Assembly: GCA_002862435.1 (NCBI GenBank) | Contig: PKDC01000017.1 | Location: forward strand, 1 to 64,000 | DNA length: 64,000 bases | Origin: Pseudomonadota bacterium | GTDB taxonomy: Bacteria > Pseudomonadota > Gammaproteobacteria > UBA5335 | Direction of reading: 5' to 3' | Part shown: piece after piece, positions 1 to 64,000 of the stretch | Position numbering within the stretch: position 1 is the first letter of the stretch | Layout: each line of letters begins with the position of its first letter | The notes under the pieces: model-generated | Seen by the model: the letters and a program-made list of their open reading frames with translations, nothing else | The model's database searches: none | Told to the model about the DNA's origin: nothing | Program-made: the position numbers and the translations under genes

Positions 1-113
1 ACTCGGGGATGGACCACTCGGGGATGGACCACTCGGGGATGGACCACTCGGGGATGGACCACTCGGGGATGGACCACTCGGGGATGGACCACTCGGGGAT
101 GGACCACTCGGGC
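1..113 (+). repeat. 15-bp tandem repeat encoding MDHSG
   Basis: Seven full units of ATGGACCACTCGGGG (9-23, 24-38 and so on to 99-113) are preceded by an eight-base partial unit at the window edge. All full units are identical except the last, whose final base is C. The unit length is a multiple of three, so gain or loss of units would keep the reading frame. The array continues upstream of the window, so total copy number is unknown. Confidence 0.97.
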
Positions 114-692
114 CATGGCGATCATGCGGGTCACAAGATGACGCTGGATGCCGAAGGCATGGTCATGAACTGGAACGAGGATACGCTGCCTCAGGATTGC
201 ACAAGTATCAGCAAGGACTACAGTTTCGAGGTGCGGGCGGGCACGAAGTATGCTGAATCCTACAACGGCACCATCTTCGGCTTGAGCCAGCACGAGTTTC
301 ATGTTGAACCGTGCAGCCGAATCACGGTGACATTCATCAATGAGGATGAAGTACGCCATCAGTTCATGGTGCATCAACTGCCCAAGTACTTGTATCCACA
401 AGGGATGTTCCACTTGGAAGCGGCCGGCGGCGCGACCAAGAAGGGCACTTTCATCGTCCCGAGTGACAACCGGACCTATCTGGTCCACTGCGATCTCGCA
501 CAGCACATGGAAAAAGGCATGAAGGGGCAGCTGGTGGTGGGACGCGGTGGCGTAAGCCTCTCCAGTGTTCCGGGCGTTACCGCGACCTTCCGTCGCCAGT
601 GGTACACCGATCCGACCACCCTGCTTGCCGCTTTTGCGGGTGGCCTCGGCGTTGCCTTGATTGGCGTCCTGCTGTTCCTGCGCCGACATTGA
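1..692 (+). CDS. Membrane-anchored type-1 cupredoxin with MDHSG repeat region (5' end outside window)
   Basis: The reading frame is already open at the left edge, so the true start and any signal peptide lie upstream. The visible part begins with seven MDHSG pentapeptides followed by a His-rich stretch, a pattern expected to bind copper through Met and His. A cupredoxin domain follows: a His in the VRHQF region, then Cys-x4-His-x4-Met (C in VHCDLAQH, M in EKGM), which is the spacing of a type-1 blue copper site. The C terminus has one hydrophobic segment of about 20 residues ending in RRH, a probable membrane anchor that leaves the copper domain in the periplasm. Family knowledge suggests electron transfer or copper delivery. 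Two copper monooxygenase C subunits in the same window make a copper supply role plausible, but that link is inference. Confidence 0.75.
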   Translation, partial: SGMDHSGMDHSGMDHSGMDHSGMDHSGMDHSGMDHSGHGDHAGHKMTLDAEGMVMNWNEDTLPQDCTSISKDYSFEVRAGTKYAESYNGTIFGLSQHEFHVEPCSRITVTFINEDEVRHQFMVHQLPKYLYPQGMFHLEAAGGATKKGTFIVPSDNRTYLVHCDLAQHMEKGMKGQLVVGRGGVSLSSVPGVTATFRRQWYTDPTTLLAAFAGGLGVALIGVLLFLRRH

Positions 693-740
693 CAGGTGGG
701 CGTCATCCCGAACCGCCCCGCTCGGGACTTTTCGGCAGTA

Positions 741-1226
741 TCAAGCGATGAGCTGGGCGGCGATATCCTGCTGCAAGGCCGGGTCTTCCGGTGGGGTCTG
801 GGGCGCATAGCGGGCGACTATCCGGCCCTCGCCACTGATCAGGAATTTCTCGAAATTCCAGCGAATAGGGCCGGGATGACCCTGTTCCGATGCGGTGAGC
901 CAGGCATACAGGGGATGATGATCCGGGCCATTGACTTCGAGCTTTGCACTCAGCGGAAAAGTCACGTCGTAGCGTGTGCTGCAAAAGCCGCGGATCTTCT
1001 CGGCATCGCCCGGCTCCTGATTCATGAACTGGTTGCAAGGGCAACCCAGCACCACCAATCCCCGCTCACGGTATTGCCGATACAGCGACTCCAGACCGGC
1101 GTATTGCGGGGTGAGCCCGCAGCGGCTGGCCACATTCACCACCAGCAACGGGTGGCCTCGAAATAGCGACAGCGGCAGGGCTTGTCCTTCCAGGGTCTGC
1201 AATTCAAGCTGATGAAAACCGTCCAT
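741..1226 (-). CDS. Glutathione peroxidase family thiol peroxidase
   Basis: A 161-residue GPx-fold peroxidase that reduces hydrogen peroxide or lipid hydroperoxides using thioredoxin or glutathione. Signature segments are present: NVASRCGLTPQY with the peroxidatic Cys (not selenocysteine), CPCNQF and WNFEKF. The length is normal for small bacterial GPx/BtuE proteins. The ATG at 1226 is preferred over an upstream in-frame GTG at 1250 because AAGGAG lies eight bases before it. It is convergent with the cupredoxin gene, with only about 50 bp between the stops. It has no signal peptide, so it is probably cytoplasmic. Confidence 0.9.
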   Translation of the reverse strand: MDGFHQLELQTLEGQALPLSLFRGHPLLVVNVASRCGLTPQYAGLESLYRQYRERGLVVLGCPCNQFMNQEPGDAEKIRGFCSTRYDVTFPLSAKLEVNGPDHHPLYAWLTASEQGHPGPIRWNFEKFLISGEGRIVARYAPQTPPEDPALQQDIAAQLIA

Positions 1227-1277
1227 GGGCCGTACTCCTTGTTGAGTCACAATCGACGTAGCAGAAATCCGCCCATA

Positions 1278-2372
1278 TCAGGCAATGGTGGATTGGCTCG
1301 CCGCCGGCAGGCGCGCTGGCAGGGCATCCTTCAGTTTGGATCGCAAATTACGCAGCAGTCGCTCGGTGGCAGGCCAGTCGATGCAGGCATCGGTCACCGA
1401 AATGCCATAAGCCATCTTGCTGCGGTCGGCGGAGATTTTCTGTGTGCCCCAGCCGATGTTGCTTTCCAGCATCAGCCCCAGTATCGAGCGATTGCCCTCG
1501 AGGATCTGGTTGGCCACGTTTTCGGCGACCAAGGCTTGCAGCGCCGGATCCTTGCTGGAATTGGCATGGCTGCAATCGATGATCAGGTTCTCTGGTAGCC
1601 GGGCCTCGCGCAAGGCCCGCTCGCACAGCGCCACGCTCACCGAATCGTAATTGGGCTGCTGGCCGCCGCGCAGCACCACATGGCCATAGGGATTGCCGCC
1701 GGTGCGGATGATGGCGCTCTGCCCATCCGGATTGATGCCCAGGAAACTGTGGGGGCTGGACACCGAATGCAGCGCATTGATGGCCACCGTCAGGCTGCCA
1801 TCGGTGCCGTTCTTGAAGCCGACGGGGGTCGACAGGCCGCTGGCCATTTCCCGATGAGTCTGGGATTCGGTGGTGCGCGCGCCGATGGCCGTCCAGGTGA
1901 TCAAGTCAGAGAGATACTGGGGCACGATGGGATCCAGCGCCTCGGTGCCTGCCGGCAGGCCCATCTCGGCCAGATTCACCAGCAATTGGCGGGCGATGTG
2001 CAGACCATCCTCGATGTGGAAGGAATCATCCAGATAGGGATCGTTGATCAGCCCCTTCCAGCCAACCGTGGTGCGCGGCTTCTCGAAATACACCCGCATT
2101 ACGACGAACAGCGTATCTCCGACTTCCTCGGCCAGCGCCAGCAGGCGATGGGCGTAATCCCGCGCCGCCTCGACGTCGTGCACCGAACAGGGACCGATCA
2201 CCACCAGCAGCCGAGGATCGCGCCGATCGAGGATGCGGCGCACACTGCGCCGCCCTTCCAGCACGGTCCGCTCGCCCGCAGAATTTAAGGGAATCTCGGT
2301 TTTCAGTTCCCGTGGCGTGATCAAAAGATCCTGAGCCACCACGTTGATATTGTTCAACAATTCCTCGGACAT
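1278..2372 (-). CDS. aroG: 3-deoxy-7-phosphoheptulonate synthase, class I-alpha
   Basis: Condenses phosphoenolpyruvate and erythrose 4-phosphate in the first step of the shikimate pathway. The 364-residue protein has the AroF/G/H family motifs IGPCSVHD, GWKGLINDP, GTEALDP, GARTTESQTHREMASGLS, GFKNGTDG and DCSHANS. I cannot tell which aromatic amino acid regulates it, so the symbol is family-level. The start is set at the ATG (MSEE) because AAGGTGAG lies about eight bases upstream; a GTG three codons earlier is less likely. A second DAHP synthase of a different subclass is at 59106-60221. Confidence 0.93.
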   Translation of the reverse strand: MSEELLNNINVVAQDLLITPRELKTEIPLNSAGERTVLEGRRSVRRILDRRDPRLLVVIGPCSVHDVEAARDYAHRLLALAEEVGDTLFVVMRVYFEKPRTTVGWKGLINDPYLDDSFHIEDGLHIARQLLVNLAEMGLPAGTEALDPIVPQYLSDLITWTAIGARTTESQTHREMASGLSTPVGFKNGTDGSLTVAINALHSVSSPHSFLGINPDGQSAIIRTGGNPYGHVVLRGGQQPNYDSVSVALCERALREARLPENLIIDCSHANSSKDPALQALVAENVANQILEGNRSILGLMLESNIGWGTQKISADRSKMAYGISVTDACIDWPATERLLRNLRSKLKDALPARLPAASQSTIA

Positions 2373-2509
2373 CTTTCCCACTCACCTTATTGGTTCGGTA
2401 CGGGGTGGCACTTCGGGCGGGCAAGCAGGTCAGAAGCGCAGACTGCGTGCGCCAACCATCTGGTACGGGCTGCAGTAAACTCTTCAAACCCGCGGCCGAT
2501 TGACGCCCC

Positions 2510-3283
2510 ATGACCGAACGACACCATCTCAAACTGCTAACGTACAACATCCAGGTTGGTATCGAAACCAGCCATTACGGTCACTACTTCACGCGTGCCT
2601 GGCGCTACGCCCTGCCTTTCCGCTCGCGCCATGAAAACCTGAACCGCATCGCCCAAATACTGCGCCCCTATGATCTGGTCGCGCTGCAGGAAACCGATGC
2701 CGGCAGCCTGCGCAGCAACTACGTCGACCAGGTGGCCTATCTGGCCGATCAAGCGGGGTTCCCCTACTGGCACACCCGTGTGAACCGGCGTCTGGGCCGT
2801 TGGGCCCGACACAGCATGGGCCTGCTCAGCCGCTATCGACCCACGGACGTGCGCGAAGTCAGCTTGCCCAGCCGTATCCCTGGCCGCGGCGCCCTGATCG
2901 CCCGCTTTGGCGAGGAGGCCGACGGCTTGCTGGTGGTGGTGGCGCATCTGTCCCTGGATCGCCGCTCCCAGGCGAACCAGTTGGAATTTCTGGGAAGTCT
3001 CATCGGCGACAAATCCCATGCAATCCTGATGGGCGACCTGAATTGCAGTTGGGACAGCTTGCGCAGCCACGCGGCCTTGAACGGGCTGCGGGGGGGTCCC
3101 CATCCCCTCCCGAGCTATCCCAGTTGGCGGCCCACCCGCAGCCTGGATCATATCCTGGTGACCCCCGGCCTGGATATTCAACATACCCAGGTGGTTAGCC
3201 ATGTCACCTCGGACCACTTGCCGCTGGCCATGCACGTCACGCTGCCTCATGGTCTGCGATTGACGGAAGAGCCGCTCGGCTGA
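2510..3283 (+). CDS. Endonuclease/exonuclease/phosphatase (EEP) family protein
   Basis: A 257-residue metal-dependent phosphodiesterase-fold protein. EEP landmarks occur in order: TYNIQ at the N terminus, LQETD (metal-binding Glu), an AHLSLD segment, GDLN (catalytic Asp/Asn), SLDHIL and the terminal SDHLPL His. There is no signal peptide. Its substrate (DNA, phospholipid or another phosphodiester) cannot be told from sequence. It is divergent from the DAHP synthase gene with about 137 bp between the starts, so the two promoters share that gap. Confidence 0.85.
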   Translation: MTERHHLKLLTYNIQVGIETSHYGHYFTRAWRYALPFRSRHENLNRIAQILRPYDLVALQETDAGSLRSNYVDQVAYLADQAGFPYWHTRVNRRLGRWARHSMGLLSRYRPTDVREVSLPSRIPGRGALIARFGEEADGLLVVVAHLSLDRRSQANQLEFLGSLIGDKSHAILMGDLNCSWDSLRSHAALNGLRGGPHPLPSYPSWRPTRSLDHILVTPGLDIQHTQVVSHVTSDHLPLAMHVTLPHGLRLTEEPLG

Positions 3284-3886
3284 GGTTTTTTCGCATCAAC
3301 CATGGCGAATATCAAGCCAGTCACAACCAAGTCTCCCCGTGATCGCTGCTGGCCTGTTTGAACTCATAGCAATTGGGGAAGCTGATCTCCTTCTGTCGGC
3401 GCTTGTATCGTCAACCCCCAATGTTTCCATTTTCGCAACCGCCGGCAAGCATGAACCATGAAAAGAAAAGCCCCCGAGACGGGGGCTGAATCACTGGGCA
3501 GGAGATCGGCGTTTTGTTGTTTTTGTTTTGATCAGTCTCGGCGTGTGTTGTGTTGTGCATCCCTGCATCCTCTAATAAGCAATACTGATGCCAGTGTTTA
3601 TGAAGTGCCAGGTAATCGCGGTTGTGGCGGTTTTTCCGAGGCCAAGTTTCCAGATTCTGACTGACTGGCTGGGGCAGGGATTGACCTGCCGGGTTGGGCT
3701 TTGTCGCGCTGCGTTTGGGTGCAGCGGGATGATGATGTCCGCTGAGTCATCAAGGCCTGCGGGTATCACAATCATCTGTCACAATGCCCGACTAGGCTTA
3801 AGGCTTGGCTTCGCCGTTTGGAAGGCGGCTTTACTCCAAAATTGCAAAATAGCTCAAAAACTCTCTTCATTCCGGAGCATCGATCC
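3284..3886. other. 603-bp intergenic region; possible small RNA on the minus strand
   Basis: No convincing protein gene is visible in either direction. The region holds a strong hairpin at 3469-3487 that reads as a Rho-independent terminator only on the minus strand. Just upstream of it on the minus strand is a C-rich CTCCTGCC stretch complementary to Shine-Dalgarno sequences. No minus-strand gene nearby needs this terminator. The right part contains the upstream region of the ParA-like gene. Confidence 0.5.
3469..3487 (-). terminator. Rho-independent terminator, minus-strand orientation
   Basis: Perfect 8-bp stem AGCCCCCG / CGGGGGCT with a 3-base loop AGA at 3477-3479. On the minus strand it is followed by TTTTCTTTTC; on the plus strand no T-run follows. 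No minus-strand gene ends just before it, so it may end a small RNA, or act in both directions for the EEP gene. Confidence 0.75.
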
Positions 3887-4582
3887 ATGGCGACGATTCA
3901 TTTCATTGGCGGCGAGAAAGGTGGTGTGGGCAAATCCCTGGTGGCGCGCCTGCTGGCGCAATACCTGATTGACCACAACATGCCGTTCCTGGGGTTTGAC
4001 TCGGATCGCTCCCATGGCGCCCTGCTGCGTTTTTATCCCACTTACGCTTCGCCGGTGGTGATTGATCGTTACGAAAGCCTGGATACCGTGGTCGAAGCGG
4101 CGACGGACGATGCCAATCGGCGGCTCATCGTGGATCTGGCGGCGCAAACCCATCAGCCCTTGGTGCAGTGGATGGAAGAGTCGGGGATGCTGGAACTGAC
4201 CCGTGAATTCGGCATCGCGGTGCGCTACTGGCATGTGATGGATTCGGGCAAGGATTCGGTGGATTTGCTGGGCGCGCTGCTCGATCGCTTTGGCGACCAG
4301 CTCAATTATGTGCTGGTGCTCAACCAGCTCCGTGGTGATGATTTCGATATCCTGGAAAAATCCGGCCAGAAGGAACGCGCCCTGGCGCTGGGCGCCAAGA
4401 TCGCCACCTTGCCCCGCCTGCACGAGTCCGCCATGACCCGCATCGATGCGCGCAGCACCAGCTTCTGGGCGGCGGCCCACAGCGGGGACAAGGAGCTCAC
4501 CGGTCTGGGCCTGCTGGAGCGTCAGCGCGTCAAGGTTTGGCTGCGCAAGGTCTATGTCGAACTGGCGAACCTTGAGGTTTAA
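3887..4582 (+). CDS. Orphan ParA/MinD-like P-loop ATPase
   Basis: A 231-residue SIMIBI-class ATPase. The N terminus has the deviant Walker A motif GGEKGGVGKS, followed by a DSDR segment and LIVDLAAQ (Walker B region). Such proteins position DNA or large cell structures, but no ParB-like partner, parS-like site, plasmid replication or conjugation gene is adjacent. The ATG at 3887 is preferred because CCGGAG lies about ten bases before it; an upstream in-frame start at 3818 would add 23 residues with no family resemblance. The role is unknown. Confidence 0.8.
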   Translation: MATIHFIGGEKGGVGKSLVARLLAQYLIDHNMPFLGFDSDRSHGALLRFYPTYASPVVIDRYESLDTVVEAATDDANRRLIVDLAAQTHQPLVQWMEESGMLELTREFGIAVRYWHVMDSGKDSVDLLGALLDRFGDQLNYVLVLNQLRGDDFDILEKSGQKERALALGAKIATLPRLHESAMTRIDARSTSFWAAAHSGDKELTGLGLLERQRVKVWLRKVYVELANLEV

Positions 4583-4587
4583 GGTCG

Positions 4588-4627
4588 CCACGCATTGAGG
4601 CGTGGTGGAATTCATCCCGCCTCAATG
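4588..4627. terminator. Nested inverted repeats between convergent genes, likely bidirectional terminator
   Basis: Two alternative stems lie between the ParA-like stop (4582) and the modC stop (4636). The first is CCACGC / GCGTGG (4588-4593 / 4600-4605). The second is a perfect 10-bp repeat CATTGAGGCG / CGCCTCAATG (4593-4602 / 4618-4627). The stems are mutually exclusive. No long T-run follows on either strand. Confidence 0.5.
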
Positions 4628-4635
4628 GAGCCTGA

Positions 4636-5739
4636 TCAAGGCGCCGCATCAAAACTGACGCCCTTGATGAGTGCCCACACCGGCTGTCCCAGAGCAAGAT
4701 CCAGGGTTGCCAGGGATTCGCGGGTGATGCGCGCGCGCAGGTGTGGGTCGCACCCCGGTTGCGCCCCGACCAAGCCGAGCAGCACTTCCGCATAGGCACC
4801 GGCGGGATCGGTGTCAAGGCGAAGCACACGCGCAGCGAGTTGGTTGCGGATGCTGGTGCCCACCACGGGCGCCAGGGCGATGGCCACGTCGCGGGCGCGC
4901 ACCCGCAGCCGCACCGGGGTGCCGACAGGGACTGCTATCTGCGGTAGCGACAGTCGCTGCCCGGCGACCTCGACTTCGGTCAGCACATACTCCGGCACCT
5001 GCGCCGCCACGCGGGCATCGAATACCACACCGCCCTCGAAGGGACCGGAGACGGCTTCCGCTTCCGGTTGCTCCAGCACGGTCTGCACCGCGCCGCGTGC
5101 CACCACGGATCCATTGGCGAGGATCAGCACGTCCCCTGCAAGTTGGGCGACTTCCTCCACCGCGTGCGAGACGTAGAGGATCGGGATGCGAAAGTGCGCG
5201 GGCAACTGGCGGATGTAGGGCAGGAGTTCCACCTTGCGCTTGCGATCCAGCGCGGCCAGCGGCTCGTCCATCAGCAGCAGGCGCGGATGGGCCAGCAGCG
5301 CCCGGGCGATGGCCACACGCTGGCGCTCACCCCCAGATAGGCCCGCGGTGCGCCGATCGAGCAGGGGCAGCAGGTCCAGGGCGGTGATGACCTCGTCGAA
5401 GCCAGGCGCCTCAGCCCCCGGTCGTGCCCGGGCAAAAGCGTAGTGCAGGTTGCCGCGCACCGACCGGTGGGGGAACAGGCGCGCGTCCTGGAATACATAA
5501 CCGATGCCGCGCCGGTGCGGCGGCAGGCAGCGACCGGAGGCGCTGTCCAGGAGAATCTCGTCATCCAGGGTGATCTGCCCGCGTGCGCCGGTCTCCAGGC
5601 CGGCCAGCGCCCGCAGCAGGGTGCTCTTGCCGCTGCCCGACGCCCCCATCACGGCGGTGATGCCTGTGCACTCGATCGTCTCATTGAGGCGGAGCGTGAA
5701 CCCCGGATGACGGACTTCGATCATGCACTCAAGCTTCAT
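4636..5739 (-). CDS. modC: Molybdate ABC transporter, ATP-binding protein
   Basis: A 367-residue ATPase that powers molybdate import. Walker [10 protein letters not shown] lies near residue 32, with signature LSGGERQRV and Walker B LLLMDEPLAAL. The C-terminal third is a Mop/TOBE-type molybdate-sensing domain, typical of ModC and longer than a minimal ABC ATPase. It overlaps the modB stop by four bases (ATGA), so translation is probably coupled. An alternative internal start (MIEVRH) five codons downstream cannot be excluded. It is the last gene of the mod operon. Confidence 0.95.
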   Translation of the reverse strand: MKLECMIEVRHPGFTLRLNETIECTGITAVMGASGSGKSTLLRALAGLETGARGQITLDDEILLDSASGRCLPPHRRGIGYVFQDARLFPHRSVRGNLHYAFARARPGAEAPGFDEVITALDLLPLLDRRTAGLSGGERQRVAIARALLAHPRLLLMDEPLAALDRKRKVELLPYIRQLPAHFRIPILYVSHAVEEVAQLAGDVLILANGSVVARGAVQTVLEQPEAEAVSGPFEGGVVFDARVAAQVPEYVLTEVEVAGQRLSLPQIAVPVGTPVRLRVRARDVAIALAPVVGTSIRNQLAARVLRLDTDPAGAYAEVLLGLVGAQPGCDPHLRARITRESLATLDLALGQPVWALIKGVSFDAAP

Positions 5740-6413
5740 GCGGTGTGCACCGGGTAACGGCGGTTCAGCCCGTAGACCAGCACCAGCACGGCGAAGGAAA
5801 AGGCGAGGAATCCGCCGGCGAGCAGATGCGCCTGGGCGAAATTCAGCGTTTCCACCTGCTCATAGATCGCAATGGAAATGACCCGGGTGCGACCGGGAAT
5901 GTTGCCGCCCACCATCAGCACCACGCCGAACTCCCCCAAGGTATGCGCGAAACCCAGTACGGCGGCGGTGAGGTAGCCGCGCAGCGCCAAGGGGCTCGCC
6001 ACGGTAAGGAACGCATCCAACGGCCGCGCGCCCAGCACGGCGGCGGCTTCCAGCGGTCCGCGCCCGACCGCCTCGAAGGCGCCCTGCAAGGGCTGCACCA
6101 CGAAAGGCAACGAATAGATCATCGAGGCGATCACCAGGCCGCTGAAGGAGAAGGTCAGCGTCTCGCCGGTAAGATCAAGCCAGGCGTCGCCCAAGGGCGC
6201 GTTGGGGGCAAACAGGACCAACAGATAAAATCCCAGCACCGTGGGCGGCAGCACCAGCGGCAATGCGGTCAGGGCTTCGATCAGGGGTTTCATGCGCGTG
6301 CGGGTATGCGCCAGCCACCAGGCGAGCGGCGTACCGACCAGCAGCAGCAGTGCCACGGTGACCGTGGCGAGACGCAGCGTGAGCCAGACCGGGCCGAGGT
6401 CGAGATCGCTCAT
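5736..6413 (-). CDS. modB: Molybdate ABC transporter, permease
   Basis: A 225-residue inner-membrane permease with about five hydrophobic segments. The cytoplasmic loop EAAAVLGARPLDAFLTVASP matches the EAA motif that docks the ATPase. The segment ALPLVLPPTVLGFYLL is typical of ModB. The start lies three bases after the modA stop and the end overlaps modC, so modA, modB and modC form one transcriptional unit. Confidence 0.95.
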   Translation of the reverse strand: MSDLDLGPVWLTLRLATVTVALLLLVGTPLAWWLAHTRTRMKPLIEALTALPLVLPPTVLGFYLLVLFAPNAPLGDAWLDLTGETLTFSFSGLVIASMIYSLPFVVQPLQGAFEAVGRGPLEAAAVLGARPLDAFLTVASPLALRGYLTAAVLGFAHTLGEFGVVLMVGGNIPGRTRVISIAIYEQVETLNFAQAHLLAGGFLAFSFAVLVLVYGLNRRYPVHTA

Positions 6414-6416
6414 GAT

Positions 6417-7181
6417 TCAGGGCAACCGGTAGCCCAGCTCGGCGATCACTGCCCGGGCCGGCGGGCTTTTCAGATAGTCGAGCAAGGCCTTGGCCGCCGG
6501 GTTGTCGCGGGCGCGGGTGATGAGGATGGCATCTTGCTTGAGCGCCGGGTACAGCTCCTGCGGCACTTGCCAGGTACTGCCGGGCTTGCCGCCGGCCAGG
6601 ACCTGCGACAGCGCGACGAAGCCGGCTTCGGCCGCGCCGCTGGCCGTCATGGCATAGGCCTGCCCGATATCCTCCCCCCGCACGATTTTGTTCTGGACGA
6701 CCGACCACAAGCCCAGCTTTTCCAACGTCTGTTGCGCCGCGGCGCCATAGGGCGCGACGGCCGGATTGGCGATCACCAGGTGCCGAAACCCCCCGGTGCG
6801 CAGATAGGTCGCGCCATCGGCACCGAATCGGTCGGGATCCGGACTCCACAGCGCAAGCTGGCCGATGGCGTAGGTGAAGCGCGATGCCGGCACACCGAGG
6901 CCGCTTTGGGCCAGCAGCGCGGGACGTTCCGCATCGGCCGAGAGCAAGACATCGAAGGGCGCGCCCTGCTGAATCTGCGCGACGAACTTGCCCGAGGAGC
7001 CCAGTACCACGGTGAGCTGATGGCCACTCGCCTGTTCGAAGGCTGGCTCGATACGGGTCATGGCGGCGGCGAAATTGGCGGCCACGGCGGCCACGACTTC
7101 CTGCGCCTGCGCAGCGGATGCGGTGATCGCGAACAACGCGGCTACAAACGAGTGGCGCAAGAAAAGGGCTGGACGGGACAT
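6417..7181 (-). CDS. modA: Molybdate-binding periplasmic protein
   Basis: A 254-residue solute-binding protein with a Sec signal peptide (basic start, hydrophobic core, cleavage near AQA-QEV). The mature part has the ModA landmarks VAAVAANF, VLGSSGKF, GAPFDVLLSAD and the late segment QDAILITRA. The start at 7181 has AAAGGAG eight bases upstream; an earlier in-frame ATG at 7217 would extend past that ribosome site. It binds molybdate or tungstate in the periplasm and hands it to ModBC. The OprP-type porin gene immediately upstream may feed it. Confidence 0.93.
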   Translation of the reverse strand: MSRPALFLRHSFVAALFAITASAAQAQEVVAAVAANFAAAMTRIEPAFEQASGHQLTVVLGSSGKFVAQIQQGAPFDVLLSADAERPALLAQSGLGVPASRFTYAIGQLALWSPDPDRFGADGATYLRTGGFRHLVIANPAVAPYGAAAQQTLEKLGLWSVVQNKIVRGEDIGQAYAMTASGAAEAGFVALSQVLAGGKPGSTWQVPQELYPALKQDAILITRARDNPAAKALLDYLKSPPARAVIAELGYRLP

Positions 7182-7244
7182 GGGCTGGACTCCTTTAAGA
7201 AACAAGAATGCGTTCACGAGGTATGGGCACTGCGCGGATAGGAG

Positions 7245-8597
7245 CTAGAAATCCATATGGAGCCGCATGCCCCAGATGGACGGTTCATCACCATCGGCGG
7301 CATTGCCGGGGCGGTCCAGTTCCAGCACTTGGATGTGGTTCAGCATCAGCCGGATGTTGGAGGTGAGATACCAGTTCAGGGCCAGCGTCAGGTTGCGCTC
7401 ATGTCCTCCGATGACTGCGCCATCGTTCAGATCAAGCTCGCTCAGCCGGGCGGCAATTTCCCAGGCTCCCCAGCCGCCGAGGCCAACGCTGGCCAAGGGC
7501 TGTACCCGATCGAATACGCCTTCCGCCACCTTGTAGCCCCGGCGCTCACCGGTCAGCAGCCAGGCTGTTTGTGCATACCAGCCTGAAAAGTCAGTGTCTT
7601 GTGCGGCATCCTTGCCCTCGAGCGCGGTGCGCATGTATTCCGACTGGAAGGTCAGCGGTCCCCACAGCGCCGCCAATTCCGCGCCTGTGGCGAGAACATT
7701 GTCGGTATTGGCCAACACGCCGCTGTCCACCAGATAAACACCCGTGAGGTTTGATTCCGGTTTGGTTCGAAACCGCAGTGCATTGGTGGAGTCGTTGGGC
7801 TCGTGGCGCCGCACGCCAGCGCCGAAGTGGAGGACTGCGTCGGGCGTCAGCACCGGCGCAAAGGTAGCGCGCGCCGCCATATCCCAACCCTCGTCACCTT
7901 CATTGGAGACGTCGCCTTCCGGCCTTTCTCCGAATACACCGGCAGCGGCGCTCCATTGGCTGCCGGATGTGCGCGCCTCGACGCCGATGCCACGGCCAGG
8001 CGTCAGGATGTCGTTGATGCCACGCTCCAGAAAGAGCGTGGTGTTGTCGCTGGTCAGTTGTTCCATGCCAAAGGGTTCTTTGAAGTTTCCGACGGTCAGC
8101 AATGCCGGAGCGAAGCCCTTGTAGCGTAAGTAGGCGTCCGTGACGCCTTTGCTGCGGGTGCTGGTGGTGGCGTTGTCCGCAAATTCGTATTCGAGCATGT
8201 AATCGAAATCACGCGCCAGCGTACCGCGCGCATAGAGCCTGGCGCGGCGTAGGTCGGTGCCGTCGCCCAAGGCCTGCTTGTCCGCTTCATAGGCGGCAGC
8301 ATCGGCCTCGAGGCGTCCGCCGACCTGGAAACTGAAATCGTTGTTCGGGGAGGCGAACTTGAGGCTCTTGCCATCGGAGACGGGACGGATGAGGGTGGCG
8401 GATTCGACCCGTTGGCGTGCGGCGCGCTCCGCATCCAGTTCCGAACGGAGATTACCGACCAGGGTTTCCAATTGATTCAGTCGCTGCTGCATGGCGTCAA
8501 GATCGGTGGATGTTGCTTCGGTTCCAGATGCTGCAGCGTGCGCGGTCCCAACCGCCAGCATGGCGGCCGCGGCGAAAGGTAGGGTTTTGCGAGCCAT
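7245..8597 (-). CDS. OprP/OprO-type outer-membrane porin in the molybdate operon
   Basis: A 450-residue precursor with a signal peptide ending near AHA-AAS. A short coiled-coil segment follows (LDAMQQRLNQLETLVGNLRS) and then a beta-barrel of the phosphate/polyphosphate-selective porin family, with GGRLEADAA, LRRARLYARGTL, FKEPFGMEQLTS and a terminal Phe (LHMDF) recognized by the Bam machine. AAGGA precedes the ATG at 8597. It sits between modE and modA on the same strand. The porin family is known for anion selectivity, so a role in oxyanion (molybdate) entry across the outer membrane is an inference from context. Confidence 0.85.
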   Translation of the reverse strand: MARKTLPFAAAAMLAVGTAHAAASGTEATSTDLDAMQQRLNQLETLVGNLRSELDAERAARQRVESATLIRPVSDGKSLKFASPNNDFSFQVGGRLEADAAAYEADKQALGDGTDLRRARLYARGTLARDFDYMLEYEFADNATTSTRSKGVTDAYLRYKGFAPALLTVGNFKEPFGMEQLTSDNTTLFLERGINDILTPGRGIGVEARTSGSQWSAAAGVFGERPEGDVSNEGDEGWDMAARATFAPVLTPDAVLHFGAGVRRHEPNDSTNALRFRTKPESNLTGVYLVDSGVLANTDNVLATGAELAALWGPLTFQSEYMRTALEGKDAAQDTDFSGWYAQTAWLLTGERRGYKVAEGVFDRVQPLASVGLGGWGAWEIAARLSELDLNDGAVIGGHERNLTLALNWYLTSNIRLMLNHIQVLELDRPGNAADGDEPSIWGMRLHMDF

Positions 8598-8637
8598 GAG
8601 ATGTCCTTCGGTTATCGCGGGAACAAGCTTGAGGGAA

Positions 8638-8660
8638 GACCCCCGCACGGCGCGGGGGTC
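8638..8660 (-). terminator. GC-rich hairpin between modE and the porin gene
   Basis: Perfect 9-bp stem GACCCCCGC / GCGGGGGTC with loop ACGGC. On the minus strand it is followed only by TTCCCTC, so it may be a partial terminator or an mRNA-stabilizing structure that sets the modE to transporter ratio. Confidence 0.5.
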
Positions 8661-8692
8661 CGGGCAGTGGTTGCGGGTCAGGCAACCCCGGC

Positions 8693-9499
8693 TTAGGCGT
8701 TGATCCCCAGAATCACGCTGCCGGCCTTGAATACCGCACAGGCCCGCTCGCCTTCCTGTAAGCCCAAGTGTTCCAGGCTGTCCAGGGTGATGATGGCGCT
8801 GATGGTGGCACCGCCTGGCAGGCCGATCACCACGTCGGCGTTGACTCCGCCGCGAGTGATGCGCGAGACCGTGCCGCACAGCCGGTTGCGGGCGGAGAGC
8901 TTGATCCCCGGTTCATCCAGGGTGATCAGTACGGAAGGGGCCTTCACCAGGGCCCAGACTTCGCTGCCCGGGGCGAGCTTCATGTCGGCGAGGCTTTCCA
9001 TGGTGATCATGGCGGTGAGGTGGTCATGGATGTTCAGGGCAATCTCGACTTCGGCATTCACGGCGCCGGTGCGGATGCCGGTGATGGTTCCAAAAAACTG
9101 ATTGCGGGCACTGGTTTTCACGGCCAATCTCCTGATGAGTTGATAGGTTTCCGCCTGATCCAGCCGCTCCTGCAGCTGGATCAGGAAACGACGCTGGTGT
9201 TCGCACACCACCCGATAGGTGAGCACGATCCGTTCCCCGGCCTGGGTCAACCGGGTGCCCCCGCCGTCGCTGCCGCCGCTTTGGGTGACCACCAGCGGTT
9301 CACCCGCCAGATTGCGCAGGGCATCGACGGCGTTCCAGGCCGCGCGATAACTCATTCCCACCGCCTTGGCTGCCTGGCTGATCGAGCCGGTTTTTCCGAT
9401 TCGCTCCAGGAGCTCGATACGCTGGTCTTCCAGCGGTCCCTGGCCGTCGGGACCCAGATTGATGCGGCCCTTGATCTGCCAGCGGGGTTGAGCGTCCAT
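8693..9499 (-). CDS. modE: Molybdate-responsive transcriptional regulator ModE
   Basis: A 268-residue regulator. The N-terminal winged helix-turn-helix (about residues 20-110) contains GSISQAAKAVGMSYRAAWN, the typical ModE DNA-binding helix region. The C terminus carries two Mop domains (about 127-195 and 200-265), each opening with SARNQ/RL..G motifs that bind molybdate. GGAGG lies five bases before the ATG at 9499. In characterized bacteria molybdate-bound ModE represses modABC. I could not find a close match to the E. coli ModE operator upstream of modE or modA. Confidence 0.94.
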   Translation of the reverse strand: MDAQPRWQIKGRINLGPDGQGPLEDQRIELLERIGKTGSISQAAKAVGMSYRAAWNAVDALRNLAGEPLVVTQSGGSDGGGTRLTQAGERIVLTYRVVCEHQRRFLIQLQERLDQAETYQLIRRLAVKTSARNQFFGTITGIRTGAVNAEVEIALNIHDHLTAMITMESLADMKLAPGSEVWALVKAPSVLITLDEPGIKLSARNRLCGTVSRITRGGVNADVVIGLPGGATISAIITLDSLEHLGLQEGERACAVFKAGSVILGINA

Positions 9500-9649
9500 G
9501 TGTCCTCCGGATGCGTATTGCATCGAGTTGCATAACGGGTGTCGTACAAACCGTCGCGATTGAGAGAAGCAGGAAACGGGCCAAGGGCGCCATGCCTGCG
9601 TCTATCTCGCCGAATAATTCTTAACTTGCTGTTTTATTGATTATTTTTA

Positions 9650-9671
9650 GCGTCATGCTGACGTGTTTTTT
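9650..9671 (+). terminator. Small Rho-independent terminator reading on the plus strand
   Basis: Stem CGTCA / TGACG (plus one G-U pair) with loop TGC, followed by G and six Ts (9666-9671). No plus-strand gene precedes it: modE is on the minus strand. It could end a short divergent RNA starting near 9520-9600. Confidence 0.45.
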
Positions 9672-9684
9672 GCGTCGTCCCCTA

Positions 9685-9736
9685 TGTCGCATGATGCGTT
9701 GCCGTGAAATGTAGTGGTAGTGTCATGAATGCGACA
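9685..9736. promoter_or_regulatory. Inverted repeat TGTCGCAT ... ATGCGACA
   Basis: Perfect 8-bp inverted repeat (9685-9692 and 9729-9736) separated by 36 bases, located between modE and the pxpA stop. It could be a pair of operator half-sites or the base of a long RNA stem. No function is assigned. Confidence 0.35.
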
Positions 9737-9782
9737 AGGGGAATGTGGGCTTCTGCCCAAGCCCTTTGGCGGCAGGGCCGGG

Positions 9783-10601
9783 TCAGTGAGGGGACTTTGA
9801 TTGGGGACGGGAATTCGATCTGCGCACGGCGCCCAGGGGCCGGACCGCAATGCCGGCCCTGGCGAGGGCTTGGCGGATGCGCTGGACGAGCGCCAGGGCA
9901 GTGGGGCTGTCTCCGTGCACACACAGGGTGTCGGCCGTCATGGCGACGCTTTGTCCATCGCGGGCGCGCAAATGGCCCTGCTGCAGGAGGCTGAGCACCT
10001 GATTTGCGGCCTCATCGGGATCATGGATCAAGGCGTCGGGATGACGCCGCGGGGTGAGGCTGCCGTCGGCCTCGTAGCGGCGATCGGCGAAGGCTTCCCG
10101 GCCGACCGTCAGTCCGTGTGCGAGTCCGGCTTCGATCAGCGCGCTGCCCGCGAGGCCCACCAAGACCAGACTTGGATCGAAATCGCGGATTGCCTGGGCG
10201 ATGGCCGCCGCCCGTTCGGGATTCCGCGCGGCCTGGTTGTAGAGGGCGCCGTGGGGTTTGACGTGGACCAGGGGGGCACCCGCCGCCTGGGCGATGGCTG
10301 CCAGAGCGCTGATCTGCTCGGTCACCAGCCGGTAAACCGCCTCGGGCGGCAGGTCGAGAGGGCGACGTCCGAAGTGTTCCCGGTCGGCATAGCCTGGATG
10401 GGCACCGATGGCCACGCCGTGCGCTGCGGCTTCGGCGACGGTGCGGGCCATGGTCTGCGCATCCCCGGCATGGGCGCCGCAGGCGATGTTGGCCGAGGAC
10501 ACCAGGGCCAGCAGCGCCGCGTCCGCCGGCCCGCCTTCCCCTAAGTCGGCGTTCAGATCGATACGCCGTTCGCGCCCCCCGGTGTCCACAACCCCGTTCA
10601 T
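9783..10601 (-). CDS. pxpA: LamB/YcsF family 5-oxoprolinase subunit A
   Basis: A 272-residue protein of the family whose members, with PxpB and PxpC, hydrolyse 5-oxoproline to glutamate using ATP. Family motifs are IDLNADLGEG at the N terminus, NIACGAHAGD, GAHPGYAD, VKPHGALYN and EAFADRRYEADGSLTPR, and VHGDS late. The ATG at 10601 lies 16 bases after the agmatine deiminase stop, so the two are likely co-transcribed. pxpB and pxpC are not in this window, so either they lie elsewhere or this copy works alone. Confidence 0.9.
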   Translation of the reverse strand: MNGVVDTGGRERRIDLNADLGEGGPADAALLALVSSANIACGAHAGDAQTMARTVAEAAAHGVAIGAHPGYADREHFGRRPLDLPPEAVYRLVTEQISALAAIAQAAGAPLVHVKPHGALYNQAARNPERAAAIAQAIRDFDPSLVLVGLAGSALIEAGLAHGLTVGREAFADRRYEADGSLTPRRHPDALIHDPDEAANQVLSLLQQGHLRARDGQSVAMTADTLCVHGDSPTALALVQRIRQALARAGIAVRPLGAVRRSNSRPQSKSPH

Positions 10602-10617
10602 GAATCGGCCCGCCGTG

Positions 10618-11730
10618 TCACGGCGCGGGGTCGAGGCTCGGCACGGCGGCGGGCAACTGCATGGTGACGCAGTGCAGGCTGCCGAACTGATGGACCAGCG
10701 CCGTGCAGTCGATAGGTACGATGGTGCGATCCGGAAAGACCGATTGCAGCCGGAGCTGGACCTCGGCATCGGCGGGGTCGCGATAGGCCGGCATCAGCAC
10801 GGCGCCGTTGAGAATGAGGAAATTGGCATAGGTGGCGGGCAGGCGCCGGCCGGTATCGTCCCGGATGGGGCGGGGCAGCGGCAGGGGAACCAGCCGATAG
10901 GGGCGGCCGTCGGCGCGGCGCAGCGCGGCCAGTTCCGCCGCCATGGCCCGCAGGGGCGCGAAATGGACATCCTCGGGATCCTCGCAGGCTTGATAGACGA
11001 GGGTGGCTGGATCGGCAAAACGCGCCAGGGTGTCGATGTGTCCGTCCGTGTCGTCGCCTTCCAGATGACCATGCGTCAGCCACAACACCCGCTCGATGCC
11101 CAGATGCAGGCGAAGCTGCGTCTCGACGGCCGCCTGCGTCACGCCCGGATTGCGTCGTGGATCGAGCAGGCAAGACGTCGTGGTGAGCAGGTTGCCCTGC
11201 CCGTCGCTTTCCAGGGCGCCGCCTTCCAGTACGAAATCCACCCTCCGCCGCGGTGTCTCGCCGAATACGCCCGCGTTGTGCAGGCGGGCGGGGATGGCGT
11301 CATCGAGATCGCTGGGGTATTTGCCACCCCAGGCATTGAAGCGGAAATCCAGCAGCACCGGCTGGCCGTTCTCCAGCACGGTGAGCGGGCCGTGGTCGCG
11401 CACCCAGGAGTCATTGCTCGGCGCAACGGCGATGTGCAGGCGCGCCACCTGGGCGGGGGAAGGATCAATTCGGGCGCGCACCGCATCGACCAGCGCGGCG
11501 CGGTGCACGGCCACCAGCAGGTGCTCATGGACGAGAACGGCCTGGGCGATGGCGGCGAAGGTGGCCTCGGCCGCCGCCAGATTGGGCGCCCAGTCGGTTT
11601 CGCTGTGAGGCCAGGTCAGCAGGATGGCGGATTGGGGTTCCCATTCAGCAGGGAAGCGCACGGCAGGAGCGGGCATGGCGGGGGTCCAGATAGCGGTCGG
11701 TATGGGGCAGGAGTAGAGCATAATTGCCAT
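10618..11730 (-). CDS. aguA: Agmatine deiminase (peptidyl-arginine deiminase family)
   Basis: Hydrolyses agmatine to N-carbamoylputrescine and ammonia in putrescine synthesis. The 370-residue protein shows PAEWEPQSAILLTWPH, NDSWVRDHGP, EGGALESDG, THGHLEGDDTDGHID and the catalytic Cys in GSLHC near the C terminus. The ATG at 11730 has TTGGAG upstream. A later ATG at 11676 (MPAPAV), giving 352 residues, fits the family length equally well. The next enzyme, N-carbamoylputrescine amidase, is at 60353-61240. Confidence 0.9.
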   Translation of the reverse strand: MAIMLYSCPIPTAIWTPAMPAPAVRFPAEWEPQSAILLTWPHSETDWAPNLAAAEATFAAIAQAVLVHEHLLVAVHRAALVDAVRARIDPSPAQVARLHIAVAPSNDSWVRDHGPLTVLENGQPVLLDFRFNAWGGKYPSDLDDAIPARLHNAGVFGETPRRRVDFVLEGGALESDGQGNLLTTTSCLLDPRRNPGVTQAAVETQLRLHLGIERVLWLTHGHLEGDDTDGHIDTLARFADPATLVYQACEDPEDVHFAPLRAMAAELAALRRADGRPYRLVPLPLPRPIRDDTGRRLPATYANFLILNGAVLMPAYRDPADAEVQLRLQSVFPDRTIVPIDCTALVHQFGSLHCVTMQLPAAVPSLDPAP

Positions 11731-11790
11731 GACGGCTCCAAGCGCGCCGCATGCAACAGGGGCGATGTCAGGGATACCGCGGGAGGATCG

Positions 11791-12501
11791 ATGCGTCGGG
11801 CGATGGTAATCGGCCATGTGGCCTTCGAGGATCTGGGAAGCTTGGCGCCGGCGCTTGCGACGGCGGGTTTCACGATCCGCACTTGCCAGGCGGGAGTGGA
11901 CGGCATTCCATGGGATGAAGGGCTTGCCTGCGACCTGTTGGTGGTGCTGGGCGGCCCCATCGGGGTCTACGAAGAGGCCGTGTATCCCTTTCTCAAGCTG
12001 GAGAAGGATCTGGTCGCCGCGCGGTTGGCCCGCGGTGGGGTGACGCTGGGGATTTGTCTGGGCGCCCAGATCATGGCGGCAGCCCTGGGCGCGCGGGTCT
12101 ATCCGGGGGCTGCGGGCAAGGAAATTGGCTGGAGTGCTTTGCAGCCCACACCGGCGGGCCGCACCGTGTCTTGTCTGGCGCCGCTGTTCGCGCCAGGGGT
12201 GTCGGTATTGCACTGGCATGGCGATACCTTTGATCTGCCGGCGGGGGCAGTGCATCTGGCCAGCAGCACGCAATATGCCCACCAGGCTTTTGCCCATGGC
12301 GATCATGGATGGGCGTTCCAGTGCCATCCCGAGGTGCGCAGTGCGGATCTGGAACGCTGGTTCATCGGCCACGCCTGTGAGCTGGGGCAGGCAGGAGTGG
12401 ACATCACCGCCTTGCGAGCCGAGAGCCAGCAACAGGCGCCTGCCCTGGAGCGAGCCGCTGCCACGCTGTGGTCGGAATGGCTGGCCGCGCGCTTTGGCTG
12501 A
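11791..12501 (+). CDS. Class I glutamine amidotransferase (GMP synthase-like)
   Basis: A 236-residue stand-alone class I glutaminase domain. The nucleophile Cys lies in LGICLGAQ and the catalytic His in QCHPE; the oxyanion segment VVLGGPIGVYEE is also present. It lacks a synthetase partner domain, so the acceptor of the released ammonia is unknown. Family members include proteins annotated as GMP synthase-like or gamma-glutamyl hydrolases. GGGAGG lies four bases before the ATG. It is divergent from agmatine deiminase with a 60-bp gap, which hints at a shared role in polyamine or amine metabolism. Confidence 0.85.
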   Translation: MRRAMVIGHVAFEDLGSLAPALATAGFTIRTCQAGVDGIPWDEGLACDLLVVLGGPIGVYEEAVYPFLKLEKDLVAARLARGGVTLGICLGAQIMAAALGARVYPGAAGKEIGWSALQPTPAGRTVSCLAPLFAPGVSVLHWHGDTFDLPAGAVHLASSTQYAHQAFAHGDHGWAFQCHPEVRSADLERWFIGHACELGQAGVDITALRAESQQQAPALERAAATLWSEWLAARFG

Positions 12502-12572
12502 AGCGGGTTTCAATCACTGCGGGCGGCGCGGATGGAACGTGTGCTGGTTAACTGCCGTTCAACAGGAAAAGC

Positions 12573-15500
12573 CTAGTTGCCGACTTTTTGGATTGCATGG
12601 TGGGCCGGCTGCAGGTAGCGCTCCAGAATCTGCTCGGCGGGCAGGGGGCGAGAGAAGTGATAGCCCTGCACGCCATCACAACCCCAGTTGGACAACAAAT
12701 AATGTTGTTCCTGGGTTTCCACCCCCTCGGCCACCACGCGCATGTTCAGGCTGTGGGCGAGATTGATGATGGTGGAAGCAATGGCTGCATCCACCGGCTG
12801 GTGGGCGATTTCCTGGATGAAGCTGCGGTCGATCTTGAGCTTGTCGATGGGAAATTTTTTCAGGTAACTCAGCGCCGAGTAGCCGGTTCCGAAATCATCG
12901 ATGGCAATGGCAATGCCGGCATCCTTGAATGCGGTCAGGGTGGCGTGGGTGTCCGTGGAGGCATCGATCAACATGCCTTCGGTCAGTTCCAGTTCGACTT
13001 CCTGACCCGTCAGGCCAGCACGCGCGAGGGTGGAGAGGATGACCTGCCGCAGGTCGGCTTGGCGAAATTGCAGTGGCGACAAATTGAATGCCATCGGCAC
13101 GACCGAGAGGCCCATTCGCCGCCACTGGATCAGCTGTCGACACAGTTCTTCCAGGACCCACTGGCCGATGGGGATGATGAGGCCCGATTCTTCGGCGATG
13201 GGGATGAATTCGGCTGGTCCCAGTCCATCTCCTTCCTTGGGAAACCAACGCAACAGGGCTTCCAGTCCGTTCAGTGCGCCGGAATCGGTGTCGATCTGGG
13301 GCTGGTAATGCAGCATGAATTCGCCCTGATCCAGCGCCCGACGCAACCGCGTCTCCAGCGCCATGCGGTGTTCCACGCGGTGCGCCATCTGGGGGCTGAA
13401 TTGGCGAATGGCAGAGCGTCCGGCGGCCTTGGCGGCGTACATGGCGGTATCTGCATTCTTGAACAGGATGGCGATGTCCGTGCCATCTTCGGGGTAAGTG
13501 CTGATGCCCAAGCTCAAGGAAATATCCAGACGGAAATTCCCAATTTCGAAAGTGTGCGCCATCGTTTGGAGAATTTTGTTCGCTTCGGTGGTCGCCGCCT
13601 GCTGATTTGCCAGGTGTGGGACCACAATGATGAATTCATCTCCCCCGGGGCGGGCAATCAATGCACGGCTGCCCAGGCTGTTTTTGAGTCGTTCGGCCAC
13701 CGCGCGGAGGAGCTGGTCACCCACATTGTGGCCCAGTGAATCGTTGATGGTCTTGAAGTTGTCCAGATCCAGAAACAGCACGGCCAGGCTTTGATTTGCT
13801 TCCTGATGTTGTGCCAAAAGATCCGGCAACAGGTGATCGAGGCCATAGCGGTTTGGCAGGCCGGTGAGGGCATCGTGGCGGGCCTGGAATTCCAGTTGCT
13901 CGGTAGCGCGTCGGCGTTCTGTGATATCCGAGAACATGATGATCGAACGGGTCGGTGTGCCTACGGCATTGCGTAGCACATTTATCGTGAGCCAGATGGG
14001 AAACGGGCTGCCGTTGCGTCGGATAAGCTGCAGTTCGCCCTGCCAGATCCCGGCGTCCTTGGCCGCGAGCCAAGCTTGGCGATGACCGGGTTGTTGCTGG
14101 GCGGGCACCAGGATTTCGCTGGATTGACCGATAGCCGCTTCGCGGGACCATCCAGTCAGATCGGTAAAGCGAGAATTGACAGAAATGATTTGCCTCTGGG
14201 CATCGATGATGCAGATGGCTTCGGCGCTATGCTGGAAAACCTGATCGGCCAGTTGCAGTTCCCGCGTGGCCTCAAGCTGGCTTGAAATGTCGCGCAAGAC
14301 CGTGGTGAACAGTGCGTCTTGCCCGATGGTCTTATAGCTCATGGTCAGTTCCACCGGGAATTCATCACCGTTCTTCCGGCATCCCTTTACCCGCTGGATG
14401 GTGCTGCTGGCCCCAGCGCGGACGCGGTCGCGGTATTTGTGAAAGCCCGAATGGTAGCGCTCAGGGACCAGCAGGGTCACGGGTTGACCCAAGACCTCGT
14501 GTGCGGAATAACCGAAGAGCTTTTCGGCGGCCTGGTTGAACAGGATGATCCGGTCGGTGGCATCGAGGGCCAGGATGGCGTCCAGGGTCGAGTCGAGGAT
14601 GGTGCGTCGCAAGGCTTCGCTGGCACGGATTGCATCCTCGGACCGTTTGCGCTCGGTGATGTCGGTATGGGTGCCGATGACGCGGGTCGGAATGCCTTGG
14701 GCGTTGCGACTGATCACCTTGCCGCGATCAAGGATCCAGATGTAGTGGCCGGCCTTGGCCTGCAGGCGATATTCCAGGGTATAGGCGCCCTCGGCCGGAT
14801 CGCGGATGAAATCCACCAGTTTTTTGATGACCTGGTTCTTTTCCTCCGGATGCAGCCGTATGGCCCATTCCCCCAGATCGCTGGCAAGTTCCTCTGGTTC
14901 ATAGCCCAGCATGCGTTTCCAGCGGGGGGAATAAAACACCGTATTTTTGTCGGTGTCCATGTCCCAGACGCCCTCTCCAGCACCATCCAGGGCGAATTCC
15001 CAGCGCGCTTCGCTGGTTTTCAGCGCGTCTTCCATGGCCTTGCGCGTGGTAATGTCCTGCACCGTGCCGAATAGTCGGATCGGCTGACCGTCCTGATTGC
15101 GCTCGCACCGAACGCGGGCGTGGATCCAGCGCAAACGCTTGTCTGGCAGGAGCAATGGATATTCCAGCTCAGTGGGCTCTCCGGTTGCAATCGTCTCTTG
15201 GACGCATTTCAGGTAGCCCGCTATATGGCTTGGGGCGATGCGTTGGGCAATATCCTGCGGGCCAATCTCAAGCTGATCTTCAGGGATAAAGAACAGCCGG
15301 CGCGCTTCCACCGATCCTTCGACCCAGTCGCGGGCGATATCCAAACTCCAGGATCCCAGCTGTGCCATCCGCTGGGCTTCTTCCAGATGGGCCTCGCTGG
15401 CACGCAGGCGTGCTTCAACCTCGTGACGGCTCTGTTCCTTGCGCTGGATTTCCAGGGCGTAAGCCAGGTCTTCGGCCAGGGTGATCAGGGTTGGAAGATA

Positions 15501-16385
15501 GGGATCCTGCAGCAAGAGTGACTCCCCGAAAATGGCCATGACCCCAATGGGGGTTTGTTCTCCATGAAGGGGAAGATAAACAGCGCATTCAGGACGGGCC
15601 TCCTTGCCGAAACTTCCCCACAGCGGCCAGACGGGGTCGCTATCCGGGATGGCGGTTAGGGTCTCGACTTCCCCATCCTGCAGGGCACGAATCGCCGGAT
15701 GGTTGTTGTTCATGTCGAGCGTGATGGAAGGGACGAAGTAAGGACTGGTTTGACTGCCGGCAAAAACAGCCGCCAGATGATTTTCCTGGCGCAGCGCGAT
15801 GCTGGCCAGACTCACAGAAGGATGCTGGGACAGAACCTGGCAAACTTCCCGGAAAAACGCATCCTCGGGGCGCCCGCGGACCATGGCGGCACGCGCCCGG
15901 TTCACTGTTTCGAGCAGGGCAATCACCCGTGATGGGGGCTGCACCTGAAAATCCTTTATGTGGGGCTGCCCAATCAGGCAAAAACAGGGCGGCGCATCCT
16001 CGCTGACCAAAGGGAGAAGCTGCCAGTCGGGAATTCCTTGTTGCGTGAAACAGGCTTGTGCATGGGCAATCAGTCGCGCGCTTTCCGAATGGTGCAGATC
16101 AAATGGAAAGGACAGGAGTTCGGGCCACAGGGCTGCCAGATTCGGCGCATTGGTCTGTGCATCTGTTCCGGCCAGTAAGGTCTGGAAAGGCGGATTCATG
16201 CCCAGGATGCGGCTTTGCTCGTCCAGCAGCAGCATGGGCAAGGGAATGGCCTGGATCAGGGTCTGCAGGATCGGATTCACCGACTCGCCTTTCATATGTT
16301 GCCTATCCGTCTGGTCAGCATTTTCAGCTGCCTGACTTGTTTTGCCGCCGTCTTGACCAGCGGGTTTGAAATGGGGAAAGCGCAT
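12573..16385 (-). CDS. Multi-PAS/GAF diguanylate cyclase-phosphodiesterase (GGDEF-EAL)
   Basis: A 1270-residue cytosolic sensor for cyclic-di-GMP turnover. Approximate order: PAS (35-110), GAF (155-320), four PAS/PAC units (345-460, 465-590, 595-705, 715-840), GGDEF (845-1005), EAL (1020-1260). The cyclase site has intact GGDEF (PGGDEFIIV). The phosphodiesterase domain keeps EALLRW, ELTEGMLID, IDDFGTGYSALSYL, KIDRSF and VVAEGVET, so both activities may be retained. No transmembrane segment is evident. The 16385 start has GGAAG upstream; ATG at 16295 (MKGESV) is an alternative. It lies 157 bp beyond the orphan pmoC stop on the same strand. Confidence 0.9.
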   Translation of the reverse strand: MRFPHFKPAGQDGGKTSQAAENADQTDRQHMKGESVNPILQTLIQAIPLPMLLLDEQSRILGMNPPFQTLLAGTDAQTNAPNLAALWPELLSFPFDLHHSESARLIAHAQACFTQQGIPDWQLLPLVSEDAPPCFCLIGQPHIKDFQVQPPSRVIALLETVNRARAAMVRGRPEDAFFREVCQVLSQHPSVSLASIALRQENHLAAVFAGSQTSPYFVPSITLDMNNNHPAIRALQDGEVETLTAIPDSDPVWPLWGSFGKEARPECAVYLPLHGEQTPIGVMAIFGESLLLQDPYLPTLITLAEDLAYALEIQRKEQSRHEVEARLRASEAHLEEAQRMAQLGSWSLDIARDWVEGSVEARRLFFIPEDQLEIGPQDIAQRIAPSHIAGYLKCVQETIATGEPTELEYPLLLPDKRLRWIHARVRCERNQDGQPIRLFGTVQDITTRKAMEDALKTSEARWEFALDGAGEGVWDMDTDKNTVFYSPRWKRMLGYEPEELASDLGEWAIRLHPEEKNQVIKKLVDFIRDPAEGAYTLEYRLQAKAGHYIWILDRGKVISRNAQGIPTRVIGTHTDITERKRSEDAIRASEALRRTILDSTLDAILALDATDRIILFNQAAEKLFGYSAHEVLGQPVTLLVPERYHSGFHKYRDRVRAGASSTIQRVKGCRKNGDEFPVELTMSYKTIGQDALFTTVLRDISSQLEATRELQLADQVFQHSAEAICIIDAQRQIISVNSRFTDLTGWSREAAIGQSSEILVPAQQQPGHRQAWLAAKDAGIWQGELQLIRRNGSPFPIWLTINVLRNAVGTPTRSIIMFSDITERRRATEQLEFQARHDALTGLPNRYGLDHLLPDLLAQHQEANQSLAVLFLDLDNFKTINDSLGHNVGDQLLRAVAERLKNSLGSRALIARPGGDEFIIVVPHLANQQAATTEANKILQTMAHTFEIGNFRLDISLSLGISTYPEDGTDIAILFKNADTAMYAAKAAGRSAIRQFSPQMAHRVEHRMALETRLRRALDQGEFMLHYQPQIDTDSGALNGLEALLRWFPKEGDGLGPAEFIPIAEESGLIIPIGQWVLEELCRQLIQWRRMGLSVVPMAFNLSPLQFRQADLRQVILSTLARAGLTGQEVELELTEGMLIDASTDTHATLTAFKDAGIAIAIDDFGTGYSALSYLKKFPIDKLKIDRSFIQEIAHQPVDAAIASTIINLAHSLNMRVVAEGVETQEQHYLLSNWGCDGVQGYHFSRPLPAEQILERYLQPAHHAIQKVGN

Positions 16386-16457
16386 GACGGATTCTTCCCG
16401 TGGGCTGCCGCGAGGCTGTGACTCGTGTTTTCCTTTTTCCCTATCCCCGAGTTATCC

Positions 16458-16478
16458 CGCCCTGCCTGAGGCAGGGCG
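16458..16478 (-). terminator. Stable hairpin downstream of the orphan pmoC
   Basis: Perfect 9-bp stem CGCCCTGCC / GGCAGGGCG with loop TGA, about 65 bases after the pmoC stop. Neither strand shows a clear T-run right after it, so it may stabilize the mRNA end rather than terminate. Confidence 0.4.
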
Positions 16479-16542
16479 TTCACCGCTTGTTTCTTTGGGT
16501 ATCTGCGAAATGAGCATGAAACTTGTGGCGTCTCCGATCGGC

Positions 16543-17349
16543 TCAGGTTCGCAACTCAGTCAATTCCCGCATCCGTGATAAACATTGCAGGATCAGCCCG
16601 CCCAGCGCAAACGCACTCCATCCTAATACTAGAAAACCCCAATGGATGGGGGCTGCGAACAGTTCTTCCGCATAGAAAAAGGCATGACCCCATTCATTGA
16701 AGCCGATATTGGGCATCATCAACAGCGGACCCATGGCCAGCAACGCTGCCGGGACAGAAACCCGTTCCCTGAAAGCAGGCAACCGGGTGTGAATCCAGAT
16801 GAAGGCCACCAACAGGGAAGCCCCAAAGGCGGGAATGGCAAAATATTGCAGGCCGATGTGGGTGGGGGTGAAATCGGTATCGCGGATGGTGATCTGATGC
16901 CAGGCCGCATCCGATTCGGCAAACACCCCCAAGGTCAGCAGGACCATGAAGCTACCCAGGGCCAGGACGCACATGACCAGATAATAGCGCCACAACTCGT
17001 CCTGGGGAGATAACTGGCTCAGGTCACGCTCACGGCTGAACCATGCCCAGGCCATCCCGGATCCACCGAGCAGGATCAGAATCGCGCCCTGTGCCCACAG
17101 CAGGTTCATCCAGTAGGTCTTGAATTCAGGTTCGAAGTAATCCAGGCCAACCGTGAAGGCATGGGTTTGCTGATACCAGCGATAGATGCCAAAGACCACG
17201 ACGAAGACCAGCATGGCTGCGGCGACGGGCAGCCAGGGCATGCGGGCCTGTTCCTGATACCTTGATTCAACGCGGTTTTCTGTTGTCTGGATCCGGGTGG
17301 CATCCGAGTCCACGCTGCCGGATAAGGCAAGGCTTGCTTGCGACATCAT
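16543..17349 (-). CDS. pmoC: Orphan copper membrane monooxygenase subunit C (PmoC/AmoC-like)
   Basis: A 268-residue integral membrane protein with about six hydrophobic segments. The family copper-site pattern D-x3-H-x12-H is intact (DAAWH ... DFTPTH), corresponding to Asp156/His160/His173 of Methylococcus PmoC. The second pattern N-x3-H-x13-H (NEWGH ... APIH) is also intact. It therefore looks functional rather than decayed. No pmoA or pmoB is adjacent; neighbours are a GGDEF-EAL gene and a divergent ferredoxin-NADP reductase. GGAGGAG precedes ATGATG, so the start is 17349 or 17346. The second C subunit at 63263 is clearly different in sequence. Whether the substrate is methane, ammonia or a short alkane cannot be decided. 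Confidence 0.93.
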   Translation of the reverse strand: MMSQASLALSGSVDSDATRIQTTENRVESRYQEQARMPWLPVAAAMLVFVVVFGIYRWYQQTHAFTVGLDYFEPEFKTYWMNLLWAQGAILILLGGSGMAWAWFSRERDLSQLSPQDELWRYYLVMCVLALGSFMVLLTLGVFAESDAAWHQITIRDTDFTPTHIGLQYFAIPAFGASLLVAFIWIHTRLPAFRERVSVPAALLAMGPLLMMPNIGFNEWGHAFFYAEELFAAPIHWGFLVLGWSAFALGGLILQCLSRMRELTELRT

Positions 17350-17559
17350 GTCTCCTCCCCTTGATCTTTTTCATGGTTGCGAGTGGGTTATCGGATCGTT
17401 CCAGAGATTTCTGAAGCGACCCTGTAAGTAATTAGCCCAGTCACGGGTAAACGCAAGCTCGGCGGCCCGGGATTATGCCAATCGGCGCGGGTGGATATAC
17501 CGTGGCGAGGGTGTAAAATTAACGGCCCCAATCCATTCCCTGAGAAGTATCACTTTCCC

Positions 17560-18336
17560 ATGGCGGCGATCAGCACCGAAACAGTCTTGAGCGTGCGGCA
17601 TTGGAACGAGTCGCTGTTCAGTTTCACCACGACCCGGGATTCCGGCTTGCGCTTTGAAAACGGCCAGTTTGTCATGATCGGCCTGGAAGTAAACGGGCGG
17701 CCTTTGCTGCGCGCCTACAGCATCGCCAGCGCCAACTATGAGGATCACCTGGAGTTCTTCAGCATCAAGGTGCAGGACGGTCCCCTGACCTCGCGCCTGC
17801 AGCATCTGAAGGAAGGCGATACCCTGCTGGTCAGCCGCAAGCCCACCGGCACCCTGGTGCTGCACGATCTCAAGCCCGCCCGTCATCTCTACCTGCTCAG
17901 CACCGGCACGGGCATGGCGCCTTTCCTCAGCGTGATCAAGGATCCGGAAACCTACGACCGCTTCGAACGGGTGGTGCTGGTGCACGGGGTGCGGCGCGTC
18001 TGTGATTTGGCCTATCGCGACTTCATCACCCGCGAACTGCCCCACAGCGAGTTCTTCGGCGACGCGGTGCGGGAGAAACTGATCTACTACCCCACCGTGA
18101 CCCGCGAGCCGTTCGTCAACCAGGGCCGGGTGAACGACCTGATGGCCTCCGGCAAGCTGTTCGCGGATATCGGCCTGCCCGCCATGAATCGTGCCGATGA
18201 CCGGGCCATGTTGTGTGGCAGTCCCGGCATGCTGGATTCCATCTGCGCGGTGCTGGACGGTTGGGGTTTCGAGGTGTCCCCCAAGATTGGCTATGCCGGC
18301 GACTACGTCATCGAGCGGGCGTTCGTCGAAAAATAG
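17560..18336 (+). CDS. fpr: Ferredoxin/flavodoxin-NADP+ reductase
   Basis: A 258-residue FAD enzyme moving electrons between NADPH and ferredoxin or flavodoxin. The FAD-binding segment is RAYSIAS (near residue 50); the NADP-binding segments are LLSTGTGMAPFLS and MLCGSPGML. The C terminus ends in YVIERAFVEK, typical of the short bacterial subclass I/FPR type. The ATG at 17560 matches the family start; GAGAAG lies about 12 bases upstream. It is divergent from the orphan pmoC across 210 bp, which raises the possibility of shared control and a reductant link, but that is inference. Confidence 0.92.
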   Translation: MAAISTETVLSVRHWNESLFSFTTTRDSGLRFENGQFVMIGLEVNGRPLLRAYSIASANYEDHLEFFSIKVQDGPLTSRLQHLKEGDTLLVSRKPTGTLVLHDLKPARHLYLLSTGTGMAPFLSVIKDPETYDRFERVVLVHGVRRVCDLAYRDFITRELPHSEFFGDAVREKLIYYPTVTREPFVNQGRVNDLMASGKLFADIGLPAMNRADDRAMLCGSPGMLDSICAVLDGWGFEVSPKIGYAGDYVIERAFVEK

Positions 18337-18406
18337 CCTTCTGCCAGGCGCAGGACGCGCCGTCTGGCTCACACACTTTCCCCGGGCAACCCAAGGAGCG
18401 GGTTTG

Positions 18407-18874
18407 ATGGAAGAGACCCCCACGCTGCGCTGGCTCCGGCGCCTGCAGCGCATCCCCGGCCATCATCTGTGGCTTCACGCTGGCATTGCGCTGGCCGCCC
18501 CCTATTCGGCGACCATCCGGCCGCGCATCCTGTGCGCCGCGCCCGGACATCTGGAAATCGGCATGCGCAAGCGCCGCGCGGTGACCAATCATCTGGGCAC
18601 CGTGCACGCTGCCGCGCTGGCGAATCTCATGGAATTGTGCGGTTCGCTGGCCGTGCAACTGGCCATTCCCGCCACCGCGCGCTGGATCCCGGCCGGGCTC
18701 GATATCCGCTATTTGCGCAAGGCGCGTACCGACCTCACGGCGGTCTGCCATTTCACGCCACCGTCCGACTGGCAGCGGAAACAGGACTGGCCGGTGACGA
18801 TCACCGTGCACGATGCGCAGGGGGAGGAAGTGGCCGATGCCGTGCTGCACATGCGCATCGGATCGAAACACTGA
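18407..18874 (+). CDS. Hotdog-fold DUF4442/PaaI-like protein
   Basis: A 155-residue hotdog-fold protein resembling DUF4442 and PaaI-like thioesterases. The segment NHLGTVHAAALANLMELCGS corresponds to the helix and loop that bind acyl-CoA in this fold. AAGGAG lies eight bases before the ATG at 18407. It follows fpr by 70 bp on the same strand and may be co-transcribed. The substrate is unknown; it could be a thioesterase or a non-catalytic acyl binder. Confidence 0.75.
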   Translation: MEETPTLRWLRRLQRIPGHHLWLHAGIALAAPYSATIRPRILCAAPGHLEIGMRKRRAVTNHLGTVHAAALANLMELCGSLAVQLAIPATARWIPAGLDIRYLRKARTDLTAVCHFTPPSDWQRKQDWPVTITVHDAQGEEVADAVLHMRIGSKH

Positions 18875-18944
18875 AAACCCGCAAGCCTTGGCGTGACTTC
18901 GTTCCGAGCCGGGAAGGCGATGCTCTGTAGGCGGACCCACAGCC

Positions 18945-18961
18945 GGCTGCCTCTGGCAGCC
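18945..18961. other. Perfect hairpin in a 260-bp gap
   Basis: Stem GGCTGCC / GGCAGCC with loop TCT, located between the hotdog gene and the convergent flavoprotein gene. No T-run is attached. Nothing else in 18875-19134 is recognizable. Confidence 0.4.
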
Positions 18962-19134
18962 ATCCCCATGGCGGCGTGCTGCTGTCGATGGGTCGGAAAG
19001 CGGCCGGCCGGAGGGTGCAAGCGCACCACGCCAGGTGGCCGCCGCGGTTCGAGGGCGCTTGCCGATGAATGGCGCATCTCCGCGTCCCGGCTGAAGGCGC
19101 GCCCAGCCCAAATCCATGACACCAGCCAGCCGCA

Positions 19135-20766
19135 TCAAGCCCGCGACTGTTTCGTGCCCACCAGACTGAGCGCCACGGCCTCCGCCACCTTGATGCCATC
19201 GATCCCCGCCGAAAGGATGCCGCCGGCATAGCCCGCCCCTTCGCCCGCTGGATACAGCCCTCGGGTATTCAGGCTCTGATAATCCTTGCCTCGGGTGATG
19301 CGGATGGGCGAAGAGGTGCGTGTTTCCACGCCGGTGAGCACGGCGTCCGCCATGGCGAAGCCGCGGATCTGTTGATCAAAGGCTGGCAAGGCCTCGCGGA
19401 TGGCCGCGATGGCATAGGCCGGCAGGCTGGCATCGAGGTCGCCAAGCCGCACGCCCGGTTGGTAGGACGGCAGCACGCTCCCGAAGACGGTCGAGGGCCG
19501 GCCGGCCAGGAAATCCCCCACCAATTGTGCCGGCGCATCGTAATTGCCGCCGCCCAGCACAAACGCCCGGGATTCCAGTTGGCGTTGCAGATCGATGCCG
19601 GCCAGCGGGCCACCGGGATAGTCCTCTGGCGTAATGCCGACCACGATGGCGCTGTTGGCGTTGCGCTCGTTGCGTGAATACTGGCTCATGCCGTTGGTGA
19701 CCACCCGTCCCGGCTCCGAGGTCGCTGCCACCACGGTGCCGCCCGGACACATGCAGAAGCTGTAGACCGAGCGGCCGTTCTTGCAGTGATGCACCAGCTT
19801 GTAGTCCGCCGCGCCGAGGAGGGGATGGCCGGCCTGCGGGCCAAAGCGGCAGGTGTCGATCAGGGACTGCGGATGCTCGATACGAAAACCTATCGAGAAG
19901 GGCTTGGCTTCGATATGGACGCCGCGCTCATGCAGCATCTGGAAGGTGTCACGGGCGCTGTGGCCGACGGCCAGCACGACGTGATCGCTGTGGAGCCGCT
20001 CACCGCTGGCCAGCGTCACGCCGCATACCTGGCCGTTCTCGATGTACAGGTCCGCGACACGCTGGCTGAAACGGATCTCGCCGCCCAGGTCCGTTATGCT
20101 CTGGCGCATGCGCTCGATCATGGACACCAGCCGGAAGGTGCCGATGTGCGGCTTGCTGACGTAGAGGATCTCCTCGGGCGCGCCGGCCTTGACGAATTCG
20201 GTCAGCACCTTGCGGCCGTGATGATGCGGATCCTTGATCTGGCTGTAGAGCTTGCCGTCGGAAAAGGTGCCGGCGCCGCCCTCACCGAACTGCACGTTCG
20301 ATTCCGGATTCAGCGCGCGCTTGCGCCACAGGCCCCAGGTGTCCTGGGTGCGTTCGCGTACGGCCTTGCCGCGTTCGAGCACGATTGGCCGGAAGCCCAT
20401 CTGGGCCAGCACCAATGCCGCAAACAGGCCGCAGGGACCGAAGCCGATGATGATCGGCCGCCGGAAATCGCCGCCGGCCGCGCCGGCCGGTGGTGCCTGG
20501 GTCACGAATCGGTAGCGCATGTCGGGCGTTGGGCCGACCTGGGCGTCATCGGCCCAGCGCGCCAGCACACGCGCCTCATCGCTCACTGTCACGTCCAGGC
20601 TGTAGATGAGGTGGATGTGACCACGCTTGCGGGCATCATAGCTGCGTTTGAACACGGTAAAGGCGCGCAGCGCCTCGGTAGGGATGCCAAGGCGTTGGAC
20701 GATGGCCGCACGCAGCTCCGCATCGGTGTGAACCAGTGGCAGCTTGAGGTGGGTGAGACGCAACAT
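19135..20766 (-). CDS. FAD-dependent dehydrogenase, COG2509 type
   Basis: A 543-residue flavoprotein. After an N-terminal domain of about 95 residues comes a dinucleotide-binding motif IIIGFGPCGLFAAL. Further landmarks are FGEGGAGTFSDGKLYSQI, VLAVGHSARDTF, FCMCPGG with two Cys residues, and PAGEGAGYAGGI near the C terminus, all typical of COG2509 proteins. No reaction is firmly established for this family. The gene stands alone on the minus strand, convergent with the hotdog gene. Confidence 0.85.
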   Translation of the reverse strand: MLRLTHLKLPLVHTDAELRAAIVQRLGIPTEALRAFTVFKRSYDARKRGHIHLIYSLDVTVSDEARVLARWADDAQVGPTPDMRYRFVTQAPPAGAAGGDFRRPIIIGFGPCGLFAALVLAQMGFRPIVLERGKAVRERTQDTWGLWRKRALNPESNVQFGEGGAGTFSDGKLYSQIKDPHHHGRKVLTEFVKAGAPEEILYVSKPHIGTFRLVSMIERMRQSITDLGGEIRFSQRVADLYIENGQVCGVTLASGERLHSDHVVLAVGHSARDTFQMLHERGVHIEAKPFSIGFRIEHPQSLIDTCRFGPQAGHPLLGAADYKLVHHCKNGRSVYSFCMCPGGTVVAATSEPGRVVTNGMSQYSRNERNANSAIVVGITPEDYPGGPLAGIDLQRQLESRAFVLGGGNYDAPAQLVGDFLAGRPSTVFGSVLPSYQPGVRLGDLDASLPAYAIAAIREALPAFDQQIRGFAMADAVLTGVETRTSSPIRITRGKDYQSLNTRGLYPAGEGAGYAGGILSAGIDGIKVAEAVALSLVGTKQSRA

Positions 20767-21276
20767 GGCGGAGTTCCAGAATCGATGGGGAACGCGTGGC
20801 AGCGGGGCCGCGTCATGATCCTCCCCCGAAAAAGTGGAGGGGGTTAAGCCGCTCTGGGCTCGGCCTCGGCGGGGCTGATGCAGCCTAAGGACACCCGGCG
20901 TATACCGCTAATCGGATACGCCTAGCCAGCGCTTCAGCGCTCGCAGGGGTGTCGACCAATTCGGGAGGAAGGAGTGATTTTCTATTCTTCGAGAGAAATT
21001 GGCTCTTCCTGATGGCTCCATCGCTTGCCCGCGGGCACCATCCTCTCACGCATCAAGCAGTCCGGAAATCGCCAAGCAGGTCAGCAAGACCGAAGTGTGG
21101 ACTGGCGGGCTGATACGCGCTGCTCATGCGGAGTAACAGCCGCCAAGGCAGCTACATTCACGTTCGGCTGCAATGCCATGCGCGAGTGAAAGCAGGGAGA
21201 CCTCGGAGGTGATCAAAATTGGCCCCGGACAGCCGACCGGGGCCATGGATCACGGCAAACGGACGGTTTGCCCGCC
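20767..21276. other. 510-bp intergenic region with REP-like hairpins
   Basis: No supported gene is seen. Structured elements include an imperfect hairpin at 20897-20922 (GGCGTAT paired with ATACGCC, inner CCG with CGG, one bulged A, loop CTAAT) and, a few bases on, AGCGCT-TC-AGCGCT. CCCCC / GGGGG stems lie near 20823-20846. The first hairpin resembles the shape of REP elements mobilized by RAYT transposases, a family with remnants at 34.9-36.9 kb. The right end holds the ETF-QO terminator. Confidence 0.45.
21221..21244 (-). terminator. Rho-independent terminator of the ETF-QO gene
   Basis: Perfect 8-bp stem GGCCCCGG / CCGGGGCC with an 8-base loop, lying 33 bases after the ETF-QO stop on the minus strand. 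It is followed by AATTTTG. Confidence 0.75.
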
Positions 21277-22932
21277 TTACATGATCATGTAGTTGGGACC
21301 GCCGCCGCCTTCCGGGGTGACCCAGTTGATGTTCTGGGCCGGATCCTTGATGTCGCAGGTCTTGCAGTGCACGCAGTTCTGCGCGTTGATCTGGAAGCGC
21401 GGGTTTCCCGCTTCGTCCTTGACCACCTCGTACACCCCGGCGGGGCAATAGCGCTGCGCCGGCTCGTCATAGACCGGCAGGTTCTGCGCGATGGGAATCT
21501 CCGGGTCCTTCAGCTTCAGGTGGACCGGCTGGTCTTCCTCGTGGTTGGTGCCTGACAGATAGACCGAGGAAGGCAGGTCGAAGCTGATCGCGCCATCGGG
21601 TTTGGGGTAGTCGATGGGCTGGCACTCATTGGCCATTTTCAGGGCGGCATAGTCCGGGCTGTTGGCGTGCAGCGTGAAGGGCAGCTTGCCGCCGGCGATG
21701 TTCTGGTCGATGAACTGGAACGGCGCGCCGACCAGTGTCCCGAACTTGTGCAGGGCAGGGGTCCAGTTGCGTGACTTGTAGAGTTCTTCCCAGACCCAGG
21801 AGTTCTTCACCTTGTCGCCGTAGGCGGTGAGATCCTTGCCACCGGTGTCGCCGGCCGCCAGGGCCTCCACGATGGCTTCACCGGCCAGCATGCCGGTCTT
21901 CATGGCGGTGTGGTTGCCCTTGATCTTGGCGGGATTGAGGAAGCCGGCGTCGCAACCCACCAACATGCCGCCGGGGAAGCTCAGTTTGGGCAGCGAGTTG
22001 AGCCCACCCTTGTTCACCGCGCGTGCGCCGTAGGCGATGCGCTTGCCGCCTTCCAGGGTCTGGCGGATGGCGGGGTGGGTCTTCCAGCGCTGGAATTCCT
22101 TGAACGGATACAGGTAGGGGTTCTTGTAGTCCAGGGCGATGATGTAGCCGCACAGGACCTTGTTGTCTTCCCAGTGGTAAAGGAAGCCGCCGCCTTCCGT
22201 GCGGTTGTCCATGGGCCAGCCGGCGGTATGGACCACCAGGCCGGGCTTGTGCTTGGACGGGTCGATTTCCCAGATTTCCTTGAGGCCGATGCCGTAATGC
22301 TGGGCATCGCAATCCTGGCGCAGGTCGAACTGCTGCATCAGTTGCTTGCCCAAGTGGCCGCGGCAGCCCTCGGCGAAGACGGTGTACTTGGCGCGCAATT
22401 CGACGCCTGCCGTAAAGCTCGACTTGGGCTCGCCCTTCTTGGAAACGCCCATGTCGCCGGTGACGACGCCGCAGACGGCCCCTTGGTCGTCATAGAGCAT
22501 CTCGGCGGCGGCATAGCCGGCGAAGATGTTGGCGCCCATGGCCTCGGCCTGTTCACCCAGCCAGCGCACCAATTGGCCCAGACTGATGATGTAGTTGCCC
22601 TCGTTGTGCATGGGCTTGGGCAGCAAGGCATTTGGGGTCAGCACCGAGCGCTGCTCGCTCAGGAGGAAATAGACTTCATCGTGGGTGACCGGGACGTTCA
22701 GGGGTGCGCCGCGCTCTTTCCAGTCGGGGAACAGCTCGTTGAGCGCGGTGGGCTCCAAAATGGCGCCGGACAGGCTGTGAGCGCCCAGTTCCGAGCCTTT
22801 TTCCACCACGCAGACTTCGATCTGCTGGCCTGATTGTTCGGCCATCTGGAGGATGCGGCAGGCGCAGGACAAGCCCGCAGGTCCCGCGCCAACAATGACG
22901 ACATCGAACTCCATTACTTCGCGTTCCACCAT
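21277..22932 (-). CDS. Electron transfer flavoprotein-ubiquinone oxidoreductase
   Basis: A 551-residue inner-membrane-associated enzyme passing electrons from electron transfer flavoprotein to ubiquinone, linking acyl-CoA dehydrogenases to respiration. FAD site VVIVGAGPAGLSCA lies at the N terminus. Other family segments are GAHSLSGAILEP, EGCRGHLGKQL and HTAMKTGMLAGEA. Cys ligands for one 4Fe-4S cluster lie in the C-terminal part (YCPAGVYE and NCVHCKTCDIKDP). GAGGAG lies five bases before the ATG at 22932. etfA and etfB are not in the window. With the acyl-CoA synthetase and TesB it supports fatty-acyl metabolism. Confidence 0.95.
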   Translation of the reverse strand: MVEREVMEFDVVIVGAGPAGLSCACRILQMAEQSGQQIEVCVVEKGSELGAHSLSGAILEPTALNELFPDWKERGAPLNVPVTHDEVYFLLSEQRSVLTPNALLPKPMHNEGNYIISLGQLVRWLGEQAEAMGANIFAGYAAAEMLYDDQGAVCGVVTGDMGVSKKGEPKSSFTAGVELRAKYTVFAEGCRGHLGKQLMQQFDLRQDCDAQHYGIGLKEIWEIDPSKHKPGLVVHTAGWPMDNRTEGGGFLYHWEDNKVLCGYIIALDYKNPYLYPFKEFQRWKTHPAIRQTLEGGKRIAYGARAVNKGGLNSLPKLSFPGGMLVGCDAGFLNPAKIKGNHTAMKTGMLAGEAIVEALAAGDTGGKDLTAYGDKVKNSWVWEELYKSRNWTPALHKFGTLVGAPFQFIDQNIAGGKLPFTLHANSPDYAALKMANECQPIDYPKPDGAISFDLPSSVYLSGTNHEEDQPVHLKLKDPEIPIAQNLPVYDEPAQRYCPAGVYEVVKDEAGNPRFQINAQNCVHCKTCDIKDPAQNINWVTPEGGGGPNYMIM

Positions 22933-23063
22933 TGCTCTCCTCAATCGTCGGGCTGGGGGCTTTTGCCCTTGTCAAATCAAGCATCTTACCCAATGGGGGG
23001 GATGAAAAAAAGTTGTGGGCGGGTTTGGAATGGGGGAAAGGGCACGAATCAAGGCGTGAAGGC

Positions 23064-24989
<1,926 letters not shown>

Positions 24990-25172
24990 TGATCTGGTTG
25001 GTATCGAATCGGAAAGGTGGGGCAGACAAGGGCCAGAGGCGCCATCTGGCGGCCCATGGCGCAATGGGCATCGCGGGCGTCGGTAGGGGCGGTGCGGATG
25101 CACCTGCGGTCAAGGGTCAGGTACGTCGCTGTTCGACTTGAGCGCAGCGTATGCAGGCTGATTGCCCGCCGG

Positions 25173-25201
25173 ATTATAGAGATCGGCTTGACGCTTGTCT
25201 C
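25173..25201 (-). promoter_or_regulatory. Sigma-70-type promoter for the ABC-F gene
   Basis: On the minus strand a perfect -10 TATAAT (25173-25178) follows a -35 GAGACA (25196-25201, four of six consensus bases) with a 17-bp spacer. It lies about 180 bases upstream of the ABC-F start, in the 310-bp gap 24990-25299, which holds no gene. Confidence 0.5.
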
Positions 25202-25215
25202 GCACCCTGCATCGC

Positions 25216-25239
25216 CATCCGCCATGGTGTTGGCGGATG
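25216..25239. other. Perfect 9-bp hairpin between otsA and the ABC-F gene
   Basis: Stem CATCCGCCA / TGGCGGATG with loop TGGTGT, about 60 bases after the otsA stop. There is no T-run on the minus strand. It could stabilize or weakly terminate the ots transcript. Confidence 0.45.
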
Positions 25240-25299
25240 CGGGATGATCGTTCGCGCACTCCTTGCGGTGCAGGGCGCGGGTCCTGCTTCTGCGAGGGT

Positions 25300-26811
25300 T
25301 TATTCCGCGAACGCGGTATCCCAGTAAGCCTGCTCCGCTTCTGCGCTCGGCACATAGTCTGGGGGGAGCGGGAAGGCGTCCAGGTCGCGGGCGATGGCCG
25401 CCTCGAGGAAGGTGTTGACCCACCGGAAGACATCCTGTCGACTCACACCCTGGCGCAGGCGCTTCATGCGCGCCTGTCGCTCCGCGTGGGGCATGGTACA
25501 GGCCTGGTGGATGGCGTTTGCCATGCCTTCGATGTCGTAGGGATTCACGAGCAACGCGCCATTTTGCATCTGCGCGGCCGCCCCGGCGAACTCGGACAGG
25601 ATCAGGACGCCATCCCCATGGACCGAGCAGGCGCAGAACTCCTTGGCCACCAGGTTCATGCCGTCCTTGAGGGGGCTGACCAGGGCGATCTGGGCGGCGC
25701 GGTAATAGGCGATGAGATCAAGGCGGTCGACCGACCGATAGACGTAGTGGATCGGTACCCAGCCGCCGGGGCGGGTGAACTCGCCGTTGATTTCACCGAC
25801 CAGTTGTTCGATGCGGGTCTTGAGGTTGCGGTATTGCGGGATATCGTCGCGGCTGGGGACGACGACCTGGATCAGGGTGACGTGCTCCTGGAGTTCGGGA
25901 TACTGGCGCAGGGCGAGGCGGAAGGCCTCCAGGCGCAAGGGGATGCCCTTGGTGTAATCGAGCCGGTCGACCCCCAGGATCACCTCGCGTTGCGGTAGCT
26001 CGGCCCGCAGCGCGTTCGCCGCTGCGGTGACACCTGCCGAGCGTGCCTGGCGCTGAAAGGCGGCCGCATCGATGCCGATCGGGAAAACGCCGATGCTCAC
26101 CCCTCGCCTATCGGGCAGGTCCACCCGACGGGTGCGATGGGTGATGTGTGCATCTGGCATCAAGGCGCGGACGCACTGGATGAAGTTACGGTGGTCGCGC
26201 AAGGTCTGAAAACCGATCAAGTCATATTCCAGCAGGGCCCGCAGCAGCGTGAAACGCCATGGCAGCTTGAGGTAGATGTCGAGCGGCGGGAAAGGGATGT
26301 GCAGGAAAAACGCCAGCGGCGCGGTAAAGCCTGCGCGTCGCAGTTCCGCCGCCAGCAGCAGCAACTGGTAATCGTGCGCCCAGATGAAATCATCCGGACG
26401 GGCCTCTGCCAGAACCACCTGGGCGTAATGGTGGTTGACCTCGCAATAGCTGCGCCAGTAGCTCGGGTCGAAATTGCACAAAGATTGCAGATCATGGAAC
26501 AGGGGCCACAGCACCTCATTGGAAAAGCCGTGGTAGAAACCGGCCTGGTCCTCGGCGCTGAGCGCCACCGGGGCCAGTCGATAGCCCGCCTTCTTGGCGC
26601 TCCGGTCCAGCGCTGCTTCCACCTCGGCCGTGTGATCGGCGATGCCCGGCCACCCCACCCAGACCCCGCCTCGATCACGCAGCACCGGCAGCAACGCCGT
26701 GACCAGGCCGCCACTGCCGGGTTTGCTGACCAAACCACCATCCGCACCCGGCGACAGGACAAGGGGCAGTCGATTGGAAACCACCACCAGACGCCGCGCT
26801 TGATCGATCAT
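25300..26811 (-). CDS. otsA: Trehalose-6-phosphate synthase
   Basis: A 503-residue GT-B glycosyltransferase joining UDP-glucose (or another NDP-glucose) to glucose 6-phosphate. Family segments include [36 protein letters not shown] and [14 protein letters not shown]. The donor-site loop [17 protein letters not shown] is intact. GGAAAG precedes the ATG. It lies downstream of otsB on the same strand with a 261-bp gap, so the order is otsB then otsA. Trehalose would serve as an osmoprotectant or reserve carbon. Confidence 0.95.
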
Positions 26812-27072
26812 TGTGTACTTTCCTTATAAAGATGCGGATATGTTTCTTGACCCTTGTTGGACAAGACGCACCGCTTTTTACCGCCCTCTGGCGTTATTCC
26901 GGCCACCTGCGGGAGAGATCCAGGCTGAGGTGCTGCACGCAAAGGATGGGTGTGCCGATCGCAAGACCGGCGCGGGGGCCGATTGCCGCCGAGGTTTTTC
27001 CCGATGTCACCCTTTTTTTCCCATCCGCGCAGCCGACGTGCGCCTCATGCCAGGGTTTTGAAACCGATCCAT

Positions 27073-27903
27073 CTAGGCGCCCAGGGTTCCCACGCCCTGA
27101 GTTCCGGTTTGGCGTGTCCGGATTTCGAGCCAGCGGGTCAGGAACGCAATGACTCCCTGCGGCGGACGCAACCACGTATTTGCTGCCGTGTTGCGCCAAG
27201 TTTCCCTGACCAGAATGCCAGCCCCGCGGTCTGCCAGTGCAGTGAAGGCATCCTCATCCGTGTAGTCATCACCCAGATAGGCAATGCAGTAATCCCCGCA
27301 GGCGTCCATCTCCGCCAAAACCTGACGCACGACCTGACCCTTGTCGGCGCCGCTCCCGCGCAGTTCAACGCCGCCGTCGAATTCATGCCAGATCAGTTCA
27401 TCGGCCGGGGTGAGCATGGCAAAACGCTGCCTCAGCTCCTGCCGCAGAGCCTGGCAGCGATCGGAACTGAGTTCGCGCCAGTGGAAGGCCACCGATCCTG
27501 GTTTGCGTTCCATCCGTCCACCGAGTGCGAGGACAGCATCTTCCCAGTCATCCGCTTGCGCCAGGGCCGCGGTGGCGGCTTCACGCAAGGGTACAAATGA
27601 GGATTGACCCCCGCTGAGGCGCCTTTCCCGGCCGTGGCAGCCCCACATTTCGGGTTCGAAAGAAAGTTTCAACAAGGGTCGCAGGTCGTTGAGCCAGCGT
27701 CCGGACACGATGATGAGGCGATCATTCGGCAAGCCGCCGATGCGATTCAAGAGGGACTCGATCCCCGGATATGGGCGGGCTTGGGCCGGATCGGCCTGAA
27801 ATGGCGCCAAGGTCCCATCATAGTCAAGCAACAGGGCCGCCTGGCGCTTGGTGGCCAGGTCGGTCCATAAGCGTTCAAGATGGGCTGATGCGGGGAGATT
27901 CAT
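27073..27903 (-). CDS. otsB: Trehalose-6-phosphate phosphatase
   Basis: A 276-residue HAD-superfamily phosphatase converting trehalose 6-phosphate to trehalose. Motif I is LLLDYDGTLAPF with both catalytic Asp residues, motif II VSGRW, and motif IV YLGDDYTDEDAF. GAGGAAACGC precedes the ATG at 27903. Upstream, 27904-28166 holds no gene that I can support and presumably carries the promoter. Confidence 0.94.
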   Translation of the reverse strand: MNLPASAHLERLWTDLATKRQAALLLDYDGTLAPFQADPAQARPYPGIESLLNRIGGLPNDRLIIVSGRWLNDLRPLLKLSFEPEMWGCHGRERRLSGGQSSFVPLREAATAALAQADDWEDAVLALGGRMERKPGSVAFHWRELSSDRCQALRQELRQRFAMLTPADELIWHEFDGGVELRGSGADKGQVVRQVLAEMDACGDYCIAYLGDDYTDEDAFTALADRGAGILVRETWRNTAANTWLRPPQGVIAFLTRWLEIRTRQTGTQGVGTLGA

Positions 27904-28166
27904 GCGTTTCCTCGGGACAGGACTTTTGTTGCCATGCCTGTTGGTGGCGTGGGCAGCGGAGAAGTTCCGATGGAAAAGCGTGGATTTCCTGTGACGCCTC
28001 TGCAAGCTGCATGGCGGCAGTATGTGAGGGGACAAGATCTTGGCGGCGAGGATAAGCGATGCATCGCATGGGTGGAGCCAAGGGGTCCGCCGCACCCGCG
28101 CTGCCGTGATCCTCGTTTCACTTGCGGCAGGTCGGGCGCGATCCAGCTTCCGGATGGGAGCGCGAA

Positions 28167-28775
28167 TCAGGACACGCAGCGGAAAATGAGGTCGACCAAG
28201 GGCGCCGCCTGGTTTTCCAGGTCATAGGCGGTTGGTTCGCGCAGGTAATCGAAATACAGGCCCAGCATGGCGGTATGGATGGTAACGGCGGCGAGACGCG
28301 GACACACGTTGGGAAGTGTTCCCAACGCGCGTTCCCGCCGAAACAGCGCCTCCATGCTGGCGAGACCGCGATGCTGGATGGCGATCAGCCGTTCGTTGCT
28401 GTCGCGCAATTCATCAATGAATTCACAGCGGTGAAACAGAATGCTGTAGACCCGCTGTCGACGCGGGTTGCGGGCCAGGCTGAGCAAGGACTGGACACAG
28501 AAATCCCGTAGCGCTTCGACCGCTCCGCCATCCTCCAGCGCCAGCACCTGGTTGAAGAGGTCTTCCATCGGCAGATGGACCCGGCAGTACATGGCGTCGA
28601 ACACATCGGCCTTGTTGCGGAAATGCCAGTACACGGCGCCCCGTGTCACACCCGCCGCCTGGGCGATTTCTTCCAGCGAGGCGCGCGCCACGCCCCGATC
28701 CAGAAATACCGCCTCGGCGGCATCCAGAATCTGCTCACGGGTCTGTTCCGCTTCGGCCTTGGTGCGGCGCGCCAT
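28167..28775 (-). CDS. TetR/AcrR family repressor of the adjacent RND pump
   Basis: A 202-residue regulator. The N-terminal helix-turn-helix (about residues 10-57) reads LDAAEAVFLDRGVARASLEE and AGVTRGAVYWHFRNKADVF, close to AcrR/TtgR/MexR-type pump repressors. The C-terminal ligand domain is variable. GGAG lies before the ATG. The gene is divergent from the adaptor-pump-channel operon, and an AcrR-like palindrome sits within the shared promoter region. The expected behaviour is repression relieved by toxic hydrophobic compounds. Confidence 0.9.
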   Translation of the reverse strand: MARRTKAEAEQTREQILDAAEAVFLDRGVARASLEEIAQAAGVTRGAVYWHFRNKADVFDAMYCRVHLPMEDLFNQVLALEDGGAVEALRDFCVQSLLSLARNPRRQRVYSILFHRCEFIDELRDSNERLIAIQHRGLASMEALFRRERALGTLPNVCPRLAAVTIHTAMLGLYFDYLREPTAYDLENQAAPLVDLIFRCVS

Positions 28776-28812
28776 TCACCAAATCTCCATTAAAAGCAAT
28801 AAACAATTCGCG

Positions 28813-28818
28813 TATTAT
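28813..28818 (-). promoter_or_regulatory. -10 element of the TetR-family gene
   Basis: Perfect TATAAT on the minus strand about 38 bases before the repressor start codon. The expected -35 position falls inside the palindrome at 28835-28850, so the repressor is probably autoregulated. No good -35 hexamer is visible. Confidence 0.5.
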
Positions 28819-28826
28819 AGGTTATG

Positions 28827-28856
28827 TTGACAACCATACGTGAATGTATGTAAATT
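28827..28856 (+). promoter_or_regulatory. RND operon promoter with AcrR-like operator in the spacer
   Basis: A consensus -35 TTGACA (28827-28832) is followed by an 18-bp spacer and a -10 TAAATT (28851-28856). The spacer contains the inverted repeat CATAC-N6-GTATG (28835-28850). It resembles the known AcrR operator of E. coli, whose half-sites contain ACATACATT-type sequence. A bound dimer would block both promoter elements. Confidence 0.75.
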
Positions 28857-28973
28857 TTCCAGGTCAGCCGTGCCGCAAACCTGCCCATAGGCGCGGGCTG
28901 TCGCAGCCGTACCAGTCCATGCCTCGATCGCCCAGCTTCACCGATCATTCCTTGCCACCGGAGAAAATTCAAA

Positions 28974-30242
28974 ATGATGCGCGCCATTTCCGCTGTTTTC
29001 GCGCGGCCCGTTCCGGGCATTTTGCTGCTGGCTATTCTGTTATCGGCACTGAGCGCCTGCGGCAAAGAAGACAAGGGCGGTAATCCCCAGGGCGCCGCAC
29101 CACCGGCGGCTGAGGTGGGTGTGATCACCCTGCAACCGCGGGATGTGCCCATCGAAAACGAATACGCCGGTCGTACGGCGGGATTCCGAGAGGTCGAGGT
29201 GCGGGCACGAGTGACCGGCATCGTGCAAAAGCGCACCTACGTGGAAGGCCAGCGCGTCAAGGCTGGCGACATCCTGTTCAACATCGATCCGGCACCTTTC
29301 GCGGTGGCTCTGGCGCGAGCCCAGGCCCGGTTGCAGGATGGCCAGGCCCAGTTGCGACAAGCCGAGCGGGACTGGGCGCGCGTTTCAGCGCTGTTTGCGG
29401 AGAACGCCATCAGCGCGCGCGAGCGCGATACCTCGCAATCCACCCTGGATCTGGCGCGCGCCAACCTGGCGGCTGCCAGCACCGATGTCGAAGCAGCCCG
29501 CATTGACTTGAGTTATACCCGCGTCGAAGCCCCAGTGAGTGGCATCACCAGCCTCGAAGTGCGCTCCGAGGGCAGCCTGGTCGGCCCAGGTGCGGCCGAC
29601 AGCCTGCTGACTCGCATCACCCAGCTCGACCCCCTGTACGTCAACTTTTCCTATCCCGATACGGATGCCCTGCGCCAACGCCAGTTGCTGGCCAGCGGAG
29701 AGCTGACGATGGTGGGGGGGGAGCGTCTGGCTGCCGAACTGCGCTTCGGCGATGGCACGGTTTACAGCCAACAGGGCCATATCAGCTTCACCGACAGCAG
29801 CATCGATCCTGCGACCGGCACTGTGCGCGCCCGGGCGGTGTTCCCTAATCCGGACGCCAGTATCCTGCCGGGTCAGTTCGTGCGCATCGTGCCCAAGGGC
29901 CTGGTGCGCCAGGCGGCGATGGTGGTGCCGCAGGCGGCGGTGATGCAGGGTCCGCAAGGGACCTTCGTTTATCTGGTGGGGGATGACAGCAAGGCCAAGG
30001 TTCAGCCGGTCCGGCCAGGCAGCACCATTGGTGCCGAGTGGCTGATTGAGGAAGGGCTGAAGCCGGGTGACCAGGTGATCGTCGATGGCGTGATCAAGGT
30101 GCGCCCGGGCGCACCGGTCAAGCCGGCCGCTGCCCAAACCCAACCCGGAAAAGCCACTGATCCTGCGCCGGCCGGCAAGGAAGAAAAGACCAGTGAAGAG
30201 AAGAAGCCTTCCGCTTCGGCCGAACGGAGTATGAAGGCATGA
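28974..30242 (+). CDS. RND efflux periplasmic adaptor lipoprotein (AcrA/MexA-like)
   Basis: A 422-residue membrane-fusion protein. The signal ends in a lipobox ([10 protein letters not shown]), so it is anchored to the inner membrane by lipid. The lipoyl/barrel-sandwich halves flank an alpha-helical hairpin (about residues 100-175) that docks the outer-membrane channel. The segment [20 protein letters not shown] is typical. The C-terminal tail is Lys/Glu rich and longer than usual. Two tandem ATGs (28974 and 28977) are possible. It overlaps the pump gene by four bases. Confidence 0.92.
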
Positions 30243-33200
30243 TTTCCGCTTTCTTCATTCGTCGCCCGGTCTTTGCCTCGGTCCTGTCCATCGTGATCGT
30301 GCTGGCTGGACTCATGTCCATGCGTGCCCTGCCCATTGCGCAGTACCCGGACATCGTGCCGCCAGAAGTGGTGGTGAGCACCAATTATCCGGGCGCCAGC
30401 GCCGAGGTGATTGCCGAGACCGTCGCCGGTCCCATGGAGCAGGAAATCAACGGCGTCGAGAACATGCTCTACATGCGCTCGGTGGCCTCCGCCAGTGGTC
30501 AAGTCCGCATCACGATCAGCTTTGCCATCGGCACCGATCCCGACCAGGCCACCATCGACGTCAACAATCGGGTGAAGGCCGCCGAAGCGCGTCTGCCGGA
30601 GGAGGTGCGACGGCAAGGGGTGCGCGTACAGAAGCGCTCCAGCAGCATCCTGGCGCTTATCGCCATGAACTCGCCCACGGGCCAGTATGACTCGGTCTTC
30701 ATCAGCAACTATGCCTTGCTCAATGTCATCGACGAAATCAAGCGCATTCCGGGCGTGGGCGATGCCTCGCTGTTTGGCCAGAAAGACTATTCGATGCGCA
30801 TCTGGTTGCGCCCCGACAAGCTGGCACAGTTCAACCTGACCGCAAGCGACGTGGCACAGGCGATCCAGGAGCAGAACGCCCAGTTCGCCGCTGGCCAGTT
30901 TGGCCAGGAGCCGATCAGTGGCGAAAACGCCTACACCTATACCGTCAACACCCTGGGCCGGCTGGCGGATCCCGCAGCTTTCGGTCACATCATCCTGCGC
31001 TCGGATCCCTCGGGCGCCACGCTGCGCCTGAGCGATGTGGCGCGGGTGGAGCTGGGGGCGCAGGATTACAATTTCGAAGCCAGCTACAACGGCAAGCCGG
31101 CAGTTCCCATCGGTCTCTACCTGCAGCCCGGTGCCAATGCCCTGGAGACGGTCGACGCCATCCGCGCCAAGATGGCCGAGATTTCCCAGCGTTTCCCCGA
31201 TGGCCTGGCCTACGACATCCCCTTTGACACCACCAAGTTCGTCCGCGTGTCGATCGAGGAAGTGATCCGCACCTTCATCGAGGCCATCGTGCTGGTGGTG
31301 CTGGTGGTGTTCATCTTCCTGCAGAACCCGCGTGCCACCTTGATTCCGCTGCTGGCGGTGCCGGTGTCCATCATCGGGACCTTTGCGGGCATGCTGCTGC
31401 TCGGGTTCTCGATCAACCTGCTGACGCTCTTCGGATTGGTGCTCGCCATCGGCATCGTGGTGGATGACGCCATCATCGTGATCGAGAACGTCGAGCGCCT
31501 CATGAGTACCGAGGGGCTGAGCCCACGCGACGCCGCCTTCAAGGCCATGGAAGAGGTGACCGGCCCGGTCATTGCCATCGTGCTGGTGCTCTCGGCCGTG
31601 TTCATCCCGGTGGCCTTTCTGGGTGGTCTCAGCGGACAGATGTATCAGCAGTTCGCCATCACCATCGTGATCTCCGTGATCATTTCCGGGATCGTCGCGC
31701 TCACCCTGACCCCCGCCTTGTGCGCCCTGCTGCTCAAGCCAGTGCACAAGCAACCGGCGCTGCCGTTCCGGGTGTTCAACCGCCTGTTCGACCGCACCAC
31801 CAATGGTTATGTAAGCGCGTCCAGCTTCCTGATGCGGCGGGGCTTGCTGGGAATGGTGCTGTTCGCCGGCCTGATGGGGATCACGGTACTTCTGTTCAAT
31901 CGCGTCCCCGGCGGCCTGGTGCCAGCCGAAGACCAGGGTTATGTGTTGATGGCTTACCAGACGCCGCCGGCCGCCTCGCTGGATCGCACCAAGGCGATCA
32001 CCGACGAGGCCACCCGTCGCATGCTTGCGCAGGACACCGTTGATTCCGTGGTGACCTTTGCCGGTTTCGATATCCTGGCCCAATCCCAGAAGACCAGCTC
32101 CGGCGTGTCCTTCGTGATGCTGAAGGACTGGAGCGAGCGAACGGCGGCCGAAGACGATGCACGCGTCCTGGTCAAGCCGCTTGCAGGTCTGGGTCAGGAT
32201 CTGCGCGATGGCGTGATGTTCGGCTTCAACCCGCCGCCCATCACCGGCATGAGCACCACGGGCGGATTTGAGGCCTACCTGCAGGATCGTGCCGGCGCCG
32301 GCAGCGCCGCCCTGATGGAAACCACCAACCGCCTGCTGGAGGCGGCGCGCAAGCGCCCCGAACTCACCGGCCTGCGCACCACCTTTTCCACCGGCACGCC
32401 GCAGTATTTTGCGGAACTGGATCGAGAGAAGGCGCGGGCGTTGAATGTGCCTATCAACCAGGTGTTCACCATCATGCAGAGCACCTTCGGCAGCCTGTAT
32501 GTCAACGATTTCACCCTGTACGGGCGCAGCTACCGGGTGAATCTGCAATCGGAAGCGGATTTCCGTCGCTCGCCCGAGGATCTGCGGCATGTCTTTGTGC
32601 GCTCCAATGACGGGAATCTGGTACCCCTGGACGCCTTGTTGAATGTCAAGCGCACCATCGGCCCGGATCTGGTGGAGCGTTTCAATGTCTTCCCGGCGGC
32701 CAAGATCCTGGGCGAACCGGCACCGGGCTACAGTTCCGGCCAGGCCATCGCCGCCATGCAGGCCGTGAGTCAGGAAGTCCTGGATAACAACTATTCCGTG
32801 GGCTGGGTCGGCTCGGCGTATCAGGAACTCGCCACGGCGGGAACCGGGACGCTGGCCTTCGTATTCGGCATTGTCATGGTGTTTCTCATCCTGGCGGCGC
32901 AGTACGAGCGCTGGAGTCTGCCCTTTGCGGTGGTGACGGCCGTGCCTTTCGCGGTCTTCGGCGCCATTGCCGCCACCTGGCTGCGTGGACTGGAGAACGA
33001 TCTGTACTTCCAGATTGGTCTGCTCACGCTGATTGGTCTGTCGGCGAAGAATGCGATCCTGATCGTCGAATTCGCCATGCTTCACCGACGCGAAGGGGCG
33101 TCCATCTATGATGCTGCGCTGCAGGGCGCGCGCCTGCGCTTCCGGCCGATCGTCATGACTTCTCTGGCCTTCATGCTCGGCGTGCTTCCGCTGGCCATCA

Positions 33201-33379
33201 GCAGCGGCGCCGGGTCCGCCAGCCGCCATGCCATCGGGACCGGCGTCATCGGCGGCATGATCGCGGCCACCTTCCTGGCCACGCTCTTCGTGCCCATGTT
33301 CTTTGTCCTGATCGGCCGGCTGACGGAGCGAACGACGCCGCACGGCGCGCCCAGCGAGGAGAAAAATGCGCATGGTTAA
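30239..33379 (+). CDS. RND multidrug efflux transporter, HAE1 family (AcrB/MexB-like)
   Basis: A 1046-residue inner-membrane proton antiporter of normal family length with twelve predicted membrane segments and two large periplasmic loops. The proton relay Asp pair is present in [18 protein letters not shown] (TM4), and the conserved Lys region lies in [15 protein letters not shown] (TM10-11). It exports hydrophobic drugs and solvents through the adaptor and the OprM-like channel. Translation is coupled on both sides: ATGA overlap with the adaptor and a 14-bp overlap with the channel gene. Confidence 0.95.
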
Positions 33380-34808
33380 GCAGATTCCATTGTTGTTGCT
33401 GGCGGTGGGTCTTTCCGGCTGCGTGCTGGGTCCTGATCATGTGCGACCGGAGAGCGATCTTCCCAGCGGTTGGGTGGCGGCCGCGGGAGCAGCCAGCGCG
33501 TCACCAGCAGCGACTGGCGTAGATCCCCAGTGGTGGCGCGCATTCAACGACGCGACGCTCACCGGGCTGGTGGAGGAAGCGCTGCAGCAGAATGCCGACC
33601 TGTCCCTGGCTGCGGCTCGCATCGCCGAGGCGCGCGCGGTGCTCCGGCTGCGGGATGCGGAGCGCTATCCGCTGTTGAGTGGCCAGGCCAACGGCGCGCG
33701 CCAGCAGGGGAGCGAGGAGACAGCGATTCCGGGCGGTGGCACGATCTACAACGACTTCAACGTCTCGGCGGTGCTGAATTACGAGATCGATCTGTGGGGG
33801 CGGCTGGCGCGGGCCAGCGAGGCGGCGCGGGCGCAATTGCTGGCCGGCGTGGCCAGCCGCGATGCCATCCGTCTGGCGGTGGCGGCGGACGTGGCTTCTG
33901 GCTACTTCAACCTGCGTGCCCTGGACCAGCAACTGGCCATCGCCGAGCGTACTGTGCAGACTCGACAGGAGGGCTACCGCTTCCAAGAATCGCGCTATCG
34001 CAATGGCGCCGTTTCCCAGTTGGTGTTCCGCCAGGCGGAATCGGAACTGGCCGCTGCCCGCGCCGAGTTGCCGGCGCTGCGCCAGCAGCGCGTGCTGCAG
34101 ATCAATGCCCTGAGCGTATTGCTCGGGCGCACGCCCCGCGAGATTGTGCAACAGGGGATTCCCGATGGCCGGCCAATCGATGATCTTCCCGCCATGCCGG
34201 AAGTGCCCATGGGATTGCCCTCCGCCCTACTGGAACGTCGGCCGGACATCCGCGCCGCCGAAGCGCAGTTGCAGGCCGCCAATGCCCAGATCGGTATTGC
34301 TCGCGCCGCTTACTTCCCAACCCTGTCCCTCACGGGTGTGTTCGGGACCCAGAGCGATGAATTGAGCAATCTGTTCAACGGACCGGCTCAGACCTGGCAG
34401 TTTGCGGGTGGTTTGGTGGGGCCAATCATTGATTTTGGGCGCACAGAGGCCAATGTCCGCGCTGCCGAGGCGCGCCGTCAGCAGGCGCTGGTGAACTACC
34501 AGCAGACCGTACGCATCGCCTTCCGCGAGGTGCTCGACGCGCTGGAAAGCCGCAGCGCAACCAGCGAGCGACTGGTGGCACAGGATCAGCAGATCACCGC
34601 CTTGCGGGAAACGGCGCGTCTTGCCCAGCGCCGCTTCGACGAAGGCTATTCGGACTATCTTGAAGTGCTGGATGCCCAGCGCAGCCTGTTCACCGTGGAG
34701 CTTTCGCGCGTGACGACTCAGCAGCAGCGATTGCGCGCCCTGGTTCAACTCTACAAGGCCCTGGGCGGCGGCTGGCAGGTGGATGCGCTGGCCCAGGCAG
34801 AGCGCTGA
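33366..34808 (+). CDS. Outer-membrane efflux channel lipoprotein (OprM/NodT type)
   Basis: A 480-residue TolC-superfamily channel. The signal peptide ends in the lipobox LSGC-VLG. Two repeated halves each carry long helices; the segments [20 protein letters not shown] and [20 protein letters not shown] are typical of the NodT family. It completes the tripartite pump. Its last codons and stop (from 34796) fall inside a 69-bp sequence repeated at 36944-37012 and derived from a transposase remnant, so the natural C terminus was probably altered by the adjacent insertion. Confidence 0.93.
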
Positions 34809-34864
34809 ACGCGGCTTTGTGCTTCTGATGTGTTGGGCCGGGATACAGCGGAGGCGTGGTCGCC
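34796..34864. repeat. Left 69-bp direct repeat (RAYT-derived)
   Basis: Aligns without gaps to 36944-37012 with eight mismatches, mostly transitions. It includes the stop codon of the outer-membrane channel gene. Read on the minus strand it continues the transposase fragment at 34870-34994. Confidence 0.93.
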
Positions 34865-34869
34865 CTCAG

Positions 34870-34994
34870 TCACAAATTGCGCATAGCGTTGCTGCGCCTT
34901 TTGGCAAACTGCGCCAGCAAGCCATCTACCGCCAGCCAGGGGGCTGGGCGTGGTAAAGGGCGTCCGGGAATTCTATGCAGATAGGGCGGGACAT
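34870..34994 (-). pseudogene. RAYT transposase remnant, N-terminal and late-middle part
   Basis: On the minus strand from ATG at 34994 the frame reads MSRPICIEFPDALYHA, matching the start of REP-associated tyrosine transposases (usual form MSRPLRIEFPGALYH). After a junction the reading frame shifts to WLAVDGLLAQFAKRRS and, after another shift, RYAQFVTEG, which match a late part of the same family. The central region with the HUH motif and catalytic Tyr is missing. It cannot be active. Confidence 0.8.
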
Positions 34995-35021
34995 GATGGG
35001 GAGGAATATAGCCGGGGGCGG

Positions 35022-36719
35022 CTATTTATCTAGACCTGACACTGATGTTCTCTTGACTCTGATGTTCTCATCTAGGTCAGCTAATGCTTTATCAATAACG
35101 TTAAAAACTTCAATAAATCTATTTGTCCAAGCAAAGTCACCCTGGCTTTCCGCCCTAGTCATCAGATTATCTTGGATATTAGATTTTCGACCATCTTTGA
35201 CTTTGAATGGCTCTAGCTCTCCTGAAGCGTCAATTGAGAATGATTCAAACCATGATGGGCTATCTTCATGTATTTTCTTGATCCATTCATCGGGGAACAA
35301 CCCCTCAATAGAAAATCTTGATCTAACAGAAACAAAGTGTTTATTGGCTTCAAAAGGTATTTTGCAGTTACCGAAGTAGTTTTGAAGATCTTTCCTTTCC
35401 TTCTCTCCTGCGTCGTCTCCATCAAAAACTGATACACATGCATATTCATTCCGAATAAACTGATAAGCTGCACGCAGAAAACCAGACAAGTGCTTAACAC
35501 CTCCAAAGTCCTCGAATTTAGCCTTACGCAAAGTTTTTAGCGGGTAATCTTCGGTAGGAAGTTTATCTAAGATCCGCTGAAATATTTCTCGATCTGACTG
35601 GCCTTCAACCAACACGTTGAATTGTGCTAGATTGTAAAAATCACTAAACTTAATACCTAACGCAGATCGAATGGATGATACGGCCTCACTGAACGTTTTA
35701 TATCCATGTATTTCGGTTCTTTTCTTTTCATTCAGTAACGTGGCTGAAACATGTAAAGGATCTTGGGGAACAAAAGCCATTGAGTGCGTGGTTTTAATAA
35801 CGGTTGCATCTTTTGCTAGGTTATCTAATATCGTACTGCAACTTTCGGCTAAATTAGGATGCAGATATGATTCAGGTTCTTCGAGTAACCATAGCACACT
35901 CCGACCTTCTGCTTTCTCTTGCTTAGTAATCCATCAGAATGCAGCAAGAAGGGCTGTAGTTTGGATGCCCATCCCTTTATCTTGAATAAGAGTTTTTTGG
36001 GGGTCATAAACTAAAAAATCAAATCCGGATACTAACTTTTCAATTGATTGGTTTGGCAAAGAAAATCCCGCACTCAAGTCCGTCAAACCAGCAGACTTTA
36101 ACTCCTGATTTAATGAGTTAGACGCTTCTTCTAGGCTTTTTTCAATATCTGAAATATGGGGCTCAATTACTTTGGATACTCTTCGCCTTAAAAAAGGAAT
36201 CAATAGATCACTGTAAATTTGATCTACACTTTTTGCAGATGGAACATAATGTAGACTAAATGAATCTAATATTCGGTTCACTAAACCAATGTGAGTGCGT
36301 GAATATTGAGCTGCTTTGGCTCCCGCTTCTGGCCTTTTCACATTTGGAAAAAAACTATAAACAGGTGTGTTTGTGTCAGTAAAATAAAGGTTCAAACTCA
36401 GCTGGCTTCCAGACCTTTTGGTTCCTTGTAGTTCATGAAGCTCGTCAACCGCTTCATATATTTCATTTTTCTGATCAGGATCACCGTCAAAAGTGGCGAT
36501 AATACTTGTTCGAGCTCGACCCACACCGAAAGTAAGATCAGACTCTCTTCTATAGTTGTATGAATTATTTAAGCCAGTGAATAAGAGCTTGACTGATTTT
36601 AGTAAATTTGTTTTTCCCGAGTTATTAGGCCCCACAATAGTCATGCTTCCTGGGATCTTAAGGTGCTGCTCAGACTCTATCGTCCTGAAGTTTTTAATTC
36701 GTATATCTTTGAGTTCCAT
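35022..36719 (-). pseudogene. OLD-family ATPase/TOPRIM nuclease interrupted by an in-frame TGA
   Basis: A 565-codon frame with a single internal TGA at codon 262 (35934-35936). The first part has Walker A GPNNSGKT (residues 30-37) and ends in GIQTTALLAAF. After the TGA the same frame continues WITKQEKAEG, then the Walker B segment LWLLEEPESYLHP, KTTHS, and a TOPRIM domain with LVEGQSDREIF and VFDGDDAGE acidic residues. Proteins of this type act in phage defence and DNA cleavage. The stop separates Walker A from Walker B, so the short product alone should be inactive. A GTG at 35897 could restart the second part. AAGG precedes the ATG at 36719. No helicase partner is present. Confidence 0.88.
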
Positions 36720-36791
36720 TTAAACCTTCATTGTCTCATTAAGAGACTAACGCTAGGAGAGTTATCAGGGTCAGGGCTATAAACGATGAAT

Positions 36792-36938
36792 TCACCGACA
36801 CGGCCTCACAATATTGCCCACTGTCGTGAAGTGTAGGCCAAAGTAGTCGGCGAGTTGCTGGTAAGAATATCCGCCCGTCGCATAAGCCGCCACGATGGCA
36901 GCATCTCTGTCCGGTGCCCGGCTTTCGATTTCGGTTAA
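36792..36938 (-). pseudogene. RAYT transposase remnant, C-terminal helix-turn-helix part
   Basis: The minus-strand frame encodes LTEIESRAPDRDAAIVAAYA followed by TGGYSYQQLADYFGLHFTTV and a stop at 36792. This matches the C-terminal helix-turn-helix tail common in gammaproteobacterial REP-associated tyrosine transposases. It is cut off from the rest of the gene, which is found in the opposite order at 34870-34994. Confidence 0.8.
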
Positions 36939-36943
36939 CGAGG

Positions 36944-37012
36944 GGCAGGGTGCTGAACGCGGCTTTGCGCTGCTGATGCGTTGGGCCGGGATGCGGCGGA
37001 GGCATGGTCGCC
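36944..37012. repeat. Right 69-bp direct repeat (RAYT-derived)
   Basis: Partner of 34796-34864 (61 of 69 bases identical, no gaps). It lies between the RAYT C-terminal fragment and moaA. A hairpin GGCGGG-AAC-CCCGCC follows at 37045-37059 in the moaA leader. Confidence 0.93.
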
Positions 37013-37078
37013 GCACCCTCGGTGGGGCTATGCTTATCCCTTCGGGCGGGAACCCCGCCTGTGCGTGGATCACCGATC

Positions 37079-38092
37079 ATGCCCCTCGAAGCCCAGTCTG
37101 AAGCACCTGCGCTGATCGATCGTTTCGGCCGACGGGTGGACTATGTCCGCCTGTCGGTGACGGATCGCTGCGATTTTCGTTGTGTCTATTGCATGGGCGA
37201 GGACGTCCAGTTCCTGCCCCGCCCCGAAATCCTCACTCTGGAAGAGCTGCTGGCGGTGGGGCGCGCCTTCGTGGCGCTGGGGGTGCGCAGGATTCGCGTC
37301 ACCGGCGGCGAACCTTTGGTGCGGCGCGATCTACCCTGGTTGCTGGAGCGTCTGGCACGCCTGCCGGGCCTGGAGGAGTTGACGCTCACGACCAACGGCT
37401 CCCAGCTCGAACGCTTGGCCGAACCCCTGGCAGCGGCGGGGGTGAGCCGCCTGAATGTCAGTCTCGACAGCCTGCGCCCGGAGCGCTTCCGGGCGCTTAC
37501 CCGGGTCGGGGACCTGGAGCGGGTGCTGGCCGGACTGCGGGCGGCTCAGGCGGCGAGCTTCAAGCGCATCCGGCTCAATGCGGTCATCCTTCAAGGCCGC
37601 AACGAGGACGAGGTGGTCGATCTGGTGGCGTTTGCGCGCGCCGAGGGGTTTGACCTTGCCTTCATCGAGGAAATGCCGCTGGGGGAGATCAGCTCCCATG
37701 CGCGGGCCGAGACCTTCTATCCCAGCGCCCGCATCCGTGCGGACATCGCCCGACGCTATCCACTCTGGCCCAGCGCTGAGTCCACGGGCGGGCCAGCACG
37801 CTATTACCAGATGGCCGACAGCCCGATCCGGGTGGGCTTCATCTCCCCCCACAGCCAGAATTTCTGCGAGCAATGCAATCGGGTGCGCGTCACCGCCCAG
37901 GGGCGGCTGCTGTTGTGCCTGGGGCAGGAACATTCGGCCGATCTGCGCGCCGTGTTGCGTGGGCAACCGGGCGATGATCGGGCATTGCGGGAGGCGATTG
38001 TTGCCGCCATGGCGCTGAAGCCGCGCGGCCATGACTTCGACCTCGGCAATCGCCCGCAGATCTTGCGCTTCATGAATCACACCGGCGGCTGA
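37079..38092 (+). CDS. moaA: GTP 3',8-cyclase (molybdenum cofactor synthesis)
   Basis: A 337-residue radical-SAM enzyme for the first step of molybdenum cofactor synthesis. The SAM cluster motif CDFRCVYC is at about residue 31-38 and [15 protein letters not shown] follows. The second 4Fe-4S cluster Cys residues are in [20 protein letters not shown] near the C terminus. The terminal GG of MNHTGG needed for activity is present. The ATG at 37079 fits the family; no strong ribosome site is visible. Its upstream region ends at the direct repeat of the cassette. It begins a moaA-mobA-moeA operon. Confidence 0.94.
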
Positions 38093-38109
38093 GCGTGACG
38101 GAGCTGTCG

Positions 38110-38712
38110 ATGCCGCAAATCCCGCAAGCGGACCTCACGGGTCTGGTGCTGGCCGGTGGCCAGAGCCGGCGCTGGAACGGCGTGGACAAGGCCTGGGTGC
38201 GCCTGGCCGACCGGCCGTTGGTGGCCCATGTGGCCGAGCGCCTGGCGAGCCAGACCGGGGTGGTATGGATCAACGCCAACCGTGACCTGGATCGCTATGC
38301 GGCGTTGGGACTCCCGGTCTTCACCGACGACTGGCCCGATGCGCTGGGACCGTTGGCGGGAATTGCCTCCGCGCTGCGCCGCATCGAAACGCATTGGCTG
38401 CTGGTGGCGCCGGTGGATGGTCCGCGCCTGCCGCTGGATCTGGGCGCGCGACTGGGCGAGGCCGCCTTGCGGGAGGGGCGGATGCTGGCGACGGTCCACG
38501 ACGGCGAGCGCCCGCAACCGGCTTTCCTGCTGATTCATCGGGCGCGGGCCGGGGACTTGGTGCAGGCAGTGGCGCAGGGGACACGTCGGCTGGGGGATTG
38601 GGTGGCCGCCCAGCAGCCGGCGCAAGTGGATGCCCGGACGCTGGGTTGGATGGACGCATTGCGCGGCGCCAACACGCCGGCGGAACTGGGCGCCTTGGCG
38701 CAAGGAGCATAA
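38110..38712 (+). CDS. mobA: Molybdenum cofactor guanylyltransferase
   Basis: A 200-residue nucleotidyltransferase attaching GMP to molybdopterin to make the MGD cofactor. The GTP-binding motif LTGLVLAGGQSRRWNGVDKA is near the N terminus, with FTDDWPDALGPLAGI and the metal-binding VDGPRLP. The ATG at 38110 has GGAG six bases upstream; a GTG at 38095, three bases after the moaA stop, would add five residues. It implies that the cell makes bis-MGD enzymes of the DMSO reductase family, such as formate dehydrogenase or nitrate reductase. Confidence 0.92.
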   Translation: MPQIPQADLTGLVLAGGQSRRWNGVDKAWVRLADRPLVAHVAERLASQTGVVWINANRDLDRYAALGLPVFTDDWPDALGPLAGIASALRRIETHWLLVAPVDGPRLPLDLGARLGEAALREGRMLATVHDGERPQPAFLLIHRARAGDLVQAVAQGTRRLGDWVAAQQPAQVDARTLGWMDALRGANTPAELGALAQGA

Positions 38713-38718
38713 AACGGC

Positions 38719-39936
38719 ATGGCGGGAGAGGGCGGGCAGGATCTGACGGTGGAAACGGCGCGCGCCCGGCTGCTGGCGAGCGTCAGCCCCGTTGTCGGCA
38801 CTGAGCGCCTGCTCTTGGCGCAGGCGGTGGGGCGGGTGCTGGCTGAACCCGTGGTCGCGCCATTCGCCCTGCCGCGAGAGGACCATTCTGCGCTGGACGG
38901 CTACGCGCTGTGCGGGTCGGATGCCACCGTGGACAGGCGGTTGCGCATCATCGGCCGGGCCTTGGCGGGCGCGCCCTGGTCCGGGACGGTGGCGCCGGGA
39001 ACCTGTCTGCGCCTCATGACCGGCGCGGTGATGCCGGCGGGGGCCGATACGGTCATCGCCCAGGAAAGTGTTCAGGTCGGGGATGGCTGGATCACGCTGC
39101 AATCGGGTCTGGAGGCGGGAGAAAACGTGCGCCGGGCGGGCGAGGATCTCCCGGAGGGCCGTGAGGCGGTACCGGCTGGCCGATCCCTGGATGCGCGGCA
39201 GATCGCCTTGGTGGCGGCGCTCGGCATCGGGGTGGTCACCGTGGTCCGGCCGGTGCGGGTGGGCATATTGTCCACTGGCTCGGAATTGCGCCCGTTTGGC
39301 GAGGCGCTCGCGCCGGGCGACTTGTACGACAGCAACCGGCCCATGCTGGCCGCGCTGTTGCAGCGTCCCGTGGTGGCTCTGGAGGATCTGGGCTCGGTGC
39401 CCGACGATCCGCGTCAACTGGCGGCGCGGCTTGGCCAGGGCGCCGATCTGGATCTGTTGATCGCCAGCGGCGGCGTGTCGGTGGGCGAGGCGGACTGGGT
39501 GCGGCCCGTGCTGGCCGAGATGGGGCATCTGGATTTCTGGCGCGTCGCCATCAAGCCCGGCCGACCGCTGGCCTTTGGGCGCCTGGGCCGGAGCTGGTTT
39601 CTGGGGCTGCCGGGCAATCCGGTGTCGGCCTATGTGACTTTCCAACTGTTTGTGTTGCCCGTGCTGGAGCGCTTGGCAGGAATGCCCGTTCGCCCGCCGG
39701 TCAGCCTGCGCGCGCCACTGCTGGCGCCGCTGCGGCATCGACCGGGACGGACCAGTTTTTTGCGCGCCCGCTGGGAGCGCGCCGACGAGGGGGCCTGGGG
39801 GGTATTCCCCTTTCCCGGTCAAGGTTCAGCCATGCTGAGCTCTCTGGCCCAGGCGGATTGCCTGATTGAACTGCCCGCCGACCGGGCCACCTTTGAAGTC
39901 GGCGAGTCGGTCAAGGTTTGGCGGCTACCGAGCTGA
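38719..39936 (+). CDS. moeA: Molybdopterin molybdenumtransferase
   Basis: A 405-residue protein inserting molybdate into adenylylated molybdopterin. Family segments: REDHSALDGYAL, RLMTGAVMPAGADTVI, VGILSTGSEL, DSNRPMLAALL, IASGGVSVGEADWV, KPGRPLAFG and GLPGNPVSAYVTF. The length is normal. It starts six bases after mobA with AAGGAG upstream. It ends the moa-mob-moe operon. The gap 39937-40215 to the convergent tesB holds no gene that I can support. Confidence 0.95.
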   Translation: MAGEGGQDLTVETARARLLASVSPVVGTERLLLAQAVGRVLAEPVVAPFALPREDHSALDGYALCGSDATVDRRLRIIGRALAGAPWSGTVAPGTCLRLMTGAVMPAGADTVIAQESVQVGDGWITLQSGLEAGENVRRAGEDLPEGREAVPAGRSLDARQIALVAALGIGVVTVVRPVRVGILSTGSELRPFGEALAPGDLYDSNRPMLAALLQRPVVALEDLGSVPDDPRQLAARLGQGADLDLLIASGGVSVGEADWVRPVLAEMGHLDFWRVAIKPGRPLAFGRLGRSWFLGLPGNPVSAYVTFQLFVLPVLERLAGMPVRPPVSLRAPLLAPLRHRPGRTSFLRARWERADEGAWGVFPFPGQGSAMLSSLAQADCLIELPADRATFEVGESVKVWRLPS

Positions 39937-40215
39937 AGCGGGGCTTCCCGTCCGGCTTGGGGATCTCCACCCGACGTGCCGGTTGCGGGCGACAGCGGCC
40001 TGCCTGTGCATGGATCTCCAGTCAGTGGCGGCGAAGGTGATCGGGAAGTTCATCGATGGTCATGCCCGCGTCGACGCCGGGCGCGCTGCTGTTCTGGCGT
40101 AGCTATCTTCATTGCGCGCATTCAGGTTATGCGCCTGAGCGGGCGTCTTTTCGTGGTTGTCGCGGGTGCTGCGTGGGCGGTTTCGCTATGTTTCCAAGCA
40201 TTTCCTCCAGGGGGG

Positions 40216-41091
40216 TCAGCCAGTATGCGCGCCCACGCGCAGGCGCAACAGGCCTTCCTGGGCGCTGGAGGCGATCCGTTCGCCGTTGCGATTGTAGAAG
40301 CCGCCCTGGTTGAAACCGCGTGCGCCCGAGGCGCTGGGGCTTTCCATGTGGTAGAGAATCCAGTCGTCGATGCGGAATGGGCGATGGAACCACAGGGCGT
40401 GGTCGATGCTGGCGCCTTGCAGATTACCCTGGAAAAAGGTGATGCCGTGGGGCAACAGGCTGGTGCCCAGCAGGTTGAAGTCCGAGGCATAGGCGAGCAG
40501 GGCGCGATGCAGGCCCGGATCGTCGGGCAGCGGGCTGTTCACCCGCAGCCAGATTTGCTGGAGGGGATCGCGCCGCTCGGGGGTGAAGAAATCCACCGGC
40601 GCCACCGGGCGCATTTCGATGCCGACTTCGCGGTTCAGGAAGCGCCGCAGCGGCTCCGGCACCCGCTCGGCGAGGCGGGCGCGCAGCTCATGTTCGGTGG
40701 GCAGCGTTTCCGGCGGCGGTGCTTCCGGGCCGGGGGACTGGTGGCTGAGCCCCTGTTCCTCGATCTGGAACGAGGCCGACAGGGTAAAGATGGGCTTGCC
40801 ATGCTGGATGGCGAGCACGCGCCGGGTGCTGAAGCTTTTGCCATCCCGCAGGCGCTCGACCTGGTAGAGGATGGGCGCCTTCATGTCGCCGGGGCGCAGG
40901 AAGTAGGCGTGCAGGGAGTGGGCCGGCCGCTCGGCGGCCACGGTGCGCTGGGCGGCGACCAGCGCCTGCCCGACCACTTGTCCGCCAAAGACGCTGAAGC
41001 CGCCCAAATCCGCGCTCGTGCCGCGAAACAGATTGTCTTCCAACACTTCCAGATCCAGTTGGTCCAGCAGGGTTTGCAAGGCTGGCGACAT
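40216..41091 (-). CDS. tesB: Acyl-CoA thioesterase II
   Basis: A 291-residue double-hotdog thioesterase hydrolysing medium and long acyl-CoAs. Typical segments are FGGQVVGQALVAA, HSLHAYFLRPGD, VERLRDGKSFSTRRV, AYASDFNLLGTSL and LWFHRPFRIDDWILYHMESP (with the catalytic Asp region) near the C terminus. AGGAG lies before the ATG at 41091. It is divergent from lolC across 110 bp. Confidence 0.93.
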   Translation of the reverse strand: MSPALQTLLDQLDLEVLEDNLFRGTSADLGGFSVFGGQVVGQALVAAQRTVAAERPAHSLHAYFLRPGDMKAPILYQVERLRDGKSFSTRRVLAIQHGKPIFTLSASFQIEEQGLSHQSPGPEAPPPETLPTEHELRARLAERVPEPLRRFLNREVGIEMRPVAPVDFFTPERRDPLQQIWLRVNSPLPDDPGLHRALLAYASDFNLLGTSLLPHGITFFQGNLQGASIDHALWFHRPFRIDDWILYHMESPSASGARGFNQGGFYNRNGERIASSAQEGLLRLRVGAHTG

Positions 41092-41201
41092 GGGGTTCTC
41101 CTGAGATAGGGGCAAGGGGGTGGGGCCAGACGCCAAGCTTAGCCAAGCTGGGCGCCTCGCGCGATACGCCGGCAGGGGGTTTTATGGTCTAATGCGCCGC
41201 T

Positions 41202-42449
41202 ATGTTTCGTCCCTTCGAGCTCTTCATTGGCCTGCGCTACAGCCGTTCCCGGCGGCGCAACCATTTCATCTCCTTCATCTCGCTGATTTCCATGCTCGGC
41301 GTGGGCTTGGGCGTGGCCGCGCTGATCGTTGTGTTGTCGGTCATGAACGGCTTCGAGCAGGAACTGCGCCAGCGAATCCTGGGCATGACGGCCCATGTCA
41401 CGGTCAGTAACTACGATGTGCGGGTGAGCGAGTGGCCCCGGGTGGCCGATCAGACGGCGACCCATCCCCATGTGATCGGCACGGCGCCCTACGTCGAAGG
41501 TGAGGCAATTTTTCGCCATGCCCGGATCCTCACCGGCGGCATGCTTTACGGCGTTCTGCCCGAGCGGGAAGGCCAGGTATCCGATGTGGGGCGGCGCATG
41601 GTGGCAGGCCGTCTGGAAGATCTGACCGACGGCGGCTATGGCGTTGTGCTGGGCAAGGCGCTCGCGGAAGCCTTGGGCGTCGGGCTGGGGGATGCGGTCG
41701 ATCTCATGGTGCCCCAGGCCAACCTGACCCCGGCCGGTCTGATTCCGCGCCTGCGCCGCTTTCATGTGGTGGGCGTGTTTGAGGTGGGGATGTATGAATA
41801 CGACCGCACCCAGGCCTTTGTGCACCTTGCGGACGCGGCGCGGCTGATGGCCCTGGGAGAGGCAGTCAGCGGCGTGCGACTCAAGCTGGATGATATCTAT
41901 CGCGCCCCGCGGGTGAGCCAGGAGCTGGTGGAGACGCTGGATCCAGGTTATTTCGCCACCGACTGGACGCGCCGCCATGCCAATTTTTTCCGGGCGATCC
42001 GGACCGAAAAGACGGTGATGTTCGTCATTCTGGCGATGATCGTCGGCGTCGCCGCCTTCAACATCGTCTCCACGCTGGTGATGGTGGTGACCGACAAGCA
42101 GGGCGACATCGCCATCCTGCGCACCCTGGGCGCTTCGCCGGCGAGCATCATGGGCGTGTTCATCGTCCAGGGCGTGTTGATCGGCATCGTTGGGACGCTG
42201 GCTGGGGTCGCGGTCGGGGTCCTGATCGCCCTGAATGTCGAAACGCTGGTGCCCTTGATCGAGCGGGTGGTCGGTTTCAACTTCCTGCCGGCGGATGTGT
42301 ACTACATCAGCGAACTGCCTTCGCGGCTGGACGCCACCGACGTGATCCGCATCAGTGTGTTGTCCTTCGTGCTGTCCCTGCTGTCCACGCTGTATCCCGC
42401 CTGGCGCGCCGCGCGGATGGAGCCGGCCGAGGCCCTGCGCTATGAGTGA
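41202..42449 (+). CDS. lolC: Lipoprotein-releasing system permease LolC/LolE
   Basis: A 415-residue inner-membrane permease of the LolCDE system, which lifts outer-membrane lipoproteins from the inner membrane to LolA. The N terminus [20 protein letters not shown] and the following TM are characteristic. Three further TMs lie in the C-terminal FtsX-like domain after a large periplasmic domain (about residues 45-265). Only one permease gene is present, as in lineages that use a homodimeric LolF-type permease. It overlaps lolD by eight bases. Confidence 0.93.
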
Positions 42450-43128
42450 GTCGGCGCCCGTGTTGATCTGCCGCAATCTGGTCCAGCGCTTCCGGCAGGG
42501 GCAGGCCGAGGTGCCCGTGCTCGATGGCGTGGATCTCACGTTGGCGCCCGGTGAACAGGTGGCAATCGTGGGCGCTTCCGGATCGGGCAAGAGCACCTTG
42601 CTGCACCTGCTGGGCGGGCTGGAGCGTCCCCTGTCCGGCGAGGTGGAAGTCATGGGGCAGCCGATGCACCGGCTGGGCAATGCCGCCCGCGGACGCTTGC
42701 GCAACCAGGCGATGGGTTTCGTCTACCAGTTCCATCACCTGATGCCGGAGTTCAGCGCCCTGGAAAACGTGGCCATGCCGCTGTTGCTGCGACGCATGGC
42801 GCCAGCGGAGGCGGCGGCGCGGGCGCGGGCCCTATTGGAGCAGGTGGGGCTGGGGCCACGTCTGGAACACCGTCCGGCCCAGCTTTCCGGCGGGGAGCGC
42901 CAGCGCGCCGCGCTGGCCCGGGCGCTGGTGACTGAACCGCCGTGCGTTTTGGCCGATGAACCCACCGGGAACCTCGACCCGCGCACCGCCGGCCAGATGT
43001 ATGACCTCATGCTGCAACTCAACCGTCACCTCGGCACCAGCTTCCTCATCGTCACCCACGATGTGGAACTGGCCGGGCGCATGGATCGGGTGCTGCGGCT
43101 GGAATCGGGGCGTTTGCAGCCGCTCTGA
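42442..43128 (+). CDS. lolD: Lipoprotein-releasing system ATP-binding protein
   Basis: A 228-residue ABC ATPase powering LolC. Walker [10 protein letters not shown], signature [15 protein letters not shown] and Walker [13 protein letters not shown] are intact. The MacB/LolD-type segment [20 protein letters not shown] precedes the signature. The ATG at 42442 overlaps the lolC end. Confidence 0.95.
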
Positions 43129-43143
43129 AGATGCTTCCCGGTG

Positions 43144-45459
43144 ATGGGTCGCGCGCTCCTGGCCTTTGTGCTGGGTCTGCTCGCCCTGAACGCCTGTCCC
43201 GACTTGCCAAGCCCGGCGATTCGCCTGGGTCTAGGACTCCTTCTTCTCCCGCTGCTTCTGCTGGCGATTCGCTCGCGTACCAGCGGCTGGGTCATCGCGG
43301 CGGCAGGGTTGTCGGGGCTCTTGTGGGCAATCCTGTCAGGGGCTGCGCTGCTCGACCAGCGTCCCGCGTTGCCGCCGCGGGGCGAGATCACCGTCCTGAC
43401 CGTGCGCATCGTGGATTTTCCGCAATACCGCAATGGCGGCCAACGACTACTAGCCGAGGTTGTCTCCACGGACGATCCCGCCGTGACCTTGTCCGCTGGG
43501 GCCATGGTGCGAATTTCCGACTACGGCGTGGCGCGGGTCTATCGTCCGGGTGAGACCTGGCGGCTCAAGGTGCGATTGCGCGCCCCCCGTGGCCTGAGTA
43601 ATCCCGGCAGCTTTGACTACGAGACCTGGCTGTTTCAGCAGGGCATCGTGGCCACCGCCAGCATCCGCGAGGACCCGGCCAATGCCCGCCTGGCCACGGC
43701 CTGGTTCAGCCTGCAACACCTGCGCGCCCATCTGGCCGCGCAAATCGACAGGGTGCTGGCCGATCACCCCCAGGCCGGGTTGGTGCGCGCCTTGGCGCTG
43801 GGTGATCAGGGGGCGCTCACGCCTGAGCAATGGGCGGTGTTCCGCGATACCGGGACGACGCATCTGGCCGTGATTTCCGGCCAGCACATCCTCATGGCCG
43901 CCGCTCCGGTCTATGGATCGACTCGCTGGGCCTGGCCCCGGCTGGCGGGTCTGGCGTTGCGTATCGCAGCCCCACGCGCGGCGGCCCTCGCCCTGTTGGC
44001 GGCTGCCTTCGGCTATAGCGCGCTGGCTGGATTTTCCGTGCCCACCCAGCGCGCGGTTGTGATGCTGGCTGCGCTCACGGCCGCTGTGTGGTGGCGACGG
44101 GAAGCCACGGCGAGCCGGATTTTGCTGGGCGCGCTGGTCCTGATCCTGAGCCTTGATCCGCGCGCGGCCTTGGCGCCGGGAACCTGGCTGTCCTTCGGGG
44201 CGGTGGCCTGCCTGTATGTCGGCCTGCGGGGCCGGATGGGCGGGGGAGGGCGCCTGATGGATCTGCTGCGCAGCCAATGGGTCGTGACCCTGGGTCTGGT
44301 GCCGATCCTGCTGCTGGCTTTCGGTCGCCTGTCCTGGGTGGCGCCCATCGTGAATCTGGTGTTGATTCCGCTGTTCAGCCTGCTGCTGTTGCCCCTCATC
44401 CTGGGGGGCACGCTGCTGGCGGCGATCCATCCTGTGCTGGGCGCGCCCTTGCTGTGGGCGGCCGCCCACGTTTTGTCGTGGTTGTGGATGCCCTGGGCGC
44501 TGCTGGCGGCGTGGCCGGGCGCGGCGGCCAGCTTGCCGGCGCTGGGATTGATGTCGACGTTGGTGTTGGTGGGTGGGGTGCTCTGGATGCTGGCGCCGCG
44601 AGGGTTTCCCGGGCGGCTCATCGGCCTGCTGCTGGTCTTGCTGGCCTGGACGCGGGTGGATACCGCGCCAGGGGCGGGCGACCTGGAGATGGCGATGCTG
44701 GACGTGGGTCAGGGTCAGGCTGTGGTGGTGCGGACCGCGCGGCATGTCTTGCTCTATGACACCGGTCCGCGCATGGGGACCTCCGATGCGGTGGAATGGG
44801 TGGTCGAGCCTTATCTGCGCCGCCAGGGCATCGGTCGTCTGGATGCAGTCGTGATCAGCCATGCGGACACCGATCACAGCGGCGGCGCTGCGCGATTGCG
44901 GGAGGTGATGCCGGTGGATGACTGGCTGAGTGGTGGCACACCCCCTTTCCCCGGAACCCGCCCCTGTCGGGCCGGCGCGACCTGGACCTGGGATCAGGTG
45001 CGGTTTGAGATCCTGCATCCCGGCATCACGCCCAACGACTCCGATAACGAGGGTTCATGTGTGTTGCGCATCATCGCGCCGGGCGGCCGAATTCTGCTCA
45101 CCGGGGACATTGGCCGCCAGACCGAGATGGCCTTGCTGGCACAGGGGATGGATGTGCGGGCCGAGATCCTGGCTCTCGCGCACCATGGCAGCGCTGGCTC
45201 GTCGTCGGCGCCATTTCTGGCGGCGGTGGCGCCGGAATGGGCCCTGGCTGCCGCAGGTTTTGGCAACCGCTGGGATTTTCCCCGCCCGGTGGTGCGGGAT
45301 CGCCTGGCGCGCCAGGGCAGCGCGCTGGCGGTCACCGGGGAGCTGGGGGCGGTGACGGTGCGCTTGCGCCCAGGAAAGCCGATCGCAATGGACGGTTATC
45401 GGTGCCGCGCGCGCCGCTATTGGCAAGCCGCGCCGGTGGGCTGTCCGGCTAAGGAATGA
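43144..45459 (+). CDS. comEC: ComEC/Rec2 DNA-uptake channel protein
   Basis: A 771-residue inner-membrane protein with an N-terminal DUF4131-type domain, a multi-TM competence domain (about residues 220-510) and a C-terminal metallo-beta-lactamase domain. The latter has MLDVGQGQAVVVRT and ISHADTDHSGGAARL metal ligands. ComEC passes single-stranded DNA into the cytoplasm in natural transformation. GTG-ATG occurs at 43141-43146; I use the ATG. It lies between lolD and exbB, a common gammaproteobacterial order. No other competence gene is visible here. Confidence 0.92.
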   Translation: MGRALLAFVLGLLALNACPDLPSPAIRLGLGLLLLPLLLLAIRSRTSGWVIAAAGLSGLLWAILSGAALLDQRPALPPRGEITVLTVRIVDFPQYRNGGQRLLAEVVSTDDPAVTLSAGAMVRISDYGVARVYRPGETWRLKVRLRAPRGLSNPGSFDYETWLFQQGIVATASIREDPANARLATAWFSLQHLRAHLAAQIDRVLADHPQAGLVRALALGDQGALTPEQWAVFRDTGTTHLAVISGQHILMAAAPVYGSTRWAWPRLAGLALRIAAPRAAALALLAAAFGYSALAGFSVPTQRAVVMLAALTAAVWWRREATASRILLGALVLILSLDPRAALAPGTWLSFGAVACLYVGLRGRMGGGGRLMDLLRSQWVVTLGLVPILLLAFGRLSWVAPIVNLVLIPLFSLLLLPLILGGTLLAAIHPVLGAPLLWAAAHVLSWLWMPWALLAAWPGAAASLPALGLMSTLVLVGGVLWMLAPRGFPGRLIGLLLVLLAWTRVDTAPGAGDLEMAMLDVGQGQAVVVRTARHVLLYDTGPRMGTSDAVEWVVEPYLRRQGIGRLDAVVISHADTDHSGGAARLREVMPVDDWLSGGTPPFPGTRPCRAGATWTWDQVRFEILHPGITPNDSDNEGSCVLRIIAPGGRILLTGDIGRQTEMALLAQGMDVRAEILALAHHGSAGSSSAPFLAAVAPEWALAAAGFGNRWDFPRPVVRDRLARQGSALAVTGELGAVTVRLRPGKPIAMDGYRCRARRYWQAAPVGCPAKE

Positions 45460-45525
45460 AGCCTGGGCCGCCGATCAAGTAGAATGCGGCCATCGGGCCG
45501 TCGACAACGGACGGGAGTGGATACG

Positions 45526-46191
45526 ATGTGGGAATTGGTGCGGGCTGGCGGCTGGGTGATGGTGCCCATTTTGCTGTGTTCCTTGGGGGCGGTGGCCATT
45601 ATGGCCGAGCGGCTGTGGAGTCTGCGCCGCGAGCGCATCGTGCCGCCGGATCTGGTGCCCCAGGTTCAGCAATGGATCAAGGCGGATCAGTTGAACGAGG
45701 AGGCGGTGGGCCGTCTGCGCCGTCATTCGCCCTTGGGACGGGTGCTGGCGGCGGGGCTGGCCAGCCGTCATCTGGATCGGGCTGCGGTCAAGGAAGGCAT
45801 TGAGGATGCCGGGCGCCATGAGGTGCATGAACTGGAACGCTACCTCAATACGCTGGGCACGATTGCCAGTATTTCGCCATTGCTGGGCTTGCTGGGGACG
45901 GTTTTCGGCATGATCCGCATGTTTTCCGCGCTGACCTCCGCCGGGGTCGGCAATCCGGCGGAACTTGCCCATGGCATCGCCGAGGCATTGATCACCACGG
46001 CAGCGGGGCTGATCGTGGCCATTCCCGCCCTGGCTGCTCATCGTTACCTGCGCGGACGGGTGGCCGAGATCGTGGTGGAGATGGAGATCGCCTCCATCAG
46101 TCTGGTGAATCTGCTCTATGGCGGCCATGCGCCAGCGAGCCGGGTATCGGCCCGGCGGCGGCCAATCAAGGCCCCGATGGCGGCATCATGA
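45526..46191 (+). CDS. exbB: MotA/TolQ/ExbB proton channel protein
   Basis: A 221-residue inner-membrane protein with three TMs: one at the N terminus (about 6-28) and two in the C-terminal half. The conserved block SPLLGLLGTVFGMIRMFSAL and the last TM with ITTAAGLIVAIPALAAHRYL are typical of ExbB/TolQ. With ExbD it converts proton motive force into mechanical energy for a TonB-type protein. GGGAG precedes the ATG. It overlaps exbD by four bases. No TonB gene is nearby. Confidence 0.92.
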   Translation: MWELVRAGGWVMVPILLCSLGAVAIMAERLWSLRRERIVPPDLVPQVQQWIKADQLNEEAVGRLRRHSPLGRVLAAGLASRHLDRAAVKEGIEDAGRHEVHELERYLNTLGTIASISPLLGLLGTVFGMIRMFSALTSAGVGNPAELAHGIAEALITTAAGLIVAIPALAAHRYLRGRVAEIVVEMEIASISLVNLLYGGHAPASRVSARRRPIKAPMAAS

Positions 46192-46610
46192 ATCTGAGCT
46201 CGCGGCGCGGGGATGAGCCGGAAATCAATTTGATTTCACTCATCGACGTCTTGTTCGTCCTGGTGATTTTCTTGATGGTGACCACCACCTTCGCGCATCA
46301 AACCGGTTTGCGACTGGAATTGCCCAAGGCGTCACCAGCGCCTGAAACGGCCACGGACCCTGGCCTGTCGGTCGCGGTGGATCGCAATGGCCACTACTTT
46401 CTCGGAGATCAGGCCCTGGTGAATACCCGTCCGGAAACCCTGCGGCGCGCGCTGGAGCTGGAACTGGGCGCGGAACGCAACCGCCCGGTGGCGGTGCGGG
46501 CCGATGGCCGCGCCAGTCACCAATCAGTGGTGACGGTATTCGATGTCCTGGCCCAGATGGGTGTGCGGGATGTGGTGATCGAGACCGTGCAACCGCCGGA
46601 GTCGCCGTGA
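46188..46610 (+). CDS. exbD: ExbD/TolR family protein
   Basis: A 140-residue single-TM protein. The TM LISLIDVLFVLVIFLMVTTT contains the conserved Asp that carries protons. The periplasmic domain ends in VFDVLAQMGVRDVVIETV. ATGA overlap with exbB and GTGA overlap with msbA point to coupled translation through the cluster. Confidence 0.93.
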   Translation: MNLSSRRGDEPEINLISLIDVLFVLVIFLMVTTTFAHQTGLRLELPKASPAPETATDPGLSVAVDRNGHYFLGDQALVNTRPETLRRALELELGAERNRPVAVRADGRASHQSVVTVFDVLAQMGVRDVVIETVQPPESP

Positions 46611-48373
46611 CCGACCGGCCGGCTTCCATGGCACCGCTGGCGATCTATCGGCGCTTGTTGCGTTACAGCCTGGCGCACTGGCGCCTGTTTCTCGTCGCCG
46701 TGGTGGGGATGGTGCTGTTCGCTGTGTCGGAAACGGCATTTGCCTGGCTGATGAAACCGCTGCTGGACGGCAGCTTCGTGGAACGGGATCCGACCATCAT
46801 CCGCTGGATGCCGCCCTTGGTGCTGGGGCTCTTCCTGTTGCGGGGCGCGGCGGCTTTCGTGTCGGATTACTACATGGCCGACGTGGGCCAGCGGGTGATC
46901 AAGACCATCCGGACCGAATTATTCGACCATTTCCTGCGCCTGCCCTCGTCATTCTATGACCGCAATGCCTCCGGCCAACTGCTGTCCAGCCTGACCTTCA
47001 ACGTTGACCAAGTGGCCAATGCCGCGACCCAGGCGGTCACGGTGATGATCCGCGACAGCATCAAGGTCGTGGGCTTCATGGCGCTGATGTTTTATCTCAA
47101 TGCCAAGCTGGCGGTTTTCGCTGTCCTGGTCAGTCCGCTGATTGCCGTGCTGATCCGCTGGATCAGCGGCCGATTTCGCCGCATCAGCACCCGCATCCAG
47201 CATTCAATGGGGGAACTCACCGGCGCCTCCGAGGAGATGATCAAGGGGCAGCGGCTGGCCAAGGTGTTCGGCGCCCAGGATCATGAATCCCAGCGCTTTG
47301 ATCGAGTGAACGAACGGAATCGGCAATTGCTCATGAAACGGGCGCTGACCCAGGCCGCCAGCAACCCGGTCATCCAGATCATCGCCGCCATTCCCATGGC
47401 GGGCATCGTTTACGTGGCCACCAACGACAGCATTTCCGGGGCGATGACCCCCGGTGCTTTCGCTGCCTTCCTGGGGGCCATGGTGGGTCTGCTCAACCCC
47501 CTGAAACAGCTCACCACGGTGAATGCCACGCTGCAGCGGGGCATTGCCGCCGCCGCCAGCATCTTCGCCCTGCTGGGCGTGGATGCCGAGCCGGACAGTG
47601 GCCAGCAGCCCCTGGGGCGAGCCAAGGGCGCGGTGTGTTTCGAAAGGGTGCGTTTCGCTTACGATCCGGCCAAGGGTGAGGTCCTGAAGGGGATTGATCT
47701 TGCCATCGAACCTGGCCAAACCATCGCCCTGGTGGGCCGTTCGGGCAGCGGCAAGACATCCCTGGTGAACCTGCTGCCGCGCTTCTATGAGTCTCAGGCC
47801 GGCCGGATTCTGGTGGACGGAGTCGACATCCGCGACTATCGGCTTGCGGATCTGCGCCGACAGATTGCCGTGGTGGGGCAGGAGGTCGTGCTGTTCAACG
47901 ACAGCGTGGCGGCCAATATCGCCTATGGCGAGGATCCCGCGCAGGTCATTGAGCGGGTTGAGGCGGCGGCCCGCGCGGCCCATGCCTGGGAATTCATCGA
48001 GAAACTTCCCCAGGGGCTCTGGACCCCGGTGGGACAACAGGGCGTGTTGCTTTCCGGGGGCCAGCGCCAGCGCCTGGCCATTGCCCGCGCCCTGTTCAAG
48101 GACGCGCCGATCCTGATTCTCGATGAGGCGACTTCCGCCCTTGATACCGAAGCCGAGCGCCATATCCAGGCCGCTTTTGAAACCCTGATGCAAGATCGGA
48201 CGACCTTGGTGATTGCCCACCGACTTTCCACGGTGACGCGCGCCGACAGCATTGTGGTGATGCAGGACGGGCAGATCGTCGAACAGGGGAGCCACGCCCG
48301 ACTGTTGGCGAATAACGGACCTTACGCCGAACTGTATCGGCTCCAGTTCCGCGAAATGGAAGCGACCGGTTGA
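46607..48373 (+). CDS. msbA: Lipid A export ABC transporter MsbA
   Basis: A 588-residue half transporter flipping lipid A-core across the inner membrane. Six TMs precede the ATPase domain, which has Walker A GRSGSGKTS, LSGGQRQRLAIARAL and LILDEATSALDTEAE. GTG at 46607 with GGAG five bases upstream and a four-base overlap with exbD is preferred; ATG at 46628 is the alternative. Together with LpxK and KdsB it forms a lipopolysaccharide supply module. Confidence 0.95.
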   Translation: MTDRPASMAPLAIYRRLLRYSLAHWRLFLVAVVGMVLFAVSETAFAWLMKPLLDGSFVERDPTIIRWMPPLVLGLFLLRGAAAFVSDYYMADVGQRVIKTIRTELFDHFLRLPSSFYDRNASGQLLSSLTFNVDQVANAATQAVTVMIRDSIKVVGFMALMFYLNAKLAVFAVLVSPLIAVLIRWISGRFRRISTRIQHSMGELTGASEEMIKGQRLAKVFGAQDHESQRFDRVNERNRQLLMKRALTQAASNPVIQIIAAIPMAGIVYVATNDSISGAMTPGAFAAFLGAMVGLLNPLKQLTTVNATLQRGIAAAASIFALLGVDAEPDSGQQPLGRAKGAVCFERVRFAYDPAKGEVLKGIDLAIEPGQTIALVGRSGSGKTSLVNLLPRFYESQAGRILVDGVDIRDYRLADLRRQIAVVGQEVVLFNDSVAANIAYGEDPAQVIERVEAAARAAHAWEFIEKLPQGLWTPVGQQGVLLSGGQRQRLAIARALFKDAPILILDEATSALDTEAERHIQAAFETLMQDRTTLVIAHRLSTVTRADSIVVMQDGQIVEQGSHARLLANNGPYAELYRLQFREMEATG

Positions 48374-49407
48374 GGCCAGCCGGTTGGCGCGGACGACTGG
48401 AGTCTGCGGTGCTTGGGCTCTGGTACGGCCCGCGTTGGCGCGTCTGTCCCCTGCTGCCGCTGAGCGCACTCTATGCGCTTGCCGTCGCACTCCGCGCAGC
48501 GCCTTATCGGTTCGGTTGGCGGCATCCCGTGCGCTTGCCGGTTCCCGTGGTCGTGGTGGGCAATATCACGGTGGGCGGCACCGGGAAAACCCCGCTGGTC
48601 ATCCATCTGGCTCAACGGCTGGCGGCCGCGGGTGAGCGGCCCGGCATTTTGTGCCGCGGCTATGGCGGCGCTTCCGCCCACTGGCCGCGGCAGGTCACGC
48701 CCGGGAGCGACCCCCGGGAGGTGGGCGATGAGCCGGTGCTGATTGCGCGACGCAGTGGTCTGCCGGTGGCCGCGGGTCCGGATCGGGCGGCGGCGGGTCG
48801 TTTGCTGCTCGCCCAGGGCTGCACGGTGTTGCTATGCGATGATGGACTCCAGCATCAGGCCCTGGCGCGCGATGTTGAAATTGTTGTCATGGACGGCGCC
48901 CGTGGTCTGGGCAATGGCTTTTGCCTGCCCGCTGGCCCCTTGCGCGAGTCCGCCCAGCGCTTGAAGCAGGTTGATGCGGTCGTGGTGCAGGGCGGCGGTT
49001 TGTCGGTGGGGCGGCCAGCGTTCACCATGGACCTGCCCCTCGGCGATACGCTTGTTGCAGTGACTGATGGCAGCCGTCGACCCTTGGCCGAATTCGTGGG
49101 ACAGACTGTTCACGCCATGGCCGGCATCGGTCATCCGCAGCGCTTTTTTGGCGCCCTGAGCCAGGCGGGACTGAGGGTGGTGGAACACCCCTTCCCCGAC
49201 CATTATGATTACCGCCCCGAGGATCTGCGATTTGCGGCGGATGGCGTCCTGCTCATGACCGAGAAAGATGCGGTCAAGTGTGCCCGTTTCCCCTTGCGGA
49301 ATGCCTGGTTCGTGCCGGTCAGCGCCCGGGTGGATCCGGGGCTGGAAGCGAAGGTACTGGCTTGGGTGCGTCAACGGGGCAAGGATTTGGCGGCAGGGAT
49401 GAGGTGA
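48370..49407 (+). CDS. lpxK: Tetraacyldisaccharide 4'-kinase
   Basis: A 345-residue inner-membrane-associated kinase phosphorylating the lipid A precursor. The P-loop [20 protein letters not shown] is near residue 58, with [19 protein letters not shown] and [12 protein letters not shown]. The start is a TTG overlapping the msbA stop (TTGA), supported by GGAAG seven bases upstream and by the N terminus [13 protein letters not shown], which matches the family. Confidence 0.92.
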
Positions 49408-49418
49408 ACGGAGGGATC

Positions 49419-49601
49419 GTGGATAAGAAACTGTTGGAAATCCTGGCTTGTCCGGTCTGCAAGGGACCCTTGGTCTACCGTTCCGGGGCGGCGGAGTTGC
49501 TCTGCAAGGCCGATCGATTGGCCTTCCCCATTCGCGATGGCATTCCGGTCATGCTGGTGGAAGAAGCCCGCGCCCTGGCCCCCGAGGAGGAGGTGCGATG
49601 A
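49419..49601 (+). CDS. ycaR: Trm112/YcaR family small protein
   Basis: A 60-residue protein with the zinc-ribbon-like start [14 protein letters not shown]; the second Cys pair is reduced to a single LLCK. The C-terminal [16 protein letters not shown] is typical. The start is a GTG with GGAGGG just upstream. In gammaproteobacteria this gene commonly sits between lpxK and kdsB. Its molecular role there is not established; eukaryotic Trm112 activates methyltransferases. Confidence 0.9.
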
Positions 49602-50374
49602 GCTTCAAGGTGGTGATTCCCGCACGTCACGGTGCGACCCGCCTGCCCGGCAAGCCCCTGCGCCTGATTGCCGGCCTGCCGATGATTCAGCATGTCTATC
49701 GCCGTGCTGTGGACAGTGGTGCCGAGGAGGTCATCATTGCCACGGAGCATGCGCTGGTGGCGCAGATGGCCCGTTCCTTTGGGGCGACGGTGTGCATGAC
49801 CGGGGATCAGCACCTGTGTGGCACCGATCGGATTGCGGAGGTGGTCGCGCAGCGCGGCTGGGCAGACGATGCCGTGGTGGTCAACCTGCAGGGCGATGAA
49901 CCCACCATGCCTGCGGTGAATGTCGCGCGAGTGGCGGAAAACCTGCAAGCGCAGCCCACGGCCCAGGTCGCCACGCTTTGCACACCCATCGGGACCGTCG
50001 AGGAGCTGCTCGACCCCAATGTGGTCAAAGTGGTGTGCGATCGGGACGATTTCGCCTTGTATTTCAGCCGCGCGCCGATTCCCTGGCATCGGGATGGCGG
50101 CTTTTCCCAGGATGCGGGGATGCCACCCGGCCTGTGGCTGCGTCATCTGGGCATCTATGCTTATCGGGCTGGGGCGCTGCGTGCCTTTGCGGCGCTGGGG
50201 CCTTCCGAACTGGAGCGTCAGGAGTCGCTGGAGCAGTTACGCGCTCAGTGGGGCGGCATGCGCATCCATGTGGCTGAGGCGCCCGCCTTGCCGGGGGCGG
50301 CGGTGGATACCGAAGCCGATCTGGCGCGGGTCGAGGCCTTGTTCAGGCAACAGTCGCTGCAGCAGACGGGCTGA
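49598..50374 (+). CDS. kdsB: CMP-KDO synthetase
   Basis: A 258-residue cytidylyltransferase activating KDO for lipopolysaccharide core assembly. The N terminus [17 protein letters not shown] is the nucleotide site, with [18 protein letters not shown] and RHLGIYAYR. It starts with an ATGA overlap with the ycaR stop. It completes the lolC-to-kdsB cluster. Confidence 0.95.
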
Positions 50375-50412
50375 ATCTCGTTCCGCTCGGCGATCTCACC
50401 AGGGGAGGACGC

Positions 50413-50898
50413 ATGCCACGGATCTTGTTTGTCTGCATGGGAAACATCTGCCGCTCGCCGGCGGCGGAAGGGGTGTTTCGCCACCTGTTGCGGCAGGAAG
50501 CACCTGAATGGCTGGAGCGGATCGAGATCGATTCCGCCGGCACCCATGGCTATCACACCGGGAGACCGCCGGATCCCCGCATGGTGGCGGCCGCCCTGGC
50601 CCGGGGCATTGATTTGAGCGGCCTGCGCGCCCGGCTCGTTCAAGCAGAAGATTTCGCGACATTCACCCACATCCTGGTGATGGATCAGGCGAACTTGGCC
50701 CATTTGCAGGCGATCCAGCCACAGGGCGCCACGGCAATTCCCGAGTTGTTACTGGCACCCTTGATTGATGGTCGACCTCGGGAGGTTCCCGATCCCTATT
50801 ACGGCGGCGCCCAGGGTTTTGACCGGGTGCTGGATTTGCTGGAGGAAGGCTGCCGCCGGCTGGTGATGCGCCTGCGTGATTACTCGCCACAGACATAG
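50413..50898 (+). CDS. Low-molecular-weight protein-tyrosine phosphatase
   Basis: A 161-residue phosphatase. The P-loop CMGNICRS (C-x5-R-S) is at the N terminus and the general acid lies in DPYYGG. AGGGGAGGA lies before the ATG. It is 38 bases after kdsB and probably in the same operon. Such enzymes can control tyrosine kinases of polysaccharide export, but no such kinase is in the window. Confidence 0.92.
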   Translation: MPRILFVCMGNICRSPAAEGVFRHLLRQEAPEWLERIEIDSAGTHGYHTGRPPDPRMVAAALARGIDLSGLRARLVQAEDFATFTHILVMDQANLAHLQAIQPQGATAIPELLLAPLIDGRPREVPDPYYGGAQGFDRVLDLLEEGCRRLVMRLRDYSPQT

Positions 50899-50983
50899 CA
50901 GGCAGCGGTTCCACTTCCAGTCCTGTTCATCGCGGTGTCTCTCCCGTCTGCGCTTCCGTGAGGGTGGCAATGCCGATCTGCCC

Positions 50984-52447
50984 CTACACGGAACGGTGAG
51001 CCCTTGGCGCCGCAGCCTCAGCGGCGTGGGGAAGGACCAGCAGGCGCGGTTCAGTCATCTCCGCCATGGCGCTGCGCACGCCTTCCCGCCCCAGGCCGCT
51101 GTCCTTGACGCCGCCGTAGGGCATGGCATCAGCTCGAAAGCTGGGCGCCGCGTTGACCACCACGGCCCCGACTTCCAAGCTTTCCCAGGCTCGCAGGATA
51201 TGGGGCATGTGATCGGTGAACAACGCCGCCTGCAAGCCATAACGGCTGGCATTGACAATGGCCAATGCTTCATCGAAATGACTGAAAACGCGCATGACGA
51301 CCACTGGCCCAAAGGCTTCCTCGGCCCAGATGGGGCAATCCTCCGGAACCGCTTCCAGCACGGTCGGGCTGAAGACAGTGCCCTGGCGATGCCCCCCGCA
51401 CAATACGCGCGCCCCGCGCGCTTGGGCTTCGGCGATCCATTTTTCCAGTCGCATCGCCTCGCCTTCATCAATCAGCGGGCCGACCACCGTATCCTCATGC
51501 GCCGGGTCGCCCACGGTCAGGGCGGCAACGGTCGCCAGTAGCTGTTCCCGGAATGCCGATTCCAGCGAGCGATGCACCAGGATGCGCTGGACGCTGATGC
51601 AGCTTTGGCCGGAGTTGCCAAAGCCCCCTTGCACGATGCGCGGGATGGCGCGTTCCAGATCGGCATCGGCCGCCACGATACAGGCGGCGTTGCCACCCAG
51701 TTCGAGGGTGACGCGTTTTTTCCCCGCCCGAGCCTTGAGGTCCCAGCCCACAGTGGCTGATCCGGTAAAACTCAGCAAATGCAACCGATCGTCTTCCACC
51801 AGCGCGTTTGCGGCCTCCCGCGTGCAAGGCACAATGGAGAAGGCGCCGGGCGGCAGGTCGGCCTCGGCCAGGATTTCCCCCAACATCAGCGCGCTGACGG
51901 GCGTATTGCTGGCCGGTTTGAGGACAAAGGGACACCCCACGGCGAGGGCGGGGGCCACTTTGTGGGCCACCAGATTCAGCGGAAAATTGAACGGCGTGAT
52001 GAAGGCGCACGGACCGACCGGGAATCGCCGCTCGAACGCCAGCGTCTCTCCGCTCAAGGGACTGCCGCGCAGGTCATGGAAGGCGCCCTCGGGCCGGCCC
52101 GCCTCCTCGGCCGCCAGCTCAAAGGTGCGGAGCAAACGCTCGACTTCGGCGCGTGCGGCGGTCAGCGGCTTGCCGCCCTCCTGGACCAGGATCGCGGCCA
52201 GGGATGCCGCCTGTTCCCGGAGGCGTCCCAGGCAATGCCGCAGGATGGCCTGGCGGGCGTGAGGGCGCATGCGCGCCAGGGTCGGGGCGGCCTGGACGGC
52301 GCCGGCGATGGCTGATTCCATCATGGCCGCATCCGCCCGGCTTACCTCCCACCGGGTCGAGCCGTGATATTTGTCGCGTACGGGGAGGCGATCATCGGTC
52401 AGGACGGGGCGATTGGCCACATAGCAAGGCAACACGGGGATCGACAT
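50984..52447 (-). CDS. NAD(P)-dependent aldehyde dehydrogenase
   Basis: A 487-residue aldehyde dehydrogenase. The catalytic Cys is in GNSGQSCISVQR, the general base Glu in TLELGGNAA, and ITPFNFPLNLVAHKVAPALA and FTGSATVGW form the cofactor site. AGGAGG lies nine bases before the ATG at 52447. The closest look is to the lactaldehyde/phosphonoacetaldehyde/GapN-like branch, but the substrate cannot be fixed. In an alkane or alcohol oxidizer it could process aldehydes; this is inference. Confidence 0.88.
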   Translation of the reverse strand: MSIPVLPCYVANRPVLTDDRLPVRDKYHGSTRWEVSRADAAMMESAIAGAVQAAPTLARMRPHARQAILRHCLGRLREQAASLAAILVQEGGKPLTAARAEVERLLRTFELAAEEAGRPEGAFHDLRGSPLSGETLAFERRFPVGPCAFITPFNFPLNLVAHKVAPALAVGCPFVLKPASNTPVSALMLGEILAEADLPPGAFSIVPCTREAANALVEDDRLHLLSFTGSATVGWDLKARAGKKRVTLELGGNAACIVAADADLERAIPRIVQGGFGNSGQSCISVQRILVHRSLESAFREQLLATVAALTVGDPAHEDTVVGPLIDEGEAMRLEKWIAEAQARGARVLCGGHRQGTVFSPTVLEAVPEDCPIWAEEAFGPVVVMRVFSHFDEALAIVNASRYGLQAALFTDHMPHILRAWESLEVGAVVVNAAPSFRADAMPYGGVKDSGLGREGVRSAMAEMTEPRLLVLPHAAEAAAPRAHRSV

Positions 52448-52485
52448 GGGGTGGGGCCTCCTGGCGGGCAAGGGGAATGGGAAGA

Positions 52486-53040
52486 ATGGCGAGGTGGCGT
52501 GAGGTGCTCACCTTCAAAAAGACCGTTCCGACGTCTGGGCGTTCCCGGCGACGGAACGCGCTGTTGGGTGGCTGGTGCGCTGGGATATGGGGGGTGCTGG
52601 CGGGGGCGGCATGGGGGGCGGCGCCCAGTGAGACATTGCCACGACTGACCTTGGCCGTGAATGGCGTGCCCATTCAGGTCGAAGTGGCCTGGACATCGCG
52701 TGCTCGGGAGCGCGGTTTGGCGGGACGCGCGGCCTTGGCGGCGGATGCGGGGATGCTGTTTGTATTCAGGCCTCACGGGCGTCCCTGCTTCTGGATGAAG
52801 GATACGCTCCTCCCCCTGAGCCTGGCTTTCATCAACGAGCGGGGGATGATCGTTCAACGGGAAGAACTGCTGCCGGGGGACGAGCAATCCGTCTGTGCCC
52901 GGCAGCCGGTGCGATTTGCCCTGGAGGTGGCGCGCAATGGCCCGCTGGCGCATCAGTTGCGATTGGGTCACCCGGTCGTTGGACTGCCGCAACTGCCCCG
53001 CCTGCCTGCCGAGCCCTCCCGGTTCGGGGAAGCGGGTTAA
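52486..53040 (+). CDS. Exported DUF192 family protein
   Basis: A 184-residue protein. A basic start and hydrophobic segment ending near AWGAAP suggest export. The DUF192 domain follows, with RERGLAGRAAL, GMLFVF and CFWMKDTLLPLSLAFI. Its function is not established; the fold is thought to be a small beta-barrel. The start could be 52477 or 52486. It ends in a four-base overlap with the convergent membrane-protein gene. Confidence 0.82.
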   Translation: MARWREVLTFKKTVPTSGRSRRRNALLGGWCAGIWGVLAGAAWGAAPSETLPRLTLAVNGVPIQVEVAWTSRARERGLAGRAALAADAGMLFVFRPHGRPCFWMKDTLLPLSLAFINERGMIVQREELLPGDEQSVCARQPVRFALEVARNGPLAHQLRLGHPVVGLPQLPRLPAEPSRFGEAG

Positions 53041-53390
53041 GCCGTCAGCGCGCCATAAACACCCAGCGTCAGCGCCGTGCAACCCAGCACGGCCACCAGC
53101 CCATGCCCGAGAATCATCGCCTTGGGCGCGCCATCCCCGATGAAGCGGCCATACACCGTCAGGCTGCAGCCCCCCAGGGCAGCCAGAACATAGAGTCCAA
53201 AGGCGATCCACAGGGACGTGGCCCCCAAGCTGCTGGCCGCGAAATAGAGGATGACCAATCCCACCACCCCACCGGCGCCATGCCCCATTGCCAGGGCAAG
53301 GGGCACATCGTCTTTCTGGAAGTGCCGATAGGCCAGCAACAGGCCGCCCAGAAACACGATCACAAAGATGAAAAAAGCCAGATAAAGCAT
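53037..53390 (-). CDS. Small four-TM membrane protein of unknown function
   Basis: A 117-residue protein, almost entirely hydrophobic, with about four membrane segments and a short charged loop YRHFQKDDVP after the first. Two GHG motifs (AMGHGAGG and ILGHGLVA) lie in equivalent positions before later segments and might bind metal or heme, but I do not recognize a named family. GGAG-like sequence (AAGGAGC) precedes the ATG. Confidence 0.75.
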   Translation of the reverse strand: MLYLAFFIFVIVFLGGLLLAYRHFQKDDVPLALAMGHGAGGVVGLVILYFAASSLGATSLWIAFGLYVLAALGGCSLTVYGRFIGDGAPKAMILGHGLVAVLGCTALTLGVYGALTA

Positions 53391-53478
53391 GGGTTGCTCC
53401 TTGTTTGCAAGTCACTCTTCGCAGCATGGATGAGGGGTGGTGAATTTGCTGCGATTCGTGCCGAACGCTTGATCTGCG

Positions 53479-54291
53479 TCAAGTCGTCGCAGCGCCCAGG
53501 AAGCGCCGCACCAGGATCAGCAGCGCCGGTAAGTTATCCACCACCGCGTCGGGGCGGTGGGGATGGCGGACGGTTCCGGGAAAGATCTTGTCGATCCAGG
53601 CCGCATCCCAATGGGCGCCGTTGTAGAAAATCGAGGTGACCCGCGCCTCCTTGGCGGCGACGACGTCAGTGGTGCTGTCGCCCACATACCAGCATGCCGG
53701 CGAGGGCGAGGCGCCGAGCTTGTCCAGCGCCTTCAGGATCAGATCCGGCGCCGGCTTGCGATTCGGCACATCATCGCCGCACACCATGGTCTCGAACAGA
53801 TCGGCCCAGCCCGTGCCATCCACCACGGCGATTTCATGGCTCATGAATTCGCGGCTGCGATTGGAGATGACGCCGAGGGTGATGCCCATGCTGCTCAGGG
53901 TTTCGAGGTTTTCCCGCATGGCCGGCTCCATGGGATGTACATCCCCGTAGTGGTTGCGGTAACAACGGTCGAAGGCCTGATGCGCCAGGCGCTTGGCATC
54001 CTCGTCCGGCCCGAACAGCAGCTCGAAGATGTCGGTGCGGGAAATCTTGCGGGCGGCCTTGATCTTGGGGTGCAGGCGACGATAGCGGCGCACGTAGCTC
54101 ACCAGCTTGGCGTCCTCCACCGTTTTGGACTGACTGGGTTTGAGCAGCCGGTCCAGCAGGCCCAGTTCCTCGAGATGGGGCAGGACGTCATCGACTGCGT
54201 GGTACATGGCGTCCAGCGTATCCACCAGCGTGGCATGCCAGTCGAACAGGATGACGCGGGGGCGGGCATGTGGCAGTTGCAGGATGCTCAT
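53479..54291 (-). CDS. HAD-superfamily hydrolase with altered motif I
   Basis: A 270-residue HAD-fold protein. Motif I reads ILFDWHATLVDT: the nucleophile Asp is present but the usual second Asp is His. Motif II is GVISNRS, motif III NRKPAP with Lys, and motif IV YVGDSTTDVVAA. The changed acid may alter activity from a phosphatase. No clear ribosome site supports 54291 (MSILQL) over 54336 (MSVIKP). Confidence 0.8.
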   Translation of the reverse strand: MSILQLPHARPRVILFDWHATLVDTLDAMYHAVDDVLPHLEELGLLDRLLKPSQSKTVEDAKLVSYVRRYRRLHPKIKAARKISRTDIFELLFGPDEDAKRLAHQAFDRCYRNHYGDVHPMEPAMRENLETLSSMGITLGVISNRSREFMSHEIAVVDGTGWADLFETMVCGDDVPNRKPAPDLILKALDKLGASPSPACWYVGDSTTDVVAAKEARVTSIFYNGAHWDAAWIDKIFPGTVRHPHRPDAVVDNLPALLILVRRFLGAATT

Positions 54292-54469
54292 ATGAAACGA
54301 GTCGTTCCCCGGAGTTTGAGGTTTGATGACGGACATGCGGTGTCGCCGGCGGGCACGGGGAAAGGCGGGAAGACGGGAAGGCTCCCCGGCCGCTGCATCG
54401 ATCGAGCCGGGACCAGGCCAGCCGGCCGCTGCGGATGGGGAAAGAAAGCCTGGATAAGCGATGCGTGGG

Positions 54470-55360
54470 TCAAGGCGGCGTCCTGCTGGCCGTCGCCCGA
54501 CGGGCGAATGCCACGATGTCTTTGTTGCGATCGGGCCAGTCGAGATGGCGCCCAGGGTGGCCGCAATAACGGGTTTCGCCGTCTGCGCTGCACCCCGACC
54601 AGACCAGACAGCCGTCTTGTTCTTCGCGGGGGGCGCCTTCGCAGCGGTTGCATTGCGCCCACCAATGGGCCGCTTCCCGGCCAAATCCGGGAAACAGGCG
54701 ATCCCGATCCCCATGCAGAATCATCACCGGCAAAGGCGCCGAGCAGGATTCCCTGGCCAGATCCTCGCCCCGGATGCCGGCTGCGCTGGGAATGATGGCC
54801 GCCGGACGTGGCGCGATATCCGGTAAGAAAGCCAGCGCGCTGCTGATCGTCCCCCCATCCGAATGGCCCGTGTAGACCAGGCGATCCAGATCGATGCAAT
54901 ACCGATGGGCCACAGCCGGCGCGACATGAGCCAAGTCCCTGATCACGCCCTGCGTCAGCCCACGGCTACCGGCATAGGCCACGATGAAGCCTGCGGCGGT
55001 GGCCTCATGGGTCAAGCCCATGAAGCGTTCGCTCAGGGTGGGCCCGATCCCGGCGGGCGCAAACACGACCAGCAGTGGGTGGGCCCGCTTGGGATCGTAG
55101 TTTGCCGGAGCGCGGACACGGATCGGGATGCCGCCGGGGGTGCGCAGCTCTGCCGGGTCTGGATCTCTCGCACGGGGACCTGTCGGACAGGCTGTTGGCG
55201 TCTCCCCTGCATAGTCGTAGGGGGCTGAAACCAAGACATCGCCCCAGTGCAGGTGGGTGATGGCCAGCCAGGCCGGCAGGCCAATGAACAGCCCGCCCAA
55301 CGTCAGCGCAATGATGGCAAGAGGCAGGTAGAAACGCCACGGCAAGCGGGGTCGGTTCAC
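54470..55360 (-). CDS. Membrane-anchored alpha/beta-hydrolase (esterase/depolymerase-like)
   Basis: A 296-residue protein with an N-terminal hydrophobic anchor (about residues 10-33). It then has a hydrolase domain with the nucleophile in YTGHSDGGTIS, an oxyanion segment VVFAPAGIG, and LHGDRDRLFPGFG near the catalytic Asp. Several Cys pairs near the C terminus could form disulfides, fitting a periplasmic location. It resembles PHB depolymerase or feruloyl esterase-like proteins; the substrate is unknown. The start is a GTG with AAGGAAGG upstream. Confidence 0.78.
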   Translation of the reverse strand: MNRPRLPWRFYLPLAIIALTLGGLFIGLPAWLAITHLHWGDVLVSAPYDYAGETPTACPTGPRARDPDPAELRTPGGIPIRVRAPANYDPKRAHPLLVVFAPAGIGPTLSERFMGLTHEATAAGFIVAYAGSRGLTQGVIRDLAHVAPAVAHRYCIDLDRLVYTGHSDGGTISSALAFLPDIAPRPAAIIPSAAGIRGEDLARESCSAPLPVMILHGDRDRLFPGFGREAAHWWAQCNRCEGAPREEQDGCLVWSGCSADGETRYCGHPGRHLDWPDRNKDIVAFARRATASRTPP

Positions 55361-55611
55361 GAAATCGCCTTCCTTGACGCGGTGATGATTCTTAAGTGTA
55401 GCGTGGCATCCGGATCGATCACATGCCTCTCCTCGCGAGCATGCGGGTATGACGGCCCGCGCCACAGGGCGTTACGGCTCTTCCGGGGTGAGATGGCGCC
55501 GCATGGAGGGATCAAGACGGCGATTGCAGTGATCGAGGAAGATTCCCCCTCACGGCCGGGTGCCATGTGTTTAAGGCATTGCACGGCAGGTCACGGCAAC
55601 GGAGGACGGAT

Positions 55612-58600
55612 TTACACGTGAGCGGTGCGGGAGGCAGACGGTCTTTCCGGGGTCTGGGCAACGGGGGCGGGGGCAAGCAAGTCCAGCAGGGCGTTCACCT
55701 GCTCCAGACGGCTTTGGGGTTCGGCCATAGGCAGGGTGAAGCGCAGGGTCTCGGCGCCGTCGAGGCGATAGCGCTTGGGCTGCTGCTGGATCAAGGGCAG
55801 GATGCGGGCCGGATCGACGGGGGTCCTGGGGCCAAAGACGATGCGGCCGCTTTCGGCGCCGGCTTCCAGTTTGCGGATGCCCAGCGCCACGGCGCGCAGC
55901 TTGATTTCGGTCACGGCGAACAAATGCTTGGCCGGCGCGGGCAGCAGACCAAAGCGGTCGATCAGCTCGACCTGCAGGGCGCGCAGGGCGGCATCATCGC
56001 GGGCGCCGGCAATGCGTTTGTAGAGTATCAGGCGCAGATCCACATCGGGGATATAGGTCTCCGGCAACAGGGCGGGCAGGCGCAGCTCTACCAAGGGCCC
56101 CGGCTCGGCGCTGCCGTCGAGAGCGGGAATCTCGCCACGCTTCAAGGCCGCCACGGCCCGCTCCAACAGTTCGCTGTAAAGCCCGAAGCCGACTTCCTGA
56201 ATGTGACCGCTCTGGCCTTCGCCCAGCAATTCCCCGGCCCCACGGATTTCCAGGTCCTGGGTGGCCAGGCTGAAGCCGCTGCCCAGCGCGCCGAGGGTTT
56301 CGAAGGCGTCCAGGCGCTTGACGGCGTCGGCCGTCATGGCCTTGCGCGGTGGCACGATCAGGTAGCAGTAGGCGCGATGGTGGGAGCGGCCCACGCGCCC
56401 GCGCAACTGGTGCAACTGGGCGAGGCCGAAATGGTCAGCGCGGTGGATCAGAATGGTATTGGCGGTGGGAATGTCGATGCCGCTTTCGATGATGGTGGTG
56501 CAGACCAGCACATTGGCGCGGCGGTGGTAGAAATCCAGCATCACCTGTTCCAGTTCCCGCTCCGGCATCTGGCCGTGGGCGATGAGGATGCGTGCGTCGG
56601 GCAACAGCCCCCCTAAGCGCTCGGCGATTTTCTGGATGTCCTGCACCTCGTTGTGCACGAAGAACACCTGGCCGCCGCGCTTGATTTCGCGCAGGCAGGC
56701 CTCCTGGATCAGGGCATCATTCCATTCGTTGGAAAAGGTTTGCACGGCCAAGCGCTCCACCGGCGGGGTGGCGATGATGGATAAGTCGCGCAGCCCGGCC
56801 AGGCTCATGTTGAGCGTGCGCGGAATGGGCGTGGCAGTGAGGGTGAGCAGATCCACCTCGGCACGCAACTGCTTGAGGCGCTCCTTGTGGCGCACGCCGA
56901 AGCGGTGTTCCTCATCGACGATGACCAGCCCCAGACTCTTGAAGCGCACATCGCTGCCGAGCAGCTTATGGGTGCCGATGATGATGTCGACCTGGCCCTC
57001 GGCCATGGCGGCCATGGCGATCTTCTGTTCCTTGGGGCTGCGCATGCGGGAGAGTCCTTCCACCCGGACCGGCCAGTCGGCAAAGCGGTCGCGGAAATTG
57101 CGGTAGTGCTGCTCGGCCAGCAGGGTGGTGGGCACCAGGATCGCCACTTGGCGGCCGCCGTGTACTGCGACGAAGGCGGCCCGCATGGCGACTTCCGTCT
57201 TGCCGAAGCCGACATCGCCGCACACCACCCGGTCCATGGGCGTGGGGCCGGTCAGGTTGGCGATGACCGCGTCGATGGCCTGGAGCTGATCGGCGGTTTC
57301 CTCAAACGGGAACGCTGCCGCGAACTGGTGATAGGCCACGGCGTCGAACGCCACCGGCGTGCGGCGCTGGGCGGCGCGGCGGGCCTGGACTTCCAGTAGT
57401 TCGGCGGCCACGTCATGGGCGCGCTGGGCGGCCTTGCGGCGCGCCTTGTCCCACTGGTCCGAGCCCAGTCGATGGAGCGGGGCGTTCTCGGGATCGGCGC
57501 CGGTGTAGCGGCTGACGAGATGCAGGGTGGAAACCGGGACGTAGAGCTTGTCGCCGCCGGCGTATTCCAGGACCAGGAATTCAGCGGTCATCCCGCCGGT
57601 ATCGATGATCTGCAGTCCCTGGTAGCGGCCGACGCCGTGTTCCTCGTGGACCACCGGGGCGCCTGGGCGCAGATCGGCCAGATCGCGGATGATGGTGGCC
57701 GGATCGCGGGATACCCGCTTGCGGGAACGCTGGCGCGGGCGTTCACCGGAGAGCTGGCTTTCGCTGATGACGGCGAGATCCGGCAGCAGCAGGCCCCGTT
57801 CCAGGGGCGCCACGGTGATGGCGAGATTCATCGTGCCCGCATGGAACGCGGACCAGTCGGCGCAGGGCTCGGGTTTCAGGCCCAGCGGGCGCAACTGATC
57901 CAGCAGCGCCTCTCGCTGGCCGGGCGATTCCGCCGCGAGCAGCACCCGCCCGTCAAAGTCCTGGATGAACCGAACCAATCCCTCCAATGGGCGCTGGGCA
58001 TGGGGATTGAGGTGCAGGGCCAGGGGCGGCAGGGCGTGCAGGGGTTGTTCGGCGGCGCTGTCGTCGGCCGCATCCTCGGCCAGATGGATCCGCGCGAAGC
58101 CCTGCCAGCCGGCGGCCAGTTCCGCCAGTGACACAAACATGGCTTCGGGCGACAGCAACGGCCGCTCGATATCATGGCGGCGCTGCTCATGGCGGGTCTG
58201 GATCTGTTCCCATGCCCCCTGCAAGGCCGCTTCGGCGCCTGCGTCCAGGACCACGGTGCTGCCCGCGGGCAGGTAATCGAACAGGGTCGCGGTCTGGTCG
58301 AAAAACAGCGGCAGGTAATATTCGATACCGCCAGGCGTGTTGCCCTCGCTGACTTCCCGATAGATCAGGCTCTTCTGGGGGTTTCCCTCGAAACGGACGC
58401 GATAGCGCTGGCGGAATTGGCGGATTGCCTCTTCATCGAGCGGGAATTCCCGTGCCGGCAGGATGCGGACTTCCTTGATGACATCCTGCGAACGCTGGGT
58501 CTGCGGATCGAAAGGCCGGATGGTATCGACCTCATCGTCCAGGAGATCAATGCGGTAGGGCACGGTGCTGCCCATGGGGAACAGGTCCATCAGCGAGCCG

Positions 58601-59091
58601 CGCAGGGCGAATTCGCCATGCTCCATCACCTGGGCCACGGCCCGGTAACCGGCGGCTTCCAGCCGCGCCCGCAGGGCATGGGGATCCAGTCGCTCACCGG
58701 CGCGCAGGATCAGGCTGTGGCCAGTCACGAAGGCTGGGGGTGGCAAGCGCTGAAGCAAGGTGTTGGCCGGCACCACCACCAGACCGGCCTTCAGGTCGGG
58801 CAGGCGGTAGAGGGTTTCGATGCGCCGCGACAGGATGTCCTGATGGGGCGAAAACACATCGTAGGGCAGGGTTTCCCAGTCCGGAAAATGCAGCACGGCC
58901 GCGCCGTCTGGGCCGGCATAGAAAGCCAGCTCGGCTTCCAGGCGCTCGGCGGCGCGGGCGTCGGCCGCGATGATCAGCAACGGACCCGGCCGGCTGCGAG
59001 CCAGATCCGTGATCCATAACGCGCCGGCGCTACCGGGGAGGGCGCCGATGCGGCGTTCCGTAACTGTTGGGAGCGATTGCTTCGACGCCAT
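55612..59091 (-). CDS. mfd: Transcription-repair coupling factor
   Basis: An 1159-residue DNA translocase that removes stalled RNA polymerase and recruits UvrA. The order is the UvrB-homology region (1-350), the RNA polymerase-interacting CarD-like domain with VVHEEHGVGRYQGLQ (about 475-550), the SF2 motor with GDVGFGKTEVAMRAAF, IIVDEEHRFGV and TATPIPRTLNMSL, and a C-terminal TRCF domain. The length is normal. It starts 14 bases after the class I-beta DAHP synthase stop, so the two are likely co-transcribed. Confidence 0.96.
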   Translation of the reverse strand: MASKQSLPTVTERRIGALPGSAGALWITDLARSRPGPLLIIAADARAAERLEAELAFYAGPDGAAVLHFPDWETLPYDVFSPHQDILSRRIETLYRLPDLKAGLVVVPANTLLQRLPPPAFVTGHSLILRAGERLDPHALRARLEAAGYRAVAQVMEHGEFALRGSLMDLFPMGSTVPYRIDLLDDEVDTIRPFDPQTQRSQDVIKEVRILPAREFPLDEEAIRQFRQRYRVRFEGNPQKSLIYREVSEGNTPGGIEYYLPLFFDQTATLFDYLPAGSTVVLDAGAEAALQGAWEQIQTRHEQRRHDIERPLLSPEAMFVSLAELAAGWQGFARIHLAEDAADDSAAEQPLHALPPLALHLNPHAQRPLEGLVRFIQDFDGRVLLAAESPGQREALLDQLRPLGLKPEPCADWSAFHAGTMNLAITVAPLERGLLLPDLAVISESQLSGERPRQRSRKRVSRDPATIIRDLADLRPGAPVVHEEHGVGRYQGLQIIDTGGMTAEFLVLEYAGGDKLYVPVSTLHLVSRYTGADPENAPLHRLGSDQWDKARRKAAQRAHDVAAELLEVQARRAAQRRTPVAFDAVAYHQFAAAFPFEETADQLQAIDAVIANLTGPTPMDRVVCGDVGFGKTEVAMRAAFVAVHGGRQVAILVPTTLLAEQHYRNFRDRFADWPVRVEGLSRMRSPKEQKIAMAAMAEGQVDIIIGTHKLLGSDVRFKSLGLVIVDEEHRFGVRHKERLKQLRAEVDLLTLTATPIPRTLNMSLAGLRDLSIIATPPVERLAVQTFSNEWNDALIQEACLREIKRGGQVFFVHNEVQDIQKIAERLGGLLPDARILIAHGQMPERELEQVMLDFYHRRANVLVCTTIIESGIDIPTANTILIHRADHFGLAQLHQLRGRVGRSHHRAYCYLIVPPRKAMTADAVKRLDAFETLGALGSGFSLATQDLEIRGAGELLGEGQSGHIQEVGFGLYSELLERAVAALKRGEIPALDGSAEPGPLVELRLPALLPETYIPDVDLRLILYKRIAGARDDAALRALQVELIDRFGLLPAPAKHLFAVTEIKLRAVALGIRKLEAGAESGRIVFGPRTPVDPARILPLIQQQPKRYRLDGAETLRFTLPMAEPQSRLEQVNALLDLLAPAPVAQTPERPSASRTAHV

Positions 59092-59105
59092 GCGGGGAGT
59101 GCGCT

Positions 59106-60221
59106 TCAGGCCGTGACGCGACGCTGCAGGGCGCGGCGTTGCGCATAGGCCTCGCGGGCGATCCGGACATCTTCCAGGAAGATGGGCAGTTCCTGCAGGG
59201 TCAGGGCCTGGGCCCCATCCACCAGCGCCTTGGCCGGGTCAGGATGGAAGTCCACCAGCACCAGATTGGCGCCGGCGATGATCCCCTGGGCGGTGGCGTG
59301 AAAGACATCCAGGATCCCATCGGGACCGGCATGGCGGGTGCCCACGGAATGGGAGGGGTCGATGCCCACCGGCATGCGCGTGAGTCGCTTGACCACCGGC
59401 ACATGGCCGAAATCCAGCAGGTTGCGGTGGGGATCGCCCATATGGGACTTGAGGCCGCGGAGACAGAAAATGACGTTGCGGTTGCCTTCGCTGGCGAGGT
59501 ATTCGCCCGCGTTCAGCGATTCGTCCAGGGTGATGCCGAAGCCGCGCTTGAGCAGCACCGGCATGTCCCGCTGCCGACCGGCGGCTTTGAGCAGCTCGAA
59601 ATTCTGCGTGTTGCGCGTGCCGATCTGGAGCATCACGCCGGTAGGGTGGCCGGTGCGCGCCAGGGCGTCCTGGATTTCCTCGATGTGGGCCTCGCGGGTG
59701 ATTTCCATGGCGATTACCCGGATGCCATATTTTCCCGCCAGCTCGAACACCCAGGGCAGGCACGCCGCCCCATGGCCCTGGAAGGCATAGGGATTGGTGC
59801 GCGGCTTGTAGGCGCCCATGCGGGTGCAGACCTGACCGTTATCGCGCAGGGCGCGCATCATGCGCTCCACATGCTCGGGGGTGTCCACCGCGCACAGGCC
59901 AGCCAGCACATGCAGCGTGTCCTGCCCGAATTGCACGCCGTTGTAGATGAATTCACTGGGCCGGCTGTCGTCCCGATGGCGCCCCAGGATGCGGTAGGAC
60001 TCGGATACCCGCACCACCCGATCCACGCCCGGCAGCACGGCCATTTCGGCTTCCTCCAGGGCGGCGGTCTGGCCGATCAGGTAGATTTCGGTGAGGACCT
60101 GCTGGGCGCCTTTCTCCTGGTGCACCCGCCACTGGATGCCGGGCAGTGCGTCCAGGCGCTCGGCAAGATCCGCGAACACCGGGCTTTCGGGAACGACTTC
60201 GGGTTGCAGGATTAGAATCAT
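59106..60221 (-). CDS. 3-deoxy-7-phosphoheptulonate synthase, class I-beta (KDO8PS-like)
   Basis: A 371-residue DAHP synthase distinct from the enzyme at 1278-2372. It has an N-terminal domain (about 1-105) that resembles the regulatory domain of this subclass, then a barrel with CTRMGAYKPRTNPYAFQGHG, IAMEITREAH, QIGTRNTQNF, LLKRGFGITLDESLNAGEYL and VGIDPSHSVGTRH. The ATG at 60221 starts MILILQPE. Having both subclasses suggests separate regulation of aromatic supply. Confidence 0.9.
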   Translation of the reverse strand: MILILQPEVVPESPVFADLAERLDALPGIQWRVHQEKGAQQVLTEIYLIGQTAALEEAEMAVLPGVDRVVRVSESYRILGRHRDDSRPSEFIYNGVQFGQDTLHVLAGLCAVDTPEHVERMMRALRDNGQVCTRMGAYKPRTNPYAFQGHGAACLPWVFELAGKYGIRVIAMEITREAHIEEIQDALARTGHPTGVMLQIGTRNTQNFELLKAAGRQRDMPVLLKRGFGITLDESLNAGEYLASEGNRNVIFCLRGLKSHMGDPHRNLLDFGHVPVVKRLTRMPVGIDPSHSVGTRHAGPDGILDVFHATAQGIIAGANLVLVDFHPDPAKALVDGAQALTLQELPIFLEDVRIAREAYAQRRALQRRVTA

Positions 60222-60352
60222 GAGCGAGGCGACCGGATCGGGGAGGGAAGCGGGCAATTATACGGCAGCGACGCGCTTCCCGCTGCGCGGGCGGCAGGCC
60301 GGATCAGTAGCGGGCCGCCATGCGCCAAGGCTATTTCAGGCCGCCAGTCGCC

Positions 60353-61240
60353 TCAATCGCGAAAGCGGCGCGTCAGATCGCCGTAGGCCTCGATGCGCCG
60401 GTCGCGCAGGAACGGCCAGATGCGCCGCACCTGTTCACTATGGTCCAGATCCAGCGTCGCGCTCAGGATCTCGGGCACCGCGGTTCCGGCCTGGGCAAGG
60501 ATTTCGCCCTGGGGGCCGGCGATGAAGCTGCTGCCCCAGAAGCCAATACCCGCGCTGTGCGCCGAGGGGTCGGCTTCTTGGCCCACCCGGTTGCAGGCCA
60601 GTACAGGCACTCCGTTCGCCACGGCATGGGCGCGCTGGATGGTGATCCACGCATCGCGCTGGCGGGATTGCTCATCGGCCGGATCGTCCGGATTCCAGCC
60701 GATGGCGGTGGGGTAGAGCAGCAATTCCGCACCGGCCAGGGCCATGAGCCGCGCCGCTTCCGGGTACCACTGATCCCAGCACACCAGCACCCCGAGCCGA
60801 CCCACGGCCGTATCAATGGGGGTGAATCCCAAATCGCCCGGCGTGAAATAAAACTTTTCATAGAACCCTGGATCGTCCGGGATGTGCATCTTGCGGTAGC
60901 GGCCGGCAAGGCGGCCATCGGCGTCCAGCACCACCGCGGTGTTGTGGTAAAGACCCGGCGCCCGCCGCTCGAACAGCGAGGCCACGATCACCACGCCCAG
61001 TTCCCGCGCCAATGTGCCCAATTGTTCGGTGCTGGGGCCGGGGATGGATTCCGCCAGATCGCACAGGGCGGGGTCCTCGACCTGGCAGAAATAGAGCGTG
61101 TTGTGCAGTTCCTGCAGCAACACCAGGCGCGCGCCGCCCGCTGCCGCTCGACGGATGTCATCCATCTGGGTGGTGAGGTTGGCGACGGGATCCTCCCCGC
61201 AGCGCTGCTGCACCAGGGCAACATTCAATGAGCGGCTCAT
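60353..61240 (-). CDS. aguB: N-carbamoylputrescine amidase
   Basis: A 295-residue nitrilase-superfamily enzyme converting N-carbamoylputrescine to putrescine, CO2 and ammonia. The triad is Glu in LLQELHNTLYF, Lys in YRKMHIPDDPGFYEKFYF and Cys in VLVCWDQWYPEAAR. The segment AIGWNPDDPADEQS is typical of AguB. It completes the pathway begun by agmatine deiminase at 10618-11730, although these genes are usually neighbours. Confidence 0.93.
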   Translation of the reverse strand: MSRSLNVALVQQRCGEDPVANLTTQMDDIRRAAAGGARLVLLQELHNTLYFCQVEDPALCDLAESIPGPSTEQLGTLARELGVVIVASLFERRAPGLYHNTAVVLDADGRLAGRYRKMHIPDDPGFYEKFYFTPGDLGFTPIDTAVGRLGVLVCWDQWYPEAARLMALAGAELLLYPTAIGWNPDDPADEQSRQRDAWITIQRAHAVANGVPVLACNRVGQEADPSAHSAGIGFWGSSFIAGPQGEILAQAGTAVPEILSATLDLDHSEQVRRIWPFLRDRRIEAYGDLTRRFRD

Positions 61241-61461
61241 GGGCGTGGTCCAACAAGGTGGGTAGACCGGAAATTCTAGCAAAATGAAGTAACAGCGCGA
61301 TTGAACGCGGTTTCATGATGAAAGTGGGGTTGGGCATCGGACCCGGTTACGCATTACAGCTGGCAAATGATCTGGCCGATCACTATGGTTGAAGGCGATC
61401 GCAACGCGATTCCGTGGGCATCGGTACGGACGCATGAACACAGGATCTTCAAGGAGGAACG

Positions 61462-63012
61462 ATGGCGGCTAAGACGGGATTCTGGGCCATTGCCCAGACG
61501 CAGCCTGAAAAAACGGCGCTGGTGGCGGACGATGGTCAGGCAATGAGCTTTGGCGAGCTCGATGAACGGGTCAACCGCCTGTCTCACGGCTTGCGCGCCC
61601 TGGGGTTGCAGTATCGCGATGGCATCGCGATGTTGATGCACAACGACCCCGTGTGGATCGAGGCCTTTCTGGCGGCGCACCAGATTGGCCTGTACCTGAC
61701 GCCCATCAACTACCATCTGACCGGCCCCGAAGTGGCCTACATCATCGGCAATTGCGAGGCCAAGGTGTTCATCGCCCATGAGCGCCATGCGGCTGTGGCC
61801 CTCAAGGCGGTGGAGGAGCTGGGCTACGACCGCTCACGCTGCTTTGCGGTAGGAAAAATCCCCGGGTTTCGTGATTACGAGGCGTTTCTGGCGGAGCATC
61901 CCGCCACCGCCCCCGAGGATCGCCAGGCGGGGACCCTGATGCTCTATACCTCGGGTACCACAGGCCGACCCAAGGGAGTGCGGCGCCCCTTGATGCCGGG
62001 CAATCCCGATGTGGTGGCCAGTCTGGCCGGCATGCTGGGCGCCCTGTTCCAGCTCAAGTCCGGCGCGGGCGTCCATCTGGTGACCGGCCCGCTCTATCAC
62101 GCCGCTCCTGGCGGTTTTGGCACCGCTTCCCTGCATCTGGGGCACAGCTTGGTGCTGGTGGACCGCTGGGATGCCGAAGACACCCTGCGCCGGATCGAGC
62201 GCGAGCGGGTGACCTCCACCCATATGGTGCCCACCATGTTCCATCGCCTGCTGGCGTTGCCCGATGCGGTCAAGCGACGCTATGACGTGTCCAGCCTGCA
62301 GGCGGTAATCCATGGCGCCGCGCCCATCGGCGTCGAGTCCAAGAAGGCGCTGATCGACTGGTGGGGCCCCGTGATCTTTGAATATTACGGCGCTACCGAA
62401 GGGGGCGGAACCATCGCCAATTCAGCGGACTGGCTCAAGAAGCCAGGGACGGTGGGCAAACCCTGGCCCGGTACGGAAATCCGCATCTTTGACGATGCGG
62501 GCCAGCCCGTGCCTGCCGGTCAGCCGGGCAATGTCTACATGAAATCCATGATTGGGGAGTTTGAATACTACAAGGACCCGGCCAAGACGCAGGAAAGCCG
62601 CCATGGGGAATTGTTCACCGTGGGCGATATCGGCTATCTGGATGAAGAGGGCTGGCTGTTTCTGTGCGACCGGGCCAAGGACCTGATCATTGCGGGTGGC
62701 GTCAATATCTATCCGGCGGAGATCGAGAAGGTGCTCATGGAACATCCCAAGGTGGCCGATGCGGCCGTGTTCGGGATTCCCAACGAGGAGTGGGGCGAGG
62801 AGGTGAAAGCCGTGATCCAAGCGGCCGACGGGGTGGAGCCGGGCCCGGCGCTGGCTGAGGAACTGCTGCGGTTCGCCACCGAACGCCTCGCCCGTTTCAA
62901 ACTGCCGCGGTCGATTGATTTCATCGCCGAACTGCCGCGCCTGGATACCGGCAAGCTGTACAAGCGCTACTTGCGTGATCCTTACTGGGAGGGCAGAGAT
63001 CGGAAGATTTGA
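61462..63012 (+). CDS. Fatty-acyl-CoA synthetase (AMP-forming)
   Basis: A 516-residue ANL-superfamily ligase joining a carboxylic acid to CoA. The AMP-binding P-loop reads LYTSGTTGRPKGV, with EYYGATEGGG, TVGDIGYLDEEGWLFLCDR and the C-terminal PRLDTGKLYKRYLRD containing the catalytic Lys. The form is close to FadD13-type short ligases. AAGGAGG precedes the ATG. It is followed after 250 bp by a pmoC-type gene on the same strand. If the monooxygenase attacks alkanes, this enzyme could activate the resulting acid; this is inference. Confidence 0.9.
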   Translation: MAAKTGFWAIAQTQPEKTALVADDGQAMSFGELDERVNRLSHGLRALGLQYRDGIAMLMHNDPVWIEAFLAAHQIGLYLTPINYHLTGPEVAYIIGNCEAKVFIAHERHAAVALKAVEELGYDRSRCFAVGKIPGFRDYEAFLAEHPATAPEDRQAGTLMLYTSGTTGRPKGVRRPLMPGNPDVVASLAGMLGALFQLKSGAGVHLVTGPLYHAAPGGFGTASLHLGHSLVLVDRWDAEDTLRRIERERVTSTHMVPTMFHRLLALPDAVKRRYDVSSLQAVIHGAAPIGVESKKALIDWWGPVIFEYYGATEGGGTIANSADWLKKPGTVGKPWPGTEIRIFDDAGQPVPAGQPGNVYMKSMIGEFEYYKDPAKTQESRHGELFTVGDIGYLDEEGWLFLCDRAKDLIIAGGVNIYPAEIEKVLMEHPKVADAAVFGIPNEEWGEEVKAVIQAADGVEPGPALAEELLRFATERLARFKLPRSIDFIAELPRLDTGKLYKRYLRDPYWEGRDRKI

Positions 63013-63061
63013 TCGTCCGTGCGAATGGCAAAACCCTTAGAAAATAAAGGCTAAAAGCCTA

Positions 63062-63090
63062 TTGAACGACCGTTTAATTTGGCGTATACA
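63062..63090 (+). promoter_or_regulatory. Sigma-70 promoter upstream of the second pmoC
   Basis: -35 TTGAAC (63062-63067) and -10 TATACA (63085-63090) are separated by exactly 17 bp. The predicted leader is about 165 bases long and contains an inverted repeat GGATTC-N7-GAATCC (63106-63124). The leader suggests post-transcriptional control or an operator. Confidence 0.6.
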
Positions 63091-63262
63091 GGAGGTAGGG
63101 ACGCTGGATTCATCTCCAGAATCCCAGATAAACATCATCGGGAGCGAGGTGCGCGGCTTCAACCCGTGATGAACCTGAAGTGAACCAAGGGGCAAAGACC
63201 CCCATGCCGGCAAATGTGGGCTTGCCCGCCGCCGGTCCATCGCAACAAGAGGAGACACAACC

Positions 63263-64000
63263 ATGAGTACCGTGATGAATCAAGACGTGATCGCGCCTGC
63301 GGCGAACACAGAGGCCCCCCGCCCACCTTGGATCCTGGCGTTTGGCGTTACTGCGGTTGCCATCGCCTTGGTGGCGCTGGTGAAATGGTATCAGCACACT
63401 TTTTCCTGGACCGTAGGACTGGATTCCTTCTCGGATGAATTCCAGGTCTATTGGATGAGGATCTTCTACGCCCAGATCATTGGACTTCCGCTCCTGGGCG
63501 CCATCGGCGCGGCATGGCTTTGGCTGACCCGCGATCGGGATATCCAGAATCTTCCCGCGCGCGATGAATTGGCACGTTTCTACAGCATGTTCAGCATTCT
63601 CGTGGTCGCGGCGATCGTGCTGATCTCGGCCTTGGGGTTATTGACCGAGGCCGACGCAGCCTGGCATCAGGTGGTCGTGCGGGATACCGATTTCACCCCC
63701 ACGCACATCTTCCTGTTCTACTTGGGGGTCCCCGCTGGTCTGGGCGGTTTGGCCATGGCCTGGATCTGGGTACACACCCGGCTGCCGTATTTCGCCAATC
63801 GGGTTTCATTGCCTCTGTCATTGGCAATCATCGGCTTCATGATGGCCGGCCCCGTGGTGGCGTTCAATGAGTGGGCGCATACCTTTTTCTATGCCGAGGA
63901 ATTGTTCGGCGCCCCGGTGCACTGGTTCTTCGTGCTGGCTGGATTCTTCCTGGTGTTCCTGATTGGCTTCGTGATTCAGTGCATGCAGCGCATGTATGAG
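63263..64000 (+). CDS. pmoC: Copper membrane monooxygenase subunit C (PmoC/AmoC-like), cut by window end
   Basis: 246 codons are visible and the frame is still open at base 64000. The protein has a hydrophobic N-terminal region and the intact copper-site patterns D-x3-H-x12-H (DAAWH ... DFTPTH) and N-x3-H-x13-H (NEWAH ... APVH). The start is fixed by AGAGGAG eight bases before the ATG. It differs clearly from the orphan copy at 16543, for example in the N-terminal TM and the region after DFTPTH. In known operons C is followed by A and B, so pmoA and pmoB are expected just beyond the window. Substrate (methane, ammonia or short alkane) is undetermined. Confidence 0.95.
   Translation, partial: MSTVMNQDVIAPAANTEAPRPPWILAFGVTAVAIALVALVKWYQHTFSWTVGLDSFSDEFQVYWMRIFYAQIIGLPLLGAIGAAWLWLTRDRDIQNLPARDELARFYSMFSILVVAAIVLISALGLLTEADAAWHQVVVRDTDFTPTHIFLFYLGVPAGLGGLAMAWIWVHTRLPYFANRVSLPLSLAIIGFMMAGPVVAFNEWAHTFFYAEELFGAPVHWFFVLAGFFLVFLIGFVIQCMQRMYE

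Follow-up and report, generated by a model that had tools for sequence, protein, structure and literature searches.

An OprP-type porin gene within a molybdate operon headed by a likely ModE operator

Passage of molybdate across the outer membrane is usually credited to general porins. The 64,000-nucleotide stretch of gammaproteobacterial DNA analysed here (contig PKDC01000017.1 of assembly GCA_002862435.1, positions 1 to 64,000; hereafter the window) raises the question of whether a molybdate operon can carry an outer-membrane channel of its own and, if so, which anion that channel would admit. An earlier note on this DNA had placed an OprP/OprO-type porin between modE and modA on the same strand. 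Open reading frames and profile searches confirmed the gene order: on the minus strand, modE is followed by the porin gene, modA, modB and modC, and the porin gene does lie within the mod operon. The range 7245-9499 comprises the porin gene and modE together. The features of the locus are as follows:

4636..5739, minus strand: modC, ATPase with TOBE domain (TIGR02142, above cut-off)
5736..6413, minus strand: modB, permease (TIGR02141, above cut-off)
6417..7181, minus strand: modA, molybdate-binding protein (TIGR01256, above cut-off)
7245..8597, minus strand: porin of the OprP/OprO family (PF07396), 450 aa (Pfam, AlphaFold2, Foldseek)
8638..8660, minus strand: G+C-rich hairpin between modE and the porin gene, without a T run (spacer fold)
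8693..9499, minus strand: modE, molybdate-responsive regulator, HTH and two Mop domains (TIGR00638, TIGR00637)
9514..9537, minus strand: likely ModE operator, palindrome CGTTATGCA-N6-TGCAATACG (genome and six-locus comparison)

The modC and modB genes overlap by 4 bp, and the porin gene is separated by spacers of 95 bp from modE and 63 bp from modA. ModE matched TIGR00638 (Mop domain) above cut-off in two stretches, and its match to TIGR00637 (94.3 bits) was slightly below the cut-off of 98.5. Its start was set at 9499 because a start at 9523 would overlap the operator and because GGAGGA precedes 9499. Folding of the 95-bp modE-porin spacer gave the hairpin at 8638-8660, with a stem of 10 pairs; it is absent from the terminator scan output and might serve in processing or attenuation. 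The same strand carries, upstream of the mod operon, genes for a LamB/YcsF family protein and an agmatine deiminase-like protein (9783-10769 and 10618-11700). Elsewhere in the window, 28974-34808 holds a complete RND efflux set (adaptor, permease and outer-membrane factor). A scan for viral contigs gave no result.

The porin reading frame opens with an ATG preceded by GAAGGACATCTC and encodes 450 residues, the last of which is F. A signal peptide was assigned by eye; the structural model shows a helical N-terminal region, of low confidence to about residue 28. The protein matched PF07396 (Porin_O_P) over model positions 1-370 of 370 (E 1.6e-75, 255 bits against a cut-off of 20.9), and a profile search of the 2.88 Mb genome returned it as the sole member of this family. 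An AlphaFold2 model built from 45 aligned relatives (mean pLDDT 88.5) contains an N-terminal helix (30-68) and 16 long strands, counted manually, from 88-104 to 440-449. Foldseek with this model returned OprP (2o4v; TM 0.73/0.80, 27% identity) as the best match and OprO next, and a PDB sequence search returned OprP (E 2e-30) and two OprO entries. The porin is thus predicted to be a 16-stranded barrel of the OprP type.

We then asked if the linkage is conserved. P0001 had a match in 14 of 37 relatives, and 51 of the 274 genomes of the class sample had a porin match at E 1e-20 or better. The complete arrangement modE-porin-modABC is shared by G157 and G268, both from another family, whose porins are 75% and 63% identical to that of the window, and by the metagenome-assembled Pseudomonadales bacterium SJ235 (64% identical). 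Partial versions were also recovered: porin-modA-modB-modC in G002 of the same genus (PKCW01000111.1), where the contig end cuts at the porin; modE-porin-modA in G176, from yet another family, where the porin shows just 27% identity and the contig ends in modB; and porin-modABC in G266, where no modE was seen nearby and ModA, ModB and ModC are above or near the NCBIfam cut-offs. A relative of G176, G289, has the same operon with complete modABC, a missing modE start and a porin in three frames. At this locus (L162, 4717-6714) the first part of modE is absent and in-frame stops interrupt the porin, modA and mop being intact; either decay or sequencing error may be the cause. The linkage that the earlier note had asked about is therefore kept and recurrent. 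Its statement that a porin is no standard part of mod operons also holds: modA had 149 matches (manual row count) in 140 of 274 class genomes, and an adjacent PF07396 porin was found at five of these 149 (window genome, G157, G268, G176 and G266), so that the porin is rare in mod operons, yet recurrent.

Gain and loss could be followed within the genus of the window. G003, a member of that genus, has ycsF-modE-modABC with no intact porin, and its ycsF-modE synteny is the same as in the window. Its modE-modA spacer is 132 bp long, ends in frame with ...SPRQWIGARLHLDF-stop, and holds one feature:

L126 (G003) 6678-6809: apparent porin C-terminal relic in the modE-modA spacer (shuffle test)

Compared with the end of the G002 porin gene, this spacer matched at 24 of 30 bases (manual count of the printed alignment) and scored 35, the maximum in 1000 simple shuffles being 29. 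It also exceeded shuffles against the porin ends of G157 and G268, was not above shuffles against that of SJ235, and was significant against the window porin only at another place. On the likeliest reading of these alignments, the genus ancestor already had the porin, and G003 has since lost it by deletion. Since G003 lacks an intact porin, the porin would be dispensable.

How might the operon be regulated? A palindrome, CGTTATGCA-N6-TGCATAACG with few changes, lies upstream of modE at all six modE loci examined (window, G157, G268, SJ235, G003 and G176). The window copy, at 9514-9537, lies 14 bp before the modE start codon. At up to 3 mismatches the pattern matched once in the 2.88 Mb window genome and its reversal not at all, the number of matches expected in the window being 0.02. 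The E. coli ModE consensus is of the CGTTAT...ATAACG type (PMC545781, available text); the window palindrome agrees with it at 10 of 20 positions, though its make-up is similar. Used alone, the E. coli consensus missed the site in the window, G157 and G268, and singled out the site in SJ235, G003 and G176. A palindrome scan of 16 genomes at up to 3 mismatches returned nine sites in eight genomes. The five sites inspected (in the window genome, G003, G157, G268 and G176) were all at modE; the remaining four were in G285, G287, G289 and, as a second site, G268. Because the reversed-pattern control also matched, in G003, G029, G287 and G010, single sites at 3 mismatches mean little. A sigma-70 scan found no promoter-like site. 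The palindrome at 9514-9537 is likely the ModE operator for the whole operon and, as it is conserved, single in the genome and located at modE, our best inference is that ModE controls the operon, porin included. On the comparison of loci, the gene context and the putative regulation of the porin are both well supported.

We also considered the wider family. The neighbourhoods of 92 porin loci were read with tblastn markers, 76 of them, in 51 genomes, being the whole class sample. Loci were labelled phosphate by phoB, phoR or pstS, tungstate type by TupA-like proteins or their ModE-HTH regulator, sulfate by sulfate-binding proteins and molybdate by modA; the counts leave out L103 and L105 (duplicates of the G002 and G171 loci) and porin matches shorter than 150 aa (L039). 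Of the 76 class-sample loci, 42 adjoin oxyanion genes, with the phosphate label at 21, tungstate type at 10, sulfate at 6 and molybdate at 5, "tungstate type" being a family-level label because the TupA matches, at 232-246 bits, are below the equivalog cut-off of 400. At the other 34 loci none of the transporter markers was found nearby. When the markers were compared with NCBIfam, the sulfate-binding protein, CysT and CysW of G268 were above cut-off. A second porin (52%) is present in both G157 and G268, ahead of a sulfate-binding protein, two CysT/CysW-type permeases and a CysA-like ATPase; this sulfate importer operon with its paralogous porin lies a few kilobases from the mod operon (L063 15180-19999 in G157; L064 3037-8087 in G268). 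This repeated siting beside molybdate, tungstate, sulfate and phosphate importers suggests a dedicated outer gate for each ion.

Two further arrangements were observed. At tungstate-type loci (L023, L024, L067, L071 and others), porin-tupA stands divergent to the gene of a regulator in which a ModE-like HTH precedes a domain resembling binding proteins (PRK14498 C-terminal match); no TupB or TupC was seen in the sequence covered around L023. In a Myxococcota metagenome-assembled genome (L115 1641-8145), a porin and a probable multihaem cytochrome (CxxCH motifs recognised by eye) are found together with WtpA, a permease and a WtpC-like ATPase, one gene separating the porin from WtpA.

In a tree of 93 rows, from which L147 (< 300 aa) was left out, the four close mod-linked rows form a clade with the window porin (100, starred). 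The sister of this clade consists of two sulfate-linked rows (100, starred) and two tungstate-linked rows join next (92, unstarred), OprP and OprO lying elsewhere in the tree. The seven mod-linked rows need three changes in this tree, and the starred branches force three. AU tests, run on 46 labelled rows under a simpler model with the OTH rows and L134 left out, rejected a single clade of the seven mod-linked rows (p-AU 5e-10), of the six that remain without G266 (p-AU 3e-5) and of the six sulfate-linked rows (p-AU 0.005). Since a single mod-linked clade is rejected, either porin and mod genes were paired on three or more separate occasions or one porin took the place of another within the operon. 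We read this as at least three recruitments of PF07396 porins into mod operons; for G176, in-place replacement of the porin is an alternative to recruitment. The mod porin of G268 (L064 12751-14085) is a mosaic: its first ~100 residues are 88-92% identical to the G157 porin (L063 7469-8806), and in its barrel 50-residue blocks reach up to 100% identity with the SJ235 porin, which suggests recombination that swapped the barrel.

Residues at the OprP anion site were compared by alignment. OprP R34, R59, R60, R133 and S124 correspond to R95, R117, R118, R192 and S183 of the window porin; their equivalents are retained in nearly all mod-linked rows, and OprP R218 is also retained in the window porin. 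The phosphate site of OprP includes D94 and R133, according to the available part of PMC5877670. Changes at OprP sites are Y62 to R120, Y114 to K173, D94 to T153 and R220 to K279, and further K121 to Q, K126 to N and R222 to E. In these alignments the OprO row is 4rjx, an F62Y/D114Y mutant, and the residues that it shows at 62 and 114 are thus those of the mutant. A search for a mod-specific signature at this site showed that the most conspicuous changes, R for Y62 and K for Y114, are family-wide: all 22 rows linked to Pho genes have R at position 62, and 14 of them have K at 114, so that neither residue marks molybdate. Net charge also failed to split the groups (median K+R-D-E of -11 for mod-, -12 for sulfate-, -13 for tungstate- and -10 for phosphate-linked rows). 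The remaining candidates for mod-specific positions at OprP sites are T153 and K279, which set five close mod-linked porins apart from their sulfate-linked sisters (R, R).

Taking these observations together, we consider it likely that the porin is a ModE-controlled outer-membrane channel that supplies molybdate to ModABC. The support consists of the same-strand order with short spacers, the recurrence of the linkage, the palindrome, the lone PF07396 protein of the genome, the placement of PstS elsewhere, the sister porins ahead of sulfate importer genes near the mod operon in G157 and G268, the anion-site arginines and the OprP fold. The earlier note had proposed a dedicated oxyanion porin, and the conserved, recurrent linkage and the ModE-type palindrome speak for it; we infer that molybdate would be the main substrate, that the genes would be co-transcribed and that ModE would act as repressor. 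In such a scheme modE, the porin gene and modABC would form a single transcript from a promoter upstream of modE, which molybdate-bound ModE would switch off at the 9514-9537 palindrome. When molybdate is scarce, ModE would depart and the anion channel would be made along with periplasmic ModA and the ABC transporter of the inner membrane; molybdate, and perhaps tungstate or sulfate as well, would then diffuse through the arginine-lined pore and be captured by ModA. Points against this reading are the hairpin between modE and the porin gene, the G003 operon with no intact porin, the anion-site pattern shared with phosphate-linked members, the 34 class-sample loci at which no marker was found and the small share of modA matches (5 of 149) with a neighbouring porin. 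In addition, the window genome has one general porin match (PF13609), so molybdate need not depend on the mod-operon porin. Besides NuoG, it encodes one Mo/W-bis-MGD oxidoreductase, the best match of which, formate dehydrogenase alpha, is below cut-off. Together these indicate that molybdate is needed and that a general route may exist.

The strongest competing explanation, to which we give a little less than an even chance, is that the porin is a broad oxyanion channel that admits sulfate, phosphate and molybdate alike, is under ModE incidentally and helps molybdenum uptake with no preference. Porins linked to mod, sulfate, tungstate and phosphate genes do share the anion-site residue pattern, the sister clade is tied to sulfate genes, and a sulfate-linked paralog coexists with the mod porin in G157 and G268. 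That these two genomes keep separate sulfate and molybdate paralogs side by side nevertheless argues for some specialisation, as does the contrast between T153 and K279 in the mod clade and R, R in the sulfate sister at the OprP D94 and R220 positions.

It is improbable that a classical phosphate porin was brought into the mod operon by chance, even though PF07396 is named for phosphate porins and Pho linkage is the label of 21 of the 76 class-sample loci. Regulation by phosphate alone, which the earlier note had named as evidence against its proposal, is not indicated: the single ModE-type palindrome of the genome is at the head of the operon, a good Pho box was not found (best match 10 of 14 positions), none of phoB, phoR and pstS occurs within 5 kb of the window porin, and the PstS-type match of the genome is on another contig. 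We reject a chance misplacement on these grounds, on the at least three independent pairings with modA and on the tree, where the window porin falls among sulfate- and tungstate-linked porins, away from OprP. A contig or binning artefact, with the porin or the whole contig foreign to the organism, is still far less probable. The assembly does comprise 70 contigs with 6.19% contamination, but independent assemblies contradict this explanation: G157, G268 and SJ235 have the gene order of the window, G002 has it up to the contig end that cuts it, and G003 shares the ycsF-modE synteny.

The locus can be compared with known systems. With OprP and OprO the window porin shares the Pfam family, the top PDB sequence and fold matches and the retained R34, R59, R60, R133 and S124; it differs in its 27% identity and in its location, which is a mod operon headed by a ModE-type operator and not a Pho locus. 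The operon resembles the E. coli type modABC-modE in its two-Mop ModE, in ModA, ModB and ModC and in a palindrome of the CGTTAT...ATAACG type, but it has a porin between modE and modA, and modE leads on the same strand. ExtI of Geobacter sulfurreducens, as described in the accessible text of PMC5877670, is a PF07396-annotated porin ~12-13% identical to OprP/OprO, is encoded in a cytochrome cluster and is the proposed channel for selenite and tellurite; like the window porin it is proposed for an oxyanion other than phosphate but, unlike it, is not linked to an ABC importer in that text. The T6SS-ModA-IcmP route of P. aeruginosa (secreted ModA and the outer-membrane protein IcmP; PMC8602904, available part) also acts on molybdate at the outer-membrane level, but has no porin in a mod operon as far as that part describes it. 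Geobacter psp, a PF07396-like gene after a Fur box (excerpt of PMC545781), resembles the window porin as a family member under a metal regulator other than Pho, its predicted context being ferrous iron. Within the openly accessible literature, outside which subscription journals mostly fall, we found no molybdate, tungstate or sulfate porin of the PF07396 family in the texts available. The finding, an OprP-family channel with a likely ModE operator, paired with ModABC, is real, conserved and recurrent.

More broadly, and tentatively, PF07396 proteins may be outer-membrane front ends for tetrahedral oxyanions that have been re-paired time and again with the ABC importer and regulator of a single ion (phosphate, tungstate, sulfate or molybdate); the window porin would then be a ModE-controlled channel dedicated to molybdate, with a tuned binding site. 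Our results call for caution in labelling every PF07396 protein phosphate-selective. If the proposed role is true, outer-membrane passage of a trace metal oxyanion would be a regulated step, through a dedicated channel run by ModE. As the family is paired with importers of four oxyanions, including sulfate and molybdate paralogs in one genome, it would offer a natural series on oxyanion discrimination, in which to ask how a passive pore tells tetrahedral oxyanions apart.

Follow-up and report, generated by a model that had tools for sequence, protein, structure and literature searches.

Genomic setting and reading frame

The window analyzed here is a stretch of 64,000 nucleotides from a gammaproteobacterial contig (PKDC01000017.1). 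A gene of the OLD-family ATPase/TOPRIM type spans 565 codons of its minus strand, from 36719 to 35022 (Table 1). The frame opens with ATG and runs through 261 sense codons, a TGA at codon 262, 303 sense codons and a terminal TAG. This TGA is the sole internal stop, and reading through it yields one continuous frame of 565 amino acids. When sequence of equal composition was shuffled 2000 times, such a frame contained a mean of 39.5 stops and a minimum of 19. A single stop is therefore far outside chance, indicating that the stretch is a real coding frame. Together with the profile matches given below, this result bears out the proposal of the first-pass annotation that an OLD-family gene has been split by one in-frame TGA. 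Elsewhere in the window, ORF pairs sharing a frame occur in DNA of high GC content, in which long open frames are frequent, and such pairs therefore say little. A tandem duplication at the gene's 3' end alters the last ~10 codons, and the nonconserved tail exceeds that of the relatives, whose proteins measure 555-558 aa, by about 8-10 residues.

Table 1. Features of the OLD-like locus (window coordinates)
Feature	Position	Strand	Remarks
Left copy of 69-nt direct repeat	34796..34864	+	overlaps last codons of outer-membrane factor gene
Low-GC island, 39%	35021..36870		surrounding window 63% GC
C-terminal part, codons 263-565 and TAG	35022..35933	-	Walker B/D-loop, H-loop, TOPRIM residues
Possible GTG-restart ORF, 291 aa, without Walker A	35022..35897	-	nothing supports its use
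17-nt tandem duplication, two copies, two differences	35037..35070		3' end of OLD-like gene
In-frame TGA, codon 262	35934..35936	-	Arg in four nearest relatives; Leu/Glu/Lys in three farther
N-terminal part, codons 1-261 to TGA	35934..36719	-	Walker A GPNNSGKT (K36), signature-like KGMGIQ (248-253)
Right copy of 69-nt direct repeat	36944..37012	+	88% identical to left copy

The low-GC island that holds the gene is flanked by an RND-type outer-membrane factor gene and moaA, both named by eye from ORF translations. In two sister species of the genus, the same two genes are adjacent without the island, and their aligned ends lie about 130-150 bases apart. The island is bracketed by a 69-nt direct repeat, of which just these two copies were found in the genome; the repeat is possibly the scar of the island's insertion. 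Within the island, no Rfam family and no terminator-like site were detected, and promoter-like sites were no more frequent than at the shuffled level. Horizontal transfer most likely brought in the OLD-like gene as an island of one gene. A short open stretch on the minus strand at 36795-36935, DAAIVAAYATGGYSYQQLADYFGLHFTTVGNIVR, resembles a helix-turn-helix tail and weakly matches (36%) a 319-aa ORF elsewhere in the genome; it is perhaps a transposase remnant.

No helicase, reverse transcriptase or AriB gene was found beside the window gene or its near relatives. The isolation expected of a Class 1 OLD gene was thus observed, with no UvrD-like helicase or retron present and the relatives solitary too. 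In the published classification of OLD proteins, a solitary-gene context corresponds to Class 1 (PMC10568477). Since helicase, reverse transcriptase and AriB partners are absent, the window gene looks like a Class 1-like OLD by context.

Conserved motifs and intact relatives

The read-through protein matched Pfam AAA_15 (PF13175) with an E value of 1.8e-26, and the stop splits this match, profile positions 1-85 falling in the N half and 321-374 in the C half. The match of the C half to the OLD-like TOPRIM PF20469 was weak (E 0.018) and below the family cutoff. Motif numbering was set against Thermus scotoductus OLD (Ts OLD; PMC7049728). The Walker B/D-loop, WLLEEPESYLHP (E280, H287), and H312 of the H-loop lie after the stop, as do the TOPRIM residues E372/D376, D433/D435 and E472. 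In an eight-sequence alignment of the window protein and seven relatives, the window allele keeps every invariant residue, among them K36 (Walker A), KGMG-Q (248-253), E280/E281, H287, H312, E372, D376, D433, D435 and E472. The ATPase motifs of Class 1 OLD are represented among these by K36, E280, H287 and H312, which align with Ts OLD and which, in the window allele, are divided over two reading stretches. The five acidic residues of the Class 1 TOPRIM pattern (E, D, DxD, E) are likewise invariant, with E372/D376 aligned with E377/D381 of Ts OLD and D433, D435 and E472 assigned by motif. These positions agree with the earlier description of a stop falling between a Walker A half and a Walker B/TOPRIM half, with all other motifs intact on both sides. 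An intact gene would most likely encode a phage-defence nuclease. AlphaFold2 modelling of the intact Guyparkeria relative from a five-row alignment gave a mean pLDDT of 47.8.

A scan of 84,980 genomes recovered four relatives, L002-L005 (Guyparkeria sp. WRN-7 among them), with identities of 66-71%; each is a single uninterrupted ORF of 555-558 aa. Single ORFs were also found in a relative at 45% identity from a phylum-wide search (L032), in one at 37% identity from a viral-contig scan (L028), and in one on an IncX1 plasmid from a plasmid search (L018). All seven relatives (37-71% identity) are open across the stop position. The one continuous ORF of Class 1 OLD was therefore present in 7/7 relatives examined and is interrupted in the window allele by the TGA at codon 262; for this reason the window gene is termed a broken copy and not a working member. 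The seven uninterrupted relatives also lead us to reject the alternative that the two halves are normally separate genes, which had been named at the outset as a finding that would overturn the split-gene interpretation.

The codon matching the TGA in the four nearest relatives is CGA, CGC, CGT and CGT. All four encode Arg and never Trp, which gives no support to TGG as the original codon; the first-pass annotation had proposed looking for strains with TGG here. Because residue 262 varies among the relatives (Table 1), the stop is, as judged from this alignment, a nonsense change at a position that tolerates substitution.

Searches of 4 genus, 9 order, 369 class and 398 phylum genomes yielded one more distant relative, which was intact, and no further copy belonging to the near subfamily. 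The best relatives in phage records reached just 24-25% identity. No same-species copy of the gene was found that could show when the stop arose. In the viral contig (L028), the intact relative (37%) at 4870-7782 directly adjoins an integrase-like gene, an arrangement reminiscent of prophage-borne old genes. An uncharacterised solitary ATPase/TOPRIM relative, mostly intact, was observed on about 180 enterobacterial plasmid records, and the two plasmids examined (L018 and L019) were of type IncX1. In 176 of the 183 plasmid records whose relative reached E <= 1e-30, a single place accounts for 80% or more of the query.

Interpretation of the in-frame stop

Other copies of the family were also found broken. 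The relative on pEsST410_NW_4 is divided into two annotated CDS, and that in Klebsiella NZ_CP138781 contains an IS5-like element. These copies are cited in support of inactivation of the window gene. At sites where the other four of the five nearest sequences agree, changes numbered 26 in the window allele, compared with 25 in L004, 30 in L005, 8 in L002 and 10 in L003. No other stop or internal frameshift was found in the OLD-like gene. Since changes at conserved sites are no commoner than in intact relatives and the frame is otherwise undamaged, these data fit a recent loss. The original suggestion of a very recent loss is consistent with this absence of any sign of long decay relative to intact relatives. 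Synonymous sites were saturated, making dN/dS unusable.

The main rival to recent inactivation is an artefact of sequencing or assembly at the TGA, in which case the gene would be an intact Class 1-like OLD. The remainder of the frame is intact and conserved, and the assembly is a draft of 70 contigs with an estimated contamination of 6.2%, as such an error would allow. Nonsense-giving substitutions in an assembled consensus are, however, uncommon relative to indel errors, and the 17-nt duplication in the tail indicates ordinary sequence drift. An artefact is thus considered unlikely, and we infer that the stop is a real mutation.

Readthrough or recoding of the TGA, by selenocysteine insertion, a suppressor tRNA or a changed code, would yield full-length protein, and the several amino acids tolerated at residue 262 suggest that an inserted residue might be accepted. 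Against this, the genome encodes RF2, and TGA terminates neighbouring genes, including the outer-membrane factor gene (34806-34808). The best tRNA-Sec match, which alone exceeded the threshold and did so narrowly, was tRNA-Ser(CGA). Thus, neither of the marks of a selenoprotein gene was found, with no tRNA-Sec detected in the genome and no Cys at residue 262 in any relative. A TCA-anticodon (opal-suppressor) tRNA was absent from 46 covariance-model tRNA matches, an incomplete survey from which tRNA-Ile is missing. Given RF2, the use of TGA as a normal terminator, and the lack of a detected tRNA-Sec, suppressor or homologous Cys, recoding is the least probable of the explanations weighed, and the earlier proposal that the stop is read through found no support in these features or in the Arg, Leu, Glu and Lys of the relatives.

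It is scarcely more probable that the N part, ending at the TGA, and a C part starting from GTG 35897 are made separately and reassemble as a split enzyme. The GTG restart raised in the first-pass annotation does exist, with AAGG seven bases upstream, and two-gene ATPase/TOPRIM systems are known, as in AriA/AriB of PARIS (PMC10568477). However, the AAGG-like letters follow in part from conserved EGR-V coding, vary among relatives without being conserved as a site, and Walker A would be missing from the product. The seven relatives run as single ORFs across the stop, and the PARIS cut falls between the ATPase and TOPRIM genes, whereas that of the window falls within the ATPase domain. ATP hydrolysis by Ts OLD requires each of K34, H140, E276 and H310 (PMC7049728). 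Three of these, K34, E276 and H310, align with K36, E280 and H312 of the window protein, and a split enzyme would place the three counterparts on two chains. The stop parts K36 from E280 and H312, leaving a complete ATPase in neither part.

Consistent with this separation of residues, the truncated product is predicted to be inactive and the allele null, since residues for ATP hydrolysis and the TOPRIM would be absent from it. The product would keep Walker A and lack the Walker B, D-loop and H-loop residues and the whole TOPRIM. Escherichia coli YbjD without its TOPRIM (residues 1-377) keeps anti-phage activity, while an ATPase-deleted construct is inactive (PMC13261556). This activity would count against a null allele, although the window fragment (residues 1-261) is shorter: the YbjD construct holds far more of the ATPase domain, inside which the window part ends. 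A related suggestion is that two reassembling polypeptides are made, or a little full-length protein through leaky termination, so that the stop would limit the dose of a costly defence nuclease instead of being a null mutation; we regard this as very improbable, if a shade less so than the split enzyme as such.

Collectively, the best reading is an OLD gene that is recently inactivated or polymorphic. We propose, with a probability of roughly 0.8, that a stand-alone Class 1-like OLD gene was gained horizontally and would then have been inactivated recently through one nonsense change, at codon 262. The silencing of a toxic defence gene by one base change, as first suggested, is no more than a plausible motive. 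The window gene, whose stop is common to no relative, most likely represents a recently broken example of a familiar type of gene. It would be an ordinary instance of the gain and loss of defence-type genes, one further case in which such a gene is gained horizontally and quickly lost. A stop that proved leaky by design would matter more, and nothing found points there. The locus also points to a little-studied subfamily of intact, solitary OLD genes in Guyparkeria, other gammaproteobacterial genomes and enterobacterial plasmids. This subfamily is a candidate for phage defence, and its plasmid relative looks worth testing.

Comparison with known systems

On IncX1 and other enterobacterial plasmids, an AAA-family ATPase (e.g., WP_194446389.1 on p25DN-A) is 35-37% identical to the window protein over 99% of its length. 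This uncharacterised protein has the same domain order in one ORF. Unlike the window gene, it is plasmid-borne, intact in most records and enlarged by insertions (633 aa).

GajA of Gabija, a Class 2 OLD, has a homologous ATPase/TOPRIM, with profile E values of 2.5e-11 to PDB 8WY4 and 1.4e-16 to PADLOC GajA. Gabija was rejected as an identity for the locus, no GajB helicase being found either in the window or next to the near relatives. AriA of PARIS (AriA/AriB, a proposed Class 4 OLD) was the PADLOC top match to the window ATPase part (E 3.8e-28). PARIS, in which ATPase and TOPRIM are separate genes, was likewise rejected, the relatives being single ORFs with no AriB gene. The break in the window gene precedes Walker B, unlike the PARIS gene boundary.

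Class 1 OLD proteins (Ts OLD, PDB 6P74; P2 Old; E. coli YbjD) differ from the window gene in lacking a TGA interruption, and its identity to the characterised members is low; the DUF2813 match of the window protein was just 2.5e-6. Like the window gene, Class 1 OLD is an isolated single gene encoding an ABC-type ATPase followed by a TOPRIM, and is of similar length (528 aa versus 565 in the window). The window protein has residues corresponding to the Class 1 set at K36, E280, H287, H312, E372/D376, D433/D435 and E472. Its match to PADLOC Old had an E value of 1.1e-27, and Ts OLD was its best match among solved structures (profile E 1.7e-15), ahead of GajA.
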